In this document: positions 1-64,000 of the stretch, piece after piece
How the letters are laid out: the number at the start of each line of letters is the position of its first letter
How positions within the stretch are numbered: position 1 is the first letter of the stretch
Source of the DNA: an uncultured Clostridia bacterium
Lineage (GTDB): Bacteria; Bacillota; Clostridia; Oscillospirales; Ruminococcaceae
Direction of reading: 5' to 3'
Assembly (NCBI GenBank): GCA_944387885.1
Contig: CALXGR010000006.1
Location: 1-64,000, forward strand
Length of the DNA stretch: 64,000 nucleotides
The notes under the pieces: model-generated
Told to the model about the DNA's origin: nothing
The model's input: the letters and a program-made list of their open reading frames with translations, nothing else
The model's database searches: none
Translations under genes and position numbers: made by a program

Positions 1-36
1 GCCTTGAAATCGGAAGATTTCAGGGCTTTTTCTTTT
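1..36 (+). terminator. Rho-independent terminator of an upstream gene
   Basis: Two 11-base arms (1-11 and 16-26, one G-U pair) with a GGAA loop are followed by a T-rich run at 27-36. It would end a plus-strand transcript entering from outside the window. Confidence 0.7.
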
Positions 37-83
37 GCCTCTTTTAACTTTATAGTTCAAGCTACTTCCCTGTCCTGTGGTCA

Positions 84-122
84 CAAAAAGAGAGCCATTC
101 CTTTACGGAACGGCTCTCTTTA
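84..122 (-). terminator. Terminator of the aminopeptidase transcript
   Basis: A strong hairpin with arms around AAGAGAGCC and GGCTCTCTT is followed on the minus strand by TTTTTGTG. It lies just behind the stop codon of the M18 aminopeptidase gene and probably ends the whole minus-strand cluster. Confidence 0.8.
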
Positions 123-138
123 TTTCTTTATGGTTAAA

Positions 139-1518
139 TTATGCCTCGGCTTTATTAAAGGCCAGGAAGGCACGGTAGGCCATATATACGTCCCCCTTGC
201 TTACCACTTCAAAGGGACTGTGCATGCTGAGGACGGGCACACCAATGTCCAAGGTCTCGATATCATGGCTGGCCACATACTTGGCAACGGTACCGCCGCC
301 GCCCAGGTCCACCTTGCCCAGTTCGCCCATCTGCCAAACCACGCCCTCTGCTTCCAGAAGCCGGGTCACGTAACTGACAAGCTCTGCAGAAGCATCGCTG
401 GCCCCGGATTTACCCCGGGCTCCGGTATACTTGCAGAGGGCAATTCCCTTCCCTGCATAAGTGGAATTATTAGGCTCGAAGGCATCTGCCCAGTTGGGAT
501 CATAAGCAGCTGTCACATCGGCGCTCAGACACTTGGAATTCTGAAGGGTCGTAATATAATCCGCCTTCTGGCTGTTGCAGAGCTGATGGATAAACTGAAC
601 CATATACTGGCTGTTCAGGCCGGTAACGCCTTCAGAGCCAATTTCCTCTTTATCGGTAAGGACACAGAGAGTGGTAAACGCAGGGGCCTGGGTGTCAATC
701 TCTGCCATCAGGGCAGGATATGCATCCACCCGGTCATCGTGTCCATAGGCGCCAATCATGCCCCGGTCAAAGCCAATGTCCCGGGCTTTATGAGCAGGTA
801 CCACTTCCAGTTCACCCCGGATGAAGTCTTCCTCTGTAATTCCGTATTCCTGATTGAGAAGCTTGAGCACATTCAATTTGATCTGGTCCTTGGCTTCCTC
901 GCCCTCCACAGGCAGGCATCCCACCACCAGGTTCAACTCCTCACCTTTGATTCCTTCGGGAAGGGTCCGCTCATTCTGCCGTGCGGAGAGATGGGGCAGC
1001 AGATCGGTAATGCAGAATACTGGATCGGACTCTTTCTCGCCCACACAGATCTCTACCTTCTCCCCTGCCCGGGTATAGACTACCCCATGGATGGCCAGGG
1101 GGATGGTGGCCCACTGATACTTCCGGATTCCACCATAGTAATGGGTCCGGAAGAATGCCATCTCGCCACTCTCATAGAGGGGAACCGGACGGAGGTCCAG
1201 CCGGGGTGCGTCTATATGGGCAGCATTGATATGTACCCCTTCCTCCAGGGACTTGGTTCCCAAAGTAGCAGCCAAGATGCATTTATTCCTGTGAAGCTTA
1301 TAGAATTTGTCCCCCGGTTGGTACTGCTTTCCGGGCTGGAAGGGCTGATACCCTGCCTTCTCCAGAGCAGCCGCTGCACAGGCCGCAGCCTCCCGCTCGG
1401 TCTTTCCGTTGTCCAGAAATTCCTTATATCCCTGGCAGAACTGATCAGCTTTTTCCAAATCCTGGGGCCGCAGTTTTGCAATGGATTCGTTTTTGTAAAC
1501 CAATTCCTGATTACTCAT
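139..1518 (-). CDS. M18 family aminopeptidase
   Basis: A cytoplasmic zinc aminopeptidase of family M18 that removes N-terminal residues from peptides. The 459-residue protein has the usual family length. Visible metal-site motifs are HIDAPRLD at residues 101-108, DKEEIGSEG near 290 and SMHSPFE near the C-terminus, all typical of M18 di-zinc peptidases. The start has a purine-rich site (AGGAAAGGACGG) upstream. It is the last gene of a minus-strand cluster containing prfA, sua5, coaE and a lytic transglycosylase, with 27 bases between it and the transglycosylase. The substrate cannot be read from the sequence; a housekeeping peptide-turnover role is inferred from the family. Confidence 0.93.
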   Translation of the reverse strand: MSNQELVYKNESIAKLRPQDLEKADQFCQGYKEFLDNGKTEREAAACAAAALEKAGYQPFQPGKQYQPGDKFYKLHRNKCILAATLGTKSLEEGVHINAAHIDAPRLDLRPVPLYESGEMAFFRTHYYGGIRKYQWATIPLAIHGVVYTRAGEKVEICVGEKESDPVFCITDLLPHLSARQNERTLPEGIKGEELNLVVGCLPVEGEEAKDQIKLNVLKLLNQEYGITEEDFIRGELEVVPAHKARDIGFDRGMIGAYGHDDRVDAYPALMAEIDTQAPAFTTLCVLTDKEEIGSEGVTGLNSQYMVQFIHQLCNSQKADYITTLQNSKCLSADVTAAYDPNWADAFEPNNSTYAGKGIALCKYTGARGKSGASDASAELVSYVTRLLEAEGVVWQMGELGKVDLGGGGTVAKYVASHDIETLDIGVPVLSMHSPFEVVSKGDVYMAYRAFLAFNKAEA

Positions 1519-1545
1519 TGTTTTTACCGTCCTTTCCTGTTGGAT

Positions 1546-2118
1546 TTATTCTGAACCGTAAAGCCTCAGATACCACTCATAGGCTTTACCGATTTTATGC
1601 ACATAGTGACTCATATTGTCATAAGGGAAACTGGTGAGGGTACGACCGTTCAAAGTGTACTCCCCGTTTTCCAAAAGATTATCCACCGTGGTCCAGCCGC
1701 TGTGGTAAGCCGCAGCAGCGGTGGAGACATCCCAGTCATACCGTTCCAGGCAGCGATATATATAATAGCTGCCAAACCGGATGCTTACTTCCGGCTCCCG
1801 AAGGTCTTCAAAGACAAGATCTTCATCCGCCGCTATTTTGCTCTTGACCCACTCAAAAGTTTCCTGAGTCATCTGAGTCAGCCCAATAGCATCCATTTCA
1901 GAATGGGCCTGCGGGTCAAATCCACTTTCCGTACGGATAAAGGTATACAGCAGATAAGGATCCATGCCATATTTTCCCGCATAGTATTCTACGTACTCGC
2001 TGTATTTACAGGGGTAAAGCTGTTCCAGCACAGCCCGTACTCCAAAGAATACTCCCGTTCCCAGCACAGCCAGTGCCAACAGCAGCACTATCAAAATTCG
2101 AATGGTTTTATTTCTCAT
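1546..2118 (-). CDS. Membrane-anchored lytic transglycosylase, SLT domain
   Basis: A 190-residue protein with an N-terminal hydrophobic segment (about residues 7-27) that should act as a signal anchor, followed by a Slt-type lysozyme-like fold. The catalytic glutamate is the E of ESGF at about residue 64, followed by the family block AIGLTQMT and the AAAAYHSG motif. Such enzymes cleave the MurNAc-GlcNAc bond of peptidoglycan and leave 1,6-anhydro ends. The start codon overlaps the end of coaE by 4 bases, so the two are translationally coupled. The family call is firm. Whether it serves growth, spore germination or cortex remodelling cannot be decided here. Confidence 0.88.
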   Translation of the reverse strand: MRNKTIRILIVLLLALAVLGTGVFFGVRAVLEQLYPCKYSEYVEYYAGKYGMDPYLLYTFIRTESGFDPQAHSEMDAIGLTQMTQETFEWVKSKIAADEDLVFEDLREPEVSIRFGSYYIYRCLERYDWDVSTAAAAYHSGWTTVDNLLENGEYTLNGRTLTSFPYDNMSHYVHKIGKAYEWYLRLYGSE

Positions 2119-2714
2119 ACTGTTTCCAATATTTCATTTATCATCTCGTCAATCAAATCATGTAATTGGTCCAGACTGCCTTCATTCCTTAGAATGATAT
2201 GAGCCGCCTGTTCCAGTTGTTCCACAGGGGTCTGGGCATCCAGCCTTCTGCGGGCCATTTCAGGAGAGATCCCATCCCGGGCAGTAATTCTCCGGATTGA
2301 TTCTTCCAAAGGCGTTTCCACCAGGATTATTTTTTCGAACTCTGGTTCCATGGGTGTTCCCACAATAACGGCCCCATCCACAAAACAGACCCGTTCCCCG
2401 CGAAGGGTCGCTTCCTCCACCTGCTCCAGTATTCTCCGGCGAATCTCCGGGAAGGTGATTCTGGTAAGAGCCTCTGTTCCCTCAGGGGTGGAAAAAGCTC
2501 TGTCTGCCAGCATACGGCGTTTCAGATTTCCGTTTTCGTCCAGGATATCTTCCCCAAATTCTCGGGCCAGCGCCTGAGGACAGGGAGAAGGCGGCTCCAT
2601 GATCTGGCGGGCCACCAAATCGGCATCTATCACCGTGTACCCTTTTTCCCTCAAATAAGCAGACACGCTGGATTTACCGCAGCCGGACCGTCCGGTAATG
2701 GCAATCATCTTCAT
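2115..2714 (-). CDS. coaE: Dephospho-CoA kinase
   Basis: Catalyses the last step of coenzyme A synthesis, phosphorylating the ribose 3'-hydroxyl of dephospho-CoA with ATP. The P-loop GRSGCGKS is at residues 8-15, followed by the family segment YTVIDADLVARQIM near residue 30. At 199 residues it matches the family. It overlaps the upstream sua5 gene by 4 bases and the downstream transglycosylase by 4 bases. Two other CoA genes, coaBC and coaX, lie about 39 kb away in this window, so much of the pantothenate-to-CoA route is represented here. Assignment is secure from motifs and length. Confidence 0.95.
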   Translation of the reverse strand: MKMIAITGRSGCGKSSVSAYLREKGYTVIDADLVARQIMEPPSPCPQALAREFGEDILDENGNLKRRMLADRAFSTPEGTEALTRITFPEIRRRILEQVEEATLRGERVCFVDGAVIVGTPMEPEFEKIILVETPLEESIRRITARDGISPEMARRRLDAQTPVEQLEQAAHIILRNEGSLDQLHDLIDEMINEILETV

Positions 2715-3736
2715 AGCTCCACCACCTGGAAGGCCGCCGCCCGGAGAAGCCGGTTATATACAGCCATGGATACTCCATCCTGCTTGGGGCCACGGGCGTA
2801 CACCTTCACGGCCCCCTCCTCGTCCAGGTGTCGGAGGCTGCGGAACAGGTCGTGAGCCTGGCTGGCTCCGTCCCCTTCCCGGCCATAAGTCACACAGGGC
2901 AGGGGCAGACTGGCTTCTTCCCCTTCAAAGCATAGGCAAAAAATGCCGGGCTGTCCCTCGAATTTTGACACATACTCCCTGAACTTTTCCAGGCTGCCCT
3001 GGAGGATGGTAATCTGAGCCTTGGGAGCATAATGCTTGTATTTCATTCCGGGACTGCGGGCGGTCTCCCCTTCTCCCAGCTTTTCCAGAATTGCGTGGGA
3101 CAAGGCTACCGGCTTGCCCAGGACTCCTTCCAGGTCCTCCTTGGTCACATACCCGGGGCGAAGAATCACAGGTGTATCCTCCACCATGGAAACCACAGTG
3201 GACTCCACTCCCACATCCGACTCTCCTCCGTCCAGAATCAAGGCCAGCCGTCCATTCATATCCTGGTATACGTCCTGGGCATTGGTGGGGCTGGGACTTC
3301 CGGAAAGATTGGCGGAGGGTGCTGCAAAGGGCAGGCCGCTTTCCAGAATCACCTTCTGGGCCACCGGATGGCTGGGCCAACGGATTCCCACCGTATCCAG
3401 GCCGGCGCAGACCTCATCCGCCACCTTTTCACTCCGGGGCAGTATCATGGTAAGGGGGCCCGGCCAGAAAGCCTTGGCCAGTTTGAGTGCATCCTCACTC
3501 ACCTCCCGGGCCAGATCATACAGCATATCCATTTTTGCAATGTGGACAATGAGGGGGTTATCCTGCGGGCGTCCTTTGGCCCGGAAGATATCCTTAACCG
3601 CCTCCCCGTTATAAGCGCTGGCGGCAATTCCGTATACCGTTTCGGTGGGCAAAGCAAAAATGGTTCCCTTCCTGAGATACTCTGCTGCCAAATCAATACT
3701 TTCTTGGGTTATTGGAAGGAGTTTTGTTTCAATCAT
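2711..3736 (-). CDS. L-threonylcarbamoyladenylate synthase, Sua5/YwlC type
   Basis: Makes threonylcarbamoyl-AMP from threonine, bicarbonate and ATP, the first step of t6A formation at position 37 of ANN-decoding tRNAs. The 341-residue length marks the two-domain Sua5 form: a YrdC domain (residues about 13-200, with PTETVYGIAA, KGRPQDNPLIVH and SANLSG blocks) and a smaller C-terminal Sua5 domain (SPGMKYKHYAPKA onwards). The start codon overlaps the prfA stop by one base. Gene order prfA-ywlC is common in Bacillota. The methylase gene prmC, often between them, is absent here. Confidence 0.95.
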   Translation of the reverse strand: MIETKLLPITQESIDLAAEYLRKGTIFALPTETVYGIAASAYNGEAVKDIFRAKGRPQDNPLIVHIAKMDMLYDLAREVSEDALKLAKAFWPGPLTMILPRSEKVADEVCAGLDTVGIRWPSHPVAQKVILESGLPFAAPSANLSGSPSPTNAQDVYQDMNGRLALILDGGESDVGVESTVVSMVEDTPVILRPGYVTKEDLEGVLGKPVALSHAILEKLGEGETARSPGMKYKHYAPKAQITILQGSLEKFREYVSKFEGQPGIFCLCFEGEEASLPLPCVTYGREGDGASQAHDLFRSLRHLDEEGAVKVYARGPKQDGVSMAVYNRLLRAAAFQVVEL

Positions 3737-4815
3737 TATAGTGTCTCTCCCGCTTGTTTCAGCTTTTCTGTTTGTTCTGCAATCCGCAGAGGTTCCAGTA
3801 ATTCTTCCAGATTCCCGTCCATGATACTGTCAATCTTGTAAAGGGTAAGACCGATCCGGTGATCGGTGACCCGCCCCTGTGGGAAATTGTAGGTGCGAAT
3901 CCGCTCACTCCGGTCGCCGCTTCCCACCATGCTGGAACGCTGGTCATTGTAGGCTTTATCGGCTGCCTCCTGCTTTGCCTTAAGCAGTCTGCTCCGCAGA
4001 ATCTGCAGGGCTTTTTCTTTATTCTGAAGCTGGCTGCGCTCGTTCTGGCATTCCACCACTGTTCCCGTAGGAAGATAGGTGACCCGGATAGCGCTGCTGG
4101 TTTTGTTGATGTGCTGTCCACCCGCTCCGCTGGCCCGGAAGGTGTCGATTCGCAGGTCCTTCATATCCAACTGGAAGTCTACTTCCTCAGCTTCCGGAAG
4201 CACCGCAACGGTTACCGCTGAGGTCTGAATCCTTCCCTGGCTTTCGGTTTCCGGAACACGCTGAACCCGGTGGGTACCGCTTTCATACTTCAACCGGCTG
4301 TAGGCTCCTGCGCCTTCCACTGAAAAGCAGATTTCCTTTACGCCCCCCAGTTCCGTGTCATTGGAGCTGAGGACCTGGCACCGGAAACCGGATTTTTGAG
4401 CATACATCTGGTACATCCGGCAAAGGCTTCTGGCAAAGAGAGCCGCCTCCTCGCCGCCGGTTCCAGCTCGGATTTCCATAATAATGTTCTTATCATCATT
4501 GGCATCCTTGGGCAGAAGAAGGATTTTGATTTTTTGCTCCAGCTCTTCCAATTTCTGCCTGTTTTCGCAGAATTGCTGCTGTACAATTTCCTTGAAGTCA
4601 GGCTCCAAGCCGCCTGATTCCATCAATTCCTTTGCTTCGGTATAATCCTTTTCTGCCTGGGTATAGGCAGAGTAAGCCTCCACCAAAGGCTCCAAATCAT
4701 GATATTCCTTCATCAGCTGCTGATACTTTGCGGCATCACCTGCCACCTCCGGCTGCTGAAGAAGATGATTGATTTGGGCAAAGCGGCGCTCTACCCCATG
4801 TAATTTTTCAAACAT
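3736..4815 (-). CDS. prfA: Peptide chain release factor 1
   Basis: Terminates translation at UAA and UAG by triggering peptidyl-tRNA hydrolysis on the ribosome. The protein is 359 residues, the standard RF1 length. It carries the universal GGQ motif within [11 protein letters not shown] at about residue 230 and the domain-3 ending [10 protein letters not shown]. The GGQ glutamine is normally methylated by PrmC, but no prmC gene lies in this window. The gene heads a tightly packed cluster: its stop overlaps the start of sua5, and a small DUF951 gene lies 49 bases upstream on the same strand. Confidence 0.97.
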
Positions 4816-4864
4816 AAAACGGTTCTCCCTTACTATGGTCTAAACGATTTCCATCGCCAAGGCC

Positions 4865-5044
4865 CTAAGGACGAATCACCTTTTTAATGTTCTTTTCAAT
4901 TTTGGCTCGGGGCAGCATAACCTCCCGTCCGCAGCCGGTACAGCGGATTTTGAAATCCATTCCTACCCGCAGAACATCAAAGGTATTCGCCCCGCAAGGG
5001 TGCTGTTTTTTTGTCTGGATCACATCCCCGACCTGTACATCCAT
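4865..5044 (-). CDS. DUF951 family small zinc-ribbon-like protein
   Basis: A 59-residue protein read from an ATG at 5044, preceded by a GGAGGGCACC ribosome binding site. It contains KKQHPCG, FKIRCTGCGREVMLPR and a basic C-terminal tail, the pattern of the DUF951 family found across Bacillota. Conserved cysteines (one in HPCG, two in CTGC) suggest a small metal-binding or nucleic-acid-binding protein, but no function is established. It is the first gene upstream of prfA on the same strand and probably shares its transcript. It is divergent from the S1-domain gene that begins at 5169. Confidence 0.85.
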   Translation of the reverse strand: MDVQVGDVIQTKKQHPCGANTFDVLRVGMDFKIRCTGCGREVMLPRAKIEKNIKKVIRP

Positions 5045-5168
5045 GGGCGGTGCCCTCCTTTCCCTGTATCAAATTATTATACCTCAGCAGGAAGCCATTT
5101 GCAAATCCCGCCAGCTATTTGGCGGAAAAAGCCAGCATAAAAAACCAAGAGAAACGAGGAGTAAAACC

Positions 5169-6077
5169 ATGCTAGAATATCGTGCCGAAGGTCTCTGCCA
5201 CTCTGCCGAAAAAATGACCCTGGATGAACTGCGCCAGGCAGCACAGTCCGGGGAGATTTTACAAAGTACCGCCCTTGCCTTTGATACCGAGCGCTGCCTT
5301 CGGTTCCGTCTGGCCGGATGTTCCGCCTGTATGCCCTTTGAGGAATCTGCCGAGGGAGCCCGGGAGGGGCAGGTCCGGGACATTGCCATACTTACCCGGG
5401 TGGGGCGTCCCACCTGTTTCAAAATCACCGGCTTCGACCGGGATGAAAAAGGTGCAACGGTCATCAAGCTCAGCCGGGCAGCCGCCCAGGAGGAGTGCCA
5501 GAAGCAGTATCTGGACCTCCTGGACCCGGGAAGCGTGATTCCCTGCACGGTCACCCACATTGAAAGCTTTGGCGCTTTCTGTGATGTAGGCTGTGGAATC
5601 AGCGCTTTGCTTCCCATTGATTGTCTCTCTGTCAGCCGTATATCCTCCCCTGCTGACCGGGTCAGTGTAGGCCAGCAGCTGCTTTGCGCCGTAAAGAGCC
5701 GGGACCCTCAGGGCCGCCTGGTCCTTACCCTGCGGGAGCTTCTGGGCACCTGGAGTGAGAATGCCGCCTGCTTTGCCCCGGGGGAAACAGTGGTGGGAAT
5801 TGTCCGCAGTGTGGAAAAATACGGTGTATTCATTGATATCGCTCCTAATCTGGCCGGGCTGGCAGAGGCCAGTGCCGATCTTAAGCCCGGGCAGGCTGTA
5901 AGTGTGTATATCAAAAACATCCTTCCAGAAAAGATGAAAATCAAACTGGTTGTAGTCAATAAAAATCTGAACGGTCCTCTCCGGTTTGAGCCCCGGTATT
6001 TTGTAACCGGCGGCCGCCTGAAACACTGGACCTATTCCACGCCCCAAAGCCACAAACAGATCGAAACGGTATTTTAA
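5169..6077 (+). CDS. S1-domain RNA-binding protein
   Basis: A 302-residue protein. The ATG at 5169 is chosen because GAGGAG lies 8 bases upstream; the longer open frame has no good site. An N-terminal region of about 110 residues without a recognised motif is followed by two S1/OB-fold segments, at about 115-185 (LDPGSVIPCTVTHIESFGAFCDVG) and about 200-260 (PGETVVGIVRSVEKYGVFIDI). S1 domains bind single-stranded RNA, and proteins like this resemble partial ribosomal protein S1 of Clostridia. It is transcribed away from the prfA cluster. The exact role is unknown; an RNA-binding role in translation is inferred. Confidence 0.85.
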   Translation: MLEYRAEGLCHSAEKMTLDELRQAAQSGEILQSTALAFDTERCLRFRLAGCSACMPFEESAEGAREGQVRDIAILTRVGRPTCFKITGFDRDEKGATVIKLSRAAAQEECQKQYLDLLDPGSVIPCTVTHIESFGAFCDVGCGISALLPIDCLSVSRISSPADRVSVGQQLLCAVKSRDPQGRLVLTLRELLGTWSENAACFAPGETVVGIVRSVEKYGVFIDIAPNLAGLAEASADLKPGQAVSVYIKNILPEKMKIKLVVVNKNLNGPLRFEPRYFVTGGRLKHWTYSTPQSHKQIETVF

Positions 6078-6089
6078 AGCCCCCGCCCC

Positions 6090-6118
6090 TTGTAAGTTTT
6101 TTTCCTTTCTCTTATAAT
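6090..6118 (+). promoter_or_regulatory. SigA-type promoter for DUF4364 gene
   Basis: TTGTAA (6090-6095) and TATAAT (6113-6118) are separated by exactly 17 bases, 37 bases upstream of the DUF4364 start codon. The -10 box lies in the loop of a short dyad, CTTTCTC...GAGAAAG. Confidence 0.7.
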
Positions 6119-6154
6119 AGGAGAAAGGATTTTTATTCTGAGGGGGGTCCATTT

Positions 6155-6706
6155 ATGCCTGGAGATGCATTGACCGCCGGAGTCAAAAACGGCGGACTGA
6201 ACAGCCGTACTGAGATTCGTATTCTTTTATGCTACCTCATCAAGACCGCTGCGCCCACCACCATCCAACAGTTGGAGGAGGCGCTGCTGGGAGAAGAGCT
6301 GGTAAACTATTTTGAAATGACTGCCGCCCTTGCCGACCTGGAAGCCAACGGTCTGGTAGAGGTGGAGAATGATGCCTATACTATTACCCACAAGGGAAGC
6401 GTTATTGCCGATACTCTTGCAGAAGATCTTCCCCGCACGGTCCGGGAAACCGCCATTCGGGGAGTAATTCGCTCTCAAATCTGGATGAAGAAAGCTGCTC
6501 AGAACCTTGCCAAGGTGGTCAAAACCGAGAACGGGTTCCAGGTGGAATGTTCCATTGCCGACATGGGTCAGGAGGTCTTTTCTCTGACCTTGGCCATGCC
6601 GGATGAACTTACAGCCAACGCAGTTCGGAAACGGTTTGTGGAGGACGGTGCCAATATCTATGCCCTGCTTCTGAACCAACTTACCGAACCCCGTGAGGAA
6701 TCTTAA
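6155..6706 (+). CDS. DUF4364 family protein, winged-helix-like
   Basis: A 183-residue protein matching the DUF4364 family of Clostridia. The first 80 residues read like a winged-helix domain: helices around RTEIRILLCYLI and TIQQLEEALL, then LEANGLVEVENDAYTITHKG, which has the recognition-wing and hairpin pattern. The C-terminal half (about 100-175) is a mixed alpha/beta region with VECSIADMGQEVFSLTLAMP. A ligand-sensing or regulatory role is possible but not established. The start has GAGGGGGG about 7 bases upstream. It ends at a bidirectional terminator shared with spoIVA. Confidence 0.85.
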   Translation: MPGDALTAGVKNGGLNSRTEIRILLCYLIKTAAPTTIQQLEEALLGEELVNYFEMTAALADLEANGLVEVENDAYTITHKGSVIADTLAEDLPRTVRETAIRGVIRSQIWMKKAAQNLAKVVKTENGFQVECSIADMGQEVFSLTLAMPDELTANAVRKRFVEDGANIYALLLNQLTEPREES

Positions 6707-6711
6707 CAAAC

Positions 6712-6750
6712 AAAAATCCCGACAGCTCAGGCTGCCGGGATTTTTATTTT
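6712..6750. terminator. Bidirectional terminator between DUF4364 gene and spoIVA
   Basis: Hairpin AATCCCG-A-CAGC / GCTG-C-CGGGATT with A-rich and T-rich flanks, so it can stop transcripts from either side. It separates two convergent genes. Confidence 0.8.
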
Positions 6751-8222
6751 TAAAGAATGATGCAGATAAGACCTGCACATCCTTCGTTGATGACCTGTTC
6801 CAGGGTTTCCTGCATTCTGGTCCGGGCATCGGCCGGAATATGCAGCAGCTTGCTTTGCAGCCCCTCGTTGACCAGTTCGTGAAGGCTTTTCCCGAAAATG
6901 TTGGACTGCCACAGCTTGGCCGGGTCTTCCTCAAAGTCCCGGAGCAGGCTCATGACCAGTTCTTCACTTTGCTTCTCCGTACCCACAATGGGACTGATTT
7001 GGGTGTCAATATCCGCCCGGAGCATATGGATGGAAGGAGCGCTGGCGGAAAGCCGTACCCCGTATTTCCCACCCTGGTTGACAATAACCGGTTCTTCCAG
7101 CTGGAGTTCCTCCATCTCAGGCATAACGATCCCATATCCGGTGGCCTCCACCTGTTCCAGAGCGTTTTTCACCCGGTCGTAGGCTTTTTTATCCCGGGCC
7201 ATCTGAAGAACGCAGGGCATCAGCTGGCTTTCGTCTCTGATTTCCAGGCCGGTGCTTTCGCTGATGATTCTGTAAAAGAGCTGCCCTGCCAGTTCCAGCC
7301 TAAGGGTCACATTCCCGGTTCCCAGGTCCATTCCTTCCAGTTCCAGAGAGGTAATTTCCTCCTGAGCAGGAATAGGCAGATTCTTGGCATCCCCCATCCT
7401 GTTCAGTTCTTCGGTCAGTTCCAGCAGTCCCTGGAAGAGCTTCTTCTGCAGCCAATGTTCACTGTCCAGGCAGTTGATCCACCTGGGCATTTTGATTCCG
7501 ATCTGCCGGATGGGAAATTGATAGAGCACCTGTCCCAGCAGCTCTCCGATGGCTTCCCCATCCAGATCCAGGCAGTTCACCGGAGTGACCGGCTGGCCGT
7601 ACTCTGCCTCCATCTCCCGGGCCAGCTGCCGGGCCTGTTCGGTTTCGGGCTGGGTACAGTTCAGGAGAATCAGGAAAGGTTTTCCCAAGTCCTTCAGTTC
7701 CCCAATTACCCGCCGCTCTGCTTCCAGGTAGCTGTCCCGGGGAATATCACTGATAGAACCATCGGTGGTCATTACAATTCCAATGGTAGAATGGTCCCGA
7801 ATCACCTTCTGGGTTCCCATTTCCGCCGCTTCGTCAAAGGGAATGGGCTCCTGACTCCAGGGAGTTTTTACCATTCTAGGCTTGGAATCCTCTTTGTTTC
7901 CCAGAGCTCCCGGCACCATATATCCTACGCAGTCAATGAGCCGAGTCTGGAAAGAACCGCCCTGGGGCAGCTCCAGCCGGATGGCCTGTTCCGGCACAAA
8001 TTTCGGCTCGGTGGTCATAATGGTCCGGCCCGCAGCTGACTGGGGCATTTCATCCCGTGTCCGCTCTTTCAGGCTTTCCTCCTGAATCCGGGGAAGAAGG
8101 GCCTGCTCCACAAACCGTTTGATAAAGGTGCTTTTACCTGTTCGTACCGGGCCCACTACTCCCAGGTAGATGTTTCCCCCGGTCCGCTGGGCGATCTCCC
8201 GGTAAATCTGTTCCGTCGCCAT
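6750..8222 (-). CDS. spoIVA: Stage IV sporulation protein A, coat morphogenetic ATPase
   Basis: SpoIVA polymerises with ATP hydrolysis on the outer forespore membrane and forms the basement layer on which the spore coat is built. The protein from the ATG at 8222 is 490 residues, the usual family length. Walker A GPVRTGKST lies at residues 24-32, and the family's characteristic C-terminal end is present (EGCAGLICIIL). A start 7 codons earlier is possible but lacks family support. It directly follows a SipL-like LysM gene, with spoVM just beyond; both products are known SpoIVA partners in other spore formers. Expression is expected from SigE in the mother cell, though I did not find a clear promoter. 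Confidence 0.97.
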   Translation of the reverse strand: MATEQIYREIAQRTGGNIYLGVVGPVRTGKSTFIKRFVEQALLPRIQEESLKERTRDEMPQSAAGRTIMTTEPKFVPEQAIRLELPQGGSFQTRLIDCVGYMVPGALGNKEDSKPRMVKTPWSQEPIPFDEAAEMGTQKVIRDHSTIGIVMTTDGSISDIPRDSYLEAERRVIGELKDLGKPFLILLNCTQPETEQARQLAREMEAEYGQPVTPVNCLDLDGEAIGELLGQVLYQFPIRQIGIKMPRWINCLDSEHWLQKKLFQGLLELTEELNRMGDAKNLPIPAQEEITSLELEGMDLGTGNVTLRLELAGQLFYRIISESTGLEIRDESQLMPCVLQMARDKKAYDRVKNALEQVEATGYGIVMPEMEELQLEEPVIVNQGGKYGVRLSASAPSIHMLRADIDTQISPIVGTEKQSEELVMSLLRDFEEDPAKLWQSNIFGKSLHELVNEGLQSKLLHIPADARTRMQETLEQVINEGCAGLICIIL

Positions 8223-8239
8223 GGTCTTGCTTCCCTCCT

Positions 8240-9751
8240 TCACTCCAGCCGCTGGGGCACCAGCAGTTTGACCGGACTTTGTATCTCATCCTCTTCCAGG
8301 TTATTACAGGCCATCAACTGTGCCGGAGCCGCTCCAAAAGTTTTGGCAATCTGGAATACACTCTCTCCCGGCAAAGCGTAATAGATGGTAAGAGAGGGGC
8401 TATCCGGATCCTGCTGTTTGGGTTCTCCCTTTTCCAGGCTTACCAAAGCATTGCAAACAGGTGTATGGAACAAAATACCCGACACCTGAATTTTCAGCTC
8501 TGCTTCCAGCTTTCTGGCGGTGAGCATTCCGCTGGTCTGGATCACCTGGGCGCTGCCGGCCACCAGCCAATCTTCCGGTTTTCCCAACCAGCGGCCAGGG
8601 AGTGTATACCGGAAGGTCTGTTCCCTGCACTGAATCTCCTCTTGCTGGTTTTTGTAGAACCACCACAGTGTTCCCTGTCCTGCCATCTCGGTCATATCCT
8701 CAATGGCTTCCGGTTTCGGCGGATGGATCTGAGCCATGACGACCAGAAGCTGTGCGGCGGATTCCTCTTCCCATTCCAGGTCCAGGGTCAGCTCCTCAGA
8801 GAATTCCTTCTCCATCTGTTCCAGCCGCAGTTGGGTTTCTACACTTTGGGTTTCCCAGCCCGGGAAGAATGCATCAGAGAGAAGTACGCATTGTTTGGTA
8901 TGCCAGGCCCGCAATCCAACCATGGCGGTGACAGAGAGTCGAACACTTTTCTCCTCTCCTTCCTGCAAACTCCATCCCAAAGGTGTAGCCCAGCCCTGGC
9001 AAACGGTGTCCTCTTCCATGGCCTCCAGGTCCATGACCTGCCGCACCGGGAAAGAAAATTCCTGCTTCCGAAGTTCTTGGTTCTGTTCTCCCCGGTAATA
9101 GATTTCTCCCTGGACCATGGCTTTGATCAGCGCCTTGCCCTGCGCTTTCTTGATTTCCTTTACCGGAATGGAACCTCTGATTTCCATCACCGACTTGGGA
9201 ACCTCTTCCAGCATAATTTCTTCTTCGGCTGTAATCACCTTGTCCCCACAGGGCAGATAAGCCATGGTCTGGGTTCTGCACAGCTTTTGTTCTCCCTCTC
9301 CCTGGGCCAGTCCCGTAAGAATCTCTACCTCCTGGTAGACCGGACTTTCTACCGTCAGTTCATATCCGCCGCGCAGCTCCAGACGCCTGGGATGGGTTGC
9401 TCTGCAGTTGATGTACTCCGGCTCTCCCCAGATTTGAATCAATCCATCTTCCACGGTTCCCTGAGGAAGCTCTATAGTCCGGCTGAAGGAACATTTCTGT
9501 TCCACCTGACAGAGCTGGTTTTCCTCCTCAGACTGGTAGAAGATTTCACACCTGAGATATCCTTCCAGAATCAGCCGGCCTGCGGCTCCATGCTTTTGCA
9601 GAATTACCGGTTCCACCAGGGTCTTTGCCATCGTATGCGCCGGAGGCTGATGATGCGGGATCATCAGCTCTGCGTCCAGAGGGATTTCCACCCGGGCGCT
9701 CCACCTGGACTGATCCGAAAGGATCTTTTCCTGATACGCCTTTAACTCCAT
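8240..9751 (-). CDS. SipL-like spore coat protein: DUF3794/SPOCS repeats plus LysM
   Basis: A 503-residue protein starting at the ATG at 9751, which has GGAAAGGAGTG just upstream. Residues from about 30 to 440 contain repeated DUF3794 (SPOCS) segments with blocks such as FSRTIELPQGTVEDG and FSFPVRQVMDLEAMEED. The last 50 residues form a LysM domain (ALPGESVFQIAKTFGAAP, then NNLEEDEIQ and LLVPQ). SipL of Clostridioides difficile and SpoVID of Bacillus have this LysM-at-the-end plan and bind SpoIVA to encase the spore. Position between spoVM and spoIVA strongly supports that role. The length is close to SipL. There is no signal peptide, as expected for a mother-cell cytosolic protein. Confidence 0.88.
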   Translation of the reverse strand: MELKAYQEKILSDQSRWSARVEIPLDAELMIPHHQPPAHTMAKTLVEPVILQKHGAAGRLILEGYLRCEIFYQSEEENQLCQVEQKCSFSRTIELPQGTVEDGLIQIWGEPEYINCRATHPRRLELRGGYELTVESPVYQEVEILTGLAQGEGEQKLCRTQTMAYLPCGDKVITAEEEIMLEEVPKSVMEIRGSIPVKEIKKAQGKALIKAMVQGEIYYRGEQNQELRKQEFSFPVRQVMDLEAMEEDTVCQGWATPLGWSLQEGEEKSVRLSVTAMVGLRAWHTKQCVLLSDAFFPGWETQSVETQLRLEQMEKEFSEELTLDLEWEEESAAQLLVVMAQIHPPKPEAIEDMTEMAGQGTLWWFYKNQQEEIQCREQTFRYTLPGRWLGKPEDWLVAGSAQVIQTSGMLTARKLEAELKIQVSGILFHTPVCNALVSLEKGEPKQQDPDSPSLTIYYALPGESVFQIAKTFGAAPAQLMACNNLEEDEIQSPVKLLVPQRLE

Positions 9752-9798
9752 GGTTACACTCCTTTCCCAACGCTCTGGTTTATGTGTATTCCCTCCAA

Positions 9799-9840
9799 AG
9801 CAAAATAATGACGGCAGCCGAGAAGTTACGGCTGCCGTCA
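9799..9840 (-). terminator. Terminator behind spoVM
   Basis: Perfect 12-base arms TGACGGCAGCCG / CGGCTGCCGTCA (9809-9840) followed on the minus strand by TTATTTTG. It lies 5 bases beyond the spoVM stop codon, so spoVM has its own transcript end before the sipL-like gene. Confidence 0.85.
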
Positions 9841-9845
9841 CGGAA

Positions 9846-9917
9846 TCAATGGATCTTGAAAATCATTTTCAGAATCCCTGTCAAGTACTTGGGGCTTTTG
9901 ATTACGATCACCTGCAT
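9846..9917 (-). CDS. spoVM: Stage V sporulation protein M, 23-residue amphipathic peptide
   Basis: SpoVM is a tiny amphipathic helix that recognises the curvature of the forespore membrane and recruits SpoIVA. The 23-codon frame has an excellent ribosome binding site (GGGAGGAA, 9 bases before the ATG). The peptide reads MQVIVIKSPKYLTG then ILKMIFKIH. It keeps the IK-P-K-(F/Y)-L-G pattern and basic tail of Bacillus SpoVM, with the conserved proline at residue 9. Synteny agrees: in Bacillus spoVM follows prpC-prkC-rsgA-rpe-thiN, and here it follows the same run apart from rpe and one extra gene. The downstream neighbours are sipL-like and spoIVA. Too short for most gene finders; I am confident of it. 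Confidence 0.9.
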   Translation of the reverse strand: MQVIVIKSPKYLTGILKMIFKIH

Positions 9918-9982
9918 AAATAGGTTCCTCCCTTCTCGATTGCCTTTAAGCCAGTATAGGCCGCTTTTGCCGGGAAGGTTCC

Positions 9983-10021
9983 AAAAAAAGAGAGCCTTTT
10001 TTGAAAAAAGGCTCTCTTCTT
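9983..10021 (-). terminator. Terminator of the hypothetical gene at 10071
   Basis: AAAGAGAGCC...GGCTCTCTT hairpin with extended A/T pairs and a run of seven T on the minus strand. It ends the prpC-to-thiN transcript and separates it from spoVM. Confidence 0.8.
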
Positions 10022-10070
10022 TAGAAAACAAAACGCTGCAGCTTACAAAGGCAACAACACTTTTCAAGGG

Positions 10071-10574
10071 TTATTTCTCATTTTGCAGGTAGAGAACTTT
10101 AGGCTCTTCCTGTGCGATAACATCTACAATGTGATTCTGGGTATATATGCCGTAATGCTTCCATGGTCCCGGGTAAAAGGAGCCATTATCCAAACGACAG
10201 GCATCGGTTGCCGATGAAAGATAATCAAGGAAACTGGATTTATTAAATTCCAGCAGATATACTCCCCTTCTTTTTTCCGAATCATCATAAGAAGTATAGG
10301 ACTCATTCCTGACCTGGTAAATAATATAATTTTCAAATATGATGGCAAACTTCTCCGAACAATCTGGAATGATTGGTTTGCACTGAGAAAGAATCTCTTC
10401 CAGGGGCGAATTCCCACAGGAATCATCTGCTCCAGTATTTTCCCCCATAGCGGCACTCAAAATCACAAGGTGGAGCTCATTTTCCAGTTCTTCCTTTAGT
10501 TCCTTCAGAAATGGCGCCTGGTGGGTCTTTGCCAGAATATCATCTGCTTGTGCAAAGGTGAGAGCAGTTTGCAT
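10071..10574 (-). CDS. Hypothetical protein downstream of thiN
   Basis: A 167-residue soluble protein that I do not recognise. It has no signal peptide and no membrane segment. The N-terminal 50 residues are helical and charged (LKELKEELENELHLV); the rest looks alpha/beta with many aromatic residues (SYTSYDD, FYPGPWKHYGIYTQN). AGGA lies 8 bases before the ATG. It sits 17 bases behind thiN on the same strand and is followed by a terminator, so it is the last gene of the prpC-prkC-rsgA-thiN operon. Base composition is somewhat more AT-rich than its neighbours, which may indicate a later arrival. No function is proposed. Confidence 0.75.
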   Translation of the reverse strand: MQTALTFAQADDILAKTHQAPFLKELKEELENELHLVILSAAMGENTGADDSCGNSPLEEILSQCKPIIPDCSEKFAIIFENYIIYQVRNESYTSYDDSEKRRGVYLLEFNKSSFLDYLSSATDACRLDNGSFYPGPWKHYGIYTQNHIVDVIAQEEPKVLYLQNEK

Positions 10575-10591
10575 CTGATTTTCCTGCCTTC

Positions 10592-11236
10592 TTAATCGGT
10601 ATTGGTAAGGATAACGGCTCCCCCGCCTTTATGGCAGCGGAGCATCACTCTTTCTGCGGCAAACTCATTGCTTACTCCCAGAGGATAGTCGGAGGTAAGC
10701 CGGGCATTTTCCAAAGGATAGTAGGCACCCTGAATATCCACTCCTGTCATTTCTCCCTCCAAAGGCAGCACAGAGAGGTACTTCCAGTTTTCCCGGGAGA
10801 GAACCAGATCCTTGCCTGGAATCAGAAAATGAATCCTTGATTCCTCATTGGCCAAGATGGCAGAAACGCCCTGCTTTTCCAACCAAAGACCGGTAGCCAG
10901 ATTGGCCAGTGTGTGTTCCAGCCTGGTTCCACCCAAACCGCCCAGAATAATAACCTTTTCCGCTTTCCGTTCCAAAGCCAGCCGGGCTGCATACTGGGTA
11001 TCCGTATCGTCCTTTTCATGAGGAAGGATCACCAGGTTCTTCTCCTGGGGCTGAGGAGCACTGTCAAAGTCTCCTACCACCAGGTCCGGAATAAGCTCCA
11101 GTCTTTGAGCGTTTCGGTAGCCGGCATCGCAGGCTATCAGGTACGCTCCCTGGGGGATATACGCCTTCATCTTCTCCGATACCGGGCAGGCGGAGAGAAT
11201 AACCACTGTGTTTTTGTTATCTCCGTTCCCACTCAT
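10592..11236 (-). CDS. thiN: Thiamine pyrophosphokinase
   Basis: Transfers pyrophosphate from ATP to thiamine to give thiamine diphosphate. The 214-residue protein has the family blocks ACDAGYRNA, PDLVVGDFDS, KDDTDTQYA and GGTRLEHTLANL. These correspond to the N-terminal catalytic alpha/beta domain and its nucleotide-binding loops, followed by the C-terminal beta domain. It overlaps the end of rsgA by 20 bases. In Bacillus the epimerase gene rpe lies between these two genes, and here it is missing. No riboswitch is visible because the gene is internal to an operon. Confidence 0.93.
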   Translation of the reverse strand: MSGNGDNKNTVVILSACPVSEKMKAYIPQGAYLIACDAGYRNAQRLELIPDLVVGDFDSAPQPQEKNLVILPHEKDDTDTQYAARLALERKAEKVIILGGLGGTRLEHTLANLATGLWLEKQGVSAILANEESRIHFLIPGKDLVLSRENWKYLSVLPLEGEMTGVDIQGAYYPLENARLTSDYPLGVSNEFAAERVMLRCHKGGGAVILTNTD

Positions 11237-12080
11237 TGACCTTGCTGGCCTCCTCGTACATGGTAAGATAGCTTTCGTACCGGCTGGGAGCTATAATACC
11301 TTCCTCCACTGCCTGACGTACCAGACAGCCCAGCTCTTTCCGATGGGAGCATCCGGTAAACTTGCACTTTCCAAAATAGGGTTCAAACTCGGTGAAGCAA
11401 TGCTGCAATTCTTCCTTGTCGATATACCCTACCCGCTCCAGATCCAGACTGGCAAATCCGGGAGTATCGGCAATTCGGCCTTCGCAGGCCTCGAAAATTT
11501 CTACTTCCCGGGTAGTGTGGCGGCCCCGGCCCAGTTTCAGACTGATGTCACCTGTCTCCCGTTCCAGCTGGGGAACCAGATGATTGATAAGGGTAGATTT
11601 TCCCACCCCCGAATTTCCGCTGAATGCTGCCAGCCGGCCTTTGATCCAGGAACGCACTTCTTCAAGGCCTTCTCCCGTTTCATAATCCAGGCGAACCACC
11701 GGGACCTGAGTCTTTTCATAAATCTGTGCCAGCTTTTCTCCGCTGGACAGGTCCTCTTTGGTAATGACCAGCACCGGCTGGACCTGCTTGGATACAGCCA
11801 AAGCGATCATCCGGTCCAGCACCAGTGTGCTGGGCGCCGGCTGAACGGTACTGGCCACCAGGAAGAGAACTTCCAGGTTGGCAATAGGCGGGCGGATAAA
11901 ATGATTTTTTCGTTCCCGGATGGAGGCGATGGTATGGTTCTCATCTATCTCCACCCAGTCCCCGGCCACAGGGCTGAGGCCGCGTTTCCGGAAAATTCCT
12001 TTGGCCTTGCATTCCACAAGACCCTCGGCGGTTTTAACATAATAGAACCCACCGATTCCCTTTGTGATATATCCCTGCAT
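11217..12080 (-). CDS. rsgA: Ribosome small-subunit-dependent GTPase A
   Basis: A circularly permuted GTPase that acts in late 30S subunit assembly. From the ATG at 12080 the protein is 287 residues. The order is an N-terminal OB fold (GGFYYVKT...), the permuted G domain with G4 TKED, then G1 GNSGVGKST, then G3 DTPG, and a C-terminal zinc motif KCKFTGCSH...GC. An upstream ATG at 12116 would overlap prkC and lacks a ribosome binding site. The kinase PrkC encoded just upstream phosphorylates RsgA (CpgA) in Bacillus, so the neighbours are functionally linked there. Confidence 0.95.
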   Translation of the reverse strand: MQGYITKGIGGFYYVKTAEGLVECKAKGIFRKRGLSPVAGDWVEIDENHTIASIRERKNHFIRPPIANLEVLFLVASTVQPAPSTLVLDRMIALAVSKQVQPVLVITKEDLSSGEKLAQIYEKTQVPVVRLDYETGEGLEEVRSWIKGRLAAFSGNSGVGKSTLINHLVPQLERETGDISLKLGRGRHTTREVEIFEACEGRIADTPGFASLDLERVGYIDKEELQHCFTEFEPYFGKCKFTGCSHRKELGCLVRQAVEEGIIAPSRYESYLTMYEEASKVNEWERR

Positions 12081-12082
12081 TC

Positions 12083-14017
12083 TTACCACACAATGGCGGA
12101 ACCGCAGTTCTTGCACCGGAAGGTATCGCCAAACTCCTCCCAGAGCTGACGGCCACAGACCTGGCAGACCACATAGGTATCTCCTCTTGTGAAGGTAATG
12201 CCCTCAGCCAAATCATGTCTGTCCGCATTAGGATCTACCGGCAGTTCCCCGGTAGAGACCTGTAAGGTAACACGGCTCAGGACCTTTACTTTGGAGCCTG
12301 CTTCAATAGACTGACTGATTACAGTGTCCTTGGGGTCAGTGGAAGGAACTTCTTCAATGACAGGAACAAGTCCTGCATCACTGATCAGGCTCTTAGCCTC
12401 TTTCAATTCCAGTCCTTCTACATAAGGAACTTCCCGTTCCAGTTCCACCTGAGCCTGGGCCACATACAGGGTAACTGCAGTGTTGGCCTCTACAGAGGTG
12501 CCTGCGGCAGGGTCAGTGTTGAAAACAGTGCCTGCTGCAACGCTGTCATTCATCTGATAATATACCCGGACAGCCAGGTTATTCTCCTTGAGAACCTCCT
12601 GTGCATCGGAGGAATCCCAGTTAATAAGGTTGGGCACTTCCACCCACTGAGTTCCCAGGCTCACGGTCAGGGTTACAGTCTGTCCTTCCTTGACGGTGCG
12701 TCCGGCACGGGGGCTCTGCATGTAAATCACACCGGCCTCGTAGTTGCTGTTGTATACTTCCTCATATACAATATTCAGCTTGTTATAGCCTTCCACTTCC
12801 TGGGCCTGTGCAGCAGTAAGCCCCACAAAATCCCCTACAATCATATCTTCCCGCATACTGAAAAGCGGGTTTGTGGAAGTAGCAAAAATGCAGAAGCACA
12901 GCACAAATGCTGCCACTGCAAATGCCAGGGTCATTCCTGCAAATACAGGAAGAAAATCTTTATTCTTGTTTTTCTGTTTGAATCTGGATGCCATCTCGTT
13001 CACCAACTTTTTTGTTTGAATTCCTGCCGTGGTAAGTCCAGGAACCTGTTTTGTTGCGCTGTGCTGAGTCTGAGGCTGCCTGCGGGCGCCCTGCTCATTC
13101 AGACTTCGGGACTGTTTCTTTTCTTCCGGTTCTGCTGTCCTCCCAGAGGCGGCCGCAGGCTCCACCGGTGCGAACTGGATATTGATATTTCTTTTGAATG
13201 CGTCCAAGTCATCCAGCATAGCACGAGCAGTCGGATACCGATCTTCCGGCTGCTTGGCCATGGCCCGCTCGGTGATCTGCTGCAGTCCCAGAGGTACCCC
13301 GGGAGCCACTTTATTCAGAGGAACGGCCTGATCGGAAATCTGCATGATTGCAATGGACACTGCACTGTCCGATTGGAAAGGCAGCCGTCCGCTGAGCATC
13401 TCATACATCATGATACCCACGGAGTAAATATCCGCAGTGGCTCCGGTGACATCGCCTTTGGCCTGCTCCGGGCTGATATAGTGAACAGAGCCAATGGCCT
13501 TATCACTGATGGTATGGCTCTGGGAGCGGGAGAACCGTGCAATGCCAAAGTCCATCATCTTAATATTTCCATCCGCCAGAAGCATTATGTTCTGGGGCTT
13601 TACATCCCGATGAACAATTCCCTTGGAATGGGCATGTTCCAGAGCAGACAAGACCTTGGAGATGAAATGAACTACCTCTTTCCAGGTGAGAGGTCCCCCA
13701 CGCTGATTGAGATACTCCTTCAAAGTGATTCCATCAATATACTCCATTACAATGTAGGGTCTGCCCTCATAGGTGGACACATCCCACACCTTGACAATAT
13801 TAGGATGATTGAGGATAGAAATAGCCTTGGACTCGTTCTTGAACCGGCGCACCAGTTCATCATTGGCCATGCAGTCCTCTTTCAGCATCTTTACTGCTAC
13901 CGTTTTACCGGAACGGGTATCGGTGGCCTTATATACATTGGCCATACCACCCACCCCAATGAGGGTGTCTATCTGGTACTGTTCGTCCAGCAATACTCCA
14001 ATGAGATTTTTATCCAT
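12083..14017 (-). CDS. prkC: PASTA-domain Ser/Thr protein kinase PrkC
   Basis: A membrane Hanks-type kinase that senses muropeptides and controls growth and germination in related bacteria. The 644 residues run: kinase domain about 10-275 (GVGGMANVYKA, catalytic loop HRDVKPQN, DFGIAR); a linker; a membrane helix about 357-383 (FAGMTLAFAVAAFVLCFCIF); and three PASTA repeats about 395-600. After the last PASTA, about 45 residues end in CQVCG...CKNCG, a zinc-ribbon-like tail. That tail would lie outside the cell and is not part of the usual kinase plan. GGAGGAAATTT precedes the ATG. It overlaps prpC by 8 bases, so kinase and phosphatase are coupled. Confidence 0.96.
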   Translation of the reverse strand: MDKNLIGVLLDEQYQIDTLIGVGGMANVYKATDTRSGKTVAVKMLKEDCMANDELVRRFKNESKAISILNHPNIVKVWDVSTYEGRPYIVMEYIDGITLKEYLNQRGGPLTWKEVVHFISKVLSALEHAHSKGIVHRDVKPQNIMLLADGNIKMMDFGIARFSRSQSHTISDKAIGSVHYISPEQAKGDVTGATADIYSVGIMMYEMLSGRLPFQSDSAVSIAIMQISDQAVPLNKVAPGVPLGLQQITERAMAKQPEDRYPTARAMLDDLDAFKRNINIQFAPVEPAAASGRTAEPEEKKQSRSLNEQGARRQPQTQHSATKQVPGLTTAGIQTKKLVNEMASRFKQKNKNKDFLPVFAGMTLAFAVAAFVLCFCIFATSTNPLFSMREDMIVGDFVGLTAAQAQEVEGYNKLNIVYEEVYNSNYEAGVIYMQSPRAGRTVKEGQTVTLTVSLGTQWVEVPNLINWDSSDAQEVLKENNLAVRVYYQMNDSVAAGTVFNTDPAAGTSVEANTAVTLYVAQAQVELEREVPYVEGLELKEAKSLISDAGLVPVIEEVPSTDPKDTVISQSIEAGSKVKVLSRVTLQVSTGELPVDPNADRHDLAEGITFTRGDTYVVCQVCGRQLWEEFGDTFRCKNCGSAIVW

Positions 14018-14762
14018 AAATTTCCTCCGTTGGCTCTGCGCCCATTAGAAGTACCGTAATGTTATCCTGCCCCCCATTATTGAGAGCATGACAGATGAGG
14101 CTGTCTGCCGCATCGAAGAAATGCTCCTGGATCAGCACATCTGCCATCTCCTCATCCTTGACCATATTACACAGTCCGTCGGTACAGAGAAGAAGGATAT
14201 CCCCATCCAGCAACTCAGATCTAGTATAATCCGGCTGGAGATGAATGTCCACCCCCAGAGCCTTGGTGATCAGGTTCTTCTGGGGATGATTGGCAGCCTG
14301 CTCCTGCTTGAGCTGACCGCTGTCCACCAGTTCCTGAACCATGGAATGATCGTGGGTAAGCTGAATCAGTTTTCCGTCCCGGAACAGATATCCCCGGGAA
14401 TCTCCTGCATGGACGATATGAACCATCCGTCCGATGACACAGGCACAGACCATGGTAGTTCCCATGCCGGTAAGCTGCTTATCCTCATAGGTACGGCGGA
14501 AAATGGCATTGTTAGCCTCCTCCACCCCAATGGTCAGCACTCTTTGAGGGCTGCGCCCTTCTTTGAGCAGGGGGTAATTTTTTTCCATATACTGGTTCAT
14601 GGTATCCACGGCGATCTGGGCGGCCAACTTACCCCCCTGTACGCCTCCCATACCATCGCAGACGATTCCCCAGCAACACCCGTCTGCCGTATCCTGAGCC
14701 AACAGACAGTCCTGATTCTCACTGCGATAACGACCGATATCGGTCTTACCAGACAATTTCAT
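14010..14762 (-). CDS. prpC: PP2C-type Ser/Thr protein phosphatase, partner of PrkC
   Basis: A metal-dependent phosphatase that reverses PrkC phosphorylation. From the ATG at 14762 the protein is 250 residues. Metal-binding motifs of the PPM family are visible: RSENQD (about residues 12-17), VCDGMGG (about 35), HAGDSRGY (about 115), CTDGL (about 190) and the closing GGQDN. The start forms an ATGA overlap with the stop of rlmN, and the stop overlaps prkC, giving tight translational coupling. The longer frame upstream lies inside rlmN and is not needed. The protein is cytosolic and acts on the intracellular kinase domain and its substrates. Confidence 0.95.
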   Translation of the reverse strand: MKLSGKTDIGRYRSENQDCLLAQDTADGCCWGIVCDGMGGVQGGKLAAQIAVDTMNQYMEKNYPLLKEGRSPQRVLTIGVEEANNAIFRRTYEDKQLTGMGTTMVCACVIGRMVHIVHAGDSRGYLFRDGKLIQLTHDHSMVQELVDSGQLKQEQAANHPQKNLITKALGVDIHLQPDYTRSELLDGDILLLCTDGLCNMVKDEEMADVLIQEHFFDAADSLICHALNNGGQDNITVLLMGAEPTEEIYG

Positions 14763-15808
14763 TCTGTCACCTCTTTCCGGGAATTGATCTCCTCCCGCCG
14801 CAGCTGTCCGCATGCGGCGCTGATATCACTGCCCAGCCTGCGCCGGATGGTAGCATTTACCCCCAGCTTTTCCAGGTCGGCCTGAAAGCGTTTGACATTA
14901 TCAGTATCGGTGGCGGAATAAGGGCTTCCGTCCACCGGATTAATGGGGATCAGGTTTACATGAGCGCCCATTCCCTGAATCAGCTTTGCCAATTCCCGGG
15001 CAGTGGCCGGGCTGTCATTGACCCCCCGCACCATGGAATATTCAAAACTGATCCGCCGCCCGGTAATCTTTTGGTACTGGCGGCAGGCGGCGATCAGTTC
15101 CTCCACAGGGTAGGCATCGTTCACCGGCATCATGCTGCTTCGCATAGAATTATTGGGCGCATGGAGGGAAATGGAAAGGGTGATCTGCAGTTTTTCCTGT
15201 GCCAGGCGAAGGATCATGGGCACCAGTCCGCAGGTGGAAAGGCTGATATTCCGCATTCCTATATTTACCCCTTCAGGGTGAGATATAAGCCGAAGGAACT
15301 TAAGAACCTCATCATAGTTATCCAGGGGTTCACCAATTCCCATCAGCACAATATGGCTGACCCGTTCCCCGCTGTCTCGCTGGGCCGTGTAGATTTCAGC
15401 GGCAATTTCCCCTGCTTCCAGGTTCCGCACCCGTCCCGCTTGGGTAGAAGCACAGAAGCGACACCCCATCCGGCAGCCCACCTGGGTGGAAACACAGACG
15501 GTATTCCCGTAATGATACCGCATCAGAACGGTCTCTATACAGTTTCCGTCAGCCAGCTCCAAGAGGTACTTTACCGTACCGTCTTTGGAAACCTGTTTGC
15601 GCCTTACTGCTGGGGCTGCAATATACCAGCCTTCCTCCAGCCGGGCCAGCAGGGCTTTGGGCTGATCGGTCATCTGGGAAAATTCTGTCACCAGCTTCTG
15701 ATGAAGCCAGTGAAAAATCTGTTTTGCCCGGAATCCCGGCTGTCCCAGCTCCTTCATGAGCCCGGTCAGCTGTTCCAGGTCCAGGGATGAAATACAGCGT
15801 TTTTCCAT
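14759..15808 (-). CDS. rlmN: Dual-specificity RNA methyltransferase RlmN
   Basis: A radical-SAM enzyme that methylates C2 of A2503 in 23S rRNA and of A37 in some tRNAs. The 349 residues include the cluster motif CRMGCRFC (a CxxxCxxC pattern) near residue 115. The second essential cysteine lies near the C-terminus in ISAACGQL. Other family blocks are MGIGEPLDNYD and ISLHAPNNSMRSSMMPVN. It lies 4 bases behind rsmB and overlaps prpC in the order usual for Bacillota, so it is part of the fmt-rsmB-rlmN-prpC translation and signalling operon. Confidence 0.97.
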   Translation of the reverse strand: MEKRCISSLDLEQLTGLMKELGQPGFRAKQIFHWLHQKLVTEFSQMTDQPKALLARLEEGWYIAAPAVRRKQVSKDGTVKYLLELADGNCIETVLMRYHYGNTVCVSTQVGCRMGCRFCASTQAGRVRNLEAGEIAAEIYTAQRDSGERVSHIVLMGIGEPLDNYDEVLKFLRLISHPEGVNIGMRNISLSTCGLVPMILRLAQEKLQITLSISLHAPNNSMRSSMMPVNDAYPVEELIAACRQYQKITGRRISFEYSMVRGVNDSPATARELAKLIQGMGAHVNLIPINPVDGSPYSATDTDNVKRFQADLEKLGVNATIRRRLGSDISAACGQLRREEINSRKEVTE

Positions 15809-15812
15809 GGGT

Positions 15813-17111
15813 TCAGTCTCTTTCCATTACAGCAATAAAAAATCCATCCGGGTTGTCTTTTCCCGGCAAAAACAAGGTTCCTGCCCCGGTATCTTCTCCT
15901 CCGGGCAGAGAGGTTTCCACAAGATGGAAGTCCGGATTCTTTTCCAGAAACGCCTTGATCCTATCCTGGTTTTCCTGAGGCAGAATGGTGCAGGTGGAGT
16001 AAACAAGTCGGCCTCCTGACTTCAGGTACGAAGCACCATTCTCCAATATCTTTCCCTGCACCTGGAGAAGGTTCTCCAGGTCTTCCAGCTTTTTATACCG
16101 GATATCCGGCTTTTTTGCCATGATTCCCAGCCCGGAGCAAGGTACGTCACAGAGAACCCGGTCCATTCCTTCCAAAGCAGAATCGTGAAGGCAGGCATCC
16201 CCCTGGGCCACCTGGGCACAGGTAATTCCCAGCCGTTCCAACTGACGGCGAATAAGAGGTACCCGGTTAGGTGCCAAGTCCCGGCTGAAAAGAGTTCCCT
16301 TGTTTTCCATTTCCTGAGCCAGCAGTGCGCTTTTCCCCCCCGGAGCGGCACAAAGGTCCGCTGCTTTCTGCCCGGGATGCACATCCAGGGAAAGTGCTGC
16401 CATCTGGCTGGGAAGTCCCTGTACATGGAACAGTCCTTCCCGGAATGCTTTTGTTTTGGCAGGACTTCCCCGGAAAGAAACCAGAAGGCTGTTTTCTACG
16501 GGGCCAAGCCGGCTGGAGAAGCCTTCCTCTTCCAGCTTCTTCATCAGTCCTTCCCGGGTAATCTTCAAAGTATTTACCCGGATGGCTGTATCCTGAGCCG
16601 AAAAACTGCCTGCCAAAATCTCAGGAGTTCTCTCTTTATAAATTTTCCCCAGCAGCTCCACCAAGGGTAAAGCCACCGAATACTCAACTGACCACTTTGT
16701 ATAAAGATTGGGCCAGGAGATTGTTTCAAGATTCAGCTCCCCGCTTCTGCGAAGAACTGCATTCACCATCCCCGCAGCGGAGGTTTTTCCCATCTGGCGG
16801 GTAAGCTTGACCGATTCATTGACCGCAGCGGGAGTCGGGACCTTCATGTACCGCATCTGATAGAGTCCGGTACGAAGGATATTCCTGACAGGCGGATCAA
16901 GCTTGGCCACCGGTTTCTTCAGAAACTGGTTCAGGCAGAAGTCCAGGGTAACCAGCCGTTCTACCGTACCGTAGAAAAGAGCCGATGCAAAGGCCTTGTC
17001 TCTTTCCTCCATCCCGGATTTTTCCAGAACGCTGTCCAGCACCAGGTTGGAGTAGCCGTCCTGTTCCAGGCGGATAAGGGCTTCCACCGCCAATCGCCGG
17101 GGACTGCTCAT
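15813..17111 (-). CDS. rsmB: 16S rRNA m5C967 methyltransferase RsmB
   Basis: Methylates C967 of 16S rRNA at carbon 5 using SAM. The 432-residue protein has an N-terminal NusB-like helical RNA-binding domain (residues about 5-130). The Rossmann methyltransferase domain follows, with CAAPGGKS (SAM motif, about residue 250), DVPCSGLG (about 320) and the catalytic cysteine motif YSTCT (about 375). The start overlaps the fmt stop as ATGA. Gene order def-fmt-rsmB-rlmN is the classic arrangement. Assignment is secure. Confidence 0.96.
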   Translation of the reverse strand: MSSPRRLAVEALIRLEQDGYSNLVLDSVLEKSGMEERDKAFASALFYGTVERLVTLDFCLNQFLKKPVAKLDPPVRNILRTGLYQMRYMKVPTPAAVNESVKLTRQMGKTSAAGMVNAVLRRSGELNLETISWPNLYTKWSVEYSVALPLVELLGKIYKERTPEILAGSFSAQDTAIRVNTLKITREGLMKKLEEEGFSSRLGPVENSLLVSFRGSPAKTKAFREGLFHVQGLPSQMAALSLDVHPGQKAADLCAAPGGKSALLAQEMENKGTLFSRDLAPNRVPLIRRQLERLGITCAQVAQGDACLHDSALEGMDRVLCDVPCSGLGIMAKKPDIRYKKLEDLENLLQVQGKILENGASYLKSGGRLVYSTCTILPQENQDRIKAFLEKNPDFHLVETSLPGGEDTGAGTLFLPGKDNPDGFFIAVMERD

Positions 17112-18028
17112 ATCATATCCCCCGCCTTGAGCCGCCGTCCTGCTGCAAAGCTGGTCCCATCCATGGGTTTGCTTCCCTCAGGAACCACCTGCAAAAGGGT
17201 CAGAGCATCTTTCCCGCAAGCCACCGTCAAAGGCTTAAGCGCCAGCACCGTTCCCGCAGGAGTGTTTGCCGTGTTTTCAGCCACGCGGCTTTCCAGTACT
17301 TTTATTTTCTTGCCCTGGCACTCAAAATATGCCACCGGCCAGGGATTCAATCCCCGCACCAGGTTATGGATGATTTTTGCTTCACCTTCAAAAGTGAATC
17401 GGGCCATTTCCTTATTGAGCATGGGGGCAAAAGTTGCTTTGGAGTGATCCTGAGGCTGAGGGGCAAGGGTCCCCTTGGGGATTTCCTCCACGCAGCGGCA
17501 GAGGGTCTCTGCACCCAAAGCGGTGACCCGGTCAAACAGCTGACCGCTGGTTTCCTCGGGGTCAATCTCCAGTTCCTGGCAGACCAGCACATCACCCTCG
17601 TCCAGGCCCTCGCTCATCTGCATAATGGAAACGCCGGTCTTTGCATCCCCGTTGATCACCGCCCACTGGACAGGAGCACTGCCCCGATATTTGGGCAGGA
17701 GAGAAACATGAAGATTAATGCAGCCATAGGCAGGGATTGCAAGTACAGAGGACGGCAGGATACATCCGTAAGCCACCACCACAATCAACTCAGGGGCCAG
17801 TTCCCGGATCCGGTCATCTTCGCCCCCGTCCCGCAGGGTTTTAGGTTGAAATACGGGAATTCCATATTTTTCCGCCACCTGCTTCACAGGAGGAGCGGTA
17901 AGAATCTGCTTGCGGCCCACAGGTTTGTCCCGACGGGTATACACTCCGCAGATGGTATGTCCCGCATCAATCAGCGCTTCCAGACTGGCAGCGGCAATAT
18001 CAGGGGTGCCCATAAAGAGAATCCGCAT
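17108..18028 (-). CDS. fmt: Methionyl-tRNA formyltransferase
   Basis: Formylates the amino group of initiator Met-tRNA using 10-formyltetrahydrofolate. The 306-residue protein begins MRILFMGTPDIAA and carries the active-site region INLHVSLLPKYRGSAPVQWA around residues 105-125. A C-terminal OB-like domain binds tRNA. It is 3 bases downstream of def, so the pair that adds and later removes the formyl group is co-transcribed. Its stop overlaps the rsmB start. Confidence 0.97.
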   Translation of the reverse strand: MRILFMGTPDIAAASLEALIDAGHTICGVYTRRDKPVGRKQILTAPPVKQVAEKYGIPVFQPKTLRDGGEDDRIRELAPELIVVVAYGCILPSSVLAIPAYGCINLHVSLLPKYRGSAPVQWAVINGDAKTGVSIMQMSEGLDEGDVLVCQELEIDPEETSGQLFDRVTALGAETLCRCVEEIPKGTLAPQPQDHSKATFAPMLNKEMARFTFEGEAKIIHNLVRGLNPWPVAYFECQGKKIKVLESRVAENTANTPAGTVLALKPLTVACGKDALTLLQVVPEGSKPMDGTSFAAGRRLKAGDMI

Positions 18029-18031
18029 TCT

Positions 18032-18556
18032 TTACTCCTCTCCGTCGGGGTAATCGTCCTCGTAAAAACTTTCGGCCAAGTCCATGATGGTGATACCATC
18101 CAGATGGTTATTCTCATGGCAGATGCACCGGGCCAGCATTCCTTCCCCTTCCAGGGTAAACCAGTTGCCGTACCGGTCCTGGGCCTTTACCTTTACCTTT
18201 GCAGGACGGGTAATGGCTGCATTGTGGCCGGGGAAGCTGAGGCAGCCCTCATACATGGTCTCGGTCTCCTGGCTGTTTTCCAGAATTTCAGGATTGATAA
18301 ACTCCAGCATAGGAGCCTCCCAATCCTCACGAATCTCACCGTTTTCGTCCAGAGGGGCTTCCCGCTCATCCAGAGAGATAAAGACCCGGCGCATGACTCC
18401 CACCTGGGGACCGGCCAGACCGTACCCCTGGGCATCCCGGAGGGTCTCTTTCATGTCATCCAACAGGGTGTGAAGCCGGTCATCAAAATTGGTCACCGGA
18501 CGGCAAACCTTTTTCAGGATGGGATCTCCATCCTGTACAATGGTACGAATAGCCAT
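18032..18556 (-). CDS. def: Peptide deformylase
   Basis: Removes the N-formyl group from nascent proteins, using a bound divalent metal. The 174-residue protein shows all three family motifs: GLAGPQVG (about residues 46-53), EGCLSFPG (metal-binding cysteine, about 105) and the HExxH metal site in CHENNHLDG (about 148). The end is acidic (YEDDYPDGEE). A GGAGGATTAAA site precedes the ATG. It lies between priA (20 bases upstream) and fmt (3 bases downstream). Confidence 0.97.
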   Translation of the reverse strand: MAIRTIVQDGDPILKKVCRPVTNFDDRLHTLLDDMKETLRDAQGYGLAGPQVGVMRRVFISLDEREAPLDENGEIREDWEAPMLEFINPEILENSQETETMYEGCLSFPGHNAAITRPAKVKVKAQDRYGNWFTLEGEGMLARCICHENNHLDGITIMDLAESFYEDDYPDGEE

Positions 18557-18575
18557 ATTTTAATCCTCCTTAAGT

Positions 18576-20825
18576 TCAATCATTATCCGAATAAAAGTCG
18601 ATGGAAACAGAAGCCCATCCTGACAGCTTTCTTGTGTCGTACTCTGCCAGGGCCTGCCGAAGCAGTTCACGAAACTTCTTTCCGTTTCTGCACTTGATGA
18701 TGAGCCGATACCGGTACTGATCCTTCAGCATGGCAATGCTCATGGGCGCCGGGCGAAGGATCCGCAGGGGAATCTCCGGGTTCTGCCCGGCCAGTTGCCC
18801 CAGAATGGAAGCAAAGCTTTGGGCAGCATCCCTGACCCGGTCCTCCTTTTCTCCTACAAAGCCCATGGTACACAGGCTGCAGAAGGGCGGATACAAAAAG
18901 CGACGGCGCAGTTCCGCTTCCGGCTCGTAGAACGCCTCATAGTCCTGCCGGGCAGCCAGGTTGAGCACCGGGTGGTCCGGCACACTGGTTTGAATCAGAG
19001 CACGTCCGGGCAAGTCCGCCCGGCCTCCCCGGCCGACCACCTGGGTTACCAGACTGAACACGTTTTCGTAGGCCCGGTAACTTTGACCAAAGAGCAGGTT
19101 ATCAATTCCCAGAACCCCTACCAGGGTAACCTTCGGGAAATCCAGCCCCTTGGCTACCATCTGGGTCCCCACCATAATATCATACTCCCCTGCAGAAAAC
19201 CGGGAGAACATGGTCTCATGAGCGTTCTTTTTACCAGTAGTGTCCTGGTCCATTCGAAGAATCCTTGCCTTGGGCAGGAGCCGGGCCAGTTCCTCCTCCA
19301 CCCGCTGGGTACCGAAACCGGTGTATCTCAGCTCCCCTCCACAAGAGGGGCACTCCCTTGGTGCCGGAGAAATGACACTTCCACAATAGTGGCAGACCAG
19401 CTGGTTCTTGTCTTTATGATAGACCATGGGAACGCTGCAGCTGTGGCACTTGATTACCTCCCTGCAATGGGAGCAAGTTGCCAAAGTGCGGTAGCCCCGT
19501 CGGTTGAGCAGAAGTATGGACTGGTGTCCCTGGTTCAGGTTCTCCTGAAGCTGCTGAGCCAGTTCCAGACTGATTTCCCCTGCATTTCCCGCGGCCAATT
19601 CCTGGCGCATATCCACCATCTCTACCTGGGGAAGAGGGTGTCCGCCATACCGCTGGGTCAACCGGAAGAGACTGTATCGTCCCTCCTTGGCCCAGTAAAA
19701 GGTATCTACACTTGGGGTGGCCGAGGCAAAGAGGAGCAGGCTTCCCTGCTGGGCTGCCCGGAACTTTGCCACATCACGGGCTGCGAAGCGTGGGCTGGAT
19801 TCCGAGTGGTAGGTGTGTTCCTGTTCCTCGTCAATGATAATCAGCCCAATGTCATCCAGTGGCGCAAAAACTGCGCTCCGGGTGCCCACCACAATATCGG
19901 CGCCTCCCTGTTGAATCATCCGCCATTGGGCCAGCCGCTCCGTGTGGTTGAGAGCGGAGTGCTGCACCGCCACCCGGCTGCCGAACTGAGATTTAAGCCG
20001 CAGTATCATCTGGGGTGTCAGTCCGATTTCGGGAACCATCACCAGGACCTTACGGCCCAGGGCCAGGGTCTGCTGAATCAGGCTGAGGAAAACCAAGGTC
20101 TTACCGCTTCCCGTCACCCCGTAAAGGAGCGCTGCGTGAGGTTTTCTGTCCAGGAGCTGCGCCAGCCCTTGGGACACTTCCTTCTGTTCAGCAGTAAGGG
20201 AAATTTCTTCCGGGCGATACGGAATGTTGGTGTAAAGGTCAGGTACTTCACTGACTTCTTCCCGCTCCAAAACTCCCTTTTTCCAAAGGTTATTGGCAAC
20301 CTCCCGGCTGATTCCTTTTTCCTCTAATGCCTTGGCAGACAGGGGGCCTTCTTCCAGCAGCTTTACCGCTGCCAGCTGTTTTGGACCCGGCTTAGGCTTT
20401 TCCGGGAGCTGTCCTGTCAAGCGATAAACCAACTGGGTCGGCAGGCGGGTCCCGCACTGAAGCCGTGGTTTTCCTTCTTCCAAAGTGGGACGGTACTGGG
20501 CTCCGTATGGGATAACCGCTTTTACCGCTTCATAGTAGGTGCAGAAAGTTTCTTCCTTCAGCCAAAGGACCAGATTGAGCAGGTCCGGCGTAAGGCGGGC
20601 CTCTCCGGGTGCTGCATCCAGCAGTTCTTTCTGGGCCTGGTCCGGAGCCTCCTGGTCCACCCCCAGAACCACTCCCATCCGGGGTTTATTGGCTCTGCCA
20701 AAGGGGACCAGCACCATGCTGCCGTGGTGGACTTCCAGTGAGCGGTCCTGGGGCAGACGATAGGTATAAAGTTTATCAAAATGGATGGTGGCACGGTCTA
20801 CCGCCACCTGCACCGTCTGGGGCAA
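18576..20825 (-). CDS. priA: Primosomal replication restart helicase PriA
   Basis: PriA reloads the replisome at stalled forks. The 749 residues contain an N-terminal DNA-binding domain, a helicase core with Walker A GVTGSGKT (about 245) and DEEQEHTYHS (about 335), and a cysteine-rich zinc region with paired CxxC motifs (CSHC, CHSC, CHYC, CPSC, about 455-500). The C-terminal helicase lobe includes VGRGGRADLPG. The start appears to be TTG at 20825 with GGGAGGTG five bases upstream; no ATG fits the conserved N-terminus. In Bacillus rpoZ and coaBC lie between gmk and priA, and both are missing from this position. Confidence 0.96.
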   Translation of the reverse strand: MPQTVQVAVDRATIHFDKLYTYRLPQDRSLEVHHGSMVLVPFGRANKPRMGVVLGVDQEAPDQAQKELLDAAPGEARLTPDLLNLVLWLKEETFCTYYEAVKAVIPYGAQYRPTLEEGKPRLQCGTRLPTQLVYRLTGQLPEKPKPGPKQLAAVKLLEEGPLSAKALEEKGISREVANNLWKKGVLEREEVSEVPDLYTNIPYRPEEISLTAEQKEVSQGLAQLLDRKPHAALLYGVTGSGKTLVFLSLIQQTLALGRKVLVMVPEIGLTPQMILRLKSQFGSRVAVQHSALNHTERLAQWRMIQQGGADIVVGTRSAVFAPLDDIGLIIIDEEQEHTYHSESSPRFAARDVAKFRAAQQGSLLLFASATPSVDTFYWAKEGRYSLFRLTQRYGGHPLPQVEMVDMRQELAAGNAGEISLELAQQLQENLNQGHQSILLLNRRGYRTLATCSHCREVIKCHSCSVPMVYHKDKNQLVCHYCGSVISPAPRECPSCGGELRYTGFGTQRVEEELARLLPKARILRMDQDTTGKKNAHETMFSRFSAGEYDIMVGTQMVAKGLDFPKVTLVGVLGIDNLLFGQSYRAYENVFSLVTQVVGRGGRADLPGRALIQTSVPDHPVLNLAARQDYEAFYEPEAELRRRFLYPPFCSLCTMGFVGEKEDRVRDAAQSFASILGQLAGQNPEIPLRILRPAPMSIAMLKDQYRYRLIIKCRNGKKFRELLRQALAEYDTRKLSGWASVSIDFYSDND

Positions 20826-20852
20826 ACCGCCACCTCCCCTGGGAATAGTTTC

Positions 20853-21416
20853 TTATTTCAGTCTTTCCTGAATGATGCTGTAAAGTTCATCCACGCAGGC
20901 ATCTACATCCCGGTTGACGATCTGAACATCATAGGCATCCGCCAGAGCCATTTCCTCTTTAGCCCTTGCAAGCCGCTGACTGATAACCTGTTGGGTTTCA
21001 GTTCCCCGTCCGCTGAGCCGGCGTTCCAGCTCCTCCATACTGGGAGGAAGGATAAAGACCGTGAGGGCACCGGGATAGACCTTCTTGACGTTCTCCACGC
21101 CATTCACGTCGATTTCCAGAATCATGACCTGATGGTTCAGAATGCTCTTTTCAACTTCAGGCCGAAGGGTCCCATAGTAGTTTCCGCAATACTGGTTATA
21201 CTCCAGCATCCTCTGATTCTGAATATTGTCCTCAAAGGCTTCCCTGGTGATAAAGTGGTAATGTACATGGTCCACTTCTCCGGGCCGTGGCTGCCGGGTG
21301 GTAGCGGATACCGATATAGTAATTTCCGGATGCTTCTCCAAAAGAGCCTTGACTACCGTACCTTTTCCTGCCCCGGAAGGTCCGGAGATACAGATCAGAT
21401 ATTTTTCTTCATTCAT
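20853..21416 (-). CDS. gmk: Guanylate kinase
   Basis: Phosphorylates GMP to GDP with ATP, essential for guanine nucleotide pools. The start at 21416 (MNEEKYLIC) is preferred because GGGGAGG lies 9 bases upstream; an ATG three codons earlier directly abuts that site. The 187-residue protein has P-loop SGPSGAGKGT and the GMP-binding segment TTRQPRPGEVDHVHYHF. It overlaps remA by 8 bases. Gene order yicC-remA-gmk matches Bacillus. Confidence 0.96.
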   Translation of the reverse strand: MNEEKYLICISGPSGAGKGTVVKALLEKHPEITISVSATTRQPRPGEVDHVHYHFITREAFEDNIQNQRMLEYNQYCGNYYGTLRPEVEKSILNHQVMILEIDVNGVENVKKVYPGALTVFILPPSMEELERRLSGRGTETQQVISQRLARAKEEMALADAYDVQIVNRDVDACVDELYSIIQERLK

Positions 21417-21672
21417 TTTCTTCATCCTCCCCTGTCAATTCCAGTCCAAACCGGGGGGCCAGCTGTTCTGCACTGATTCCGGACAGCACCAGATGATCAC
21501 TGTCCATCACCAGAACCGTCTTTGCTTTCCGCCCATAGGTGGCGTCTATCAGCATTCCGTTATCCTTGGCTTCCCGGACTGCCCGCTTTACCGGAGCAGA
21601 ATCCGGACTGACTACCGCAATCAGTCGGTCCGCATTGATCAGGTTGCCAAATCCCACATTTACCAGCTGCAT
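21409..21672 (-). CDS. remA: RemA/DUF370 family DNA-binding regulator
   Basis: An 87-residue protein of the RemA family. In Bacillus subtilis RemA is a DNA-binding activator of biofilm matrix and osmoprotection genes. The start VNVGFGNLINADRLIAVVSPDSAP is the conserved family signature, followed by the basic segment REAKDNGMLIDATYGRKAKTV. An acidic tail (GEDEENE) follows. It sits between yicC and gmk exactly as in Bacillus. Family identity is firm; target genes in this organism are unknown. Confidence 0.93.
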   Translation of the reverse strand: MQLVNVGFGNLINADRLIAVVSPDSAPVKRAVREAKDNGMLIDATYGRKAKTVLVMDSDHLVLSGISAEQLAPRFGLELTGEDEENE

Positions 21673-21690
21673 TCTATCCCCCCTGTTGTT

Positions 21691-22569
21691 TTACTCCAGA
21701 TTCTGCACCTGCTCCCGAATCTTCTCAATGCAGGCTTTCATCTCCACCACTTGCTTGGTGATCTGGATGTCCTGGCACTTGGAGCCGATGGTATTGGTTT
21801 CCCGGTTCATTTCCTGGGTCAGGAAGTCCAGTTTTCGGCCCACCGGCTGAGCAGATTCCAGAATGTCTCTGTACTGCTGGATATGGCTGCGAAGGCGTAC
21901 GGTCTCCTCATCCACCGCAGTTTTATCGCCGAAGATAGCAGCCTCTGTAATGATCCGGCTTTCCTCAATATTCCGTTCTTCCAGAATCACCTTCAATTTT
22001 TCATACAGGCGCTGGGTGTATGCCTCCACCCGGCCTTCGCTCTGCTGTTCCACAAAAGTGACTCCGGTTTCCAGCTCGGCCAATTTTTCCAACAAGTCTT
22101 CTTTCAGCTTTCCGCCTTCTACCCGGCGCATAGCCAGGAAGGCTTCCAAAGCCTGGGAGGTCACCTGTTCCACATCCTGCCAAAGTTCTTCCGGGTCCAC
22201 CTTGGCCCGGGTGGTAGTCAGCACATCGGGGAACCGGGCAACCAGCCCTACCGAGATATCATCCTTGATTTCCAGTTCTTCATACAGGGTACGCATAGCT
22301 TCCCGGTACTGGCGAGCCAGGGGCAGGTTTACCTCCACCACCATATCGGAGGTTTCAACCGCCTGAATCTGAAGCCCCAGCTCCACTTTTCCCCGGCTGA
22401 TCTGACTGTTCAGCAGCTTTTTCAGCCGGTCTTCCATAAAAGCACATCCTCTGGGAAGCCGGGAGGAGAATTCAAAATACCGGGAATTGACGCTGCGGAT
22501 CTCCACCACAATGTTCTGGCCGTGAAGCAGCTGCTCTCCCCGACCATATCCTGTCATACTTAATGCCAT
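21691..22569 (-). CDS. YicC-like endoribonuclease family protein
   Basis: A 292-residue protein of the YicC/YloC family (YicC-like N-terminal and DUF1732 C-terminal domains), reported as an endoribonuclease in Escherichia coli and Bacillus. Signature blocks are MALSMTGYGRGE at the N-terminus, VEIRSVNSRYFEFSSRLP near residue 25 and the closing FLTQEMNRETNTIGSKCQ. It is the first gene of the yicC-remA-gmk-priA run, with its own promoter about 70 bases upstream. YicC proteins are helical hexamers that clamp RNA; substrate specificity here is not visible. Confidence 0.93.
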   Translation of the reverse strand: MALSMTGYGRGEQLLHGQNIVVEIRSVNSRYFEFSSRLPRGCAFMEDRLKKLLNSQISRGKVELGLQIQAVETSDMVVEVNLPLARQYREAMRTLYEELEIKDDISVGLVARFPDVLTTTRAKVDPEELWQDVEQVTSQALEAFLAMRRVEGGKLKEDLLEKLAELETGVTFVEQQSEGRVEAYTQRLYEKLKVILEERNIEESRIITEAAIFGDKTAVDEETVRLRSHIQQYRDILESAQPVGRKLDFLTQEMNRETNTIGSKCQDIQITKQVVEMKACIEKIREQVQNLE

Positions 22570-22637
22570 AATCCTTGCCGCTCCTTGTTGTTTTATACCA
22601 AAAGGTCAAAGATACCCATTAAAAATACATATATTCT

Positions 22638-22666
22638 ATCTTACTCTTTTTTACCATTTTTGGCAA
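22638..22666 (-). promoter_or_regulatory. SigA-type promoter for yicC operon
   Basis: On the minus strand TTGCCA (22666-22661) and TAAGAT (22643-22638) are 17 bases apart, about 69 bases before the yicC start. The intervening sequence is AT-rich. Confidence 0.65.
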
Positions 22667-22722
22667 GGAAAAAGCCTGTGAAACCGCCCGGTTCTCCTTA
22701 ATTTTTCATGAAGAAGTCAGGA

Positions 22723-23435
22723 CCCCCGGCTAAGCCGGGGGCTTGTGTAAGCCCTAGAAGGGCATAATACGGACAACGCCCCTCAAGGGGCCACGAATGG
22801 GTCGGCCAACTGCATTGCTGACTCATGGCGGCCCCTTAAGGGGCTATTTTTATGCCTTGGAATTCTTGCTACCCGTAAACGGGTCCACAAATTCTCTCAA
22901 ACTCATTTGATCCGCTATTTGATCTTCCTCCAGTTGGTGCTTGATGTACTCTTGTATTTGCTTTTTGTTTCTTCCCACTGTATCAACGTAATATCCTCTA
23001 GCCCAGAAATGTCGATCTCCATATTTGTACTTCAAGTTTGCGTGTCTGTCAAAAATCATTAGGCTACTTTTCCCTTTGAGGTACCCCATGATTTGTGATA
23101 CACTATACTTCGGAGGGATACTCAGCAACATATGGATGTGATCCGGACAAGCCTGTGCTTCTATGATTTCCACACCTTTTTGTTCGCACAGCTTTCTTAA
23201 AATTTGCCCAATATCTTGTTTGATTTGACCATATATTGCCATCCGACGGTATTTGGGCGCAAACACTATATGATATTGGCATCTCCATGTTGTGTGTTGT
23301 AGCGTTTCGATATCCTTCTCTTTCATGTTAAAAGACCTCCTGGTTTTATTGTTGCAGTTGGCCGACCGCAACTTTATTCTACCAGAAGGTCTTTTTCACT
23401 ATATAATCTCTTTACACTCCCCGGCATAGCCGGGG
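22723..23435 (-). mobile_element. IS200-type insertion sequence, tnpA only
   Basis: A compact element with a single Y1 transposase gene and no tnpB. Both ends carry nearly identical subterminal hairpins, CCCCCGGC-TAA-GCCGGGGG at 22723-22741 and CCCCGGC-ATA-GCCGGGG at 23419-23435, the structures TnpA binds as single-stranded DNA in this family. True cleavage points lie some bases outside these hairpins and cannot be fixed here, and no target duplication is expected. A 14-base segment at 22801-22814 is the exact reverse complement of 23353-23366, so the two untranslated ends of the tnpA transcript can pair. Confidence 0.85.
22850..23326 (-). CDS. tnpA: IS200 family Y1 transposase TnpA
   Basis: A 158-residue HuH single-strand transposase. 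The ATG at 23326 has CAGGAGGTC upstream; the longer frame has no support. The metal-binding HuH motif is in CPDHIHMLLSIPPKYS (residues about 65-80), and the catalytic tyrosine lies in FWARGYYVDTVG (about 115-125). FAPKYRR near residue 28 is also characteristic. The frame looks intact and could be active. A hairpin-forming segment lies just upstream of the ribosome binding site (GTTGC...GCAAC, 23351-23372), a known style of translational repression in IS200 elements. Confidence 0.93.
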   Translation of the reverse strand: MKEKDIETLQHTTWRCQYHIVFAPKYRRMAIYGQIKQDIGQILRKLCEQKGVEIIEAQACPDHIHMLLSIPPKYSVSQIMGYLKGKSSLMIFDRHANLKYKYGDRHFWARGYYVDTVGRNKKQIQEYIKHQLEEDQIADQMSLREFVDPFTGSKNSKA

Positions 23436-23467
23436 GTTGTTGTTGCGCTTAAGCTAACAATACAAAG

Positions 23468-23502
23468 AAAAGGAGTGAACACCATCCGGTGTCACTCCTT
23501 TT
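23468..23502 (-). terminator. Probable original terminator of rpsB-tsf
   Basis: On the minus strand, AAAAGGAGTGA-CACC with loop GGAT pairs to GGTG-TCACTCCTTTT and is followed by a T-rich stretch. It is now 546 bases from the tsf stop. Removing the 524-bp element and one copy of GAATA would put it about 22 bases from the stop, a normal terminator distance. Confidence 0.65.
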
Positions 23503-23510
23503 AAGCAAAA

Positions 23511-23515
23511 GAATA
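23511..23515. repeat. Left copy of 5-bp target site duplication GAATA
   Basis: GAATA directly abuts the TGT end at 23516. The same five bases follow the opposite ACA end at 24039. Confidence 0.6.
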
Positions 23516-23612
23516 TGTTCCCCACACTCCTATTTTGTCCAAAGAAGGTTCCTATATTGTCCAAGGGAGGTAAAGGGGAATCAGGGGAAATTAAGGCTAA
23601 AAGCAGATGCGA

Positions 23613-23664
23613 ATTTAAAATAAAAAAAAGAGAACGGCACCCCATAAAGGAGTGACGTTCTCTT
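23613..23664 (-). terminator. Minus-strand terminator inside the miniature element
   Basis: On the minus strand, AAGAGAACG pairs with CGTTCTCTT through a long imperfect hairpin, followed by a TTTTTTTTATTTT run. It would end a minus-strand transcript starting within or near the right end of the element. Confidence 0.6.
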
Positions 23665-23983
23665 AATATTGAGGGCCTGTTACCCTCCTCACAACCCCAA
23701 AGAGATGGAGTGAGGATTGAAACAGATTATTCCACGGAGGCAGGGCCAGGTGGCCTCAGGAGGGCGTTTCGGGACGGAATAAGGTCCGTGTATTCCCTCG
23801 TAAAAACCCCGTAGAATCCCGTTTTTGTCCGCTTCCGGCGCTCTTGTTTTTTGAGCAGTTTCCTTGTTCAAATCTCATGCGGAAGTCCCGTGGGACCCGA
23901 TAAGATTCCTGTCCTCCCCAGTTGGAAACCGCATTTCCTCCGGTTTTCTCTTGTCCTCCCCTACTATGAGGAGGGTACAAGAG
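23665..23983 (-). ncRNA. Possible structured RNA carried by the miniature element
   Basis: No supported protein frame lies here. The minus-strand transcript would begin near a strong hairpin (23948-23983; arms CTCTTGT and ACAAGAG plus CCTCC pairing) and end at the terminator near 23640. An 11-base perfect inverted repeat (23681-23691 with 23967-23977) would bring its ends together, as in closed multi-branch RNAs. I do not recognise an RNA family, and expression is not shown. The call rests on structure potential only. Confidence 0.3.
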
Positions 23984-24039
23984 TTCCCCCGAAGGACAAA
24001 ATAGGCTGCCTATTCGGACAAAATAGAAAGTTGATTACA

Positions 24040-24044
24040 GAATA
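24040..24044. repeat. Right copy of target site duplication GAATA
   Basis: Five bases directly after the ACA tip at 24039, identical to 23511-23515. It begins 8 bases from the tsf stop codon. Confidence 0.6.
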
Positions 24045-24047
24045 ATA

Positions 24048-24962
24048 TTACTTTGCCATGCTGGCGACTTCTGCTGCGAAGTCATCCTGACGCTTCTCCA
24101 GGCCTTCGCCCTTCTCAAAGCGCTCGAACTTGACGATCTTAATGGAGCCGCCCAGTTCCTTGGCGGTCTTCTCAGTGTACTGAGCCACGTTCATATCGCC
24201 GTCCTTAACGAAAGCCTGATCGACCAGGCAGTTCTCCTTGTAGAACTTGCCGATCTTGCCCAGAATCATCTTCTCCTTGATGTTCTGGGGCTTGTTGGCA
24301 TTCTTGGGATCATTGTCCATCTGAGCCAGGAGGATTTCCTTCTCCTTCTCCAGAGCCTCAGCGGGGACCTCTTCCTTGCAGACGTAAGCAGGGTTTACTG
24401 CAGCGATCTGCATGGCGATATCCTTGCCGTAAGCCTCGAAGCCAGCCTTGTCGGCCACGTCGGTATCGAAGTTAACCAGAACAGCGTGGGTGCCGCCGCC
24501 ATGGATGTAAGCAGCGCAGACACCCTCGTAACGGACGAAACGGCGAACCTTAATGTTCTCCTTGATAACCAGAATCAGGCCCTTCAGAGCATCGTCAACG
24601 GTGCCGTCGCCCATCTTGCAGCCCATGAGAGCTTCAACATCGGCGGGGTTCTCCTTGATGATAACCTGAGCGCAGTCCTTAACAAACTGAACAAACTTAT
24701 CGTTCTTAGCAACGAAGTCGGTCTCAGCGTTAACTTCCAGCACAACGCCTACCTTGCACTCGGGGCAGTAGGTGGCGTAAACCATGCCCTCAGCAGCAAC
24801 ACGGCCTGCCTTCTTGGCAGCGGTAGCCAGACCCTTCTCACGGAGCAGTTCGATAGCCTTCTGGAAATCGCCGTTGGCGTCAGCCAGAGCCTTCTTGCAC
24901 TCCATCATGCCGCAGTCGGTCTGCTTACGCAGTTCCATAACGTCCTTAGCGGAAATAGCCAT
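24048..24962 (-). CDS. tsf: Translation elongation factor Ts
   Basis: Guanine nucleotide exchange factor that recycles EF-Tu. The 304-residue protein begins with the UBA-like domain MAISAKDVMELRKQTDCGMM and continues with the universal CKKALADANGDFQKAIELLR and ETDFVAKND signature that contacts EF-Tu. Codon use is strongly biased, as expected for a highly expressed gene. It lies 40 bases behind rpsB and is co-transcribed with it. The gene is intact, but the 524-bp element begins 3 bases after its stop codon and appears to have moved its terminator away. Confidence 0.97.
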   Translation of the reverse strand: MAISAKDVMELRKQTDCGMMECKKALADANGDFQKAIELLREKGLATAAKKAGRVAAEGMVYATYCPECKVGVVLEVNAETDFVAKNDKFVQFVKDCAQVIIKENPADVEALMGCKMGDGTVDDALKGLILVIKENIKVRRFVRYEGVCAAYIHGGGTHAVLVNFDTDVADKAGFEAYGKDIAMQIAAVNPAYVCKEEVPAEALEKEKEILLAQMDNDPKNANKPQNIKEKMILGKIGKFYKENCLVDQAFVKDGDMNVAQYTEKTAKELGGSIKIVKFERFEKGEGLEKRQDDFAAEVASMAK

Positions 24963-25002
24963 AGTTGTTTTCCCCTTTCAGTTTCTTTCTATCAGTGAGA
25001 TC

Positions 25003-25737
25003 TTACTCAGCGTCGGCAGCTGCTTCCTCAGCGGCGGGAGCGTCAGCCATCTGAACGCCCTGCTTGCCTTCCAGAACAGCGTCAGCCATAGCGCCGGCGA
25101 TCAGTTTAACAGCACGGATGGCGTCGTCGTTGCCGGGGATGACCCAGTCGATCTCGTCGGGGTTGCAGTTGGTGTCAACAATAGCAACAATGGGAATGTG
25201 CAGCTTGCGAGCCTCGGAAACAGCGATCCGCTCCTTGTGGGGGTCCACAATGAACATGGCCTTGGGCAGGGTCTTCATGTTCTTAACGCCGCCCAGGTAC
25301 TTGTCCAGCTTCTCCATCTCCAGCTCCAGCTTGACAACTTCCTTCTTGGGCAGCAGCTCAAAGGTGCCGTCCTCCTTCATTGCCTGCAGCTGCTCCATCC
25401 GCTTTACACGGGTCTGGATGGTGCGGAAGTTGGTGAGCATGCCGCCCAGCCAACGAGCGTTTACAAAGTGCATGCCGCAGCGGGTAGCCTCGTCACGGAT
25501 GGACTCCTGAGCCTGCTTCTTGGTGCCGACGAACAGGATCTCGCCGCCCTCAGCTGCGGTCTCACGAACAAAGTTGTAAGCCTCGTCCAGCTTCTTTACG
25601 GTCTTCTGCAGGTCGATGATGTAGATGCCGTTTCTCTCGGTGAAGATGTACTTAGCCATCTTGGGGTTCCAGCGGCGGGTCTGATGACCGAAGTGTACGC
25701 CTGCTTCCAGAAGCTGCTTCATAGATACTACTGCCAT
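25003..25737 (-). CDS. rpsB: 30S ribosomal protein S2
   Basis: Ribosomal protein S2, 244 residues, with the conserved start [20 protein letters not shown] and the family blocks [22 protein letters not shown] and [14 protein letters not shown]. It has an alanine- and aspartate-rich C-terminal tail. A GGAGGATTGAATT site precedes the ATG. It is transcribed with tsf from a promoter at 25859-25887, through a leader of about 115 bases that can fold into nested hairpins and may be an S2 autoregulatory site. Confidence 0.98.
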
Positions 25738-25852
25738 AATTCAATCCTCCAATTCTTGTTTTTAACCTCCACACTGCCCTTTATGGCTTGTCCTCACAAC
25801 CCGAAAGAACCACTCTTCCGGGCACAAAGAACGGACAGTGCGTGCGTATTGC
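25738..25852 (-). promoter_or_regulatory. Structured rpsB leader, possible S2 autoregulation site
   Basis: Outer pairing CACTGTCC (minus strand, 25840-25833) with GGGCAGTG (25779-25772) encloses an inner 9-bp hairpin CCCGGAAGA / TCTTTCGGG (25800-25822). Bacterial S2 commonly represses rpsB-tsf through a leader structure. I do not claim a match to a named Rfam leader family. Confidence 0.5.
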
Positions 25853-25858
25853 CGTAAT

Positions 25859-25887
25859 ATAATATCACAACAAATCCCAAAATGCAA
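25859..25887 (-). promoter_or_regulatory. rpsB-tsf promoter
   Basis: TTGCAT (25887-25882) and TATTAT (25864-25859) lie 17 bases apart on the minus strand. The -35 box sits inside the hairpin that probably terminates the upstream ymxH gene. Confidence 0.65.
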
Positions 25888-25910
25888 GGCTTTTTTCCTG
25901 CATTTTGGGA
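25877..25910 (-). terminator. Hairpin behind ymxH
   Basis: Eleven-base perfect arms CCCAAAATGCA / TGCATTTTGGG with an internal A/T-rich loop, 20 bases beyond the ymxH stop. The following T run is weak, so termination efficiency is uncertain. Confidence 0.5.
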
Positions 25911-25929
25911 CTTTTTGATCCCTCATTTT

Positions 25930-26211
25930 TCAGATGCCGAACTGATGAAGCGGGCTGCGTGGTCTGGTCCATTCCTGGGCTTCCGGAACCCGGACCATAA
26001 TCACATCATTTCCAATCTGAAGAATGTTTTCCCAGGGGATGGACAAATCCGGCTGGCGGCCTGCCAGACCAAAGAACCGAGGTCTCCCATACAGGATGAC
26101 CGCACTGATTTCTGCTGTTCCTTCCTGAAATTCCAGGTCATCCACACGTCCCAGATTGTCTCCGCTGTCTGTCCGAATCACATCTTTTTTCCTCAGCTCC
26201 TTCAAAGTCAT
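25930..26211 (-). CDS. YlmC/YmxH family PRC-barrel sporulation protein
   Basis: A 93-residue PRC-barrel protein from the ATG at 26211, with GAGAGGAGGGAA upstream. The barrel reads MTLKELRKKDVIRTDSG then LGRVDDLEF and LSIPWENILQIGNDVIMV, the usual pattern of the YlmC/YmxH family that is widespread in spore formers. Expression in the mother cell is reported for YlmC-type genes, but molecular function is not established. It is divergent from the HAD phosphatase and upstream of rpsB on the same strand, yet a hairpin and a separate promoter suggest independent transcription. Confidence 0.85.
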   Translation of the reverse strand: MTLKELRKKDVIRTDSGDNLGRVDDLEFQEGTAEISAVILYGRPRFFGLAGRQPDLSIPWENILQIGNDVIMVRVPEAQEWTRPRSPLHQFGI

Positions 26212-26320
26212 GGTATTCCCTCCTCTCAGCATCTTTGAAAAATATATGCCCGGGGTTTGTCATACAGACATTTTTAGTGTATAATAATCCTCAACAGTAA
26301 TTTTTCACGGAGTTTTATTT

Positions 26321-26998
26321 ATGTATAAAAACATCGTATTTGATATTGGCGGAGTTCTCATCAACTTTCATCCCCGGGATTTTCTCATGGACCTGTTCTT
26401 CAATGAGGACATTGAGGATAAAGTATATGCCATCACCTTCGGCAGCGAAGAATGGAAGCAGCTGGATGCCGGTTTGATTTCCCGTTACCGCGCCAATCAG
26501 CAGATGCTGGAGCGTGCCCGGAAGGAAGGCTGTGAGTTCGAGGTCAAAACCGTCATTGAGGACTGGACCACCATGCTGACCACCCGGCAGAAGACTGCCG
26601 AAATTCTGGCCTTGCTGAAAGCCAGCGGATACCGCCTCTACTACCTTACCAATATGCCTGCTGATCTGATGGCTCAGCTGAAGGAGCGCCCTTTCTGGCC
26701 CCTTTTTGACGGCGGTGTTGCTTCCTGTGACGTTCACGTCAACAAACCTGACCACCAGATTTTCCGTACCCTCATGTCCAAATACGGGCTGGTCTACCAG
26801 GAGACCATATTTATAGATGATGTCCGAGCCAACGCCCAGGCCGCCTACGACTTGGGGCTGACCGGTATTCTATACAAAGGAAACCGCTCTCTTCTGCGGG
26901 CCCTTCAGTCCTGCGGTGTTCAGATCGGATACCATAAAGCCAACCGTGCCCGGAGGGCTCCGTCCCAGAAGCCCCAGCGTCCCGCACACAAGAAATGA
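26321..26998 (+). CDS. HAD superfamily hydrolase, YihX-like
   Basis: A 225-residue haloacid-dehalogenase-type phosphatase. The nucleophile motif is FDIGGVLINF (Asp at residue 7); the acid/base position is glycine as in the YihX subgroup. Motif II/III regions are YYLTNMP and KPDHQIF, and motif IV is FIDDVRANAQAA. YihX acts on glucose-1-phosphate in Escherichia coli, but substrate cannot be transferred with confidence. The C-terminus is a basic, proline-rich tail (RARRAPSQKPQRPAHKK) that may bind nucleic acid or be disordered. It ends at a strong terminator shared with the convergent sigG gene. Confidence 0.85.
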   Translation: MYKNIVFDIGGVLINFHPRDFLMDLFFNEDIEDKVYAITFGSEEWKQLDAGLISRYRANQQMLERARKEGCEFEVKTVIEDWTTMLTTRQKTAEILALLKASGYRLYYLTNMPADLMAQLKERPFWPLFDGGVASCDVHVNKPDHQIFRTLMSKYGLVYQETIFIDDVRANAQAAYDLGLTGILYKGNRSLLRALQSCGVQIGYHKANRARRAPSQKPQRPAHKK

Positions 26999-27005
26999 TC
27001 AATTA

Positions 27006-27037
27006 CGGTCCCCGTGGAAAACGGGGACCGTTTTTTA
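27006..27037 (+). terminator. Terminator between HAD gene and sigG
   Basis: CGGTCCCCGT-GGAA-ACGGGGACCG followed by TTTTTT. The HAD gene stops 8 bases before. The convergent sigG gene ends within the T run. Confidence 0.85.
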
Positions 27038-27826
27038 ATAGGCAATCTGTTCCTTGATTTGTCCCAACGCATTCTTTTCCAGCCTGCTGACCTGAGCCTG
27101 ACTGATTCCGATTTCCCGGGCAACCTCCATCTGGGTTTTACCCCGAAGGTATCTCATAGCCATGATCCTCCGCTCCCGTTCGCTGAGAGAGCGCACACTG
27201 TCCCGGAACATGATTTCAGAAATCCAGTTGTCCTCTGCCCAGCGGTCCCCTACCTGGTCCATCACATAAACGCAGTCGTCTCCATCACCATAGGCCGGTT
27301 CATACAGACTGACCGGTTCCACCACGGACTCCAGCGCCATTGCCACCGTGGACCGGGGCAGGTCCATACGCTGGGCTATCAGTGCAACACTTGGTTCCCG
27401 TCCCAGTTCTCTTTGTAACTGTTCACGGGTCTGCATGGCACGATAAGCCAGGTCCCGAACCGACCTGCTGACCCGGACTGCGTTATTGTCCCGGAGGAAG
27501 CGGCGAATCTCTCCCACTATCATGGGCACGCCATAGGTGGAAAACCGCACGTTCAACTCCGGGTCAAAGTGGTCGATAGCCTTCATAAGGCCGATACACC
27601 CCACCTGGAAAAGATCGTCCATATTTTCTCCCCGCCCTGCAAAGCGCTGGACCACACTCAAAACCAGGCGAAGATTTCCCAGTATCATTTTTTGCCGGGC
27701 GCTTTTGCTTCCCGCCTTAATCTGCCGGAGCAATTCTCTTTTTTCCTCTTCCTTCAGCAGCGGCAATGTAGCCGTATTGATTCCGCAGATTTCCACCTTG
27801 TTGGGTACCATGGCCTGTTTCACCAT
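27035..27826 (-). CDS. sigG: Sporulation sigma factor SigG, late forespore
   Basis: RNA polymerase sigma-G, which directs late forespore transcription. The 263-residue protein opens with the SigG-specific VEICGINTATLPLL. It then has region 2 (NLRLVLSVVQRFAGRGENMDDLFQVGCIGLMKAI) and region 4 with the helix-turn-helix MEVAREIGISQAQVSRLEKNAL. The start at 27826 has AGGAC eight bases upstream; an ATG five codons later lacks a site. In most spore formers sigG directly follows spoIIGA-sigE. Here two plus-strand genes separate it from sigE, though the strand is the same. Confidence 0.96.
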   Translation of the reverse strand: MVKQAMVPNKVEICGINTATLPLLKEEEKRELLRQIKAGSKSARQKMILGNLRLVLSVVQRFAGRGENMDDLFQVGCIGLMKAIDHFDPELNVRFSTYGVPMIVGEIRRFLRDNNAVRVSRSVRDLAYRAMQTREQLQRELGREPSVALIAQRMDLPRSTVAMALESVVEPVSLYEPAYGDGDDCVYVMDQVGDRWAEDNWISEIMFRDSVRSLSERERRIMAMRYLRGKTQMEVAREIGISQAQVSRLEKNALGQIKEQIAY

Positions 27827-27936
27827 CCTTTTGTCCTAGTATTTCCCCCTGTTTCTTTTTCCAAACCCTATGGAAATTTTCTCCATGCACCCCCTGGGCC
27901 TTCCGGGAATACCCTGCTGTTAAGGAGGGATTTTCT

Positions 27937-28608
27937 ATGGAACCTATCATGATTTTGTCCGCTTTGTTTTTTCTGACCCTTGCAGGCAGTGTTACTGTTC
28001 TTTTGTCCCAGGCCAATCATCTGGCATTTGCTTCCACCGAAGGAAGTGAAGGAATCGGCCCCGGCGTATCCGGCAACAAGACCAACGCCGAAAACGATGC
28101 CCCCATTCCCCCGGATTCCGACGATTCTGTTGATTCCCAGGAAAACCAGGATGAGGTTGATCCCTACGATGATTCCACCGGGCGGCCCGTGATTTCCCAG
28201 CCTATCCCCTACGATTCCCCAGACTTCAGCGACCGTTCCGATTTCAAGGCGGAGGCTCTGCCCACCGAAGACATCGTCAGCTACCAAACCTCTTTTCTCA
28301 ATCCGGGAGAGGTTGCGGAGCTGCGTTTTCTGGTAGAGCCCGGTTATGTTGCGGTTCTTCGGGTAGTACCGGAAGGCCGGGAACTGAACCTGAACGGCTT
28401 TGAACGGGTATTCCAGGAAAGTGTGCAGCATCTCCAGTCCGACGGTCGGTCGGTGCTGCTGTTCAACAATTCCAGCGGAGCCGCCCTGTCCCTTTGGAGC
28501 AAAAATGGATTTGACTACGCTCTCTACTTTGAGCGCACCGAAATGGGACTCTTTACCGGCTCTACCGAGACCTTCCTGGAACAAACCAATTTCGTCAAGA
28601 GCGAATAA
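27937..28608 (+). CDS. Secreted or membrane-anchored hypothetical protein with acidic linker
   Basis: A 223-residue protein. An N-terminal hydrophobic segment (residues about 3-24) looks like a signal anchor. A low-complexity Asp/Ser/Pro-rich stretch of about 70 residues follows (PPDSDDSVDSQENQDEVDPYDD and beyond). The C-terminal 110 residues look like a folded beta-rich domain (GEVAELRFLVEPGYVAVLRVVPEG, SGAALSLWSKNGFDYALYF). I do not recognise the family. It is divergent from sigG with 110 bases between, and its ATG has AAGGAGGG upstream. Location outside the membrane is inferred; a link to the forespore is only suggested by position. Confidence 0.75.
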   Translation: MEPIMILSALFFLTLAGSVTVLLSQANHLAFASTEGSEGIGPGVSGNKTNAENDAPIPPDSDDSVDSQENQDEVDPYDDSTGRPVISQPIPYDSPDFSDRSDFKAEALPTEDIVSYQTSFLNPGEVAELRFLVEPGYVAVLRVVPEGRELNLNGFERVFQESVQHLQSDGRSVLLFNNSSGAALSLWSKNGFDYALYFERTEMGLFTGSTETFLEQTNFVKSE

Positions 28609-28680
28609 CTTCGGATGGACAGCACCAACAGGAAGTGTTATAATTTTCCCGTTATCTTTAATTTGAGAGGAAGTTGAGCC

Positions 28681-29703
28681 ATGTTTTCCTTTGCAAGCGA
28701 TTACACCCAGGGAGCACATCCCGCCATTCTGGACCGACTGGCCCGAATCAATCTGGAGCAGCAGCCCGGATATGGTGAAGACCCCATCTGTGACAGTGCC
28801 AAGGAGAAAATCCGTACCGCCTGTCAGGCTCCCGATGCAGACGTTTTCTTCCTGGTAGGCGGCACCCAGGCCAACGCTACCATCATTGGGGGAATGCTTC
28901 AGAACTACCAGGGAGTCATTGCCGCCGTCACCGGTCATATTGCCTGCCATGAAGCAGGCGCCATTGAGGCCGGCGGCCACAAGGTAATCACTCTTCCCCA
29001 GGAAAACGGCAAAATGAAAGCCGCCGACCTGGAAGCCTATCTCAAGGCTTTCTATGCCGACGGCACCTATACCCATATGGTCATTCCCGGAATGGTCTAT
29101 CTCAGCTTTCCCACTGAGTATGGCACCCTCTATTCCCTGGAAGAACTGACCGCTATCTCTGCCATCTGTGCAGAGTATAACTTGAAGCTCTTTGTGGACG
29201 GTGCCCGGATGGGTTACGGCCTGGCCAGCCCTGCCTGCGATGTGACTCTGGCCGACCTGGCCCGGCTTTGCGATGTGTTCTACATCGGCGGCACCAAGGT
29301 AGGAGCCCTGTTCGGAGAGGCTGTGGTATTTCCTAAAAAGGCTCCCGCTTATTTCTTTACTACCATCAAGCAGAAGGGCGCCTTGCTGGCCAAGGGCTGG
29401 CTGCTGGGGGTTCAGTTCGACACCCTTTTCACCGATAACCTTTATGCCTCCATCAGTAAGAATGCTATTGATCAGGCGTTCCGGCTCCGGGATGGCTTCA
29501 AGGCCAAGGGATATTCCTTCTACCTGGATTCTCCCACCAATCAGCAGTTTGTCATTCTTGAAAATGATAAGCTGAAAGAGCTGGAACAAAAGGTAACCTT
29601 CAGCATCTGGGAACCGCTGGATGCCAACCACACTGTAGTCCGGTTTGCCACCAGTTGGGCTACCACCGCCCAGCAGGTGGACACTCTGCTGGAAATGATT
29701 TAA
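28681..29703 (+). CDS. Threonine aldolase / beta-eliminating lyase family PLP enzyme
   Basis: A 340-residue fold-type I pyridoxal phosphate enzyme of the low-specificity L-threonine aldolase family, which cleaves threonine or allo-threonine to glycine and acetaldehyde. The PLP lysine is in YIGGTKVGALFGEA (about residue 207). FLVGGTQANATII (about 58-70) and LFVDGARMGYGLA (about 170) are the cofactor-binding blocks. GAGAGGAAGTTGAGCC precedes the ATG. It lies in plus orientation between sigE and sigG, interrupting an otherwise conserved sporulation locus. It ends at a bidirectional terminator shared with sigE. Confidence 0.9.
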   Translation: MFSFASDYTQGAHPAILDRLARINLEQQPGYGEDPICDSAKEKIRTACQAPDADVFFLVGGTQANATIIGGMLQNYQGVIAAVTGHIACHEAGAIEAGGHKVITLPQENGKMKAADLEAYLKAFYADGTYTHMVIPGMVYLSFPTEYGTLYSLEELTAISAICAEYNLKLFVDGARMGYGLASPACDVTLADLARLCDVFYIGGTKVGALFGEAVVFPKKAPAYFFTTIKQKGALLAKGWLLGVQFDTLFTDNLYASISKNAIDQAFRLRDGFKAKGYSFYLDSPTNQQFVILENDKLKELEQKVTFSIWEPLDANHTVVRFATSWATTAQQVDTLLEMI

Positions 29704-29707
29704 CTTT

Positions 29708-29749
29708 AAAAAAGAGCCGCCCCGGCATCTGTCGGAGCGGCTCTTTTTT
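29708..29749. terminator. Bidirectional terminator between threonine aldolase and sigE
   Basis: AAAAAAGAGCCGC...GCGGCTCTTTTTT arms with A and T runs on both sides, placed between two convergent genes. Confidence 0.85.
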
Positions 29750-29750
29750 G

Positions 29751-30467
29751 TTATACGGACAATGCTTCCAGTTCCTTGCGAAGATGACGGATGATCTTTT
29801 TTTCCAGCCGGGAGATGTAGCTTTGAGAGATGCCAATCAGGTCCGCCACTTCCTTTTGGGTATGTTCCCTCTTTCCTCCCAGTCCAAACCGCAGTTCCAT
29901 AATACACCGCTCTCTCTGGGGAAGCCGTTCCACTGCCTGACGGAGCATATCACACTCCGCATCCCGTTCCAGCTCAGCCCCCAAAGGTCCCTGGTCTCCT
30001 GTAAGGACATCCAGCAAAAGCAGTTCATTTCCCTCACTGTCGGTGTTGAGGGGTTCATCAATGCTGGCCTCCTGCCGGCGGTTACTGCTCTTCCTCAAAA
30101 ACATAAGTATCTCGTTCTCAATACAGCGGCTTGCATAAGTAGCCAATTTGATTTTCTTGCCCGGTTCAAAGGTATTGACCGCTTTAATCAATCCAATGGT
30201 TCCGATGGAGATGATATCCTCCACCGCCACCCCGCTGTTCTCGAACTTTTTGGCAATATAGACCACCAGCCTGAGATTGTGGGTGATCAGCCTGTCCCGG
30301 CTGGCAGCCTCTCCCCGTTCCAGTCCCAGAAAGGCTTCCTGCTCCTGTTCTGCCGTCAAGGGCGGCGGCAGAGACTGAGGGCCGTTGATATAATAAATTC
30401 CTCCCGTTCCTCCCAGTCCCGCCAGACACTGGATTATAAAGCAGCTCAGTTCATCCACCAGTTTCAT
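29751..30467 (-). CDS. sigE: Sporulation sigma factor SigE, early mother cell
   Basis: RNA polymerase sigma-E, made as an inactive precursor and activated by SpoIIGA. At 238 residues it includes the N-terminal pro-region (about 1-30), which ends near YYINGPQSLPPPLTAEQE. Region 2 follows (LRLVVYIAKKFENSGVAVEDIISIGTIGLIKAVNTF), then region 4 with KEVADLIGISQSYISRLEKKII. It follows spoIIGA by 10 bases and both read from the same promoter. Sigma-E would drive many coat genes in this window, including spoIVA and probably spoVM. Confidence 0.97.
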   Translation of the reverse strand: MKLVDELSCFIIQCLAGLGGTGGIYYINGPQSLPPPLTAEQEQEAFLGLERGEAASRDRLITHNLRLVVYIAKKFENSGVAVEDIISIGTIGLIKAVNTFEPGKKIKLATYASRCIENEILMFLRKSSNRRQEASIDEPLNTDSEGNELLLLDVLTGDQGPLGAELERDAECDMLRQAVERLPQRERCIMELRFGLGGKREHTQKEVADLIGISQSYISRLEKKIIRHLRKELEALSV

Positions 30468-30477
30468 CCTTCTCCTC

Positions 30478-31338
30478 CTATGCCATCTCCAAAGCCTGGG
30501 CCAGATCCCGCCCCATAAGAGCCTCCACCCCTTCCCCGGCCCGGAGTTGTTCCCTTGTAAATGCTCCCAAAATACAGATTTCTCTTTTCCCTTCCAGCCG
30601 AACCTTTACAGGCAGGGCAGGCAGCAGGGTTTGCCCTGTCACAGTGGCACAGGGCAGCAGTCTTAACCCGGGCAGATGCTCTTCTCCTCCCCTGGCCCAG
30701 TTTTCCAGTGCACCAACCAGCTCCGGGGCGATCCGGTCCGCAACCAAAGGCAGTGAAATCAGCAGTACAGGTTTCCCCGACCAGTCATCCCTCAGATGAA
30801 ATCCCGTGTCCAGCAATCCTTTTAGTCTCACAGTTCTGTCCATCACGGTAACTTCCAAAGAGGCCAAAGAATCGGGCTGTTTTCCTGACCAGAATTTGGT
30901 CCAGAGCCATCCGGCCAGATAGACCCCCACACTGCACCAGAACAGCACCTGTGGAGATACATACAGGTAAACCTGAAGATTATTGGTATGCACCCCCGGC
31001 AGATTCAGGTTGAGACAGCTGAGAATCACCGCCCCGGCCGTAAGGAGATTCCCGGCCCAGAGCAGTCCTGTCCGGATAAGAAATCCGGTATGGCTTCCTC
31101 TTCCAAAGGCCGTCAAAATCATAAGGCAGCAGCCCCCAAGCTGCCAAAGAATCTGGCAGAGCCAGGGCAGCGGCGGAAACAGAATGGACAGGCTGACCAG
31201 CGCCCCGCAGCAGCCGGACAGCACCTGCCTCAAAAACGAAGGAGGCGGGCCGGCCAACAGTCCCACCACCCCTACCATGAGGAACCCAATGAGGAAATTC
31301 ACCAGGAGCAGCACATCCAGATAAACCACCGTTTTCAC
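30478..31338 (-). CDS. spoIIGA: Sigma-E processing peptidase SpoIIGA
   Basis: A membrane-embedded aspartic peptidase that cleaves pro-sigma-E after septation. Of 286 residues, the first 150 hold about five membrane helices. The C-terminal cytosolic domain carries the DTG-type catalytic motif in LLDTGFHLRDDWSGKPV (about 183-199). The start is GTG at 31338 with GGGAGGTG nine bases upstream. It is followed by sigE as in all spore formers. A Spo0A-like site and a promoter with a 21-base spacer lie immediately upstream. Confidence 0.95.
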   Translation of the reverse strand: MKTVVYLDVLLLVNFLIGFLMVGVVGLLAGPPPSFLRQVLSGCCGALVSLSILFPPLPWLCQILWQLGGCCLMILTAFGRGSHTGFLIRTGLLWAGNLLTAGAVILSCLNLNLPGVHTNNLQVYLYVSPQVLFWCSVGVYLAGWLWTKFWSGKQPDSLASLEVTVMDRTVRLKGLLDTGFHLRDDWSGKPVLLISLPLVADRIAPELVGALENWARGGEEHLPGLRLLPCATVTGQTLLPALPVKVRLEGKREICILGAFTREQLRAGEGVEALMGRDLAQALEMA

Positions 31339-31363
31339 CGGATCACCTCCCTGGTTCCATTCC

Positions 31364-31397
31364 AGTGTATGACTTTCTCTTTCAGAATTATGTCAAA
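31364..31397 (-). promoter_or_regulatory. Candidate Spo0A-controlled spoIIG promoter
   Basis: On the minus strand TTGACA (31396-31391) and TACACT (31369-31364) are 21 bases apart. On the plus strand TATGTCAAA (31389-31397) matches 8 of 9 bases of the Spo0A box TTTGTCRAA and overlaps the -35 box. The Bacillus spoIIG promoter has the same unusual long spacer and Spo0A control. Confidence 0.55.
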
Positions 31398-31404
31398 GGG
31401 GGCA

Positions 31405-31447
31405 TAGAGAAAAAGAGCAGTTGCAGGACTTCCCTGCAACTGCTCTT
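31405..31447 (-). terminator. mutS2 terminator
   Basis: Perfect 15-base arms AAGAGCAGTTGCAGG / CCTGCAACTGCTCTT with a T-rich run on the minus strand, 14 bases behind the mutS2 stop. It insulates mutS2 from spoIIGA. Confidence 0.9.
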
Positions 31448-31461
31448 GGTTTCTTGTTCTA

Positions 31462-33849
31462 TTATTTCAGTTCCACCACGGTTACCCCGGTTTCGCCCTC
31501 GCCGTAACGGCCCAGGCGGAAAGATTTCACATGCTTGTTCCGGCGCAGAGCCGCCTGGATAGCGCTCCGCAGCACCCCGGTACCCTTCCCGTGAATGAGA
31601 TAGACCATGGTCTGGCCGCTGAGCATGGCGTGGTCAATGAACCGCTCCGCCTCCATGACTCCTTCTTCGGCAGCCATTCCCCGCAGGTCGATTTCCATGC
31701 CGGTCTGGCGGGAGCGGTCCAGCTGAACAGATCCGCCTGTCCGCTGGTGAGGAACCCGCTGTTTCTTTTCCTTGGGTTTCTCCTTCATCTTGTCAGGAGC
31801 ACAAAGATCGGAGAGTGCCACCTTTGTTTTGATAATTCCGGCCTGAACCTCCACCATTCCCTTGCTGTCAGGGAGGGATTTCACCACTGCCGCCTGATCC
31901 AGCTGGGCAATGACCACCTCCTGGCCGATCCGCACCTCTTTCAAAGGCACAAACTGACGGCGGGGAGCAGTGCCTGCCCCATGGGAAAGAAGTTTTTCGC
32001 TGTCCTTCCGGGCAATCTCTCGGGCCCGAGCTGCACGCTGGGCGGCGGACTGCTTTTCGTCCTTCTGGAGTTTTCTCAGTTCATCGGTGAGGGCGTAGGC
32101 CTCCGCCTCCACCTGCCGGGCCAACTGCCGGGCTTTTTCACGGGCAGCTTCCAGCTCGTTTTCACCCTGAGCAATCAGCTTATCCCGCTTTTCCCGGGCA
32201 GCTTCCAGGGCATCCTGTGCTTCCCGCTGAAGCCGTTCCGCCCGTTCCTGGCTGGCTTTCAGTTCCAATTTCAGGTCATCCAACTGGCTGAGCACTGCAT
32301 CCAGCCGCTTATCCTCCGCTGAGAGATGGACTCTGGCATTGTCAATGACTTCCATGGGAATTCCCAGCTTCTCGCTGATGAGGAAAGCGTTGGACTTTCC
32401 CGGAACGCCAATGCTCAGTTTATAGGTAGGCCGAAGGCTTTCCAAATCGAACTCACAGCTGGCATTGGTAACGCCGGGAGTCTCCAGAGCAAATACCTTC
32501 ATCTCCGCATAGTGGGTGGTAGCCATAATCAGTGCCCCCTGCTTGCGCAGCTGCTGGATGATGCTGACCGCCAAAGCTGCACCTTCTGCGGGGTCTGTAC
32601 CTGCCCCCAGCTCGTCCAGGAGCACCAAGCTTTCCCGGTCTGCCTGAGCCAGGATATTGGTGATTTTCCGCATATGCCCCGAGAAGGTGGAAAGGCTCTG
32701 CTCTATACTCTGCTCGTCCCCGATGTCCACCAGATACTGCTGGAATACGGCCACACTGCTGCTCTCATGGGCCGGAATCAAAAATCCGCACTGGGCCATG
32801 GCACAGAGAAGTCCTGCTGTTTTCAGGCTGACCGTCTTACCGCCGGTATTGGGGCCGGTGATCACCAGGGTATCATACTGGGTTCCCAGTTCAATGTCCA
32901 CCGGGACCACCCGGTCCTTGGGAATGAGGGGGTGCCGGGCCTTTTTCAGATTAAAAGTATGGTCGTAATTGACCTGGGGCATAAAAGCTCCCATATCCAA
33001 AGCCAGTCTTGCCTTTGCAAGCAGCTGGTCGATTTCCATCATGGCCTGATAGCTGAAGGTGAACTGAGGTTCAATCCCCGCCACCTGCCCCGACAAAGCG
33101 GTAAGGATCCGGGTGATTTCCTCCTGTTCCTGAGCCCGCAGCTGCATGATCTTGGCATTGGCTTCCACTACTGCGGTGGGTTCCACAAAGACAGTGGCTC
33201 CTGTGGAGGAGACATCGTGGATGATTCCTCCCACCTCACCCCGGTACTCTGCCCGGACCGGCACAACATACCGGCCATTTCTCAGGGATACCACTGCATC
33301 CTGAAGGAACTTGTTGGTGGTGGAATTTTTAATGATTTGGTCCAACTTGTCCCGGATGGAGTTCTCTACCTGACGAATCTTCCGGCGCAGGTCAGCCAGG
33401 GTAGCACTGGCGTGGTCGCTCATCTCTTCCGGAGAGATAATGCTGTCGCTGATCAGCTTTTCCAGCTGAGGCTGGGGGCTGAGAGAGAAGAAAAGATCAT
33501 CTGTGGGGAGCGGGCCATGTTCCGACAGTCCGTACCACTGGACCAGTCCCGCAAAGTTCCGGAGTACCCGGGCAATTTCCAGCAGTTCTCCCATGGAGAG
33601 AATTCCGCCTTTGACCGCATGGGCCACCACCCGGTCTGCTTCAATTACGGAGCCATACCGGGGACTGCCGTTCTTTAGCAGCAAGCTGTTGAGGGAATCG
33701 GTGCGGCTCAGTTCATACCGCACTTCGTCCACCTGGGTCAGGGGCTGTATTTGAGACAAAGTCTGGGCGGCCTGGCCGCAAACGCAGTACCCAGCCGCCT
33801 TGGCGATAATTTTATCCAGTTCCAGAGATTTTAAGTATTCTTGTTCCAT
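31462..33849 (-). CDS. mutS2: Endonuclease MutS2
   Basis: A MutS paralogue that lacks the mismatch-recognition domain; it suppresses recombination or acts in ribosome rescue in Bacillus. The 795 residues comprise clamp/lever helices, an ATPase with Walker A TGPNTGGKTVSLK (about 335) and LVLLDELGAGTDP (about 410), a long coiled coil (about 515-620), and a C-terminal Smr nuclease domain with DLRGMAAEEGVMEAERFID and HGKGTGVLRSAI. All domains are complete. It is the last gene of the phoH-era-recO-mutS2 cluster and has a strong terminator. Confidence 0.96.
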   Translation of the reverse strand: MEQEYLKSLELDKIIAKAAGYCVCGQAAQTLSQIQPLTQVDEVRYELSRTDSLNSLLLKNGSPRYGSVIEADRVVAHAVKGGILSMGELLEIARVLRNFAGLVQWYGLSEHGPLPTDDLFFSLSPQPQLEKLISDSIISPEEMSDHASATLADLRRKIRQVENSIRDKLDQIIKNSTTNKFLQDAVVSLRNGRYVVPVRAEYRGEVGGIIHDVSSTGATVFVEPTAVVEANAKIMQLRAQEQEEITRILTALSGQVAGIEPQFTFSYQAMMEIDQLLAKARLALDMGAFMPQVNYDHTFNLKKARHPLIPKDRVVPVDIELGTQYDTLVITGPNTGGKTVSLKTAGLLCAMAQCGFLIPAHESSSVAVFQQYLVDIGDEQSIEQSLSTFSGHMRKITNILAQADRESLVLLDELGAGTDPAEGAALAVSIIQQLRKQGALIMATTHYAEMKVFALETPGVTNASCEFDLESLRPTYKLSIGVPGKSNAFLISEKLGIPMEVIDNARVHLSAEDKRLDAVLSQLDDLKLELKASQERAERLQREAQDALEAAREKRDKLIAQGENELEAAREKARQLARQVEAEAYALTDELRKLQKDEKQSAAQRAARAREIARKDSEKLLSHGAGTAPRRQFVPLKEVRIGQEVVIAQLDQAAVVKSLPDSKGMVEVQAGIIKTKVALSDLCAPDKMKEKPKEKKQRVPHQRTGGSVQLDRSRQTGMEIDLRGMAAEEGVMEAERFIDHAMLSGQTMVYLIHGKGTGVLRSAIQAALRRNKHVKSFRLGRYGEGETGVTVVELK

Positions 33850-33870
33850 AGTTTCCTCGTTTGGTGGTTT

Positions 33871-34611
33871 TTACTGGACCGAGTGATAAAACCCCAGGCT
33901 TTTCACCGGTCGTTCCATCTGGTAGATGGTGTACTCCTCCGCCACCCGGCAGAGAAACGGAATGCTTTTTTCTTTCAGTTCAAAGGAGAAAATCTGGTCA
34001 TCTTCCATAAGGCAGATATACCGCAGGGCTTTCAGGGAACCCTGGTCCAGATTGGGCGTTTTATTTTCCCGGGCAGCGCAATCCCTGCAAAGCAGTTCTC
34101 CTCCCTGATATTCCAGGAGAAAGCCGTCTCCATCATACTTGTGGCAATCCCGGCAGCAAAGGAGCTGGGGCATATACCCGTTCAGGGTCATGGTCCTCAG
34201 CTCGTACACTGCTTTGATCTGCCACAAAGGCTTTTTCTGTTCGCTGATCAGGTAAAGGCTGTTCAGCAGAAGCCGCATCTGGCGGGGGGCCTCCTTCTCG
34301 GTAAGAGGGAGCAGGCTGGTCAATTCTGCCAGATAGGCAGCCAGCGCCATTCCCCCTACCGAAGCGCCGATACCGTGAAAAACCCGCTTTACCGTAGCCT
34401 GCTGAACAAACCAGGTATTCCGGCCGCTGGAAAGGGTGAACTCGGAATAGCAGAACAACCCGCAGCCGCTGAACAGCTTGCTTTTCAGCCGACGGCTTCC
34501 CCGGGCAGAGGCATTGATAATGCCCAGCTGAGGAGAAAGAATGGTGAGGATCTTATCCGCTTCCCCCACCTTCACTTCCCTCAGTACCAGTCCGTCCGTC
34601 ACCTGTTCCAT
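33871..34611 (-). CDS. recO: DNA repair protein RecO
   Basis: Loads RecA onto SSB-coated single-stranded DNA with RecR. The ATG at 34611 (MEQVTDGLVLREVK) matches the family N-terminus and has AAGGAG ten bases upstream. The protein is 246 residues, with an N-terminal OB fold, helical middle region and zinc motif CCRDCHKYDGDG...LLCRDC (about 145-175). The first 59 bases of the gene overlap the yqzL gene in another frame. Its partner RecR is encoded at 53.0-53.6 kb. Confidence 0.94.
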   Translation of the reverse strand: MEQVTDGLVLREVKVGEADKILTILSPQLGIINASARGSRRLKSKLFSGCGLFCYSEFTLSSGRNTWFVQQATVKRVFHGIGASVGGMALAAYLAELTSLLPLTEKEAPRQMRLLLNSLYLISEQKKPLWQIKAVYELRTMTLNGYMPQLLCCRDCHKYDGDGFLLEYQGGELLCRDCAARENKTPNLDQGSLKALRYICLMEDDQIFSFELKEKSIPFLCRVAEEYTIYQMERPVKSLGFYHSVQ

Positions 34612-34717
34612 CCTGCTGCTCCTTGCCGTCAGCGCTCCGCTGCGCCTGCTTATAATCCAGGTATTCCTGTACCCCTCCCGTGGAGACAAAGGCCTGCCAG
34701 CCGCCTTCCGTTCCCAT
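34553..34717 (-). CDS. YqzL-like small protein between era and recO
   Basis: A 54-codon frame starting at the ATG at 34717, with GAGGTG about 8 bases upstream. The N-terminal part reads W-QAFVSTGGVQEYLDYKQ. This resembles the YqzL family (W-x-x-F-x-x-T-G-x-x-x-x-Y-L), short proteins found between era and recO in Bacillota. The C-terminal half is a low-complexity Gly/Glu-rich tail (GTEGSEGGGSG). It overlaps recO by 59 bases in a different reading frame, so the tail may simply follow from the recO sequence constraint. Function is unknown. Position and the N-terminal pattern support a real gene. Confidence 0.7.
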   Translation of the reverse strand: MGTEGGWQAFVSTGGVQEYLDYKQAQRSADGKEQQDGTGDGRTGTEGSEGGGSG

Positions 34718-34794
34718 GAAAAACACCTCGCTTCAAGGTTACTGTTCCCCTATTTTAGCAAGGTATCAGCGGAAATGTTGTCCAATTCGGGAGC

Positions 34795-35715
34795 TCAGTT
34801 TTGTCTGAAGCCGAAATCGTTCAGGTTAAAGTCACTGTCCCGCCAGTCTTCCTTCACCTTGACCCAGCATTGCAGATTGACCTTGGCTCCCAGGAAATCC
34901 TCACACTCCACCCGGGCCTGGCTGGCAATCTTTTTCAGCATCTGTCCGCCTTTTCCGATAATCATGCCCTTATGGCTTTTCCGCTCACAATAAATATTTA
35001 CATCAATGTCAATGATATTCTTGTCCTGCCGTTCCTTGAACCGCTCCACGGTCACGGCGATTCCGTGAGGAATCTCATCCCGCAGGTTGAGCAGGGCCTT
35101 TTCTCGGATAATCTCGCTGACCAGGGCCTTTTCCGGCATATCGGTGTAAGCATCATCCGGGAAATAATGGGGACCCTTTTCGCCATGAGGTTCCAAAATA
35201 GCAAACAGTTCCTGGCAGTTCCTGTTTTCCTTTACAGAAATATCCACCACATCCCGGAACACACCCAGACCCTTTAGAAGGCTGCGCCGTTCTTCCAGAT
35301 CCTGGGGCTGTTTCAGGGTATCGGTCTTATTGATGACCCCATAGGCAGGCAGTTTGGACTGCTTCAGCTGCTCCACCAAAGCCAGTTCTGACTCATTCAG
35401 TTCCCCATAAGGCTCAAAGAGCATGAGGCAGACATCCACCTCAGCCAGACTGCCGGTGGAAGCCTGGGTCATCCGTTCTCCCAGTTTGGTCCGTGCCTTA
35501 TGAATACCGGGCGTGTCCATAAAGACGTACTGCACCGGTCCTTTGGTAATGACACCGGTGATTCGGGTCCGAGTGGTTTGGGGCTTGGAGGTGACAATGG
35601 CCACCTTTTCCCCCACCAGACAGTTGGTCAGGCTGGATTTTCCCACATTGGGACGGCCCACCAGGGCCACAAATACACTTGAAGTTTCCAATGGCTTTTC
35701 CGTTCCTTTTATCAA
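34795..35715 (-). CDS. era: GTPase Era
   Basis: A ribosome-assembly GTPase that binds the 3' end of 16S rRNA. The 306 residues contain G1 GRPNVGKSS (about 19), G3 DTPGIHKARTKLG, G4 NKTD (about 129) and a C-terminal KH domain with CERKSHKGMIIGKGGQMLKK. It overlaps ybeY by 4 bases at its start and is followed by yqzL and recO. dgkA and cdd, which lie between ybeY and era in Bacillus, are missing. Confidence 0.97.
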   Translation of the reverse strand: MIKGTEKPLETSSVFVALVGRPNVGKSSLTNCLVGEKVAIVTSKPQTTRTRITGVITKGPVQYVFMDTPGIHKARTKLGERMTQASTGSLAEVDVCLMLFEPYGELNESELALVEQLKQSKLPAYGVINKTDTLKQPQDLEERRSLLKGLGVFRDVVDISVKENRNCQELFAILEPHGEKGPHYFPDDAYTDMPEKALVSEIIREKALLNLRDEIPHGIAVTVERFKERQDKNIIDIDVNIYCERKSHKGMIIGKGGQMLKKIASQARVECEDFLGAKVNLQCWVKVKEDWRDSDFNLNDFGFRQN

Positions 35716-36209
35716 TCTTCCACGGTGTAGGAGACAGTCCGGGGCAGTCCCAGCTGAATCAGAACCGCCTCCTCCTTTTCCCGCATACGGACAGCCTCCA
35801 AGCCGCCGTTCTCATGGTCGTATCCCAGCAGATGAAGCATGGAGTGAACCGTCAGGAAGGCCACCTCCCGCTGGAGGGAATGGCCGTAAAGCTGGGCCTG
35901 CTCCATAGCCTTTTCCATGCTGATGACCACATCTCCCAGCAGCTTGCAGCCGGTGGTCACATCAATATCATATTTTCCATCCTGGCCCAGAGGGAAGCTG
36001 AGCACATCGGTGGGCATAGGCTTATTCCGGTACTGATTGTTCAGTTCTGCAATACGGGCATTATCCACAAAGGTCACACTGATTTCGGCAGGGCCCTCAA
36101 AATGCTCGAACTCCAGAACGGCATTGCAGCTGCGGCGAATCAGAATCCGCAATCCAGACGGGATTTTTACTGCTTTCTGTGCGTTGGTAATCAAAACTTT
36201 GTTAGACAT
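35712..36209 (-). CDS. ybeY: rRNA maturation endoribonuclease YbeY
   Basis: A single-strand endoribonuclease in 16S rRNA 3'-end maturation and ribosome quality control. The ATG at 36209 has AAGGGGTGA upstream; a TTG two codons earlier is possible but less likely. The 165-residue protein has the zinc motif HSMLHLLGYDHE (HxxxHxxxxxH, about residues 118-129). It is between phoH and era, the standard neighbourhood, and Era and YbeY cooperate in 16S processing. Confidence 0.95.
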   Translation of the reverse strand: MSNKVLITNAQKAVKIPSGLRILIRRSCNAVLEFEHFEGPAEISVTFVDNARIAELNNQYRNKPMPTDVLSFPLGQDGKYDIDVTTGCKLLGDVVISMEKAMEQAQLYGHSLQREVAFLTVHSMLHLLGYDHENGGLEAVRMREKEEAVLIQLGLPRTVSYTVED

Positions 36210-36229
36210 TGCCAATTCACCCCTTATGT

Positions 36230-37225
36230 TTATTTAGTTTCCTGTTCCTTTTTCTCCCGATACTTTTCCTGCCTGCGGGCATTTGCCCGGTCGTAGGCCT
36301 TTACGATCTGCTGCACCAGACGATGGCGCACCACATCTTTCTCACTGAAATAGATTTGAGAGATTCCTTCAATCCCTTTCAGCACCGCCAAAGCATCGAT
36401 AAGACCGCTTTTACTCTTGTCCGGCAGATCGATCTGGGTCACATCTCCGGTGACCACCACCTTGCTTCCGTTTCCCATGCGGGTAAGAAACATTTTCATC
36501 TGTTCCGGGCTGGTGTTCTGGGCCTCATCCAATATAATGAAGGCATTGTCCAGGGTCCGGCCACGCATATAGGCCAGGGGAGCCACCTCAATGGTCTGCT
36601 TTTCCAGCAGCCGCTGGAAAGTCTCCGCTCCCAGCATATCGTAGAGTCCGTCATAGAGAGGCCGCAGATAGGGGTCCACCTTGGTCTGGAGGTCTCCGGG
36701 CAGAAATCCCAGTTTTTCCCCTGCTTCCACTGCGGGACGGGTGAGGATGATCCTGTCCACGTCCTTGGCTTTGAACGCCTTCACGGCCATGGCTACTGCC
36801 AGATAAGTTTTACCGGTACCGGCAGGGCCCACCCCAAAGGTAATGGAGTTTTTTCGGATGGCTTCCAGGTATTCCTTTTGTCCCAGTGTCTTGGGCCGGA
36901 CCGGCCTTCCTTTGGCGGTAACGGCTACGAAATCACTGCTCAGTTCCTGAACCCGTTTATCCTCTCCTGCCTGGGCCAGCCCAATGCAGTACCGTACCGT
37001 CTGTTCTTCCAGTGGGATATGATTTTCCATCATGGAAAGCATGGCTTCCAGAGCTTTAGAGGCCAGCTCCACCTGGTCATCTTCCCCAAACAGCTTGACT
37101 GCTGTTCCCCGACAAACCGCCGTAATATTAAACTCCTTTTCCAGCAGCCGGATGTTCTCATCATGGTTGCCAAAGACCACCGCAGCCAGTTCCAGGCTGT
37201 CCATCTCCATCAATTTTTCTGCCAA
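36230..37225 (-). CDS. PhoH-like ATPase
   Basis: A 331-residue PhoH family P-loop ATPase with Walker A GPAGTGKTYLAVAM (about 140) and Walker B FIILDEAQN (about 238), preceded by a KH-like N-terminal segment. PhoH proteins are predicted RNA-associated ATPases, and the phoH-ybeY pairing is conserved widely. The start is uncertain: TTG at 37225 fits the family length, while ATG at 37210 is an alternative. Upstream an extended -10 promoter (TGCTATAAT, 37294-37286) is visible. Confidence 0.92.
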   Translation of the reverse strand: MAEKLMEMDSLELAAVVFGNHDENIRLLEKEFNITAVCRGTAVKLFGEDDQVELASKALEAMLSMMENHIPLEEQTVRYCIGLAQAGEDKRVQELSSDFVAVTAKGRPVRPKTLGQKEYLEAIRKNSITFGVGPAGTGKTYLAVAMAVKAFKAKDVDRIILTRPAVEAGEKLGFLPGDLQTKVDPYLRPLYDGLYDMLGAETFQRLLEKQTIEVAPLAYMRGRTLDNAFIILDEAQNTSPEQMKMFLTRMGNGSKVVVTGDVTQIDLPDKSKSGLIDALAVLKGIEGISQIYFSEKDVVRHRLVQQIVKAYDRANARRQEKYREKKEQETK

Positions 37226-37285
37226 TGGACCTTCATTCCTCCCCGTAAAATCACAGAATAACCCTATTGTGGAAATATACTGTTA

Positions 37286-37294
37286 TTATAGCAC
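37286..37294 (-). promoter_or_regulatory. Extended -10 promoter for phoH operon
   Basis: TGC-TATAAT on the minus strand, about 61 bases upstream of the phoH start, with no good -35 box. Extended -10 promoters often work without one. Confidence 0.5.
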
Positions 37295-37341
37295 AAAATT
37301 TTCAAATAGCTACTGGACAGGTTCAACAAAATTTTTTCGTA

Positions 37342-38514
37342 TCACTCTACAGGTGTTTCTATTACAGGAGCTGTCTGGGAAGGGCGGGCAATATTGGCTT
37401 TTGCTTTCACCGTCCATCGATAGTGCAAAACACCATCCTCCAATTCCTGATCTGCCTCCTCGGCCAAAATCTGAGCATCCGGGAACTCCTCCAATAGTTG
37501 GTTGACACACTGATATCGGGCGAACTCTGCCGCCGTTTCAGGGGAAATCTGAAAGGTCTTTTCCTCGTATTGGGGATACCAGGTAGTGACCAGGGTCCCG
37601 GGCAGAGCCAGCCCCCAAAGATTGAGCGGCTGGTATTCTGTCCACCCTTCCCCCTCTTCTTCCTGTCCCGAAAGAGTCAGATAAAAATCTCCCACCCACA
37701 GCCTGATCCAGTCTGATATTCCCGGCTGTGCCAGGCTGGCCGTGTATTTCAGCGGCTGCTCCCAGGTATACTCCCGGCTGAACTCTGCGACGACCTGTCC
37801 GTAGGTTTCCTGCCATACCGGCTGGCCATCATGATCCAACTTATAACATGAAACCAACACCTGTCCCTGGGTTACCTCATCCCCCACCCGGGTCTGTGTA
37901 AATCCCAGCGATACATCTTGGGAGCGAATTACTCCATCCACTGCTGCAATCAGATCCCACTGATTGGACTGAGGGAAAGTTCTTTCCTCCATGGCAGAGG
38001 TACACTCTGCCGTCAGTCGGCCATCCACAAAATTGAGACTGACCCAGCCGAATGCATCTGTCTGGGACATAAGTTCCTGTTCCGCCTGCCGTAGTTTTTC
38101 CTGGGTGGCCAGCTGCCCTTCCTGCAGGCCGTTCTCCAGAAGTTTTTCCTCCACCAATGCTTTTTGTTCCGGTGTAAAGTCAAGATACTCTACACTCCAG
38201 ACCAAGTTTCCCGTCAACTGGATTGCAGCTAAAAACAGCACCGGTCCAAGAAGAAGTCCCAATCGACTGTGATAAGGCGCAAGCCATCTGCCTGGACCTC
38301 TGACCCTAAGTATTTTTATCTGAGCATTCCGTTTGAGTGCAGTCTTTTCAATCGCCTCGTATTGACGTCGGGAAATCCAGGCAGTGAATCCTCCCATACA
38401 AGGGCGAATCCATCCCAGCCTCCCCCCCGTTTTGTTCCAGTCCCAAAGGACCCGTTCGGCCTGGCTTCCGGTTACCGATACCTGGACTCTGTCCAGCCGC
38501 TCCTCCCATTTCAT
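37342..38514 (-). CDS. yqfD: Sporulation protein YqfD
   Basis: A 390-residue membrane protein of the YqfD family, expressed under SigE in Bacillus. The ATG at 38514 has GGAGGAGAAGGA directly upstream. A short N-terminal domain precedes a membrane helix at about residues 90-112 (LGLLLGPVLFLAAIQLTGNLV). A large domain of about 275 residues follows, which should be on the far side of the membrane. Family blocks include SLNFVDGRLT and GDEVTQGQVLVS. It overlaps yqfC by 4 bases. The frame remains open far upstream, but that part is the complement of ylbJ and is not coding. Confidence 0.9.
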   Translation of the reverse strand: MKWEERLDRVQVSVTGSQAERVLWDWNKTGGRLGWIRPCMGGFTAWISRRQYEAIEKTALKRNAQIKILRVRGPGRWLAPYHSRLGLLLGPVLFLAAIQLTGNLVWSVEYLDFTPEQKALVEEKLLENGLQEGQLATQEKLRQAEQELMSQTDAFGWVSLNFVDGRLTAECTSAMEERTFPQSNQWDLIAAVDGVIRSQDVSLGFTQTRVGDEVTQGQVLVSCYKLDHDGQPVWQETYGQVVAEFSREYTWEQPLKYTASLAQPGISDWIRLWVGDFYLTLSGQEEEGEGWTEYQPLNLWGLALPGTLVTTWYPQYEEKTFQISPETAAEFARYQCVNQLLEEFPDAQILAEEADQELEDGVLHYRWTVKAKANIARPSQTAPVIETPVE

Positions 38515-38828
38515 TCCTTCTCCTCCTTGGGGGAGAATTCTGCCCGTTTCAATGCTCCCTCCATGACCGCTTGTCTGCCTTCCAGGGCACGAATGGTAAG
38601 ATTGTCCCCGTACAGGTCCATCTTCCAGCTTCCCATATCCAGGCAGAGATGCCCTTCCTGAATTTCCAGAACTCTCCGGCATCCCTGTATTTCCACCAGC
38701 CGCCGCCCGGTAATGTGGGCCGCTGTCTGACTGTAAAAATTTTTCGGAGGCTGGGCCAGGAGCGCCCTTATTCCCCGTCGTTTTTTTCCTTGTCTCTCCA
38801 CCCCGCACCTCCGCTGAGGGGATATCAT
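38511..38828 (-). CDS. yqfC: YabP/YqfC family sporulation protein
   Basis: A 105-residue protein of the YabP/YqfC family with HITGRRLVEIQGCRRVLEI and GDNLTIRALEG. These form a small beta-rich fold seen in YabP (SigG/SigE regulon) and YqfC. It is translationally coupled to yqfD. The start may be the ATG at 38828 (AGGGGAT upstream) or a GTG at 38801 (CGGAGGTG upstream). The promoter must lie in the 46 bases shared with ylbJ. Confidence 0.85.
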   Translation of the reverse strand: MISPQRRCGVERQGKKRRGIRALLAQPPKNFYSQTAAHITGRRLVEIQGCRRVLEIQEGHLCLDMGSWKMDLYGDNLTIRALEGRQAVMEGALKRAEFSPKEEKE

Positions 38829-38843
38829 GGAATCCCCTGATCA

Positions 38844-38859
38844 CTCCATATATATGGAG
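38844..38859. repeat. Perfect 16-bp palindrome between yqfC and ylbJ
   Basis: CTCCATATATATGGAG reads identically on both strands, centred in the 46-bp divergent gap. CATATATA on either strand resembles a SigE -10 box (CATACAHT). It could be an operator or overlapping divergent promoters. Confidence 0.5.
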
Positions 38860-38874
38860 AAGGAGGGAAACATT

Positions 38875-39915
38875 ATGATTCAGATGATTTATGCCGCAGC
38901 CTTGGGCGGGCTGATGATTCTTCTCTTGGCCTTTCCCCAGGCTGCTTCCCAAGGAGCCATCCAAGCCCTGGAACTCTGTGTTCACCAGCTTATCCCGGCC
39001 CTTTTCCCCTTTTTTGTAGTAAGCAGTCTTTTGGTACGGCTTCCTGCCTGGTCCAAAGCAACCGGTTTTCTCCGTCCCCTTACCCGGGCCATGGGCATTG
39101 CTTCCCCTCAGGCTCCACTCATTCTCATTCTTTCCTGGCTTGGCGGCTATGGAGTCTCCGCTCAATCCATCCGTGATGGAATTCGCCAAGGCAGTCTTAC
39201 CCCCGAGGAAGGCGCCCGGCTGCTGGTGCTGGGCTGCACCTCCAGTCCTGGCTTTACCATCGGAAGTGTGGGAGCCCTTATGCTGGGATCCCCTTTTCTG
39301 GGACGGCTTTTATTTGTTGCCGGACTGGGAGCCAACCTGGCCACCTGCCTTCTGCTCCGGCTCTTTCTTGGCAAGGCGAAAAGCAGCACAACTATTCTAA
39401 AGCCTTCCTCCGACGCTCTCGATGTTTCTTCTGCTATTACTACAGGCGTAACCAGCTGCCTTTCCGTCTGTGGGAGTGTGATTTTCTTTCGGGTGCTCTG
39501 GCAGCTGGCTCAGGAGCTTTTTTCCCTTTCCCCCACCGGTCAGGCCATTTTAGGCTCTCTTCTGGAGGTGACCAGCGGCTGTTCTCTTATGGCGGCCCTT
39601 CCCTGGCCGGAAGGCTGCTGCGCCGCTTTAAGTCTCCTGGGCGGCTCCGTCTTTCTGCAAATTGCCGGGCTGGCCCAGGGAAGCTGCTCTGTCCGCTTAC
39701 TTCTTTTGACCCGCCCTGTCCATCTTCTCTTCAGTCTCACTTTCTTTCGGATAGGCATGCATCTTTTTCCCTCTGCCAGCCAGGTATACAGCAGCTTTGC
39801 GCCCCGATTGATTCTTACTTCCCGCAATCCCCCTGATTTAGCCTTCTGGCTTTTTCTGCTGGCTTGCCTTGCACTAAAGACCCTTTCCGGTGGAAAGAGA
39901 AAAAAGTCCTCCTGA
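38875..39915 (+). CDS. YlbJ-like sporulation integral membrane protein
   Basis: A 346-residue multi-pass membrane protein with about eight helices, the nucleoside-recognition/gate-domain type of the YlbJ family. The ATG at 38875 has AAGGAGGG nine bases upstream. Family blocks are CVHQLIPALFPFFVVSSLL, LGGYGVSAQSIRDG and CTSSPGFTIGSVG. YlbJ is under SigE control in Bacillus and is needed for heat-resistant spores. It is divergent from yqfC-yqfD, so a shared SigE control region is likely. Specific transport substrate is unknown. Confidence 0.88.
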   Translation: MIQMIYAAALGGLMILLLAFPQAASQGAIQALELCVHQLIPALFPFFVVSSLLVRLPAWSKATGFLRPLTRAMGIASPQAPLILILSWLGGYGVSAQSIRDGIRQGSLTPEEGARLLVLGCTSSPGFTIGSVGALMLGSPFLGRLLFVAGLGANLATCLLLRLFLGKAKSSTTILKPSSDALDVSSAITTGVTSCLSVCGSVIFFRVLWQLAQELFSLSPTGQAILGSLLEVTSGCSLMAALPWPEGCCAALSLLGGSVFLQIAGLAQGSCSVRLLLLTRPVHLLFSLTFFRIGMHLFPSASQVYSSFAPRLILTSRNPPDLAFWLFLLACLALKTLSGGKRKKSS

Positions 39916-39918
39916 TTT

Positions 39919-39984
39919 TTGTAAAGGAACCTTGACATTTTGTCGAACTTGGTGTATCTTATAATTGTAAAGGAACCTTTACAA
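39919..39984 (+). promoter_or_regulatory. Promoter with two operator copies for the XRE gene
   Basis: TTGACA (39932-39937) and TATCTT (39955-39960) have a 17-base spacer. TTGTAAAGGAACCTTTACAA at 39965-39984 has perfect 9-base arms. A near copy, TTGTAAAGGAACCTTGACA, overlaps the -35 box at 39919-39937. Two operators bracketing the promoter suggest autorepression by the downstream regulator. Confidence 0.75.
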
Positions 39985-39997
39985 TTTTGAGGAGGTG

Positions 39998-40219
39998 ATG
40001 GCTACGCAGAATCGGGTAGAAGAGCTGCGGAAGGCCCGTGGTTTGAATCAGGAAGAGTTTGCAAAGGCCCTGCGGGTCTCCCGGCAAACGGTCAGTGCCA
40101 TTGAAAACGGAAAGTACAATCCCTCCCTGGAATTGGCATTTATCATCTCAGATTTTTTTGAACTGTCTATTGAGGAAATTTTCATCCGGGAAAGGAGCAA
40201 TCAAAATGAAACGAAGTGA
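39998..40219 (+). CDS. XRE-family helix-turn-helix regulator
   Basis: A 73-residue small XRE regulator of the YozG-like group. The helix-turn-helix is NQEEFAKALRVSRQTVSAIENGKYNPSLE (residues about 17-45), then LAFIISDFFELSIEEIF as the dimer segment. ATG at 39998 follows GAGGAGGTG. It overlaps the next gene by 14 bases. Two copies of a perfect dyad lie around its promoter, so it probably represses its own operon. This pairing of a short XRE protein with a small membrane protein is frequent in Bacillota and often responds to envelope or antibiotic stress, but the signal here is unknown. Confidence 0.9.
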   Translation: MATQNRVEELRKARGLNQEEFAKALRVSRQTVSAIENGKYNPSLELAFIISDFFELSIEEIFIRERSNQNETK

Positions 40220-40649
40220 ATTGTATTTTGGAATCGGCTACCTTTTGGCAGGAATTCTGTTTCTGGTCCTGGGCTTTTCCATTCAAACCCGTATGAACGG
40301 AATTATTTTTGGACTGGCCGGAGCCTGTTTGGGGCCCGGACTTGTAATGATCTTCAAATATTATTACTGGCCCCGGCCCGACAAGCGGCAGCAGTACGCT
40401 CAGAAGCTGGAGCAGGAAAAGATTGAACTTCACGATGAACTAAAAGAATCTATCCGGAATAAGTCCGGGCGGTATACCTATGTTCTGGGGCTTCTGGTGA
40501 GCAGTCTTTCCACCCTGGTATTTGCAATATTGGATGTCCTGGAAGTATTGGATGCCCGGGTTTTTGTCTTCTATTTGGGAGGATATCTGTTGTTCCAGCT
40601 TGCTGCGGGCATTATAATTTTTAACCGGCTTTTAAAGAAATACCAATAA
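40206..40649 (+). CDS. Four-helix membrane protein coupled to XRE regulator
   Basis: A 147-residue membrane protein of unknown function starting at the ATG at 40206, with AAAGGAG upstream. Four predicted helices lie at about 8-24, 28-46, 92-110 and 118-138. A charged cytosolic loop sits between helices 2 and 3 (DKRQQYAQKLEQEKIELHDELKE). Translation is coupled to the XRE gene by a 14-base overlap. It ends at a bidirectional terminator. The protein may sense or modify the membrane, but nothing in the sequence shows activity. Confidence 0.85.
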   Translation: MKRSELYFGIGYLLAGILFLVLGFSIQTRMNGIIFGLAGACLGPGLVMIFKYYYWPRPDKRQQYAQKLEQEKIELHDELKESIRNKSGRYTYVLGLLVSSLSTLVFAILDVLEVLDARVFVFYLGGYLLFQLAAGIIIFNRLLKKYQ

Positions 40650-40651
40650 TC

Positions 40652-40695
40652 AAAGCAGAAGGCCTTCCCGCAAGGAAAGGCCTTCTGCTTTTTAC
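40652..40695. terminator. Bidirectional terminator between XRE operon and nudC
   Basis: AAAGCAGAAGGCCTT ... AAGGCCTTCTGCTTT long hairpin with A and T flanks, shared by convergent transcripts. Confidence 0.85.
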
Positions 40696-40699
40696 GTTA

Positions 40700-41539
40700 T
40701 CAAGATTGACTCAAGGGGTCCAGTCCCAGCCGGAACTGTTCTATCATTTCCCCGGTCAGGCTAGGGGAATCAGGCCGGGGTTCCAGCTCCTCCCGGCTTA
40801 CCCAACGGGCCTCGGAAAGTTCCTGGGTTTCCAGGGTTATCGAATCACTCCCCTTAAGGCGGCAGAAAAATCCGGCAAGGAGTGCCCCGCTCAAAGGCCA
40901 GGGCTGGCTCTTATAATAAGTAATTTTCTCCACCTGCAACCCCACCTCTTCGGCTACTTCCCGGCGAACGGTCTCCTCCAGGGTTTCCCCTGTCTCGTTA
41001 TACCCGGCAATAAGGGCATAGTTCCGATAGGTGCTGTGGCTTGCCTGGTACTTGGTCAGGAGAATCCTGTCCCCGTCTACCAAGGCCACTATCACACTGG
41101 GGCTGATCTGAGGATAATATACCGCTTTGCAGCTGGGGCAGACCACGGCCCGCTCAGTGGTACTGGGGACAGCAGCTGCACCACACCGCCCGCAATACCG
41201 ATGTTCGGCGTAAAATTGAGCCAATCGGCTGCCCAGCCAACCGGCATAGGCCAGGTGCTTGGGATTGGCTGTCCGGAAAGTCTGGATGGATCGTAGTTTC
41301 CACCCCTCCGGAATAGGTTCCTCCAAACCTCTGGGCAGAAAAAATGCCTGGTCATCTATGGAGAAAAGATATTGTCCTCCGGTGACTTTTATCTGGTCAG
41401 CGGTGGGATATTCAATTTCCTCCTGGCCTGCCCTGCACAGGACTGTTCCCTTACGGCAAATGAGAAGAATATCCCCCTTCCCGGGTTGGCGGGTACTGTA
41501 TTCCAGATGGTATTGGTGGGGTGCAATTTCATGAAGCAT
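40700..41539 (-). CDS. nudC: NAD+ diphosphatase / NADH pyrophosphatase
   Basis: A Nudix hydrolase that cleaves NAD(H) to NMN(H) and AMP and can remove NAD caps from RNA. The 279 residues include an N-terminal domain, the zinc ribbon CGRCGAAA...CPSCKAVYYP (about 115-140), and the Nudix box with GETLEETVRREVAEEVGL (about 183-200). The NAD specificity motif SQPWPLSGALLAGF follows (about 209). All diagnostic parts are present. The transcript ends at the bidirectional hairpin shared with the XRE operon. Confidence 0.95.
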   Translation of the reverse strand: MLHEIAPHQYHLEYSTRQPGKGDILLICRKGTVLCRAGQEEIEYPTADQIKVTGGQYLFSIDDQAFFLPRGLEEPIPEGWKLRSIQTFRTANPKHLAYAGWLGSRLAQFYAEHRYCGRCGAAAVPSTTERAVVCPSCKAVYYPQISPSVIVALVDGDRILLTKYQASHSTYRNYALIAGYNETGETLEETVRREVAEEVGLQVEKITYYKSQPWPLSGALLAGFFCRLKGSDSITLETQELSEARWVSREELEPRPDSPSLTGEMIEQFRLGLDPLSQS

Positions 41540-41579
41540 AATAAATCCTCTGTATTCTTAACAGGCGCATTAATTCTAA

Positions 41580-41612
41580 CGAAAAAGGCCCAGGCTGCGC
41601 CTGGGCCTTTTG
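41580..41612 (-). terminator. Terminator behind tRNA-Thr
   Basis: AAAAGGCCCAGGC-GCA-GCCTGGGCCTTTT followed by TCG on the minus strand, 26 bases beyond the tRNA CCA end. Confidence 0.85.
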
Positions 41613-41637
41613 AACGGAAACTCAGTCCGTTTCCTCT

Positions 41638-41713
41638 TGGAGCTGGTAATCAGATTCGAACTGACGACCTACGCATTACGAGTGCGTTGCTCTACCAACT
41701 GAGCCATACCAGC
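41638..41713 (-). tRNA. tRNA-Thr (anticodon CGT)
   Basis: A 76-base cloverleaf on the minus strand with acceptor arms GCTGGTA / TACCAGC, D arm GCTC-AGTTGGTA-GAGC, anticodon stem with CGT in the loop (CTCGTAA), and T loop GTTCGAATC. CCA is encoded in the genome (41638-41640). CGT reads ACG threonine codons. A stand-alone transcript is likely, with a promoter at 41745-41772 and its own terminator. Confidence 0.95.
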
Positions 41714-41744
41714 ACATTGTGCCCCCACGAAGGGGGCAACTATA

Positions 41745-41772
41745 AGTATATTGAAAATTCTCTCTAAGTCAA
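41745..41772 (-). promoter_or_regulatory. tRNA-Thr promoter
   Basis: TTGACT (41772-41767) and TATACT (41750-41745) on the minus strand with a 16-base spacer. A GCCCCC-TTCGTG-GGGGGC hairpin lies between the promoter and the tRNA 5' end. Confidence 0.7.
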
Positions 41773-41790
41773 GAGTTTTTGCCCGGAGGT

Positions 41791-42987
41791 TCAGCCCTGC
41801 CAGCGTTCCAGAATGGCGTCCACCAGTGCCTGTGCGACCTGAGCCTTGGACATGATATCCAGCTCCTGTTCCCCATCCCGGGTGATCAGGGTAACACAGT
41901 TGGTGTCCACCCCGAAGCCGGCGCCCGCCTGTTTCAGGTTATTGGCCACGATCATGTCCAGATTCTTCTTTTCCAGCTTGGCCCGGCTGTTCTCCAGCAT
42001 ATTCTGGGTTTCCATGCTGAATCCGCAAAGGAACTGTCCCGGATGCCGGTGTTCTCCCGCCCATGCCAGAATGTCGGTAGTACGTTCCAGGGGAATGGAC
42101 ATCTCCCCGTCCTTCTTTTTCATTTTTTCATCCGACACTACTGCGGGCCGGTAATCAGCCACAGCGGCGGCCTTGACCAGCAGATCGGTTTTATCCAGGC
42201 GGCTGCTCACCTCCCGGAACATATCCTGGGCGGAGCGGATGTTTACTGTTTCCACAAAGGGAACGGGCGGCAGATGGTTTTCCCCCGCCACCAAAGTCAC
42301 CTGAGCGCCCCGGAGCATACACTCCCGGGCAATGGCAAATCCCATTTTCCCGGTGGAGTGGTTGGTAATGTACCGCACCGGGTCCAAAGCCTCCTGGGTG
42401 GCTCCCGCAGTGACCAGCACCCGTTTTCCTTCCATGTCTTTGGGCCGGGCCAGGTGCTTCAGGATATAGTCCACCAGAACTTCTTCCTTGGGCAGCTTGC
42501 CGCTTCCCACATCTTTGCAGGCCAGCATTCCGGTGTCCGAGGGGATAACCTCAAATCCGTACTTTTCCAGGGTTTTCAGGTTATCCTGTGTGATAGGATT
42601 TTCCAGCATGTTGGTGTTCATGGCAGGCGCCACCAGCTTTTTGCAGGGGGCAGCCAGGACCACGGTAGTGAGCATGTCGTCCGCAATGCCATGGGCCATC
42701 TTGGCAATCACGTTGGCCGTAGCAGGAGCCACCAGAATCAGGTCTGCCTGCTTTGCCAGGGAAATATGATGCACATCATATTTAAAATCCCGGTCAAAAG
42801 TATCCACCGAACAGCGGTTGTTGGTAAGGGTCTCAAAAGTGAGCGGAGTGATAAACTGAGTGGCATTCTTAGTCATGATCACATGCACATTACAGTGAAG
42901 CTTCCGCAGCATACTGGCAACATTGGCCATTTTGTAGGCGGCAATTCCACCGGTAACACCCAGAACAACAGTTTTATCTTTCAGCAA
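41791..42987 (-). CDS. coaBC: Bifunctional CoaBC: phosphopantothenoylcysteine decarboxylase/synthase
   Basis: Carries out two steps of CoA synthesis: cysteine ligation to 4'-phosphopantothenate and FMN-dependent decarboxylation. The start is probably TTG at 42987, with AGGGAAGGTG eight bases upstream; this gives 398 residues starting (M)LKDKTVVLGVTGGIAAYK. The N-terminal CoaC domain has the substrate motif PAMNTNM (about 110). The C-terminal CoaB domain begins KRVLVTAGATQEALDPVR and has ITNHSTGKMG. The frame extends further upstream, but that part is the complement of coaX. It is divergent from coaX, which makes phosphopantothenate. Confidence 0.94.
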   Translation of the reverse strand: MLKDKTVVLGVTGGIAAYKMANVASMLRKLHCNVHVIMTKNATQFITPLTFETLTNNRCSVDTFDRDFKYDVHHISLAKQADLILVAPATANVIAKMAHGIADDMLTTVVLAAPCKKLVAPAMNTNMLENPITQDNLKTLEKYGFEVIPSDTGMLACKDVGSGKLPKEEVLVDYILKHLARPKDMEGKRVLVTAGATQEALDPVRYITNHSTGKMGFAIARECMLRGAQVTLVAGENHLPPVPFVETVNIRSAQDMFREVSSRLDKTDLLVKAAAVADYRPAVVSDEKMKKKDGEMSIPLERTTDILAWAGEHRHPGQFLCGFSMETQNMLENSRAKLEKKNLDMIVANNLKQAGAGFGVDTNCVTLITRDGEQELDIMSKAQVAQALVDAILERWQG

Positions 42988-43153
42988 CAGAAACACCTTC
43001 CCTGGCCGTTTATATTCGGTACAAGTATACCGAATTTTTCCTGCCTTGTAAAGCATGCTTGCAAAAGCGTTCAAATTCGTTATAATATTCCCTGTAACCC
43101 AAATCACGCTGTATCTGCCGTCTGGCGGGCGGAACGGCAGTGGAGGAATCAAG

Positions 43154-43927
43154 ATGATTTTAGCCCTGGACATAGGAAACACCAATATCTGCATAGGCGC
43201 CATGGAGGGGACCAGGATTCTCAAATTTGCCCGGATCCTTTCCCGCCGCCAGGCAACCGGCACGGAATATCTGCTCCAGCTTCGCAGTGTCCTGGGCAAA
43301 GCCGGTCTGAAAGGCAGTGATTTTGAGGGAAGCATTATTACTTCGGTGGTTCCCCAGCTCACCGGTCTTTTAGCCGATACCTGCCAGGAAATCTGCGGCG
43401 AAGAACCGCTGTTGGTCTCCCATGAAATGAACACCGGTTTTGGTTTTGCCATCGACCAGCCCCAGCTGGTGGGCCGGGACCGTCTGGTCGACCTGGCTGC
43501 CGCTCTGGAGCTGTACGGCCAGCCTGATACTCCTGTAGTTACCATTGACTTGGGAACAGCCACTACCCTTTCCGTGTTGGATAGTCAGCGGATGTTCCGG
43601 GGAGGACTTATCATTCCCGGGGTACAGACCAGCCTTACTGCCCTGGCCAGCCGTGCGGCACAGCTGCCTCCCATTCCTTTGGACGAACCCCGCCAGCTGC
43701 TGGGCGAAACCCCTGTAGATTGCATGAACACCGGCATTGTAAACGGAACAGCCGCAATGCTGGACGGGCTCATGGAACGAATCAGCGCTCAGATGGGCCG
43801 GGAGCCGGTGTGTGTTATGACCGGTGGGCTCTCCAAGTTTATTCTTCCCTGCTGCAAGCATAAATACATTTATGACCAGGACCTGCTTTTGAAAGGGCTG
43901 GCCATCCTTTACAGCAAAAACTCCTGA
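43154..43927 (+). CDS. coaX: Type III pantothenate kinase
   Basis: Phosphorylates pantothenate, the first committed step of CoA synthesis. It is a feedback-resistant type that needs a monovalent cation. From the ATG at 43154 (GGAGGAATCAAG upstream) the protein is 257 residues. The ASKHA-fold motifs are DIGNTNICIG (about 5-14), the binding segment GRDRLVDLAAA (about 105) and IDLGTATTLSVL (about 127). It is divergent from coaBC, so two CoA steps share an intergenic control region of 166 bases. Confidence 0.96.
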   Translation: MILALDIGNTNICIGAMEGTRILKFARILSRRQATGTEYLLQLRSVLGKAGLKGSDFEGSIITSVVPQLTGLLADTCQEICGEEPLLVSHEMNTGFGFAIDQPQLVGRDRLVDLAAALELYGQPDTPVVTIDLGTATTLSVLDSQRMFRGGLIIPGVQTSLTALASRAAQLPPIPLDEPRQLLGETPVDCMNTGIVNGTAAMLDGLMERISAQMGREPVCVMTGGLSKFILPCCKHKYIYDQDLLLKGLAILYSKNS

Positions 43928-43933
43928 ACCTTG

Positions 43934-43961
43934 CGTCCCGATTTTTTCGGGACGTTTTTTA
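43934..43961 (+). terminator. coaX terminator
   Basis: CGTCCCG-ATTTTT-CGGGACG followed by TTTTTT, 6 bases behind the stop codon. Confidence 0.85.
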
Positions 43962-44015
43962 TTATCCTTATTTCCGGAGAAATATGGACTTTTGTTGAAT
44001 CCAATGTTATACTGA

Positions 44016-44031
44016 CTTTGTTATCAAAGTT
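44016..44031. repeat. Dyad upstream of the AraC gene
   Basis: ACTTTG-TTAT-CAAAGT, 18 bases before the start codon and just after a TATACT -10 box (44009-44014, with TGGACT 17 bases upstream). It may be an operator or a leader hairpin. Confidence 0.4.
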
Positions 44032-44049
44032 GGAAGGTAGTGTTACTCC

Positions 44050-44889
44050 ATGGAAGCCAAACAGTCGTTTCGGCAGGATTATACCGATCATGTAGAGCTG
44101 TCCATCTTCAATTGCGGCCACGAGCTTTGCCAGCCCGGGCATACCTGGGGCCCCGGAATTCGGGACCACTATTTGATTCATCTGGTTGTGGCCGGACGGG
44201 GCAGTTTTCATATCCAGGACAAGAAATACGATTTGGGGCCGGGTGATTTGTTTCTGGTCAAACCCAATCAGCTGGTGACCTATTCTGCTGATTCGGAGGA
44301 GCCCTGGGAGTATTATTGGGTAGGCTTCAATGGTGCCTGTGCCAACCGGCTGGTCCAGCAAACTCCCTTTGGTGCAGATACTCCCGTTTACCATGGTCAG
44401 GACATTCCCCTTCTTCAGGAATCTCTTTACAATATTTATCTTGCCCGGGGGCTCGACCCTCACAGTGAGGCCCTGATGGTCGGGTATCTGTACATTTTTA
44501 TTTCGCATCTTATTCGGGAAGCCCAGGCTCTGGAGCCCCGCAGCGGGAATTCCAGTTCCCAGTATGTCCTCAATGCCATCAAGTTTATCCAGTTCTACTA
44601 TTCCCATGATATCAGCATCGACGACATTGCCAATTCGGTGGGTGTAAGCCGCAGTCATCTTTACCGGGTATTCATGAGCAATGTAGGGCAAAGCCCCATT
44701 GAATACCTGACTGCTTACCGAATCGGAGAAGCCTGCCACCTTTTAAAAACAGGAAAGCTTTCCGTTGCCGAGGTTGCTGTTTCAGTGGGATTTTTCGACC
44801 AATTTTACTTCTCCCGTGTTTTCAAAAAACAGATGGGAGTTCCCCCCAGCCGGTATCTGGAACGGCTGGAAAAAGAGCACAGGGAGTAA
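44050..44889 (+). CDS. AraC family transcriptional regulator
   Basis: A 279-residue AraC/XylS regulator. The N-terminal cupin-like ligand domain (about 10-150) has IHLVVAGRGSFHIQDKKYDLGPGDLFLVKP. The C-terminal domain holds two helix-turn-helix units: ISIDDIANSVGVSRSHLYRVF (about 194-214) and LSVAEVAVSVGFFDQFYFSRVFKKQMG (about 240-266). This class usually senses sugars and activates carbohydrate genes. No sugar operon is adjacent; the next gene is rlmD, 3 bases downstream, which is probably co-transcribed by proximity. Target and ligand are unknown. Confidence 0.92.
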   Translation: MEAKQSFRQDYTDHVELSIFNCGHELCQPGHTWGPGIRDHYLIHLVVAGRGSFHIQDKKYDLGPGDLFLVKPNQLVTYSADSEEPWEYYWVGFNGACANRLVQQTPFGADTPVYHGQDIPLLQESLYNIYLARGLDPHSEALMVGYLYIFISHLIREAQALEPRSGNSSSQYVLNAIKFIQFYYSHDISIDDIANSVGVSRSHLYRVFMSNVGQSPIEYLTAYRIGEACHLLKTGKLSVAEVAVSVGFFDQFYFSRVFKKQMGVPPSRYLERLEKEHRE

Positions 44890-44892
44890 TCT

Positions 44893-46269
44893 ATGCAGAC
44901 AAGTTTGAAAAAGAATCAAATCATCCCTCTGACCATCGAGGGGCTTACAGGCGAGGGGTCCGGAGTGGGGCACTACCAGGGACAGGCGGTCTTTGTTCCC
45001 GGTACCGCTGCAGGTGATGTTGCCCAGGTCCGGATCGTCAAAGCACTGAAGAAATACGCTTACGGAATTGTTGAATCTCTGGAGACTCCTTCTCCTTCCA
45101 GAATACCGGTGGATTGTTCTTCTTATCAACCCTGCGGAGGATGTTGTCTGCGGCACATTTCCTATGAGGCAGAACTAAAGGCCAAAGAGCAGCTGGCTGC
45201 GGATTGCTTTTCCCGGCTGGGCGGATTCAAGGATCTTCCTCTGCGTCCCATTCTTCCCTCCCCTCAGGAGGAACGATATCGAAACAAGGTTCAATATCCT
45301 GTGGGGCTGGACAAGGACGGCCATGTCACCTTCGGATTCTATGGCAAACACAGTCATCGGATTGTTCCCTGCCAAGACTGCCGTCTCCAGCCTGAACTCC
45401 TGAACCAGATTGCCGCCACCGTCTGCCGTATTCTGGAAGACTTGAAAATTCCTGTGTATCAGGAAGAGAAGCACTCGGGGCTGGTTCGGCATATTTTTCT
45501 TCGTCACGCCACCCGTACCGGTCAGATTCTGCTCTGTCTGGTAATCAACGGAAAGAGCCTGCCCCATGCCCCAGAGTTCTGCCGGCTTGTATTGGAGGCC
45601 CATCCCCAGATCACTACCATCCTGGTCAATCTGAACCGGGAGAAAACCAATGTAATCCTTGGTGAAAAAAACATTGTATACTATGGTCCCGGAACCATTC
45701 AGGACGAAATGTGCGGAGTTCCCGTAACTTTGGGTCCCATGAGTTTTTATCAGGTGAATACTCCCAGCGCTGAGAACCTTTACCGTGCCGCCGCAGAGGC
45801 CGCCCGGCTGGATAAGGGCCAGACTCTTCTGGATCTCTACTGTGGCATGGGAACTATCGGCCTTTCCATGGCCCATCAGGCCGGCCGGCTTATCGGTGTG
45901 GAGGTAGTCCCGGAAGCAGTAGAAAGTGCCCGCAAAAATGCCTCTGTTATGGGCGTGACCAATGCACGTTTTCTCTGTGCCGATGCAGGACAAGCCGCAT
46001 CGCAACTGGCCCGGGAAGGCCTTTCTCCTCATGTGATCGTTCTGGACCCGCCCCGGAAAGGCTGCGACCAGCCCTGTCTGGATGCTGTAATCCAAATGGG
46101 CCCCAAGCGGGTGGTAATGGTCAGCTGCAATCCCGCCACCGCTGCCCGGGATGTGAAATATCTGTATGAGCAGGGTGGTTACCGCCCTCTCTATCTCCAG
46201 CCTGCTGATCTTTTCCCCCGGACTCACCATGTAGAATGTGTAGTGGCATTGGAGAAGTCCGAACAGTAA
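44893..46269 (+). CDS. 23S rRNA (uracil-C5)-methyltransferase, RlmD/RumA type
   Basis: A SAM-dependent m5U methyltransferase of the TrmA/RumA family with 458 residues. An N-terminal TRAM domain (IPLTIEGLTGEGSGVGHY) is followed by an iron-sulfur site, CSSYQPCGGCCLRHISYE plus CQDC further on. The SAM motif is LDLYCGMGTIGLSMA (about 315), then LDPPRKGCD and the catalytic cysteine motif VSCNPAT (about 415). Bacterial genomes often carry several paralogues with different target uridines (1939, 747 or tRNA U54), so the exact site is uncertain. It follows the AraC gene by 3 bases. Confidence 0.9.
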   Translation: MQTSLKKNQIIPLTIEGLTGEGSGVGHYQGQAVFVPGTAAGDVAQVRIVKALKKYAYGIVESLETPSPSRIPVDCSSYQPCGGCCLRHISYEAELKAKEQLAADCFSRLGGFKDLPLRPILPSPQEERYRNKVQYPVGLDKDGHVTFGFYGKHSHRIVPCQDCRLQPELLNQIAATVCRILEDLKIPVYQEEKHSGLVRHIFLRHATRTGQILLCLVINGKSLPHAPEFCRLVLEAHPQITTILVNLNREKTNVILGEKNIVYYGPGTIQDEMCGVPVTLGPMSFYQVNTPSAENLYRAAAEAARLDKGQTLLDLYCGMGTIGLSMAHQAGRLIGVEVVPEAVESARKNASVMGVTNARFLCADAGQAASQLAREGLSPHVIVLDPPRKGCDQPCLDAVIQMGPKRVVMVSCNPATAARDVKYLYEQGGYRPLYLQPADLFPRTHHVECVVALEKSEQ

Positions 46270-46320
46270 TCATTCTATTTCTTTGCGGACTGGCTTTCAG
46301 TCTGCCCCTGTAATTTTAGC

Positions 46321-46363
46321 AAAACACCGGTGTTGCTCTTTTCATAAGGCGGATCGGTGTTTT
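46321..46363 (+). terminator. Possible terminator behind rlmD
   Basis: Arms AAAACACCG (46321-46329) and CGGTGTTTT (46355-46363) with a 25-base loop. The long loop makes it weak. The remainder of 46270-46554 holds a promoter and a dyad but no gene that I can see. Confidence 0.4.
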
Positions 46364-46391
46364 CTCCTGCAACGGAAGCGGACTGTTTTTC

Positions 46392-46446
46392 TTGACAGAA
46401 CAATCTCTGTCGGTAAAATATAGGTATAGGTGTGCAAAATTTGCAC
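46392..46446 (+). promoter_or_regulatory. Promoter and dyad upstream of zinc-ribbon/DUF5685/J-domain operon
   Basis: TTGACA (46392-46397) and TAAAAT (46414-46419), spacer 16. A perfect dyad GTGCAAA-A-TTTGCAC follows at 46432-46446, in the transcribed region. The leader before the first gene is about 130 bases. Confidence 0.6.
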
Positions 46447-46554
46447 CTTTTCAATTATTTTCCAAAATGTAAACCAGATTTTCTAAGTTTGTTCATTGTT
46501 TAAAAATATTTGTCCTGCATAATGATATCATCTCTAAAGAAAGCTGGTATATTT

Positions 46555-46944
46555 ATGCGTGATTTTTTCAGACGGCTGATGATTGGCCGGTACGGAAATG
46601 ACGGACTCAACCGGACCCTGAGCATTTTCGGACTGGTCTGCATGGTGGTCGGGCTGTTCCTTCATCCCTTTTATTGGTTGGGTATCGCCCTCCTGGTCGT
46701 CTGCTATTTCCGAATGTTCAGTCGAAACACCGCTGCCCGTTATCGGGAAAACATCTGGTATTACAATAAGACCGCAGCCCTTCGCACCAGATTGAACCAG
46801 TACAAAGTCCGGTTCAGCCGGCGTAAAATCTACCGCTATTTTCGATGCCCCATCTGCAAGCAGGAAATGCGGGTTCCCCGTGGCCGGGGCCGAATCTCTG
46901 TTACCTGTCCCAAATGTAAATATGAATTCATTAAAAAGAGTTGA
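46555..46944 (+). CDS. Small membrane protein with C-terminal zinc ribbon
   Basis: A 129-residue protein from the ATG at 46555. Two adjacent hydrophobic segments (about 22-40 and 42-56) form a hairpin in the membrane. A basic stretch (about 75-100) follows, and the C-terminus has a zinc ribbon, CPICKQEMRVPRGRGRISV then CPKCKYEF. The ribbon's charge and position place it in the cytosol. It is the first gene of a three-gene operon with a DUF5685 protein (6 bases downstream) and a J-domain protein. The ribosome binding site is weak (AAGAAAG). Function is unknown; it may anchor the other two at the membrane. Confidence 0.8.
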   Translation: MRDFFRRLMIGRYGNDGLNRTLSIFGLVCMVVGLFLHPFYWLGIALLVVCYFRMFSRNTAARYRENIWYYNKTAALRTRLNQYKVRFSRRKIYRYFRCPICKQEMRVPRGRGRISVTCPKCKYEFIKKS

Positions 46945-46950
46945 TAAAGT

Positions 46951-47790
46951 ATGTTTGGATATGTTCTTGCTAACAGCGCCGAATTGACCCCCAACCAACA
47001 GCGCCGGTATCGTGCCTTCTACTGCGGTCTTTGCAGGGCTTTGGGCAAGCGCTGCGGAAAGCTGTCGCAGTTCACCTTGTCTTATGACATGGTATTTCTG
47101 GCCATGCTTCTTACCGGGTTGTATGAGCCGGAATCAGAAGGCGGCAGCTCCCGCTGTCCCCTTCACCCTACCAAGCGTCATGATTGGCTTTCCAATCCTA
47201 TCATTGACTATACTGCAGATATGAGCGTTCTGCTTACCTACTACAATCTCCTGGACAACTGGCAGGACAACAAGAATGCGCCCAGTTTGGCCGCAGCAAA
47301 AGTTCTGGCTCCCAGGACCCGGGAAATTGCCCGGCAGTATCCCAGGCAGAGCGCTTCCATCCATCACTGTCTCAGCCAACTGGAGCGTTATGAAAAGGCC
47401 CGTTCCGAGGATCTGGAACTGACCGCAGGATGCTTTGGTGAGTTGATGGCAGCTTTATTCTGTTACAAGCAGGATTTCTGGCGCCCCACCCTAAGTGAGA
47501 TGGCCAACGGTCTGGGAAAATTCATCTATCTGGTAGATGCTTATGAGGACCTTCCCAAAGACCGGAAAGCAGGGCTTTACAATCCCTGGACCACCTATGC
47601 TTCCCGGCCTGATTTTGAGGAGCATTGTCACGAGGTTCTGACTTTGCTCATGGCTCAGTCTGCCGCTGCTTTTGAAAAGCTCCCTATTATTCAGGACCAG
47701 GATATTCTGCGGAATATTTTGTATTCCGGCGTTTGGACCCGGTACCAAGCTATCGTTGATAAGAAGAACAGGAGGAATCCTAAAGGATGA
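46951..47790 (+). CDS. DUF5685 family protein
   Basis: A 279-residue helical protein of the DUF5685 family. The conserved N-terminus [20 protein letters not shown] leads into [11 protein letters not shown], whose CxxC pair together with a later cysteine (SSRCPLHP) suggests a metal site. Further family blocks are [18 protein letters not shown] and [24 protein letters not shown]. These acidic aspartate-rich helices resemble the metal-binding helices of terpenoid synthase folds, but that is only an impression. It overlaps the J-domain gene by 4 bases. The co-occurrence of DUF5685 and J-domain proteins points to a dedicated chaperone client or partner. Confidence 0.85.
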
Positions 47791-48527
47791 GAGATCCCTT
47801 TCAGGTATTGGGCGTGAGTCAATCCGCCACCGATGATGAGATCAAAAAAGCATACCGGGCCAAGTGCAAGCAGTACCACCCTGATTTGCATCCCGATGAC
47901 CCCACCGCCGAGGAGCGGTTCAAGGAGGTCCAGAACGCTTACAGTCAGATCATGGATCAGCGCCAGGGCAGAAGTTCAGGGAGCGCCTCCGGATACAGCA
48001 GCGGCTACAGCGGATACGGGTACAGCAGTCAGTCCGGCCCCCAGTATCGGAGTTATACCGACCCCTTCGGCTTTGGCGGGTTTGGATTTGGTTTTGATCC
48101 CTTTGGCGGCCAGGCCGGTTCCCAGCAGCGTCAGTCTCAGGAGTCCACTGAGTTTCAGGCTGCCCGAAACTATATCCGCAGCGGCCATTATCAGGAAGCC
48201 CTGCATGTGCTGAATTCCATCCCGAATATTCAGCGCCAAGGCCGGTGGTATTATTATAACGCTTTGGCTAACAGCGGCCTGGGAAACCGGGTAAACGCTC
48301 TGGAGAGCATCCGTCAGGCCCTCAGCTATGAGCCGGATAACCCTGAGTACCAGACCCTGCTCCGCCAGCTCCAAAATAACATGTACGGGTATCAGACCCA
48401 TTACCGGCAGTATTCTTCCCCTATTATGGGCTTTGGTCAAGGGAATTTCTGCTTACAGCTTCTGGTGCTCAACCTCCTCTGCAACTGCTGCTGCGGTGGC
48501 TGCGGCATGAGTGGTTTCTATCGTTGA
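47787..48527 (+). CDS. J-domain protein with Cys-rich C-terminus
   Basis: A 246-residue DnaJ-like co-chaperone. The N-terminal J domain (residues 1-65) reads [24 protein letters not shown]. In place of HPD there is YHPD in [14 protein letters not shown], so the HPD motif is present. A Gly/Ser/Tyr-rich linker (about 70-115) follows, then TPR-like helices (about 120-195; [41 protein letters not shown]). The C-terminal tail has a cluster, CNCCCGGCG. The domain order J-linker-TPR differs from housekeeping DnaJ. A terminator follows. It probably recruits DnaK for the upstream proteins. Confidence 0.88.
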
Positions 48528-48535
48528 TTTGAATC

Positions 48536-48570
48536 AAAAAAGGCTCTGCCGACGGCAGAGCCTTTTCTAT
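48536..48570. terminator. Bidirectional terminator between J-domain gene and traX-like gene
   Basis: AAAAAAGGCTCTGCC-GAC-GGCAGAGCCTTTT hairpin between convergent genes. Confidence 0.85.
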
Positions 48571-49274
48571 ATCAGTTCACTTAGCAAATAGATGAGAACC
48601 AGATGTACGGGATAAAACCAGTAAAAGAAATGCTGCATTTTCCACTTGCCTCTTTTCCCGGTATATACTGAAAGCAAAATTAAAGCGGCCAATGAAAACC
48701 ACTGAACGCCACCCAAATTCATGCAAAGAAGAAAAAGGCCTATAGCAAAGCTGCCCAGAGAAAACGCACGGGCTTTTGCTTTTGGAGCGATCCATTCTCC
48801 AAGCATGGGAAACAGGGGCAGCAATGCACCCCAAAAACCGTAATCGATGGTAAGGAAGCTGCAAAGGAGCGCTATCCCTGTCATAACGGCCACTGTCAGG
48901 ATCAGGGCTCCCGTACTGCCGGGGCCATTCATTTTTTTCAGCCAGTTCTGACAGGCCCACAAAAGGCCGATGGACAAAGAAAAAGTGATCAGAATGTTTC
49001 CATAGAATTGGTGGCTGAACACACCGTAGCCCACCACGCAGAGCGTTCCCATGGCCAACATTCTGCCCAGGTAAGCCGCCGGGCGGTGGGTGTACTTCAT
49101 TCCTTCATAAATGAAGTAGGCGAAAATCGGAAACGCCAACCGTCCTATAATTCGAAAAGCTATATACTGGGGAAATATCTGTACTCCCAGATGATCCACC
49201 ACCATAGCCGCCGCAGCAATCGCCTTTAGCTGGTTCTGGGAAAGACCCACCAGTCTTGTTTCTTCCACTGTCAC
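48567..49274 (-). CDS. TraX family membrane protein
   Basis: A 235-residue integral membrane protein with about seven helices, of the TraX family. F-plasmid TraX acetylates pilin, while chromosomal relatives in Bacillota are thought to be acyltransferases of unknown substrate. The start LSQNQLKAIAAAAMVVDHLGV (about 11-31) is the family signature, with the conserved D-H pair. RIIGRLAFPIFAYFIYEGMKYT follows. The closing motif is FFYWFYPVHLVLIYLL. It marks the start of a patch of accessory-type minus-strand genes (CAT, MATE, MarR). No conjugation genes are near, so a conjugative role is unlikely. Confidence 0.87.
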   Translation of the reverse strand: MTVEETRLVGLSQNQLKAIAAAAMVVDHLGVQIFPQYIAFRIIGRLAFPIFAYFIYEGMKYTHRPAAYLGRMLAMGTLCVVGYGVFSHQFYGNILITFSLSIGLLWACQNWLKKMNGPGSTGALILTVAVMTGIALLCSFLTIDYGFWGALLPLFPMLGEWIAPKAKARAFSLGSFAIGLFLLCMNLGGVQWFSLAALILLSVYTGKRGKWKMQHFFYWFYPVHLVLIYLLSELI

Positions 49275-49325
49275 TTTCCTCCACTGTTATCCTTTTCCGA
49301 CATTCACACTATTTTCCATATTGGA

Positions 49326-49967
49326 TCAATGTTCAAATCGTTTTTCTTCTTTGATTAGATCCTGCAATTCATTTATAAAACGGCTGACATGAAAACCATC
49401 GCAGACTCCATGGTGGACCTGAACAGCCAGAGGAAGCCACCAGCGTTTCTCATCTTTATAGTATCTTCCCATGGTGAAAATAGGAAGCAAATAGCCGTAT
49501 CCCTTTTCCAGATTCAGATTAAATCCCTCAAAGCTGGTCCAGGGAACCATGGACACAGGAAAATTATTATCAGGAAGATTGGGCTTTGGGGACATTCCTT
49601 CCAAGCATCCATACTCTTTCTGGTCTTTCTCGTAGTTAGCAAAGAACTTTGCATAATCCGGATCATATTCTGTCCAGATATTGGAGAAGGTTTCACTGTC
49701 CTTATGGAAAACCGTATAACAAGGTATCATCTGAGAGTAGACTCCCAGCTCTTCCCTCTCGTTGAAAGCAGTACGAAATTCCTCATGTTTATTTACAACT
49801 GTCGTGATTGCATAGAGCATGGCTGGATAAAGTTTTGTTTTCTGATTCAAAAGAGCTGTAATATCCAGCTTTACCGTGATGCTGTAAGTACAGGGTACAT
49901 GAGAAAAATAATGTTCAAAATATTCTTTTCTCTTCCAGGTTTCCAGATTTATTTTATGAAATTCCAT
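49326..49967 (-). CDS. cat: Chloramphenicol O-acetyltransferase, type A
   Basis: A 213-residue trimeric acetyltransferase of the type A CAT family, which acetylates chloramphenicol with acetyl-CoA. The catalytic histidine is in QVHHGVCDGFHVSRF (about 186-200). HYFSHVPCTYSITVKLD and MLYAITTVVNKHEEFRTAFN are typical blocks, and the protein looks close to the CatP/CatD group of clostridia. The gene and its flanks are clearly AT-richer than the rest of the window, suggesting acquisition. No insertion sequence flanks it. Resistance is inferred from family membership; some relatives act poorly on the drug. Confidence 0.88.
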   Translation of the reverse strand: MEFHKINLETWKRKEYFEHYFSHVPCTYSITVKLDITALLNQKTKLYPAMLYAITTVVNKHEEFRTAFNEREELGVYSQMIPCYTVFHKDSETFSNIWTEYDPDYAKFFANYEKDQKEYGCLEGMSPKPNLPDNNFPVSMVPWTSFEGFNLNLEKGYGYLLPIFTMGRYYKDEKRWWLPLAVQVHHGVCDGFHVSRFINELQDLIKEEKRFEH

Positions 49968-50146
49968 TTTCTGTCCCTCTTTGCAGCGCTTTTCCTTTTC
50001 CGGTCCTTGACCTGCATAGGGATTATACCATAAATCTCAAACTTCTTCACCTTGTTTTCTTTTACGCTATTATAGCTCTATTTTTCTTTTTCACGGAATC
50101 AACTGCCATGTTCCCTTTTCAAGCTACGACAATTGTCTTTTGAAAA

Positions 50147-50190
50147 CAAAAAAGAATCCCCGGAGCCATATCCCGGGGATTTCTTTAATA
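50147..50190 (-). terminator. MATE gene terminator
   Basis: AATCCCCGG...CCGGGGATT hairpin overlapping the last codons of the MATE gene, followed by TTCTTTTTTG on the minus strand. The remaining 49968-50146 is AT-rich, with two TATAAT-like boxes that could serve cat. Confidence 0.8.
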
Positions 50191-51537
50191 ATGATATTTT
50201 TTCTGTTTGAGCCTGAGGAACCCGGCTCCCAGAAGTACTGACATAATTTCAGCTGCCAATACTGACAGCCAAATTCCCTGTATTCCAAGAATTTGCGGAA
50301 GAGCTATGATTGCCAGGCTCTGAAATACCAAAGTTCTGAGAAAAGAGATAATTGCGGAGGTAATACCATCGTTCAGAGCTGTAAAGAATCCGGAAGCAAA
50401 AATGCCGAATCCCATAAACAAAAATGAGAGCGCAAAGATTCTGAACCCGGAAACCGTCATTTGGAAAAGCAGCTGGTCATACCCCACAAAAATGCTTGAA
50501 AGGGGTCCCGCCAGGACCTCTGCGCTTGCCACCATTCCAAGGCCCATCATTCCAGTCAGGAAAAGACTTTTTCTCAAAAGGCTTTTCAGTTCACCATAAT
50601 TTTGTGCGCCATCATGGAACCCAATCACCGGGGCCGTTCCGATGGTGTATCCTATAAAGGCCGCCGCAAAAATCATGCTCACATACATCATTACACCGTA
50701 GGCAGCTACTCCGTCCTCCCCTGCAAATTTCATCAGCTGAAGGTTGTAGAGAATTCCTACCAGGCTCATGGAGATGTTGCTCATAAATTCAGAAGAGCCG
50801 TTTATACATGCTTTGGTGAGTATTCTTCCATTGTAATTGGTTTTTCCCAGCCGCAAAAGACTTGTGTTTTTCCTAAAAAAATAGATAAGCGGGATGCTTC
50901 CGCCCACCACCTGAGCTGCCGCAGTAGCCAAAGCGGCGCCGGCCAGTTTCCACTCCTGAGGCAGGCCAATTACCAGAACCGCATCCAACACCATATTGGT
51001 GAGCCCTGACAGCACGGTAACGGTAAGCCCCAGCTTTGGTTTTTCGGCTGCCACAAAAAAGCTCTGAAACATAACCTGAAGTACATAAAAAGGGAGCGCC
51101 GACAAAATAATCCTGGCATATACTATACAGTTTTCCTGAAGTTCTCCCTGAGCCCCAAGCAATGCGGAAAGCGGTCTGAGAAATACAATTCCCAGAATTC
51201 CCAGAGCCAGGCCCACTAAAAATGCAGTATAGACAAACAAGGAAAAGTACTGATTTGCCTTGTCTTTTTCTCCCTCGCCATAAGTTTTGGATACCAAAGC
51301 TGTTCCGCCAGTGCCGAACATGAATCCTACCGTTCCCAGAATCATAATAACGGGCATAATCAGGTTAATGGCAGCGAAGGGTGTTTTCCCTGCAAAGTTG
51401 GATACAAAGAATCCGTCTACCACACTGTATATAGAGGTGAAAATCATCATTGCTATGGATGGCAGGGTAAACCGAATAAGCCGTCTATAGCCGAAATGAT
51501 CTGAAAGCCGGATCTTTGTTTTTGCCGCCTTTTGCAT
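50185..51537 (-). CDS. MATE family multidrug efflux transporter
   Basis: A 450-residue transporter with 12 predicted helices in two halves, of the MATE family (Na+ or H+ coupled drug export). The ATG at 51537 lies just behind marR, with GGAGAAGATTT upstream. The N-terminal half has IMIFTSIYSVVDGFFVSNFAGKTPFAAINL and GTGGTALVSKTYGEGEKDKANQ; the second half repeats the plan with VGFMFGTGG-like elements (AYGVMMYVSMIFAAAFIGYTIGTAPVIGF). Pairing with a MarR regulator supports a drug-responsive pump. Substrates cannot be predicted. Confidence 0.92.
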   Translation of the reverse strand: MQKAAKTKIRLSDHFGYRRLIRFTLPSIAMMIFTSIYSVVDGFFVSNFAGKTPFAAINLIMPVIMILGTVGFMFGTGGTALVSKTYGEGEKDKANQYFSLFVYTAFLVGLALGILGIVFLRPLSALLGAQGELQENCIVYARIILSALPFYVLQVMFQSFFVAAEKPKLGLTVTVLSGLTNMVLDAVLVIGLPQEWKLAGAALATAAAQVVGGSIPLIYFFRKNTSLLRLGKTNYNGRILTKACINGSSEFMSNISMSLVGILYNLQLMKFAGEDGVAAYGVMMYVSMIFAAAFIGYTIGTAPVIGFHDGAQNYGELKSLLRKSLFLTGMMGLGMVASAEVLAGPLSSIFVGYDQLLFQMTVSGFRIFALSFLFMGFGIFASGFFTALNDGITSAIISFLRTLVFQSLAIIALPQILGIQGIWLSVLAAEIMSVLLGAGFLRLKQKKYHY

Positions 51538-51538
51538 T

Positions 51539-51976
51539 TTAAATCTTCTCCATCTCCCGCCGGAAACTTTCCGCATACTGTTCCATCAGCTTCAGGTATT
51601 CCTCCACTTTTTCCTCCGGCCATCTGCTGAAAGAATTGATTTCAGCCTCATAAATCCGGGCCACTGTCTTTTCTGCATAGTCCCGCCCTTTGGGAGTAAA
51701 GGACACTTTTTTTGCCTTGCCGTTATGCTGTTCCAAGCTGAGTAGACCATCCTTCACAAGCCCCTGCACGGCAGAATGGATGGTCTGTTTGCTGATTCCG
51801 GAATTTTTTTGAATATCTCCCAGCAAGCACTCCCCGCCTGCATCGTAAATAGAATACAGCACAATGGACACACTGTCACTCATCCCAAGTTTCTGAGAGA
51901 ACTGATGATAAAGCCCATTCATTTCCGATGTCAGATAATTGATTTTATGGATTATACTTTTCTTTAACTGTTCCAT
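51539..51976 (-). CDS. MarR family transcriptional regulator
   Basis: A 145-residue MarR-type winged-helix repressor. The ATG at 51976 is chosen for GGAGG eight bases upstream. The helix-turn-helix is CLLGDIQKNSGISKQTIHSAVQGLVKDGLL (about 54-83), with the wing LEQHNGKAKKVSFTPKGRDYAE. It is immediately upstream of the MATE gene (1 base gap) and is expected to repress both. Two direct copies of a dyad operator lie on its promoter. The ligand is unknown. Confidence 0.93.
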   Translation of the reverse strand: MEQLKKSIIHKINYLTSEMNGLYHQFSQKLGMSDSVSIVLYSIYDAGGECLLGDIQKNSGISKQTIHSAVQGLVKDGLLSLEQHNGKAKKVSFTPKGRDYAEKTVARIYEAEINSFSRWPEEKVEEYLKLMEQYAESFRREMEKI

Positions 51977-51989
51977 AGCGCCCTCCGAA

Positions 51990-52043
51990 AGTCCGATTTC
52001 GTACCATTTCAAGCATTATAGTCCGATTTCGTACTATTGTCAA
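51990..52043 (-). promoter_or_regulatory. MarR-MATE promoter with two operators
   Basis: Consensus TTGACA (52043-52038) and TATAAT (52020-52015) are 17 bases apart. The dyad AGTACGAAATCGGACT lies in the spacer (52020-52038) and is repeated 30 bases downstream (51990-52008, one base different). Repressor binding at both would block polymerase. The 30-base spacing puts both on nearly the same helix face. Confidence 0.85.
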
Positions 52044-52062
52044 GAACTTATAGAATTGCAAT

Positions 52063-52102
52063 AAAAAAAGCCCCAGGCGAAGAAAACATCTTCGTCTGGG
52101 GC
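52063..52102 (-). terminator. tmRNA terminator
   Basis: GCCCCAGACGAAGA / TCTTCGCCTGGGGC hairpin followed by TTTTTTT on the minus strand, 6 bases behind the tmRNA CCA end. Confidence 0.9.
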
Positions 52103-52107
52103 AGATG

Positions 52108-52459
52108 TGGTGGAGATGACGGGAGTCGAACCCGTGTCCGAAAAGAAGTCCAAGGGAGTATCTCCGGGTGCAGGACATTTACAAAATTCCCTCACTGCCA
52201 GGCCAGTGCCCAGGCCGACAGATCAGTAGCTTCATTGGTTCATGGCCGCCTGCAAAGCTTAGGGCTGCTCACGTTCAGCGCCAAGTCGACGCCCGGGACC
52301 CCTCAAGGCGCTATTGAGGGCCGGACGGCTGCGTTAATTAAGCAGCGATTGCAACTGTACGATTGTCAGTTAATTTTTCGGCCGGATTTTTACATGGTTC
52401 CCGCCAGCCATGACCCGCTGCTCCCTCTTCCCTCTCCCCGTCGAAACCATTACATCCCC
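52108..52459 (-). ncRNA. ssrA: Transfer-messenger RNA
   Basis: A 352-base tmRNA that rescues stalled ribosomes. The 5' end GGGGATGTAATGGTTTCGAC pairs with the 3' end CATCTCCACCA, the universal tRNA-like domain with encoded CCA. The tag frame (52382-52338) encodes AEKLTDNRTVAIAA then TAA, ending in the AxAA proteolysis signal. T-arm GTTCGACTCCCGTC is typical. It follows smpB, whose product binds it, with 40 bases between them. A hairpin TCCCGGAA...TTCCGGGA lies in that gap. Confidence 0.96.
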
Positions 52460-52499
52460 ATGGTTTCCCGGAAAATTCCGGGAGAAAAGCATTTGTATT

Positions 52500-52967
52500 T
52501 TACCGCATTTTCAAAGCACGGTCAATATCCCGCTTGGCGGATTTTGCCGCCTCGGTGGCCCGTTTGTCGTAAAGTTTCTTTCCTTTACACACTCCCAGTT
52601 CCACCTTTACCCTGCCTTTTTTGAAGTACAGGCTGAGAGGGATCAAGGTATATCCCTGGAGTTTGATTTGCTGACCCAGACGGCGAATCTCGGCCTTATG
52701 CGCCAGCAAACGCCGGACCCGAACCGGGTCTTTATTGAAGATGTTACCCTGTTCATAGGGACTGATATGCATTCCCTTCACATAAAGCTGCCCATCTTCA
52801 ATATCGACCCAGGCATCCTTAAGATTTACATGGCCGGCCCGCAGGCTCTTGACCTCGGTGCCCACCAGTTCGATTCCTGTTTCCAGGGCTTCCATAACAA
52901 AGTACTCATGCCGGGCCTGACGGTTGACGGCGATGGTCTTGGTACTTTCTTTTTGTGCTGTTGCCAC
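52500..52967 (-). CDS. smpB: SsrA-binding protein SmpB
   Basis: Binds tmRNA and delivers it to stalled ribosomes. The 155-residue protein has the conserved OB-fold blocks [47 protein letters not shown] and the basic tail ([23 protein letters not shown]). It lies directly upstream of ssrA on the same strand, an arrangement common in bacteria. GGAAAGGAGGAAAC precedes the start. The N-terminus is slightly extended with polar residues. Confidence 0.97.
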
Positions 52968-52997
52968 AGCCGTTTCCTCCTTTCCGGCAGATAAACG

Positions 52998-53594
52998 TTA
53001 CAGTTCCCCCCGGCCGCTGATAGCCCGGTAGAGGGTAGTCTCATCCGCATATTCCAGGCTACTGCCCACCGGCAGACCATATGCCAGCCGGGTGACCTTT
53101 ACCCCGAGGGGTTTGATCAGGTTGGCCAGGTACATGGCAGTAGCCTCACCCTCCACAGTGGGGCTGGTGGCCATAATGACCTCCTTTACCTCACCGTTCA
53201 GGCGTCGGAGCAGCTCTTTGACACAAAGCTGTTCTGCTCCGATTCCATCCATGGGACTGATAAGACCATGAAGAACATGGTAAGTTCCCCTGTATTCATG
53301 GGTACGCTCCACCGCAGTAATATCCCTGGGAGTTTCCACCACGCAGATGGTGGACTTATCCCGCCGGTTGGAAGCACAGATCCTGCACACATCATTCTCT
53401 GTGTAATCCTGGCAGATTCTGCACCGGTGAAGCTTGGTTTTTGCATCCTTAATAGCCTGAGCCAATTCCTGTGCTTGGGCATCAGACATATTCAGGACCT
53501 GATAGGCCATCCGGGTCGCCCCTTTTCGGCCAATGCCGGGAAACCGGGCAAACTGGTCTACCAGCTTTTCCAGACTCTCGGAGTTGTATTCCAT
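52998..53594 (-). CDS. recR: Recombination protein RecR
   Basis: Works with RecO and RecF in gap repair by forming a DNA clamp. The 198 residues have the helix-hairpin-helix start (LVDQFARFPGIGRKGATRMAYQ), zinc motif CRICQDYTENDVCRICAS (about 57-74) and Toprim domain with ICVVETPRDITAVE and MATSPTVEGEATAMYL. Order dnaX-ebfC-recR is the classic one, and it is separated from ebfC by 11 bases. Confidence 0.97.
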   Translation of the reverse strand: MEYNSESLEKLVDQFARFPGIGRKGATRMAYQVLNMSDAQAQELAQAIKDAKTKLHRCRICQDYTENDVCRICASNRRDKSTICVVETPRDITAVERTHEYRGTYHVLHGLISPMDGIGAEQLCVKELLRRLNGEVKEVIMATSPTVEGEATAMYLANLIKPLGVKVTRLAYGLPVGSSLEYADETTLYRAISGRGEL

Positions 53595-53605
53595 AAATAT
53601 GCTCC

Positions 53606-53944
53606 TTACAAGCCGGGAATATTCATACCGCCGGTGAGCTTGCCCATCTCGGCCTCGGTGGTCTCGTCCACTTTACGGACTGCGTCATTAAAAGCGGCAG
53701 CAATCAGGTCTTCCAGCATCTCCACATCATCGGGGTCCACTGCTTCGGGCTTGATATGAAGGGCGGTAACTACATGCTTACCGGTCATGGTAACTTCTAC
53801 CATTCCGCCGCTGGCGGTTCCCTGGAATTCAGCGGCTTCCAGCTCGGCCTGCTTCGCCTGCATTTCCTCCTGCATTTTCTGAGCCTGACGCATGAGAGCG
53901 TTCACATCAGGTTTTCCATATCCTTTAGGCAGTCTTGCTTTCAT
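53606..53944 (-). CDS. YbaB/EbfC family nucleoid-associated protein
   Basis: A 112-residue small dimeric DNA-binding protein. Family blocks are MRQAQKMQEEMQAKQAEL (helix 1), TGKHVVTALHIKPEAV (beta region) and LEDLIAAAFNDAVRKVDE (helix 3). EbfC-like proteins bind and bend DNA. It sits between dnaX and recR as in Bacillus yaaK. Start and family are clear; a specific regulatory role is not known. Confidence 0.93.
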   Translation of the reverse strand: MKARLPKGYGKPDVNALMRQAQKMQEEMQAKQAELEAAEFQGTASGGMVEVTMTGKHVVTALHIKPEAVDPDDVEMLEDLIAAAFNDAVRKVDETTEAEMGKLTGGMNIPGL

Positions 53945-53966
53945 AACAGTTCTCCTTCAATCGGGT

Positions 53967-55610
53967 TTATTCTTCATCCAGCACTTCCAGACCGGCATTT
54001 TTCATCCGTTCCAGGCTGTTCTGGACAATTTCACTTTGAGATTGCTTCTTTTCCTGGGCACCAGAGGGGGCATAAGGTCCAATGCCATAAGCCACCCCTG
54101 TAATCTCCTGAATAATCTTTTTCAGGGTAGCCTGGCTCCGCTTGCTTTCCCGGAGAAATTCCCGTCCGAACTCATTGCATTCAAACAGAATCCGGGGTCC
54201 ATCACAGTAACCTTTGGATCCTTTCAGGAAGGAATAGCATCCATGGTCCTCGGTCTTCAGCCGTTCCAGGACCGCATCCCACTGTTCAAAAGGCACCGGC
54301 TTCTCCAGTTTTTTCCGAGGCGGTGCTTCCCGCTGGGGAACAGTCTCCTCCTTTTGAGGCTGAGCTGTTTCCTTGACTTGGGGCTGAGGTTTGGGCTGTA
54401 TTACAGGCTGCACCGGCTGAGGTGCAGGAGCCATATTGCCGGAGGGCAGATAGGGTTCCAGATTCGGTTGAGCCGCAGCCGGTGTATAGGGTGCAGGGGT
54501 AAAGGCCACTGTCTGTAGAGGCTGCGCCTGGGTAGGCATAGCCAGTTTGATCAGCGCCATTTCCAGCTCAATACGGGGATCTGTTCCCTTTCCCATCCGT
54601 TCCAGGGCCGCTCCCAGTCCCATAATAGCCTGAACTGCAGCCTGATACCCTATGGCTTTTCCTTTTTCCAGATACTGGGATTCTTCCTCAGGGGGAATTC
54701 CAGCCAGCAGCTTTTCGCCGCCGGAAATAGGGGCAAGCATAAGGTTCCGGTAATGCTGAATCAGTTCCTCACAAAGACGTTTTACGTCCACTGACCGCTG
54801 CCGAAGCTGAGCGACCTGGGCAAGCACCTGGGAAACCTCTCCCCGGGAAATGCCGTCGCTGATCTGGAACAGGTAGCTTTTGTCTGTAACACCGGCCATC
54901 CGGCGCACCACATCTTCATCAATATGCTGGGCCACACCGGCACAGGTATCCAGAATAGATAAAGCATCCCGGAGCGCTCCATCAGCCAGACGGGCAATGA
55001 GCGCCGCAGCCTGAGGAGTCAGGTCAATCTTTTCCTCCCCTGCCACGTATTCAATGCGGCTGGCGATATCCTCCGGCAGTATCCGTCCAAAGTCATACCG
55101 CTGGCAGCGGCTGAGAATAGTGGGCAGCACCTTATGAATCTCGGTGGTGGCCAGGATAAAGACCACATGGGCGGGAGGTTCCTCCAGTATTTTAAGAAGT
55201 GCATTGAAGGCAGAGGTAGACAGCATGTGCACCTCGTCAATGATATACACCTTATATCGGCCCATGGTGGGCGTATAGGCGGTTTCATCCCGGAGATCCC
55301 GGATATCATCTACGCCATTGTTGGATGCTGCGTCGATTTCCTCCACATCCAGAATACTGCCGTTGTCAATGCCTTTACATATCTCACACTGGCAACATGG
55401 GTCACCATGATGAGGGTTTTCACAATTGATAGCCTTGGCAAAAATCCGGGCACAGGTAGTCTTACCGGTGCCTCTGGTTCCGGTGAACAGGTAGGCATGA
55501 CCGATACGTCCTGTCTCGATCTGATTCTTGAGAGCGGTAACAATGGCTTGCTGGCCCACCACGTCCTCAAAGTTCTGGGGACGCCATTTCCGGTAAAGTG
55601 CCCGATACAT
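53967..55610 (-). CDS. dnaX: DNA polymerase III gamma/tau subunit
   Basis: Clamp loader ATPase of the replisome. The ATG at 55610 (MYRALYRKWRPQ) has GAGGGGAGGGAACAGG upstream, and the family N-terminus fits; the upstream frame crosses the SRP RNA gene and is not coding. The 547 residues include Walker A GTRGTGKT (about 45), zinc cysteines CxxxxxxxxCxxC (about 65-80), DEVHML (about 118), and a C-terminal region after a Pro/Gln-rich linker (about 390-455). It lies between the SRP RNA gene and ebfC, as in Bacillus. Confidence 0.96.
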   Translation of the reverse strand: MYRALYRKWRPQNFEDVVGQQAIVTALKNQIETGRIGHAYLFTGTRGTGKTTCARIFAKAINCENPHHGDPCCQCEICKGIDNGSILDVEEIDAASNNGVDDIRDLRDETAYTPTMGRYKVYIIDEVHMLSTSAFNALLKILEEPPAHVVFILATTEIHKVLPTILSRCQRYDFGRILPEDIASRIEYVAGEEKIDLTPQAAALIARLADGALRDALSILDTCAGVAQHIDEDVVRRMAGVTDKSYLFQISDGISRGEVSQVLAQVAQLRQRSVDVKRLCEELIQHYRNLMLAPISGGEKLLAGIPPEEESQYLEKGKAIGYQAAVQAIMGLGAALERMGKGTDPRIELEMALIKLAMPTQAQPLQTVAFTPAPYTPAAAQPNLEPYLPSGNMAPAPQPVQPVIQPKPQPQVKETAQPQKEETVPQREAPPRKKLEKPVPFEQWDAVLERLKTEDHGCYSFLKGSKGYCDGPRILFECNEFGREFLRESKRSQATLKKIIQEITGVAYGIGPYAPSGAQEKKQSQSEIVQNSLERMKNAGLEVLDEE

Positions 55611-55629
55611 CCTGTTCCCTCCCCTCAAT

Positions 55630-55824
55630 AAAAAAAGCGGGCAAGGGATTGGGGTCTCCCCCTGCCGGGAATTGCTTGGGATACGAATGCGGGAGATCTG
55701 CGGCGCACAGAGCAAACCACTTAATGCTGCTCGGTTCCCCGCCTGACATGGTTCGTGGGGCCCCATCGCACAGGGCCCGCATCCGTATCCCAAACAATCC
55801 ACTTGCGAAAGTGCCTTGTCCGCT
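55630..55824 (-). ncRNA. ffs: Signal recognition particle RNA (large bacterial type)
   Basis: The minus strand carries the SRP domain IV hallmark, ATGTCAGGCGGGGAACCGAGCAGC, with the paired flank. 5' GCGGACAAGG pairs with 3' CCTTGCCCGC to close the molecule, and a TTTTTTT run at 55636-55630 ends it. The length of about 195 bases is between the short and long bacterial forms. The exact 5' end is inferred from the promoter spacing. Its position upstream of dnaX-ebfC-recR is the same as the Bacillus scr gene. Confidence 0.88.
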
Positions 55825-55830
55825 GGGACT

Positions 55831-55859
55831 ATTATAATATATCCCCTCAAAAAATGCAA
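55831..55859 (-). promoter_or_regulatory. SRP RNA promoter
   Basis: TTGCAT (55859-55854) and TATAAT (55836-55831) on the minus strand, 17-base spacer, giving a start near 55824. Confidence 0.75.
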
Positions 55860-55921
55860 GTATCCCTCACCAGGTGAAAAGGATTTTTCCTTATAGAGTC
55901 AAATCATCCTGCTCTGCAAAG

Positions 55922-55951
55922 AAAAAGCCCCCGGAAATATCTTCCGGGGGC
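55922..55951 (-). terminator. pta terminator
   Basis: GCCCCCGGAA-GATA-TTTCCGGGGGC followed by TTTTTC, 15 bases behind the pta stop codon. Confidence 0.85.
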
Positions 55952-55965
55952 AGAGCAAGCGGAAA

Positions 55966-56955
55966 TTACTTGTTGGACAGAGCTGCGGTGATGATAGCCA
56001 TCTTGTAGACTTCGTCAGCGTTGCAGCCACGGCTCAGGTCATTGATGGGGGCGTTCAGGCCCTGGAGAATGGGGCCGTAAGCGGCACAGCCGCCCAGACG
56101 CTGAGCGATCTTGTAACCGATGTTTCCGGAGTTGATGTCGGGGAAGATGAAGGTGTTGGCATGACCAGCCACATCACCGCCTACCTTCTTGGTAGCAGCA
56201 ACGGTGGGAGATACAGCAGAGTCAAACTGCAGTTCGCCCTCTACAGGCAGGAGAGGCATACGCTGCTTGATCTTCTCGGTAGCGTTCCGGACCTTGTCCA
56301 CGCTGGGGCCCTTTCCGGAGCCCTTGGTGGAGTAGCTGAGCATGGCGATCTGAGGATCAATGCCGAAGATCTTAGCAGTCTTGGCGGTCTCAATAGCAAT
56401 CTCTACCAGGTCATCCTCGGAAGGATCAATGTTGATGGCGCAGTCGCCCATGGCCAGACGAACGTCACCGCCCACAAATTCATGAACCAGAATAAAGCAG
56501 GAACTTACGATCTTGTTGCCGGGGCGGGTCTTGATCAGCTGGAGAGCAGGACGAACGGTATCAGCGGTGGAGTAGGTAGCGCCGCCCAGCAGGCAGTCAG
56601 CAATGCCCATTTCTACCAGCATGGTGCCGAAGTAGTTGCCCTGCTTGAGAGCCTCACGGCACTGCTCCTCGGTCATTTTGCCCTTACGCAGTTCTACCAT
56701 CCGGGCTACCATAGCTTCCATATCGGGGTAGTTGTTGGGGTCCATGACCTTAACACCGTTCAGACGGTAATGGCCTTCTTCCTCAATCTTGGCAATTTCT
56801 GCCTGGTCACCAATCAGGATAACATTGATGATATGGCCCATCCGCAGACGGCTGGTAGCCTCCAGAATCCGGGGGTCGGTGCCCTCAGTAAACACGATAG
56901 TGGGCTTCTTTTCCCGGTTTTTCAGGTCCGCAATCAGTTTATCAAACAACAGCAT
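55966..56955 (-). CDS. pta: Phosphate acetyltransferase
   Basis: Interconverts acetyl-CoA and acetyl phosphate, the route to acetate and ATP in fermenters. The ATG at 56955 has GAGGAGG upstream; longer frames lack support. The 329-residue length is the short, single-domain Pta of Gram-positives. Signature blocks are IVFTEGTDPRILEA, GMADCLLGGATYST-like (MGIADCLLGGATYSTADTVRPALQ), and FIFPDINSGNIGYKIAQRLGG. Codon use is strongly biased, suggesting high expression. ackA, often adjacent, is not in the window. Confidence 0.95.
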   Translation of the reverse strand: MLLFDKLIADLKNREKKPTIVFTEGTDPRILEATSRLRMGHIINVILIGDQAEIAKIEEEGHYRLNGVKVMDPNNYPDMEAMVARMVELRKGKMTEEQCREALKQGNYFGTMLVEMGIADCLLGGATYSTADTVRPALQLIKTRPGNKIVSSCFILVHEFVGGDVRLAMGDCAINIDPSEDDLVEIAIETAKTAKIFGIDPQIAMLSYSTKGSGKGPSVDKVRNATEKIKQRMPLLPVEGELQFDSAVSPTVAATKKVGGDVAGHANTFIFPDINSGNIGYKIAQRLGGCAAYGPILQGLNAPINDLSRGCNADEVYKMAIITAALSNK

Positions 56956-57138
56956 AGTAAGATTTCCTCCTCGCTTTTTTCCAAAGATGTCAGTAGACAC
57001 ACAGATGTATACATGCCGTTCTAGTCTTATTATAACGCAATGTTTCAAAACTTCAAGACAAATCAGCGATTTTGTGGTATCATAAGCTCATTGATATTTT
57101 TAATACAACTATTCGTGTTTGTTATACAGGAGGATAGT

Positions 57139-57708
57139 ATGGACTATTCCCAGCTTCAAAAGGAATGTATTGCCTGCACCCGGTGTGGTCTTTGCAGGAC
57201 CAGGACACATGTGGTCTTCGGTGCCGGCCCCAAAGATGCTCCTATCCTTTTTGTGGGAGAAGGCCCCGGCTACCACGAGGACCAGGAAGGCGTTCCCTTT
57301 GTGGGAAAAAGCGGCCAGCTGCTGGACCACTATCTGGGTGCCATTGACCTGGACCGTTCCAAAAATGTCTATATCACCAACATTGTAAAGTGCCGTCCTC
57401 CGGAAAACCGGGACCCTATGGCGGAGGAATCTGCTGCCTGCCTTGACTGGCTGCGGGAACAGTTCCGCATTATCCGTCCCCGAATCGTGGTCTGCCTGGG
57501 CCGGGTAGCTGCCCAGCAGTTGATTGGCCGGGATTTCAGCATGACCCGCCAGCATGGTCAGTTCATTGAGAAGGGTGGGGTCTGGTTCACTGCCACCTAT
57601 CACCCTGCAGCCCTTCTTCGTGCTCCTGACAAGAAACCAGAGGCATTCGAGGACTTTATCGCCCTTCGCACCAAAATCCGCCAGGTCTGCCCCCAGGCTT
57701 ACGAGTAA
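57139..57708 (+). CDS. Uracil-DNA glycosylase, family 4 (iron-sulfur)
   Basis: Removes uracil from DNA to start base excision repair. The 189-residue protein has the first two [4Fe-4S] cysteines in CTRCGLCRTR (about 13-19), with the others in VKCRPPENRDP and the later CLDWL. The active-site motif GEGPGYHEDQEGVPFVG is at about 40-56, and the C-terminal motif is TYHPAALLR. ATG at 57139 has CAGGAGGATAGT upstream. It is divergent from pta. Family 4 enzymes are common in anaerobes. Confidence 0.93.
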   Translation: MDYSQLQKECIACTRCGLCRTRTHVVFGAGPKDAPILFVGEGPGYHEDQEGVPFVGKSGQLLDHYLGAIDLDRSKNVYITNIVKCRPPENRDPMAEESAACLDWLREQFRIIRPRIVVCLGRVAAQQLIGRDFSMTRQHGQFIEKGGVWFTATYHPAALLRAPDKKPEAFEDFIALRTKIRQVCPQAYE

Positions 57709-57720
57709 GGAAATAAGCCA

Positions 57721-57763
57721 AAAGCTCTTCTGTTTTCCCTTTTGGACAGAAGGGCTTTTTTGT
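57721..57763 (+). terminator. UDG gene terminator
   Basis: AAAGCTCTTCTGT / ACAGAAGGGCTTT hairpin followed by TTTTTT. Confidence 0.75.
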
Positions 57764-57816
57764 ACCCTTTTCCCTGTTCCGGGAATACACTGGAACAGAA
57801 AAGGAGGGGTTTTATC

Positions 57817-58899
57817 ATGAAAAACGCAAAAGAAGGCTTCGACTTTTTCCTGGGGGCTTTGGCGCCGGGAGGCTTCCACGGATACTTTGACCGTCTGGAC
57901 ACTCCCCCTGAGATGAGGCTGTATCTTATCAAAAGCGGTCCTGGATGCGGAAAGTCCACCCTTATGAAACAGGTGGCCGCCGCCAATCTGGAACGGGGCC
58001 GTATCACCGAGCGAATCCATTGCAGCAGTGACCCGGACAGTCTGGATGGCGTAGTACTCTGGCAGAAAGGCGCCGCCCTTCTGGATGCCACCGCTCCTCA
58101 TACCCTGGATCCCGGTGCTCCCGGAGCTGCCCAGGAGGTGGTAAGCCTTTATCACACCATGGACGTGGAAGCGTTGAAAGTCAATCAATGTGAGATTCTT
58201 GATTTGTTCCGTACCTGCGCCTACTATCAGGAGCGGGCTTCCCGTACCCTGTCCAGTGCTGCCAGTCTCCTGCTGGACAGCCGCCGCACCGCTGCCAGCG
58301 CCGTGGACTTCACCAAAGTCCGGCTGTATGCAGGCCGGCTTGGAAAGCGGTTGATTCCCTCCAAAGGTGAAGGCAAGGGAAAAGAAAATATCCGGCTTCT
58401 CTCCGCCGTCACTCCCCAGGGGATTCTCACCTACCGGGATACGGTGCCTGCCCTGGCGGACCAGATATTGGTTCTTCAGGATGAGTACGGTGCCGTAAGC
58501 CGGGTAATTCTGGAGCATCTTCGGAAGCAGGCCATTGAATCCGGCTGGGATGTGATTGCCTGCTGGTGTCCCACCGCCCCCGAAGATAAGCTGGAACATC
58601 TGTTTATTCCTGAGCTTTCCCTGGCCATTCTCACTTCCAACAGCTGGCATCCCATGGAATTTCCGGGGCAGAAGAATATCCGTATCCGCCGCTTCATGGA
58701 CCTTTCTGTACTGGCTTCCAGCCGGGCCCGGCTCCGGTTCAACAAAAAAGCAGCGGCTCAGCTGCTGGAACAGACCAGTGAACTGCAGCGCCAGGCCCTT
58801 GAAACCCATAACAAGCTGGAGGAATACTACCGCTCCGCCATTGATTTTTCTCTGGTGGATCTGGCACGGGATTCCCTCATCCACCGGCTCACCAACTAA
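57817..58899 (+). CDS. P-loop ATPase of unknown function (PRK06851-like)
   Basis: A 360-residue protein. Walker A KSGPGCGKSTLMKQ lies at about 49-61, preceded by the conserved GFHGYFDRLDT block. The family is annotated only as an ATPase and in several bacteria is larger with two P-loops; here I see one clear P-loop and a second half rich in helices (LRKQAIESGWDVIACWCPTAPED). The last 60 residues are helical. It stands alone between the UDG gene and the helicase, with terminators on both sides, so function cannot be drawn from neighbours. Confidence 0.8.
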   Translation: MKNAKEGFDFFLGALAPGGFHGYFDRLDTPPEMRLYLIKSGPGCGKSTLMKQVAAANLERGRITERIHCSSDPDSLDGVVLWQKGAALLDATAPHTLDPGAPGAAQEVVSLYHTMDVEALKVNQCEILDLFRTCAYYQERASRTLSSAASLLLDSRRTAASAVDFTKVRLYAGRLGKRLIPSKGEGKGKENIRLLSAVTPQGILTYRDTVPALADQILVLQDEYGAVSRVILEHLRKQAIESGWDVIACWCPTAPEDKLEHLFIPELSLAILTSNSWHPMEFPGQKNIRIRRFMDLSVLASSRARLRFNKKAAAQLLEQTSELQRQALETHNKLEEYYRSAIDFSLVDLARDSLIHRLTN

Positions 58900-58911
58900 T
58901 TTTTCCATTGG

Positions 58912-58946
58912 GCGGTATCTGAAAAGATACCGCTTTTTATTTTTTC
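58912..58946 (+). terminator. Terminator behind the P-loop ATPase gene
   Basis: GCGGTATCT-GAAA-AGATACCGC followed by TTTTTATTTTTTC. Confidence 0.85.
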
Positions 58947-58995
58947 TCTGTTGCGGTATACTGTTATCGAATGACAACGAAAGGAGGCGGCAGTT

Positions 58996-61353
58996 ATGGA
59001 AGAGGTCCGTCTTTCGGTGCGGGAGCTGGTTGAGTTTCTTCTCCTTACCGGCAGCATTGACAGTCGGTTTACCGGCTTTGATCGTGCCCAGGAAGGAGCC
59101 CGAATCCACCGCCGTCTTCAGAAAGAAGCGGGAGAAGGCTACGACAGTGAAGTATTTCTCCGCCAGAGCTACCCGGTCGAGGAGTTTCTCTTTACCATAG
59201 AGGGACGGGCAGATGGTATCTTCACCGATGTCGCCGGGCGGATGGTCATAGACGAAATCAAGACCACTACCCTCCCTTCTGAAGAAATCACAGGAGAACA
59301 GTCCCCGGTGCACTGGGCTCAAGGGAAGGTTTACGCCGCCATCTACTGTCTCCAGAATCATCTGGACGGGATGGATGTCCGGCTGACCTACTTTCAGGTG
59401 GACCAGGAGCTGATTCTCCGTTTCTCCAAGCAGTTTACCGCCGGAGAACTGGAAACCTTTATATCCGGACTTCTTACAGATTATCTTCCCTGGGCCAGAC
59501 GGCGGGTTCAATGGACCAAAAGCCGTACTCAAGCCCTTCAGGATTTAGCCTTTCCTTTTCCGGAATACCGCCCTGGTCAGCGGGCCATGGCTGGACAGGT
59601 ATACCTTACCTGTCGGGAGAAAGAGAATCTTTTCTGTCAGGCCCCTACCGGAATCGGGAAAACCATCAGCACCCTCTTTCCTGCCCTAAAGTCTATGGGC
59701 CAGGGGTATGGGGAGCGCATCTTTTATCTTACCGCCCGGACTACCACCCGCCAGGCCGCCATGGATGCGTTATCCCTGCTGGGAGAGATTTCTTTGCGTT
59801 CCATTGCCCTCACCGCCAAGGACAAAATCTGTCCCCTGGAAGAGCGGGAGTGTACACCCCAGGCCTGTCCTTATGCCAATGGCTATTATGATAGAATCAA
59901 AGACGCTCTGGCGGACGGTCTGGAGCTTCCCCGGTACGGTCCCCAGCAGCTTCTGGAACTGAGTCAAAAACACATGGTCTGCCCCTTTGAACTGGGGCTG
60001 GATCTTTCTCTCTGGTGTGATGTAATCGTCTGCGATTATAACTATCTCTTTGACCCTGCCGCAGCACTGCAGCGCTTTTTTGAAACGGAAGGAGATTACC
60101 TCTTTTTGGTGGATGAAGCCCACAATCTTCCCTCCCGGGCCAGAGAGATGTATTCTGCCGCCCTGACCAAAAGTGAATTTTTTGAGGCCAAAAAAGCCCT
60201 GGGCGGAAAGAGCAAGCTTACTACCGCCTTGGGAAAGGTCAATCAGGCTTTTGTGGACTGGCGGCATCAGGGCAAGGAGGACGGGAACCCGGTTTTCTTT
60301 CTTTCCGAATCTCCCAAGGAATTCGGCAGGCTTTTGAATCGTCTGGTCACTCCCCTTCAGGATTGGCTGACCCAGCACCAGCAGCATTCTCTCCACAATC
60401 AGTTTCTTACCCTTTACTTTAATGTCCGCACCTTCCTGAGGACTCTGGAAGGGTATGATGACCACTACACTACCCAAATTACCCTGACCGGGAAAGAGGT
60501 CAAAATAGAACTGCTCTGCCTGGACCCCAGCCAATTTCTGGCGGGGCGGTTCGCCAAGGGCCGGGCCTCGGTGCTGTTCAGCGCCACCCTGACCCCTCCC
60601 TCCTATTACAAGGATTTGTCCGGTCTGCCCCAGGCCAAAGCGGTGGCCCTGCCCAGTCCCTTTCCCCGGGAAAACCTTGGGCTGTTCCATGCGGCCAATT
60701 TGCCTGTACGATATCAGGACCGGGCAGCCAGCCTGGATATCATCTGCGAATATCTGGCCGCCATGGTGGAAGCCAAAAAGGGAAACTATCTGGCCTTTTT
60801 CCCAAGCTATGCTTTCTTGAATCAGGTTTTGGAACGGTTCTCAGAGCTTTACCCTCACATTCCCACCCTGGTCCAGGAATCCACCATGGATGATAATGCC
60901 CGGGAGGAATTTCTGGCTCGATTCTCCCCTAATCCAGATAAATCTCTGCTGGGGTTCGGAGTTATGGGGGGTGTATTCGGTGAAGGGGTGGACCTGGCAG
61001 GAGACCGGCTGATCGGAGCCGCCATTGTGACTGTAGGCCTGCCCCAGGTAAATCCGGTACAGGAGATGCTCCGGGAGTATTTTCAGGAAAGCCGGGGCAA
61101 CGGATTTGACTACGCCTACCGCTATCCCGGGATGAACAAGGTCCTACAGGCAGCGGGGCGAGTCATCCGCACTCCCTCCGACAAAGGAGTGGTTCTTTTG
61201 CTGGACCAGCGGTTTGGAAATCCGGATTATGCACGGCTCTTCCCTGACCATTGGCGGCACTGTGTTCCGGTATATAGCCCCCAAGAATTTAGTTGCCGCC
61301 TGGAAACCTTCTGGGAGAAATCATCTTCTCCCCCGGAAGAAACACAAATATAA
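58996..61353 (+). CDS. PD-(D/E)XK nuclease - XPD/DinG-type helicase fusion
   Basis: A 785-residue helicase with a nuclease-like N-terminus. Residues about 65-100 read IEGRADGIFTDVAGRMVIDEIKTTT, the spacing of a PD-(D/E)XK active site (D...E-x-K). The helicase core begins at about 190 (YRPGQRAMAG, Walker A APTGIGKT about 218). Iron-sulfur cysteines are CPLEERECTPQACPYANG and MVCPFE (about 280-330), then VDEAHNLPSRAR (about 370) and motif VI QAAGRVIRTPSDKG. The XPD/Rad3 superfamily unwinds DNA 5' to 3'. GAGGCGGCAGTT precedes the ATG. A role in repair is inferred. Confidence 0.9.
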   Translation: MEEVRLSVRELVEFLLLTGSIDSRFTGFDRAQEGARIHRRLQKEAGEGYDSEVFLRQSYPVEEFLFTIEGRADGIFTDVAGRMVIDEIKTTTLPSEEITGEQSPVHWAQGKVYAAIYCLQNHLDGMDVRLTYFQVDQELILRFSKQFTAGELETFISGLLTDYLPWARRRVQWTKSRTQALQDLAFPFPEYRPGQRAMAGQVYLTCREKENLFCQAPTGIGKTISTLFPALKSMGQGYGERIFYLTARTTTRQAAMDALSLLGEISLRSIALTAKDKICPLEERECTPQACPYANGYYDRIKDALADGLELPRYGPQQLLELSQKHMVCPFELGLDLSLWCDVIVCDYNYLFDPAAALQRFFETEGDYLFLVDEAHNLPSRAREMYSAALTKSEFFEAKKALGGKSKLTTALGKVNQAFVDWRHQGKEDGNPVFFLSESPKEFGRLLNRLVTPLQDWLTQHQQHSLHNQFLTLYFNVRTFLRTLEGYDDHYTTQITLTGKEVKIELLCLDPSQFLAGRFAKGRASVLFSATLTPPSYYKDLSGLPQAKAVALPSPFPRENLGLFHAANLPVRYQDRAASLDIICEYLAAMVEAKKGNYLAFFPSYAFLNQVLERFSELYPHIPTLVQESTMDDNAREEFLARFSPNPDKSLLGFGVMGGVFGEGVDLAGDRLIGAAIVTVGLPQVNPVQEMLREYFQESRGNGFDYAYRYPGMNKVLQAAGRVIRTPSDKGVVLLLDQRFGNPDYARLFPDHWRHCVPVYSPQEFSCRLETFWEKSSSPPEETQI

Positions 61354-61356
61354 CAT

Positions 61357-61396
61357 AAAAGGACGCCCCTCATTGTTGAGGGTCGTCCTTTTCGTT
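61357..61396. terminator. Bidirectional terminator between helicase and RNase M5-like gene
   Basis: AAAAGGACG-CCCCTCA...TGAGGG-TCGTCCTTTT, overlapping the last codons of the minus-strand gene. Confidence 0.8.
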
Positions 61397-61978
61397 TTGT
61401 TCGTTTCTAAGGAGTCGGTCCAACTCCTCCCAGGAATAAAGGCGGTTCAAAACTTCCACCAGTTCTTTTTTGGACAGGCGGAGGGGCAATGCCAGACGGC
61501 GGCAGAACTCCCGCCGGGCCTGAGTACTGTCTGCCTTCCCGCTGACGCCCCAGTCGTACAAGTCGCTATAGGTGATAGCTCTTCCCTCAGGTTCAGGCAC
61601 CTGGGTAATAAGGGGCTCCAGGGCTTTCAGGATCCATTTCCCGTCCACCCCTTCTACCCCCAATAGCCCTTCCTTGCCGGGAACTGCCTTCCGGGATTCC
61701 TTGCCCCGGATGGAAGGCACATAGGCTTGGTACACATACTCTGCCCCTACCAGGTTAGTCACATAGTTCCGGATGCGGAATCCGGCTGCATCGCTGTCGG
61801 TGAGGATAACCAATCCCTGGCGGCGGGCCAACTCCTTCAAAAGAGCCTTTTTCTCTTTATCTTTGTAAATATCAAACCCGCCGGTGGTGAGGATGAGGGC
61901 ATCCACCAAAGAGGACAGCTTTGCCCCGTCATATTTCCCCTCTACCAGAATGGCCTGGATTATCTTTGGTTTTTCCAT
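61370..61978 (-). CDS. Ribonuclease M5-like Toprim protein (DUF4093)
   Basis: A 202-residue protein with an N-terminal Toprim domain: the catalytic glutamate motif VEGKYD (residues about 12-17) and LTDSDAAGFRIRNYV (about 58-72). The C-terminal DUF4093 domain includes DLYDWGVSG and RREFCRRLALPLRLSKKELVEVLN. Such proteins are close to RNase M5, which trims 5S rRNA in Bacillus; clostridial forms are slightly different and their substrate is inferred. It is 2 bases downstream of holA. Confidence 0.85.
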   Translation of the reverse strand: MEKPKIIQAILVEGKYDGAKLSSLVDALILTTGGFDIYKDKEKKALLKELARRQGLVILTDSDAAGFRIRNYVTNLVGAEYVYQAYVPSIRGKESRKAVPGKEGLLGVEGVDGKWILKALEPLITQVPEPEGRAITYSDLYDWGVSGKADSTQARREFCRRLALPLRLSKKELVEVLNRLYSWEELDRLLRNEQNEKDDPQQ

Positions 61979-61980
61979 TT

Positions 61981-63009
61981 TCAGCTTTCCTCCCTGGCTC
62001 TGGCCAAGCGGAAGAGAGCCGTTTCCAAAAGGGTCCGGCTGTCCACCGGGCTGGATTTCAGCTTCAGGTCAGTCTCTTCCAGAATATCCAGGCACCGGCG
62101 AAGCTGACGGCGGCTGAACCTTCTGGCAGTACCATCCGCTTTTTTCAGGCGGTAGTCGCTCCCCTTGTACCGGAAATCCTTATGCACCTGCTGAAAATTT
62201 GCCTTGGCCCGGTTGCCGCAGGACAGCCGGTAAAGGTCCAGATAGTTGCTGATCATCGCCCCCAGGATAGCAATGGGTTCCTGCTGCAGCTTGAGGAGCA
62301 GGTCCAGCTTAGCCATGGCTCCCGGCAGCTTTCCCGAGGTGAGCAGCCCAATCATATCAAAGGTATCCGCATCCAGGCTTTGGGTCCCCAGCCGTTCCAC
62401 CATTTCCCGGGTGATCGTGGTATACCCGGACAGAGCGGCCAGCTTGTCCACCTCGTTTTCCAGTAGCAGCTGATCCTCCCCGCACCGTTCCATCATAAGC
62501 CGGGCCACCGTGGAATCCAGCTGGGTGTCCTGCTCCTTCGCCCGGTTCTGGAGATATTCTACCAGCTGTCCTGCCTGAAGCTTGACCAATTGGGCACAGT
62601 ACCCCGCCTTTTCGCAGGCAGTGATAAATTTCTGTTCTCGCTTTCCCAGCCGCAGTTTTCCCCATTCCTCCGTCACAGGGATGGTAATGACAAAGGCCGC
62701 ATTTTCCAGGCTGTTCAGAAGATCACAAAGGGTATCTAGATCCTTGTCCGAATAAGCGGAAATCTTGACCATGGGCATGGAGACCACCCGGCGGGTGCCA
62801 AAAAAGCTGATGGTTCCTGCCGCCATGACCGCTTCCTCCACCGATGGGGTTGGGCCTTCCAGTACCGTCAGTTCACTGTCCTCCCCCAAAAGAGCAGCAG
62901 TGGTTTTGGCAGAAAGGCGGTTCAGCTGGGCTTCCTGGGAGGAATAAAAGCAAAAGACGGAACTTCCCGATTTCAGGGCTTCTTTCCATCCTTTTTCACT
63001 GTGTATCAT
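61981..63009 (-). CDS. holA: DNA polymerase III delta subunit
   Basis: Clamp-opening subunit of the clamp loader. The 342 residues show the family plan: N-terminal Rossmann-like region (FCFYSSQEAQLNRLSAKT), middle ISAYSDKDLDTLC, and the conserved helical block DQLLLENEVDKLAALSG (about 190) and QKKLKKA-like end (YRLKKADGTARRFS). dnaX, its partner, is 6 kb away. The start overlaps comEC by 14 bases. The order comEC-holA matches Bacillus. Confidence 0.93.
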   Translation of the reverse strand: MIHSEKGWKEALKSGSSVFCFYSSQEAQLNRLSAKTTAALLGEDSELTVLEGPTPSVEEAVMAAGTISFFGTRRVVSMPMVKISAYSDKDLDTLCDLLNSLENAAFVITIPVTEEWGKLRLGKREQKFITACEKAGYCAQLVKLQAGQLVEYLQNRAKEQDTQLDSTVARLMMERCGEDQLLLENEVDKLAALSGYTTITREMVERLGTQSLDADTFDMIGLLTSGKLPGAMAKLDLLLKLQQEPIAILGAMISNYLDLYRLSCGNRAKANFQQVHKDFRYKGSDYRLKKADGTARRFSRRQLRRCLDILEETDLKLKSSPVDSRTLLETALFRLARAREES

Positions 63010-64000
63010 AGAGAGTTCCTCCCGTGATTTGAATTCCGCCTCCCGGCCGAAGGGTAGCGGAGGGGTATGTCCCGGTATATACAGGGGTTTCTGTCTGATT
63101 CAGCCAACTTTGCTTGGTGCCTATGGCCAGAATGGTCTGGGGCTGAATCTGCCCGGCCAGTTTGCTTCCTGCCAGATACAGATCCACCGGAATCTCCCGG
63201 TTTTCTTCCAGCATTCCTACAGTAACGGCAGCACGGCGGCCCGCTATGTCCAGCAAAAGGATGATTCCATCCTCTTCCCGCACCAGATAATAGCTGACAT
63301 TTTCCAACAAAGACCCGGTGGTCCCGTCAGGCAATTCCCAGGCCGGCAAGATTTTCTCCGCCTCCGGGGGCTGGGTGGATGGGTCCATTCGCAGGTCCAT
63401 AAGCAAATCAGGCTGGTCGAATCCTTCTGCCTCCAGGGTGCGGGTCAATGCGGACCGGTTGGCGTTGCCGCCCCGGAACAGTACAGCGGATTCTCCATTC
63501 TGGGTAAGCACCACCACCGGATATCCGGCAGTTCCCGCCAATTGTATCTCCACCACATTCCGGCCCATGGCAGTGCCCACCAGACAGGCAGTTCCCAGCA
63601 TGAGGGCCGCCGCAAGAGGCAGCTGTTTTAGGTAACCCCATTTTACCATAGCCAGCACCATGACCGCAAGAATAGCCAGGACATAGATGCTGTATTCCCG
63701 GGGCAGGGAGAGCCGGGCAATTCCAAGACCTGCCAGCCATTCCACGCTTTTGGTGAGAATGGCAACCAGTCCTCCCACGCCCCAGCCCAGAGGGGTACAG
63801 AGAAACGCTGTTCCCGGGATGAGGGTAAGCAGGGACAGAGCCATCCCCAGTCCCAGAATCCAGGGTCCCAGCAAAGTAGCCAGTACGCTGCTGAACGGGC
63901 TGGCCGCACTGACACTCATTCGGTGGAAAAGAAGAAGCGGCAGGGTCCCCAGGGCCGCAATCATTCCCGCAAAGAAGGAGTCCAGAATCTGACAGGCCAG
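62996..64000 (-). CDS. comEC: ComEC/Rec2 family competence protein, 3' portion
   Basis: A partial gene that runs off the right edge; 334 codons are visible. About five membrane helices remain (for example LGPWILGLGMALSLLTLI and YVLAILAVMVLAMV), preceded by LGTLPLLLFHRMSVSAASPFSSVLAT, the ending of the ComEC competence domain. The last 190 residues are in the position of the metallo-beta-lactamase-like domain. They keep only the fold outline (GYPVVVLTQNGESAVLFRGG and LLMDLRMD) and lack the HxHxDH metal motif. ComEC forms the channel for single-stranded DNA uptake. It overlaps holA. Confidence 0.85.
   Translation of the reverse strand: MACQILDSFFAGMIAALGTLPLLLFHRMSVSAASPFSSVLATLLGPWILGLGMALSLLTLIPGTAFLCTPLGWGVGGLVAILTKSVEWLAGLGIARLSLPREYSIYVLAILAVMVLAMVKWGYLKQLPLAAALMLGTACLVGTAMGRNVVEIQLAGTAGYPVVVLTQNGESAVLFRGGNANRSALTRTLEAEGFDQPDLLMDLRMDPSTQPPEAEKILPAWELPDGTTGSLLENVSYYLVREEDGIILLLDIAGRRAAVTVGMLEENREIPVDLYLAGSKLAGQIQPQTILAIGTKQSWLNQTETPVYTGTYPSATLRPGGGIQITGGTLYDTQ

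Follow-up and report, generated by a model that had tools for sequence, protein, structure and literature searches.

In transposon Tn7, the TnsD protein reads the 3' end of the glmS coding sequence, and insertion occurs in a controlled orientation with 5-bp target duplications (PMC11406308). The attachment genes named for Tn7-like transposons are glmS, yhiN, comM, parE, tRNA genes, guaC, yciA, ffs, and rsmJ (PMC11406308), and the sites in the left end of Tn7 have the form GGACAAAATAG (PMC1475584). Tn7-like transposons are valued because they insert DNA at a single safe location; a new attachment gene together with its target selector would be a new address for site-specific DNA insertion.

The element analyzed here lies behind the elongation factor Ts gene (tsf) in a 64-kb stretch of bacterial DNA, which we call the window. 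It resembles Tn7 and the Tn7-like transposons targeted by TnsD or TniQ in having TGT...ACA tips, arrays of sites spaced by about 22 bp at both ends, and a 5-bp duplication. Like Tn7, it occurs in a single orientation just past the 3' coding end of an essential gene. In contrast to Tn7, it lacks genes, contains just two sites at each end, carries its own predicted terminator, and its sites read CTATTTTGTCC inward, that is, opposite to the GGACAAAATAG of Tn7 relative to the tips. Its attachment gene, tsf, is also absent from the published list (PMC11406308). Queries combining Tn7 with tsf or elongation factor Ts, and others for Tn7-type MITEs, yielded nothing relevant in the searchable literature, with most subscription papers and supplements outside the search. 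The tsf gene appears to be a landing site, not listed before, for a Tn7-like family. With bacterial MITEs the element shares its short, gene-free structure, inverted ends, target duplication, and presumed movement in trans; unlike them, it has one chromosomal address behind tsf, a fixed orientation, its own predicted terminator, and a single copy in the genome of the window.

An insertion between tsf and the host terminator

The tsf gene (304 aa; minus strand, 24048..24962) is followed by a gene-free, non-autonomous element of 524 bp (23516..24039), with TGT at 23516 and ACA at the tsf-proximal tip, 24039. Both sides are flanked by the 5-bp target duplication GAATA; the tsf-distal copy (23511..23515) belongs to the best pair found by the detector, and the tsf-proximal copy (24040..24044) was identified both in the sequence and by the detector. 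Each end contains two repeats of the TTGTCC type with a period of 22, inverted between the ends. In particular, the distal end has CTATTTTGTCC, a putative transposase-binding site (23530..23540), and CTATATTGTCC (23552..23562) on the plus strand, and the tsf-proximal end has two copies of CTATTTTGTCC on the minus strand (24016..24026 and 23994..24004). The tips, paired repeats, period, inversion, and flanking GAATA had been described in the initial annotation, and all of them can be read directly. It also regarded the unequal distance between tip and CTATT (14 on the left and 13 on the right) as a weak point. The inequality is real, but the distance from tip to TTGTCC is 18 or 19 in related elements as well, one of which (G514) has the same 18/19 asymmetry.

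An exact 5-bp duplication combined with a TGT...ACA pair 200-1000 bp apart occurs just nine times in the window, and only for the pair 23516-24039 do the ends pair at the observed score. In the control, none of 342 such pairs from 40 Markov sequences matched this score. The ends of the element together with its duplication are therefore beyond chance.

The displaced host terminator of tsf (minus strand, 23468..23502; fold -21.2 kcal/mol, z -5.4) is situated 11 nt past the element. Removal of the element and one GAATA in silico places the beginning of its stem 16 nt after the tsf stop, rather than about 22 bases as previously annotated. The joined flanks have a layout similar to that of G001, a genome of the same genus whose tsf is 95% identical at the protein level and 89.5% at the DNA level. 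The tsf 3' end of G001 is empty, with a terminator some 25 nt after the stop. Similarly, the tsf site is empty in G027 and occupied in G514, a member of the same genus; a search for tsf loci free of the insertion had been proposed in the initial annotation. Since the tsf end is empty within the same genus, and kin with other 5-bp duplications lie behind tsf elsewhere, the 524-bp segment is a real insertion.

The initial annotation held that the insertion cuts tsf from its terminator. The host terminator is indeed displaced, but the element supplies a predicted intrinsic terminator of its own in the tsf direction (minus strand, 23620..23664), which had been missed. It consists of a stem at 23628-23664 and a T run at 23620-23627, has a fold of -22.5 kcal/mol (z -7.7), and was also found by a scan. 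A tsf-sense hairpin followed by T's is predicted in 11 of 11 copies examined, that is, in the window and ten kin, with energies from -16.6 to -31.8 kcal/mol. Because all 11 copies carry such a structure, tsf is predicted not to be left unterminated: the element moves the host terminator away and brings a replacement. These hairpins probably act as terminators in the cell. As the element brings a strong predicted terminator in the tsf direction, its insertion would cost the host little, and the family suggests how a homing element could stay harmless behind an essential gene.

Related elements at tsf 3' ends

The search for copies with the same ends, also proposed earlier, gave a divided answer. 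No second copy exists in the window's own genome assembly (2.04 Mb, 85% complete) at up to 3 mismatches, but kin were detected behind tsf in relatives. The strict pattern of the window element matched only its own copy among 394 genomes of the order, and among 27 tsf loci of relatives clustered TTGTCC repeats were present 3' of the gene only in the window and in G016. A pattern of three TTGTCC repeats, applied to 397 genomes of the family, gave two loci behind tsf (G016 and G647), the other matches being mostly tandem or coding repeats. The profile constructed from these two loci and run over 328 family genomes produced five matches above noise, all located directly 3' of tsf (G647, G016, G609, G482, and, weakly, G514).

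We also surveyed 155 tsf loci for paired end repeats at most 95 nt from the stop and observed them in 12, compared to 6 of 741 control windows. Inspection by eye left ten clear loci and two that are likely due to chance; two of the ten (G647 and G609) came from the earlier searches and not from the survey itself. Together with a decayed copy in G482, the clear cases represent nine genera of the family, including that of the window, in a sample of relatives whose genomes are probably for the most part draft or metagenome assemblies. Comparison of the element with phages and plasmids by BLAST gave nothing useful. Matches to the end pattern in genome and viral collections were tandem or coding repeats, and those inspected had no adjoining transposase.

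Two elements from different genera have exact 5-bp duplications of their own: ATTTG flanks the 410-bp element of G527, and TTTCG the 409-bp element of G033. These elements are 93.9% identical, compared to 72.8% for the respective tsf genes. Likewise, the elements of G016 and G609 share 97% identity over 164 nt, and their tsf genes 70.6%. Since the identity of the elements far exceeds that of tsf across genera, the sequence comparison indicates horizontal movement of the family between genera. Within one genus, G609 and G482 have tsf genes 96.6% identical and very different element copies. Not all flanks are exact. The strongly paired ends of the G514 element (about 730 bp) are flanked by a repeat of only 4 bp, GTCT, and the element of G459 (about 465 bp) by TTTTC and TTTTT, with one mismatch.

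All clear kin are located at tsf 3' ends at a fixed distance and in a fixed orientation relative to the gene, the latter judged by two features that concur in every copy, namely the proximal-end sequence common to them and the tsf-sense terminator. The reference point for the spacing was the first nucleotide of the DFAAEVA codons (position 24083 in the window). In the six elements with a definable tip, the tsf-side tip is 42, 43, 43, 44, 44, and 45 bp from the (D/N)FAxE(V/I)A codons; counted from the tsf stop, the same tips have a wider spread, 3-9 nt. The duplicated sequences differ between tsf loci. Given the tight codon ruler, the wider range of stop distances, and the differing duplications, the place of insertion seems to be determined by the coding end of tsf rather than by the sequence that is cut. 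A protein probably reads the tsf 3' coding region, with the putative target-recognition region, as placed by the ruler, at 24051..24110 (minus strand; codons KGEGLEK...DFAAEVA). These elements constitute a site-specific mobile family. The initial annotation had overlooked that the insertion is non-random and that tsf is a recurrent target with fixed orientation.

Transposition genes at the tsf locus of another family

A transposase encoded elsewhere in the same genome, as the initial annotation supposed, was not detected: the 85%-complete assembly yielded neither rve nor TniQ nor true IS21 genes. In the order as a whole TniQ is rare, with eleven loci in 10 of 394 genomes, a set that covers part of the family. 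No relatives of TnsB were found in viral contigs. One of the eleven TniQ loci, on contig C41 of G115, a member of another family, is situated behind tsf; none of the others is near tsf within the stretches inspected. The gene order on C41 is tsf, a 223-bp element, tnsA, tnsB, tnsC, tniQ, a resolvase gene and cargo, a 222-bp element, ATTG, and a host-type terminator. The 223-bp element has the form TGTACTTGTCC...GATCACA and contains a predicted terminator. The TnsA match is just under the cut-off (PF08722, E 2.6e-5), and TnsB has rve and Mu-transpos_C domains, its nearest solved relative being TnsB of Tn7 (7pik, E 1.2e-41). TnsC is of the TniB type, TniQ has 402 aa (E 1.5e-20), and the cargo, on visual inspection, contains a system of the restriction-modification type. 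Of the transposase gene that the initial annotation had proposed to look for, none was found in the own genome; a TnsB-encoding module is present at the tsf of G115, the single locus on which the link rests.

The search for the distal transposon end of G115 by inverted matching found none; instead, a direct 222-bp copy of the first element, 88% identical to it, was seen. The tetranucleotide ATTG is present at the outer tips of both copies, as if the element-module-element array had moved as one unit. The tnsABC-tniQ module is bounded by 12-bp inverted sequences of its own, TGGTAYCTAAGG, and may represent a distinct transposon that likewise uses tsf. The two copies flank a 39.5-kb module and are nearly identical in the first ~110 bp and the last 45 bp, with a different middle. 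Such near identity of the ends may reflect selection or conversion acting on them.

Proposed mechanism and alternative explanations

Mobility, the anatomy of the ends, and the constancy of site, orientation, and spacing are observed directly. They are best explained, in our opinion with good probability, by a family of non-autonomous Tn7-like elements that homes to the tsf 3' end, uses TnsABC-TniQ in trans, and limits the cost to the host by its own terminator. According to this model, a Tn7-type TnsAB transposase would act in trans and recognize the TTGTCC sites spaced by 22 bp at both ends, TnsB being the probable binding protein. TnsC and a TniQ/TnsD selector reading the tsf codons would steer the element to a point ~43 bp past the conserved codons at the tsf end, where it would always insert the same way round and generate a 5-bp duplication. 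The tsf-direction terminator of the element would then replace the stop signal that has been pushed away. That Tn7-type proteins move the element is suggested by its anatomy and by the G115 locus. The 5-bp duplication is exact in the window, G527, and G033. Counted against the model are the lack of a transposase and of a second copy in the own genome, the dependence of the tnsABC-tniQ link on G115 with its separately bounded module, the rarity of TniQ in the order, the inward reading of the sites opposite to that in Tn7, the 4-bp duplications of G514 and G115 if the TGT/ACA tips are kept, and the mismatch in G459. The initial annotation, which described a miniature Tn7/Mu-type mobile element, agrees with the kin that have different duplications, the empty sites within genera, and the tnsABC-tniQ genes of G115. 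Overall, its observation is confirmed and its interpretation partly supported.

Alternatively, a different DDE transposase, acting on ends with several repeats (IS21-type IstA, Tn552, or Mu type) and happening to prefer tsf 3' ends, could move the same kind of mobile element, the G115 module being an unrelated second visitor, as its own 12-bp inverted boundaries would allow. IS21 elements can likewise have TG...CA ends, repeats inside them, and duplications of 4-8 bp, and the IS21 family and its derivatives thus resemble the element in ends, repeated internal sites, and short duplications, and have a transposase of the rve type. IS21 transposases above the cut-off were found in 10 of 197 genomes of the order. 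On the other hand, the own genome has no IS21 gene above the cut-off, and the loci examined around IS21 or TniQ matches show no repeated TTGTCC ends. IS21 does not keep to a single gene in a single orientation; to our knowledge, a fixed site, a fixed orientation, and a ruler set by a coding sequence are not traits of this family. We consider such a transposase unlikely, and assignment to IS21 was not retained.

The two remaining explanations have very little probability. An immobile region, either an ancestral tsf 3'-UTR or a small-RNA region with conserved repeats, would account for the near-constant distance of the repeats past the tsf stop and for the terminator that comes next in every case. 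Consistent with it, the tsf-sense strand of 23516-24039 folds far better than shuffled sequences (z -7.2), partly due to the inverted ends and the terminator, which do not account for the element interior. This reading was rejected in view of the exact 5-bp duplications that differ by locus and the empty sites within the same genus; the identity of the elements across genera, far above that of tsf, also contradicts it. Equally improbable is homing by an RNA guide matching tsf, as in CRISPR-associated Tn7-like elements. The element does contain GGATTGAAAC at 23714-23723, similar to a CRISPR repeat, with an Rfam score of 17 bits where the gathering score is 45 (E 1.8); the longer segment GGAGTGAGGATTGAAAC at 23707-23723 is like a CRISPR-repeat end (a non-significant match of 17 bits to Rfam CRISPR-DR9). 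Nevertheless, comparison of six elements with the tsf 3' end gave longest matches of 6-8 nt, and shuffled sequences reach 9-11, so that no tsf-matching spacer beyond chance is seen and this candidate was discarded. The G115 module, for its part, has TniQ and no Cas match among the genes tested.

Returning to Tn7-type movement in trans, one can tentatively, and with more doubt than confidence, extend it to a wider proposal: tsf would be a new Tn7-type attachment site occupied mainly by gene-free satellites with borrowed TnsABC-TniQ and replacement terminators, and the satellites of G115 would be the end cassettes of its module. The tsf gene is essential and occurs in almost all of the genomes surveyed (orthologs in 146 of 153 genomes of the family). 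The elements, with lengths between about 220 and about 730 bp, would offer naturally occurring Tn7-type satellites, all gene-free, for work on minimal ends.

Finally, two other features concern the surroundings of tsf and its 3' end. A lone 77-nt copy of the tsf 3' coding end (66 of 77 positions identical) is present elsewhere in the own genome (contig C24, 24166-24246), with a pyruvate:ferredoxin-oxidoreductase-like gene on one side, the end of a ferredoxin-like gene on the other, and no TTGTCC repeats beside it. The window also contains an IS200/IS605-type element (22720-23440) with a Y1 transposase (Pfam, E 9.8e-41) and end hairpins, immediately after the displaced terminator of tsf.
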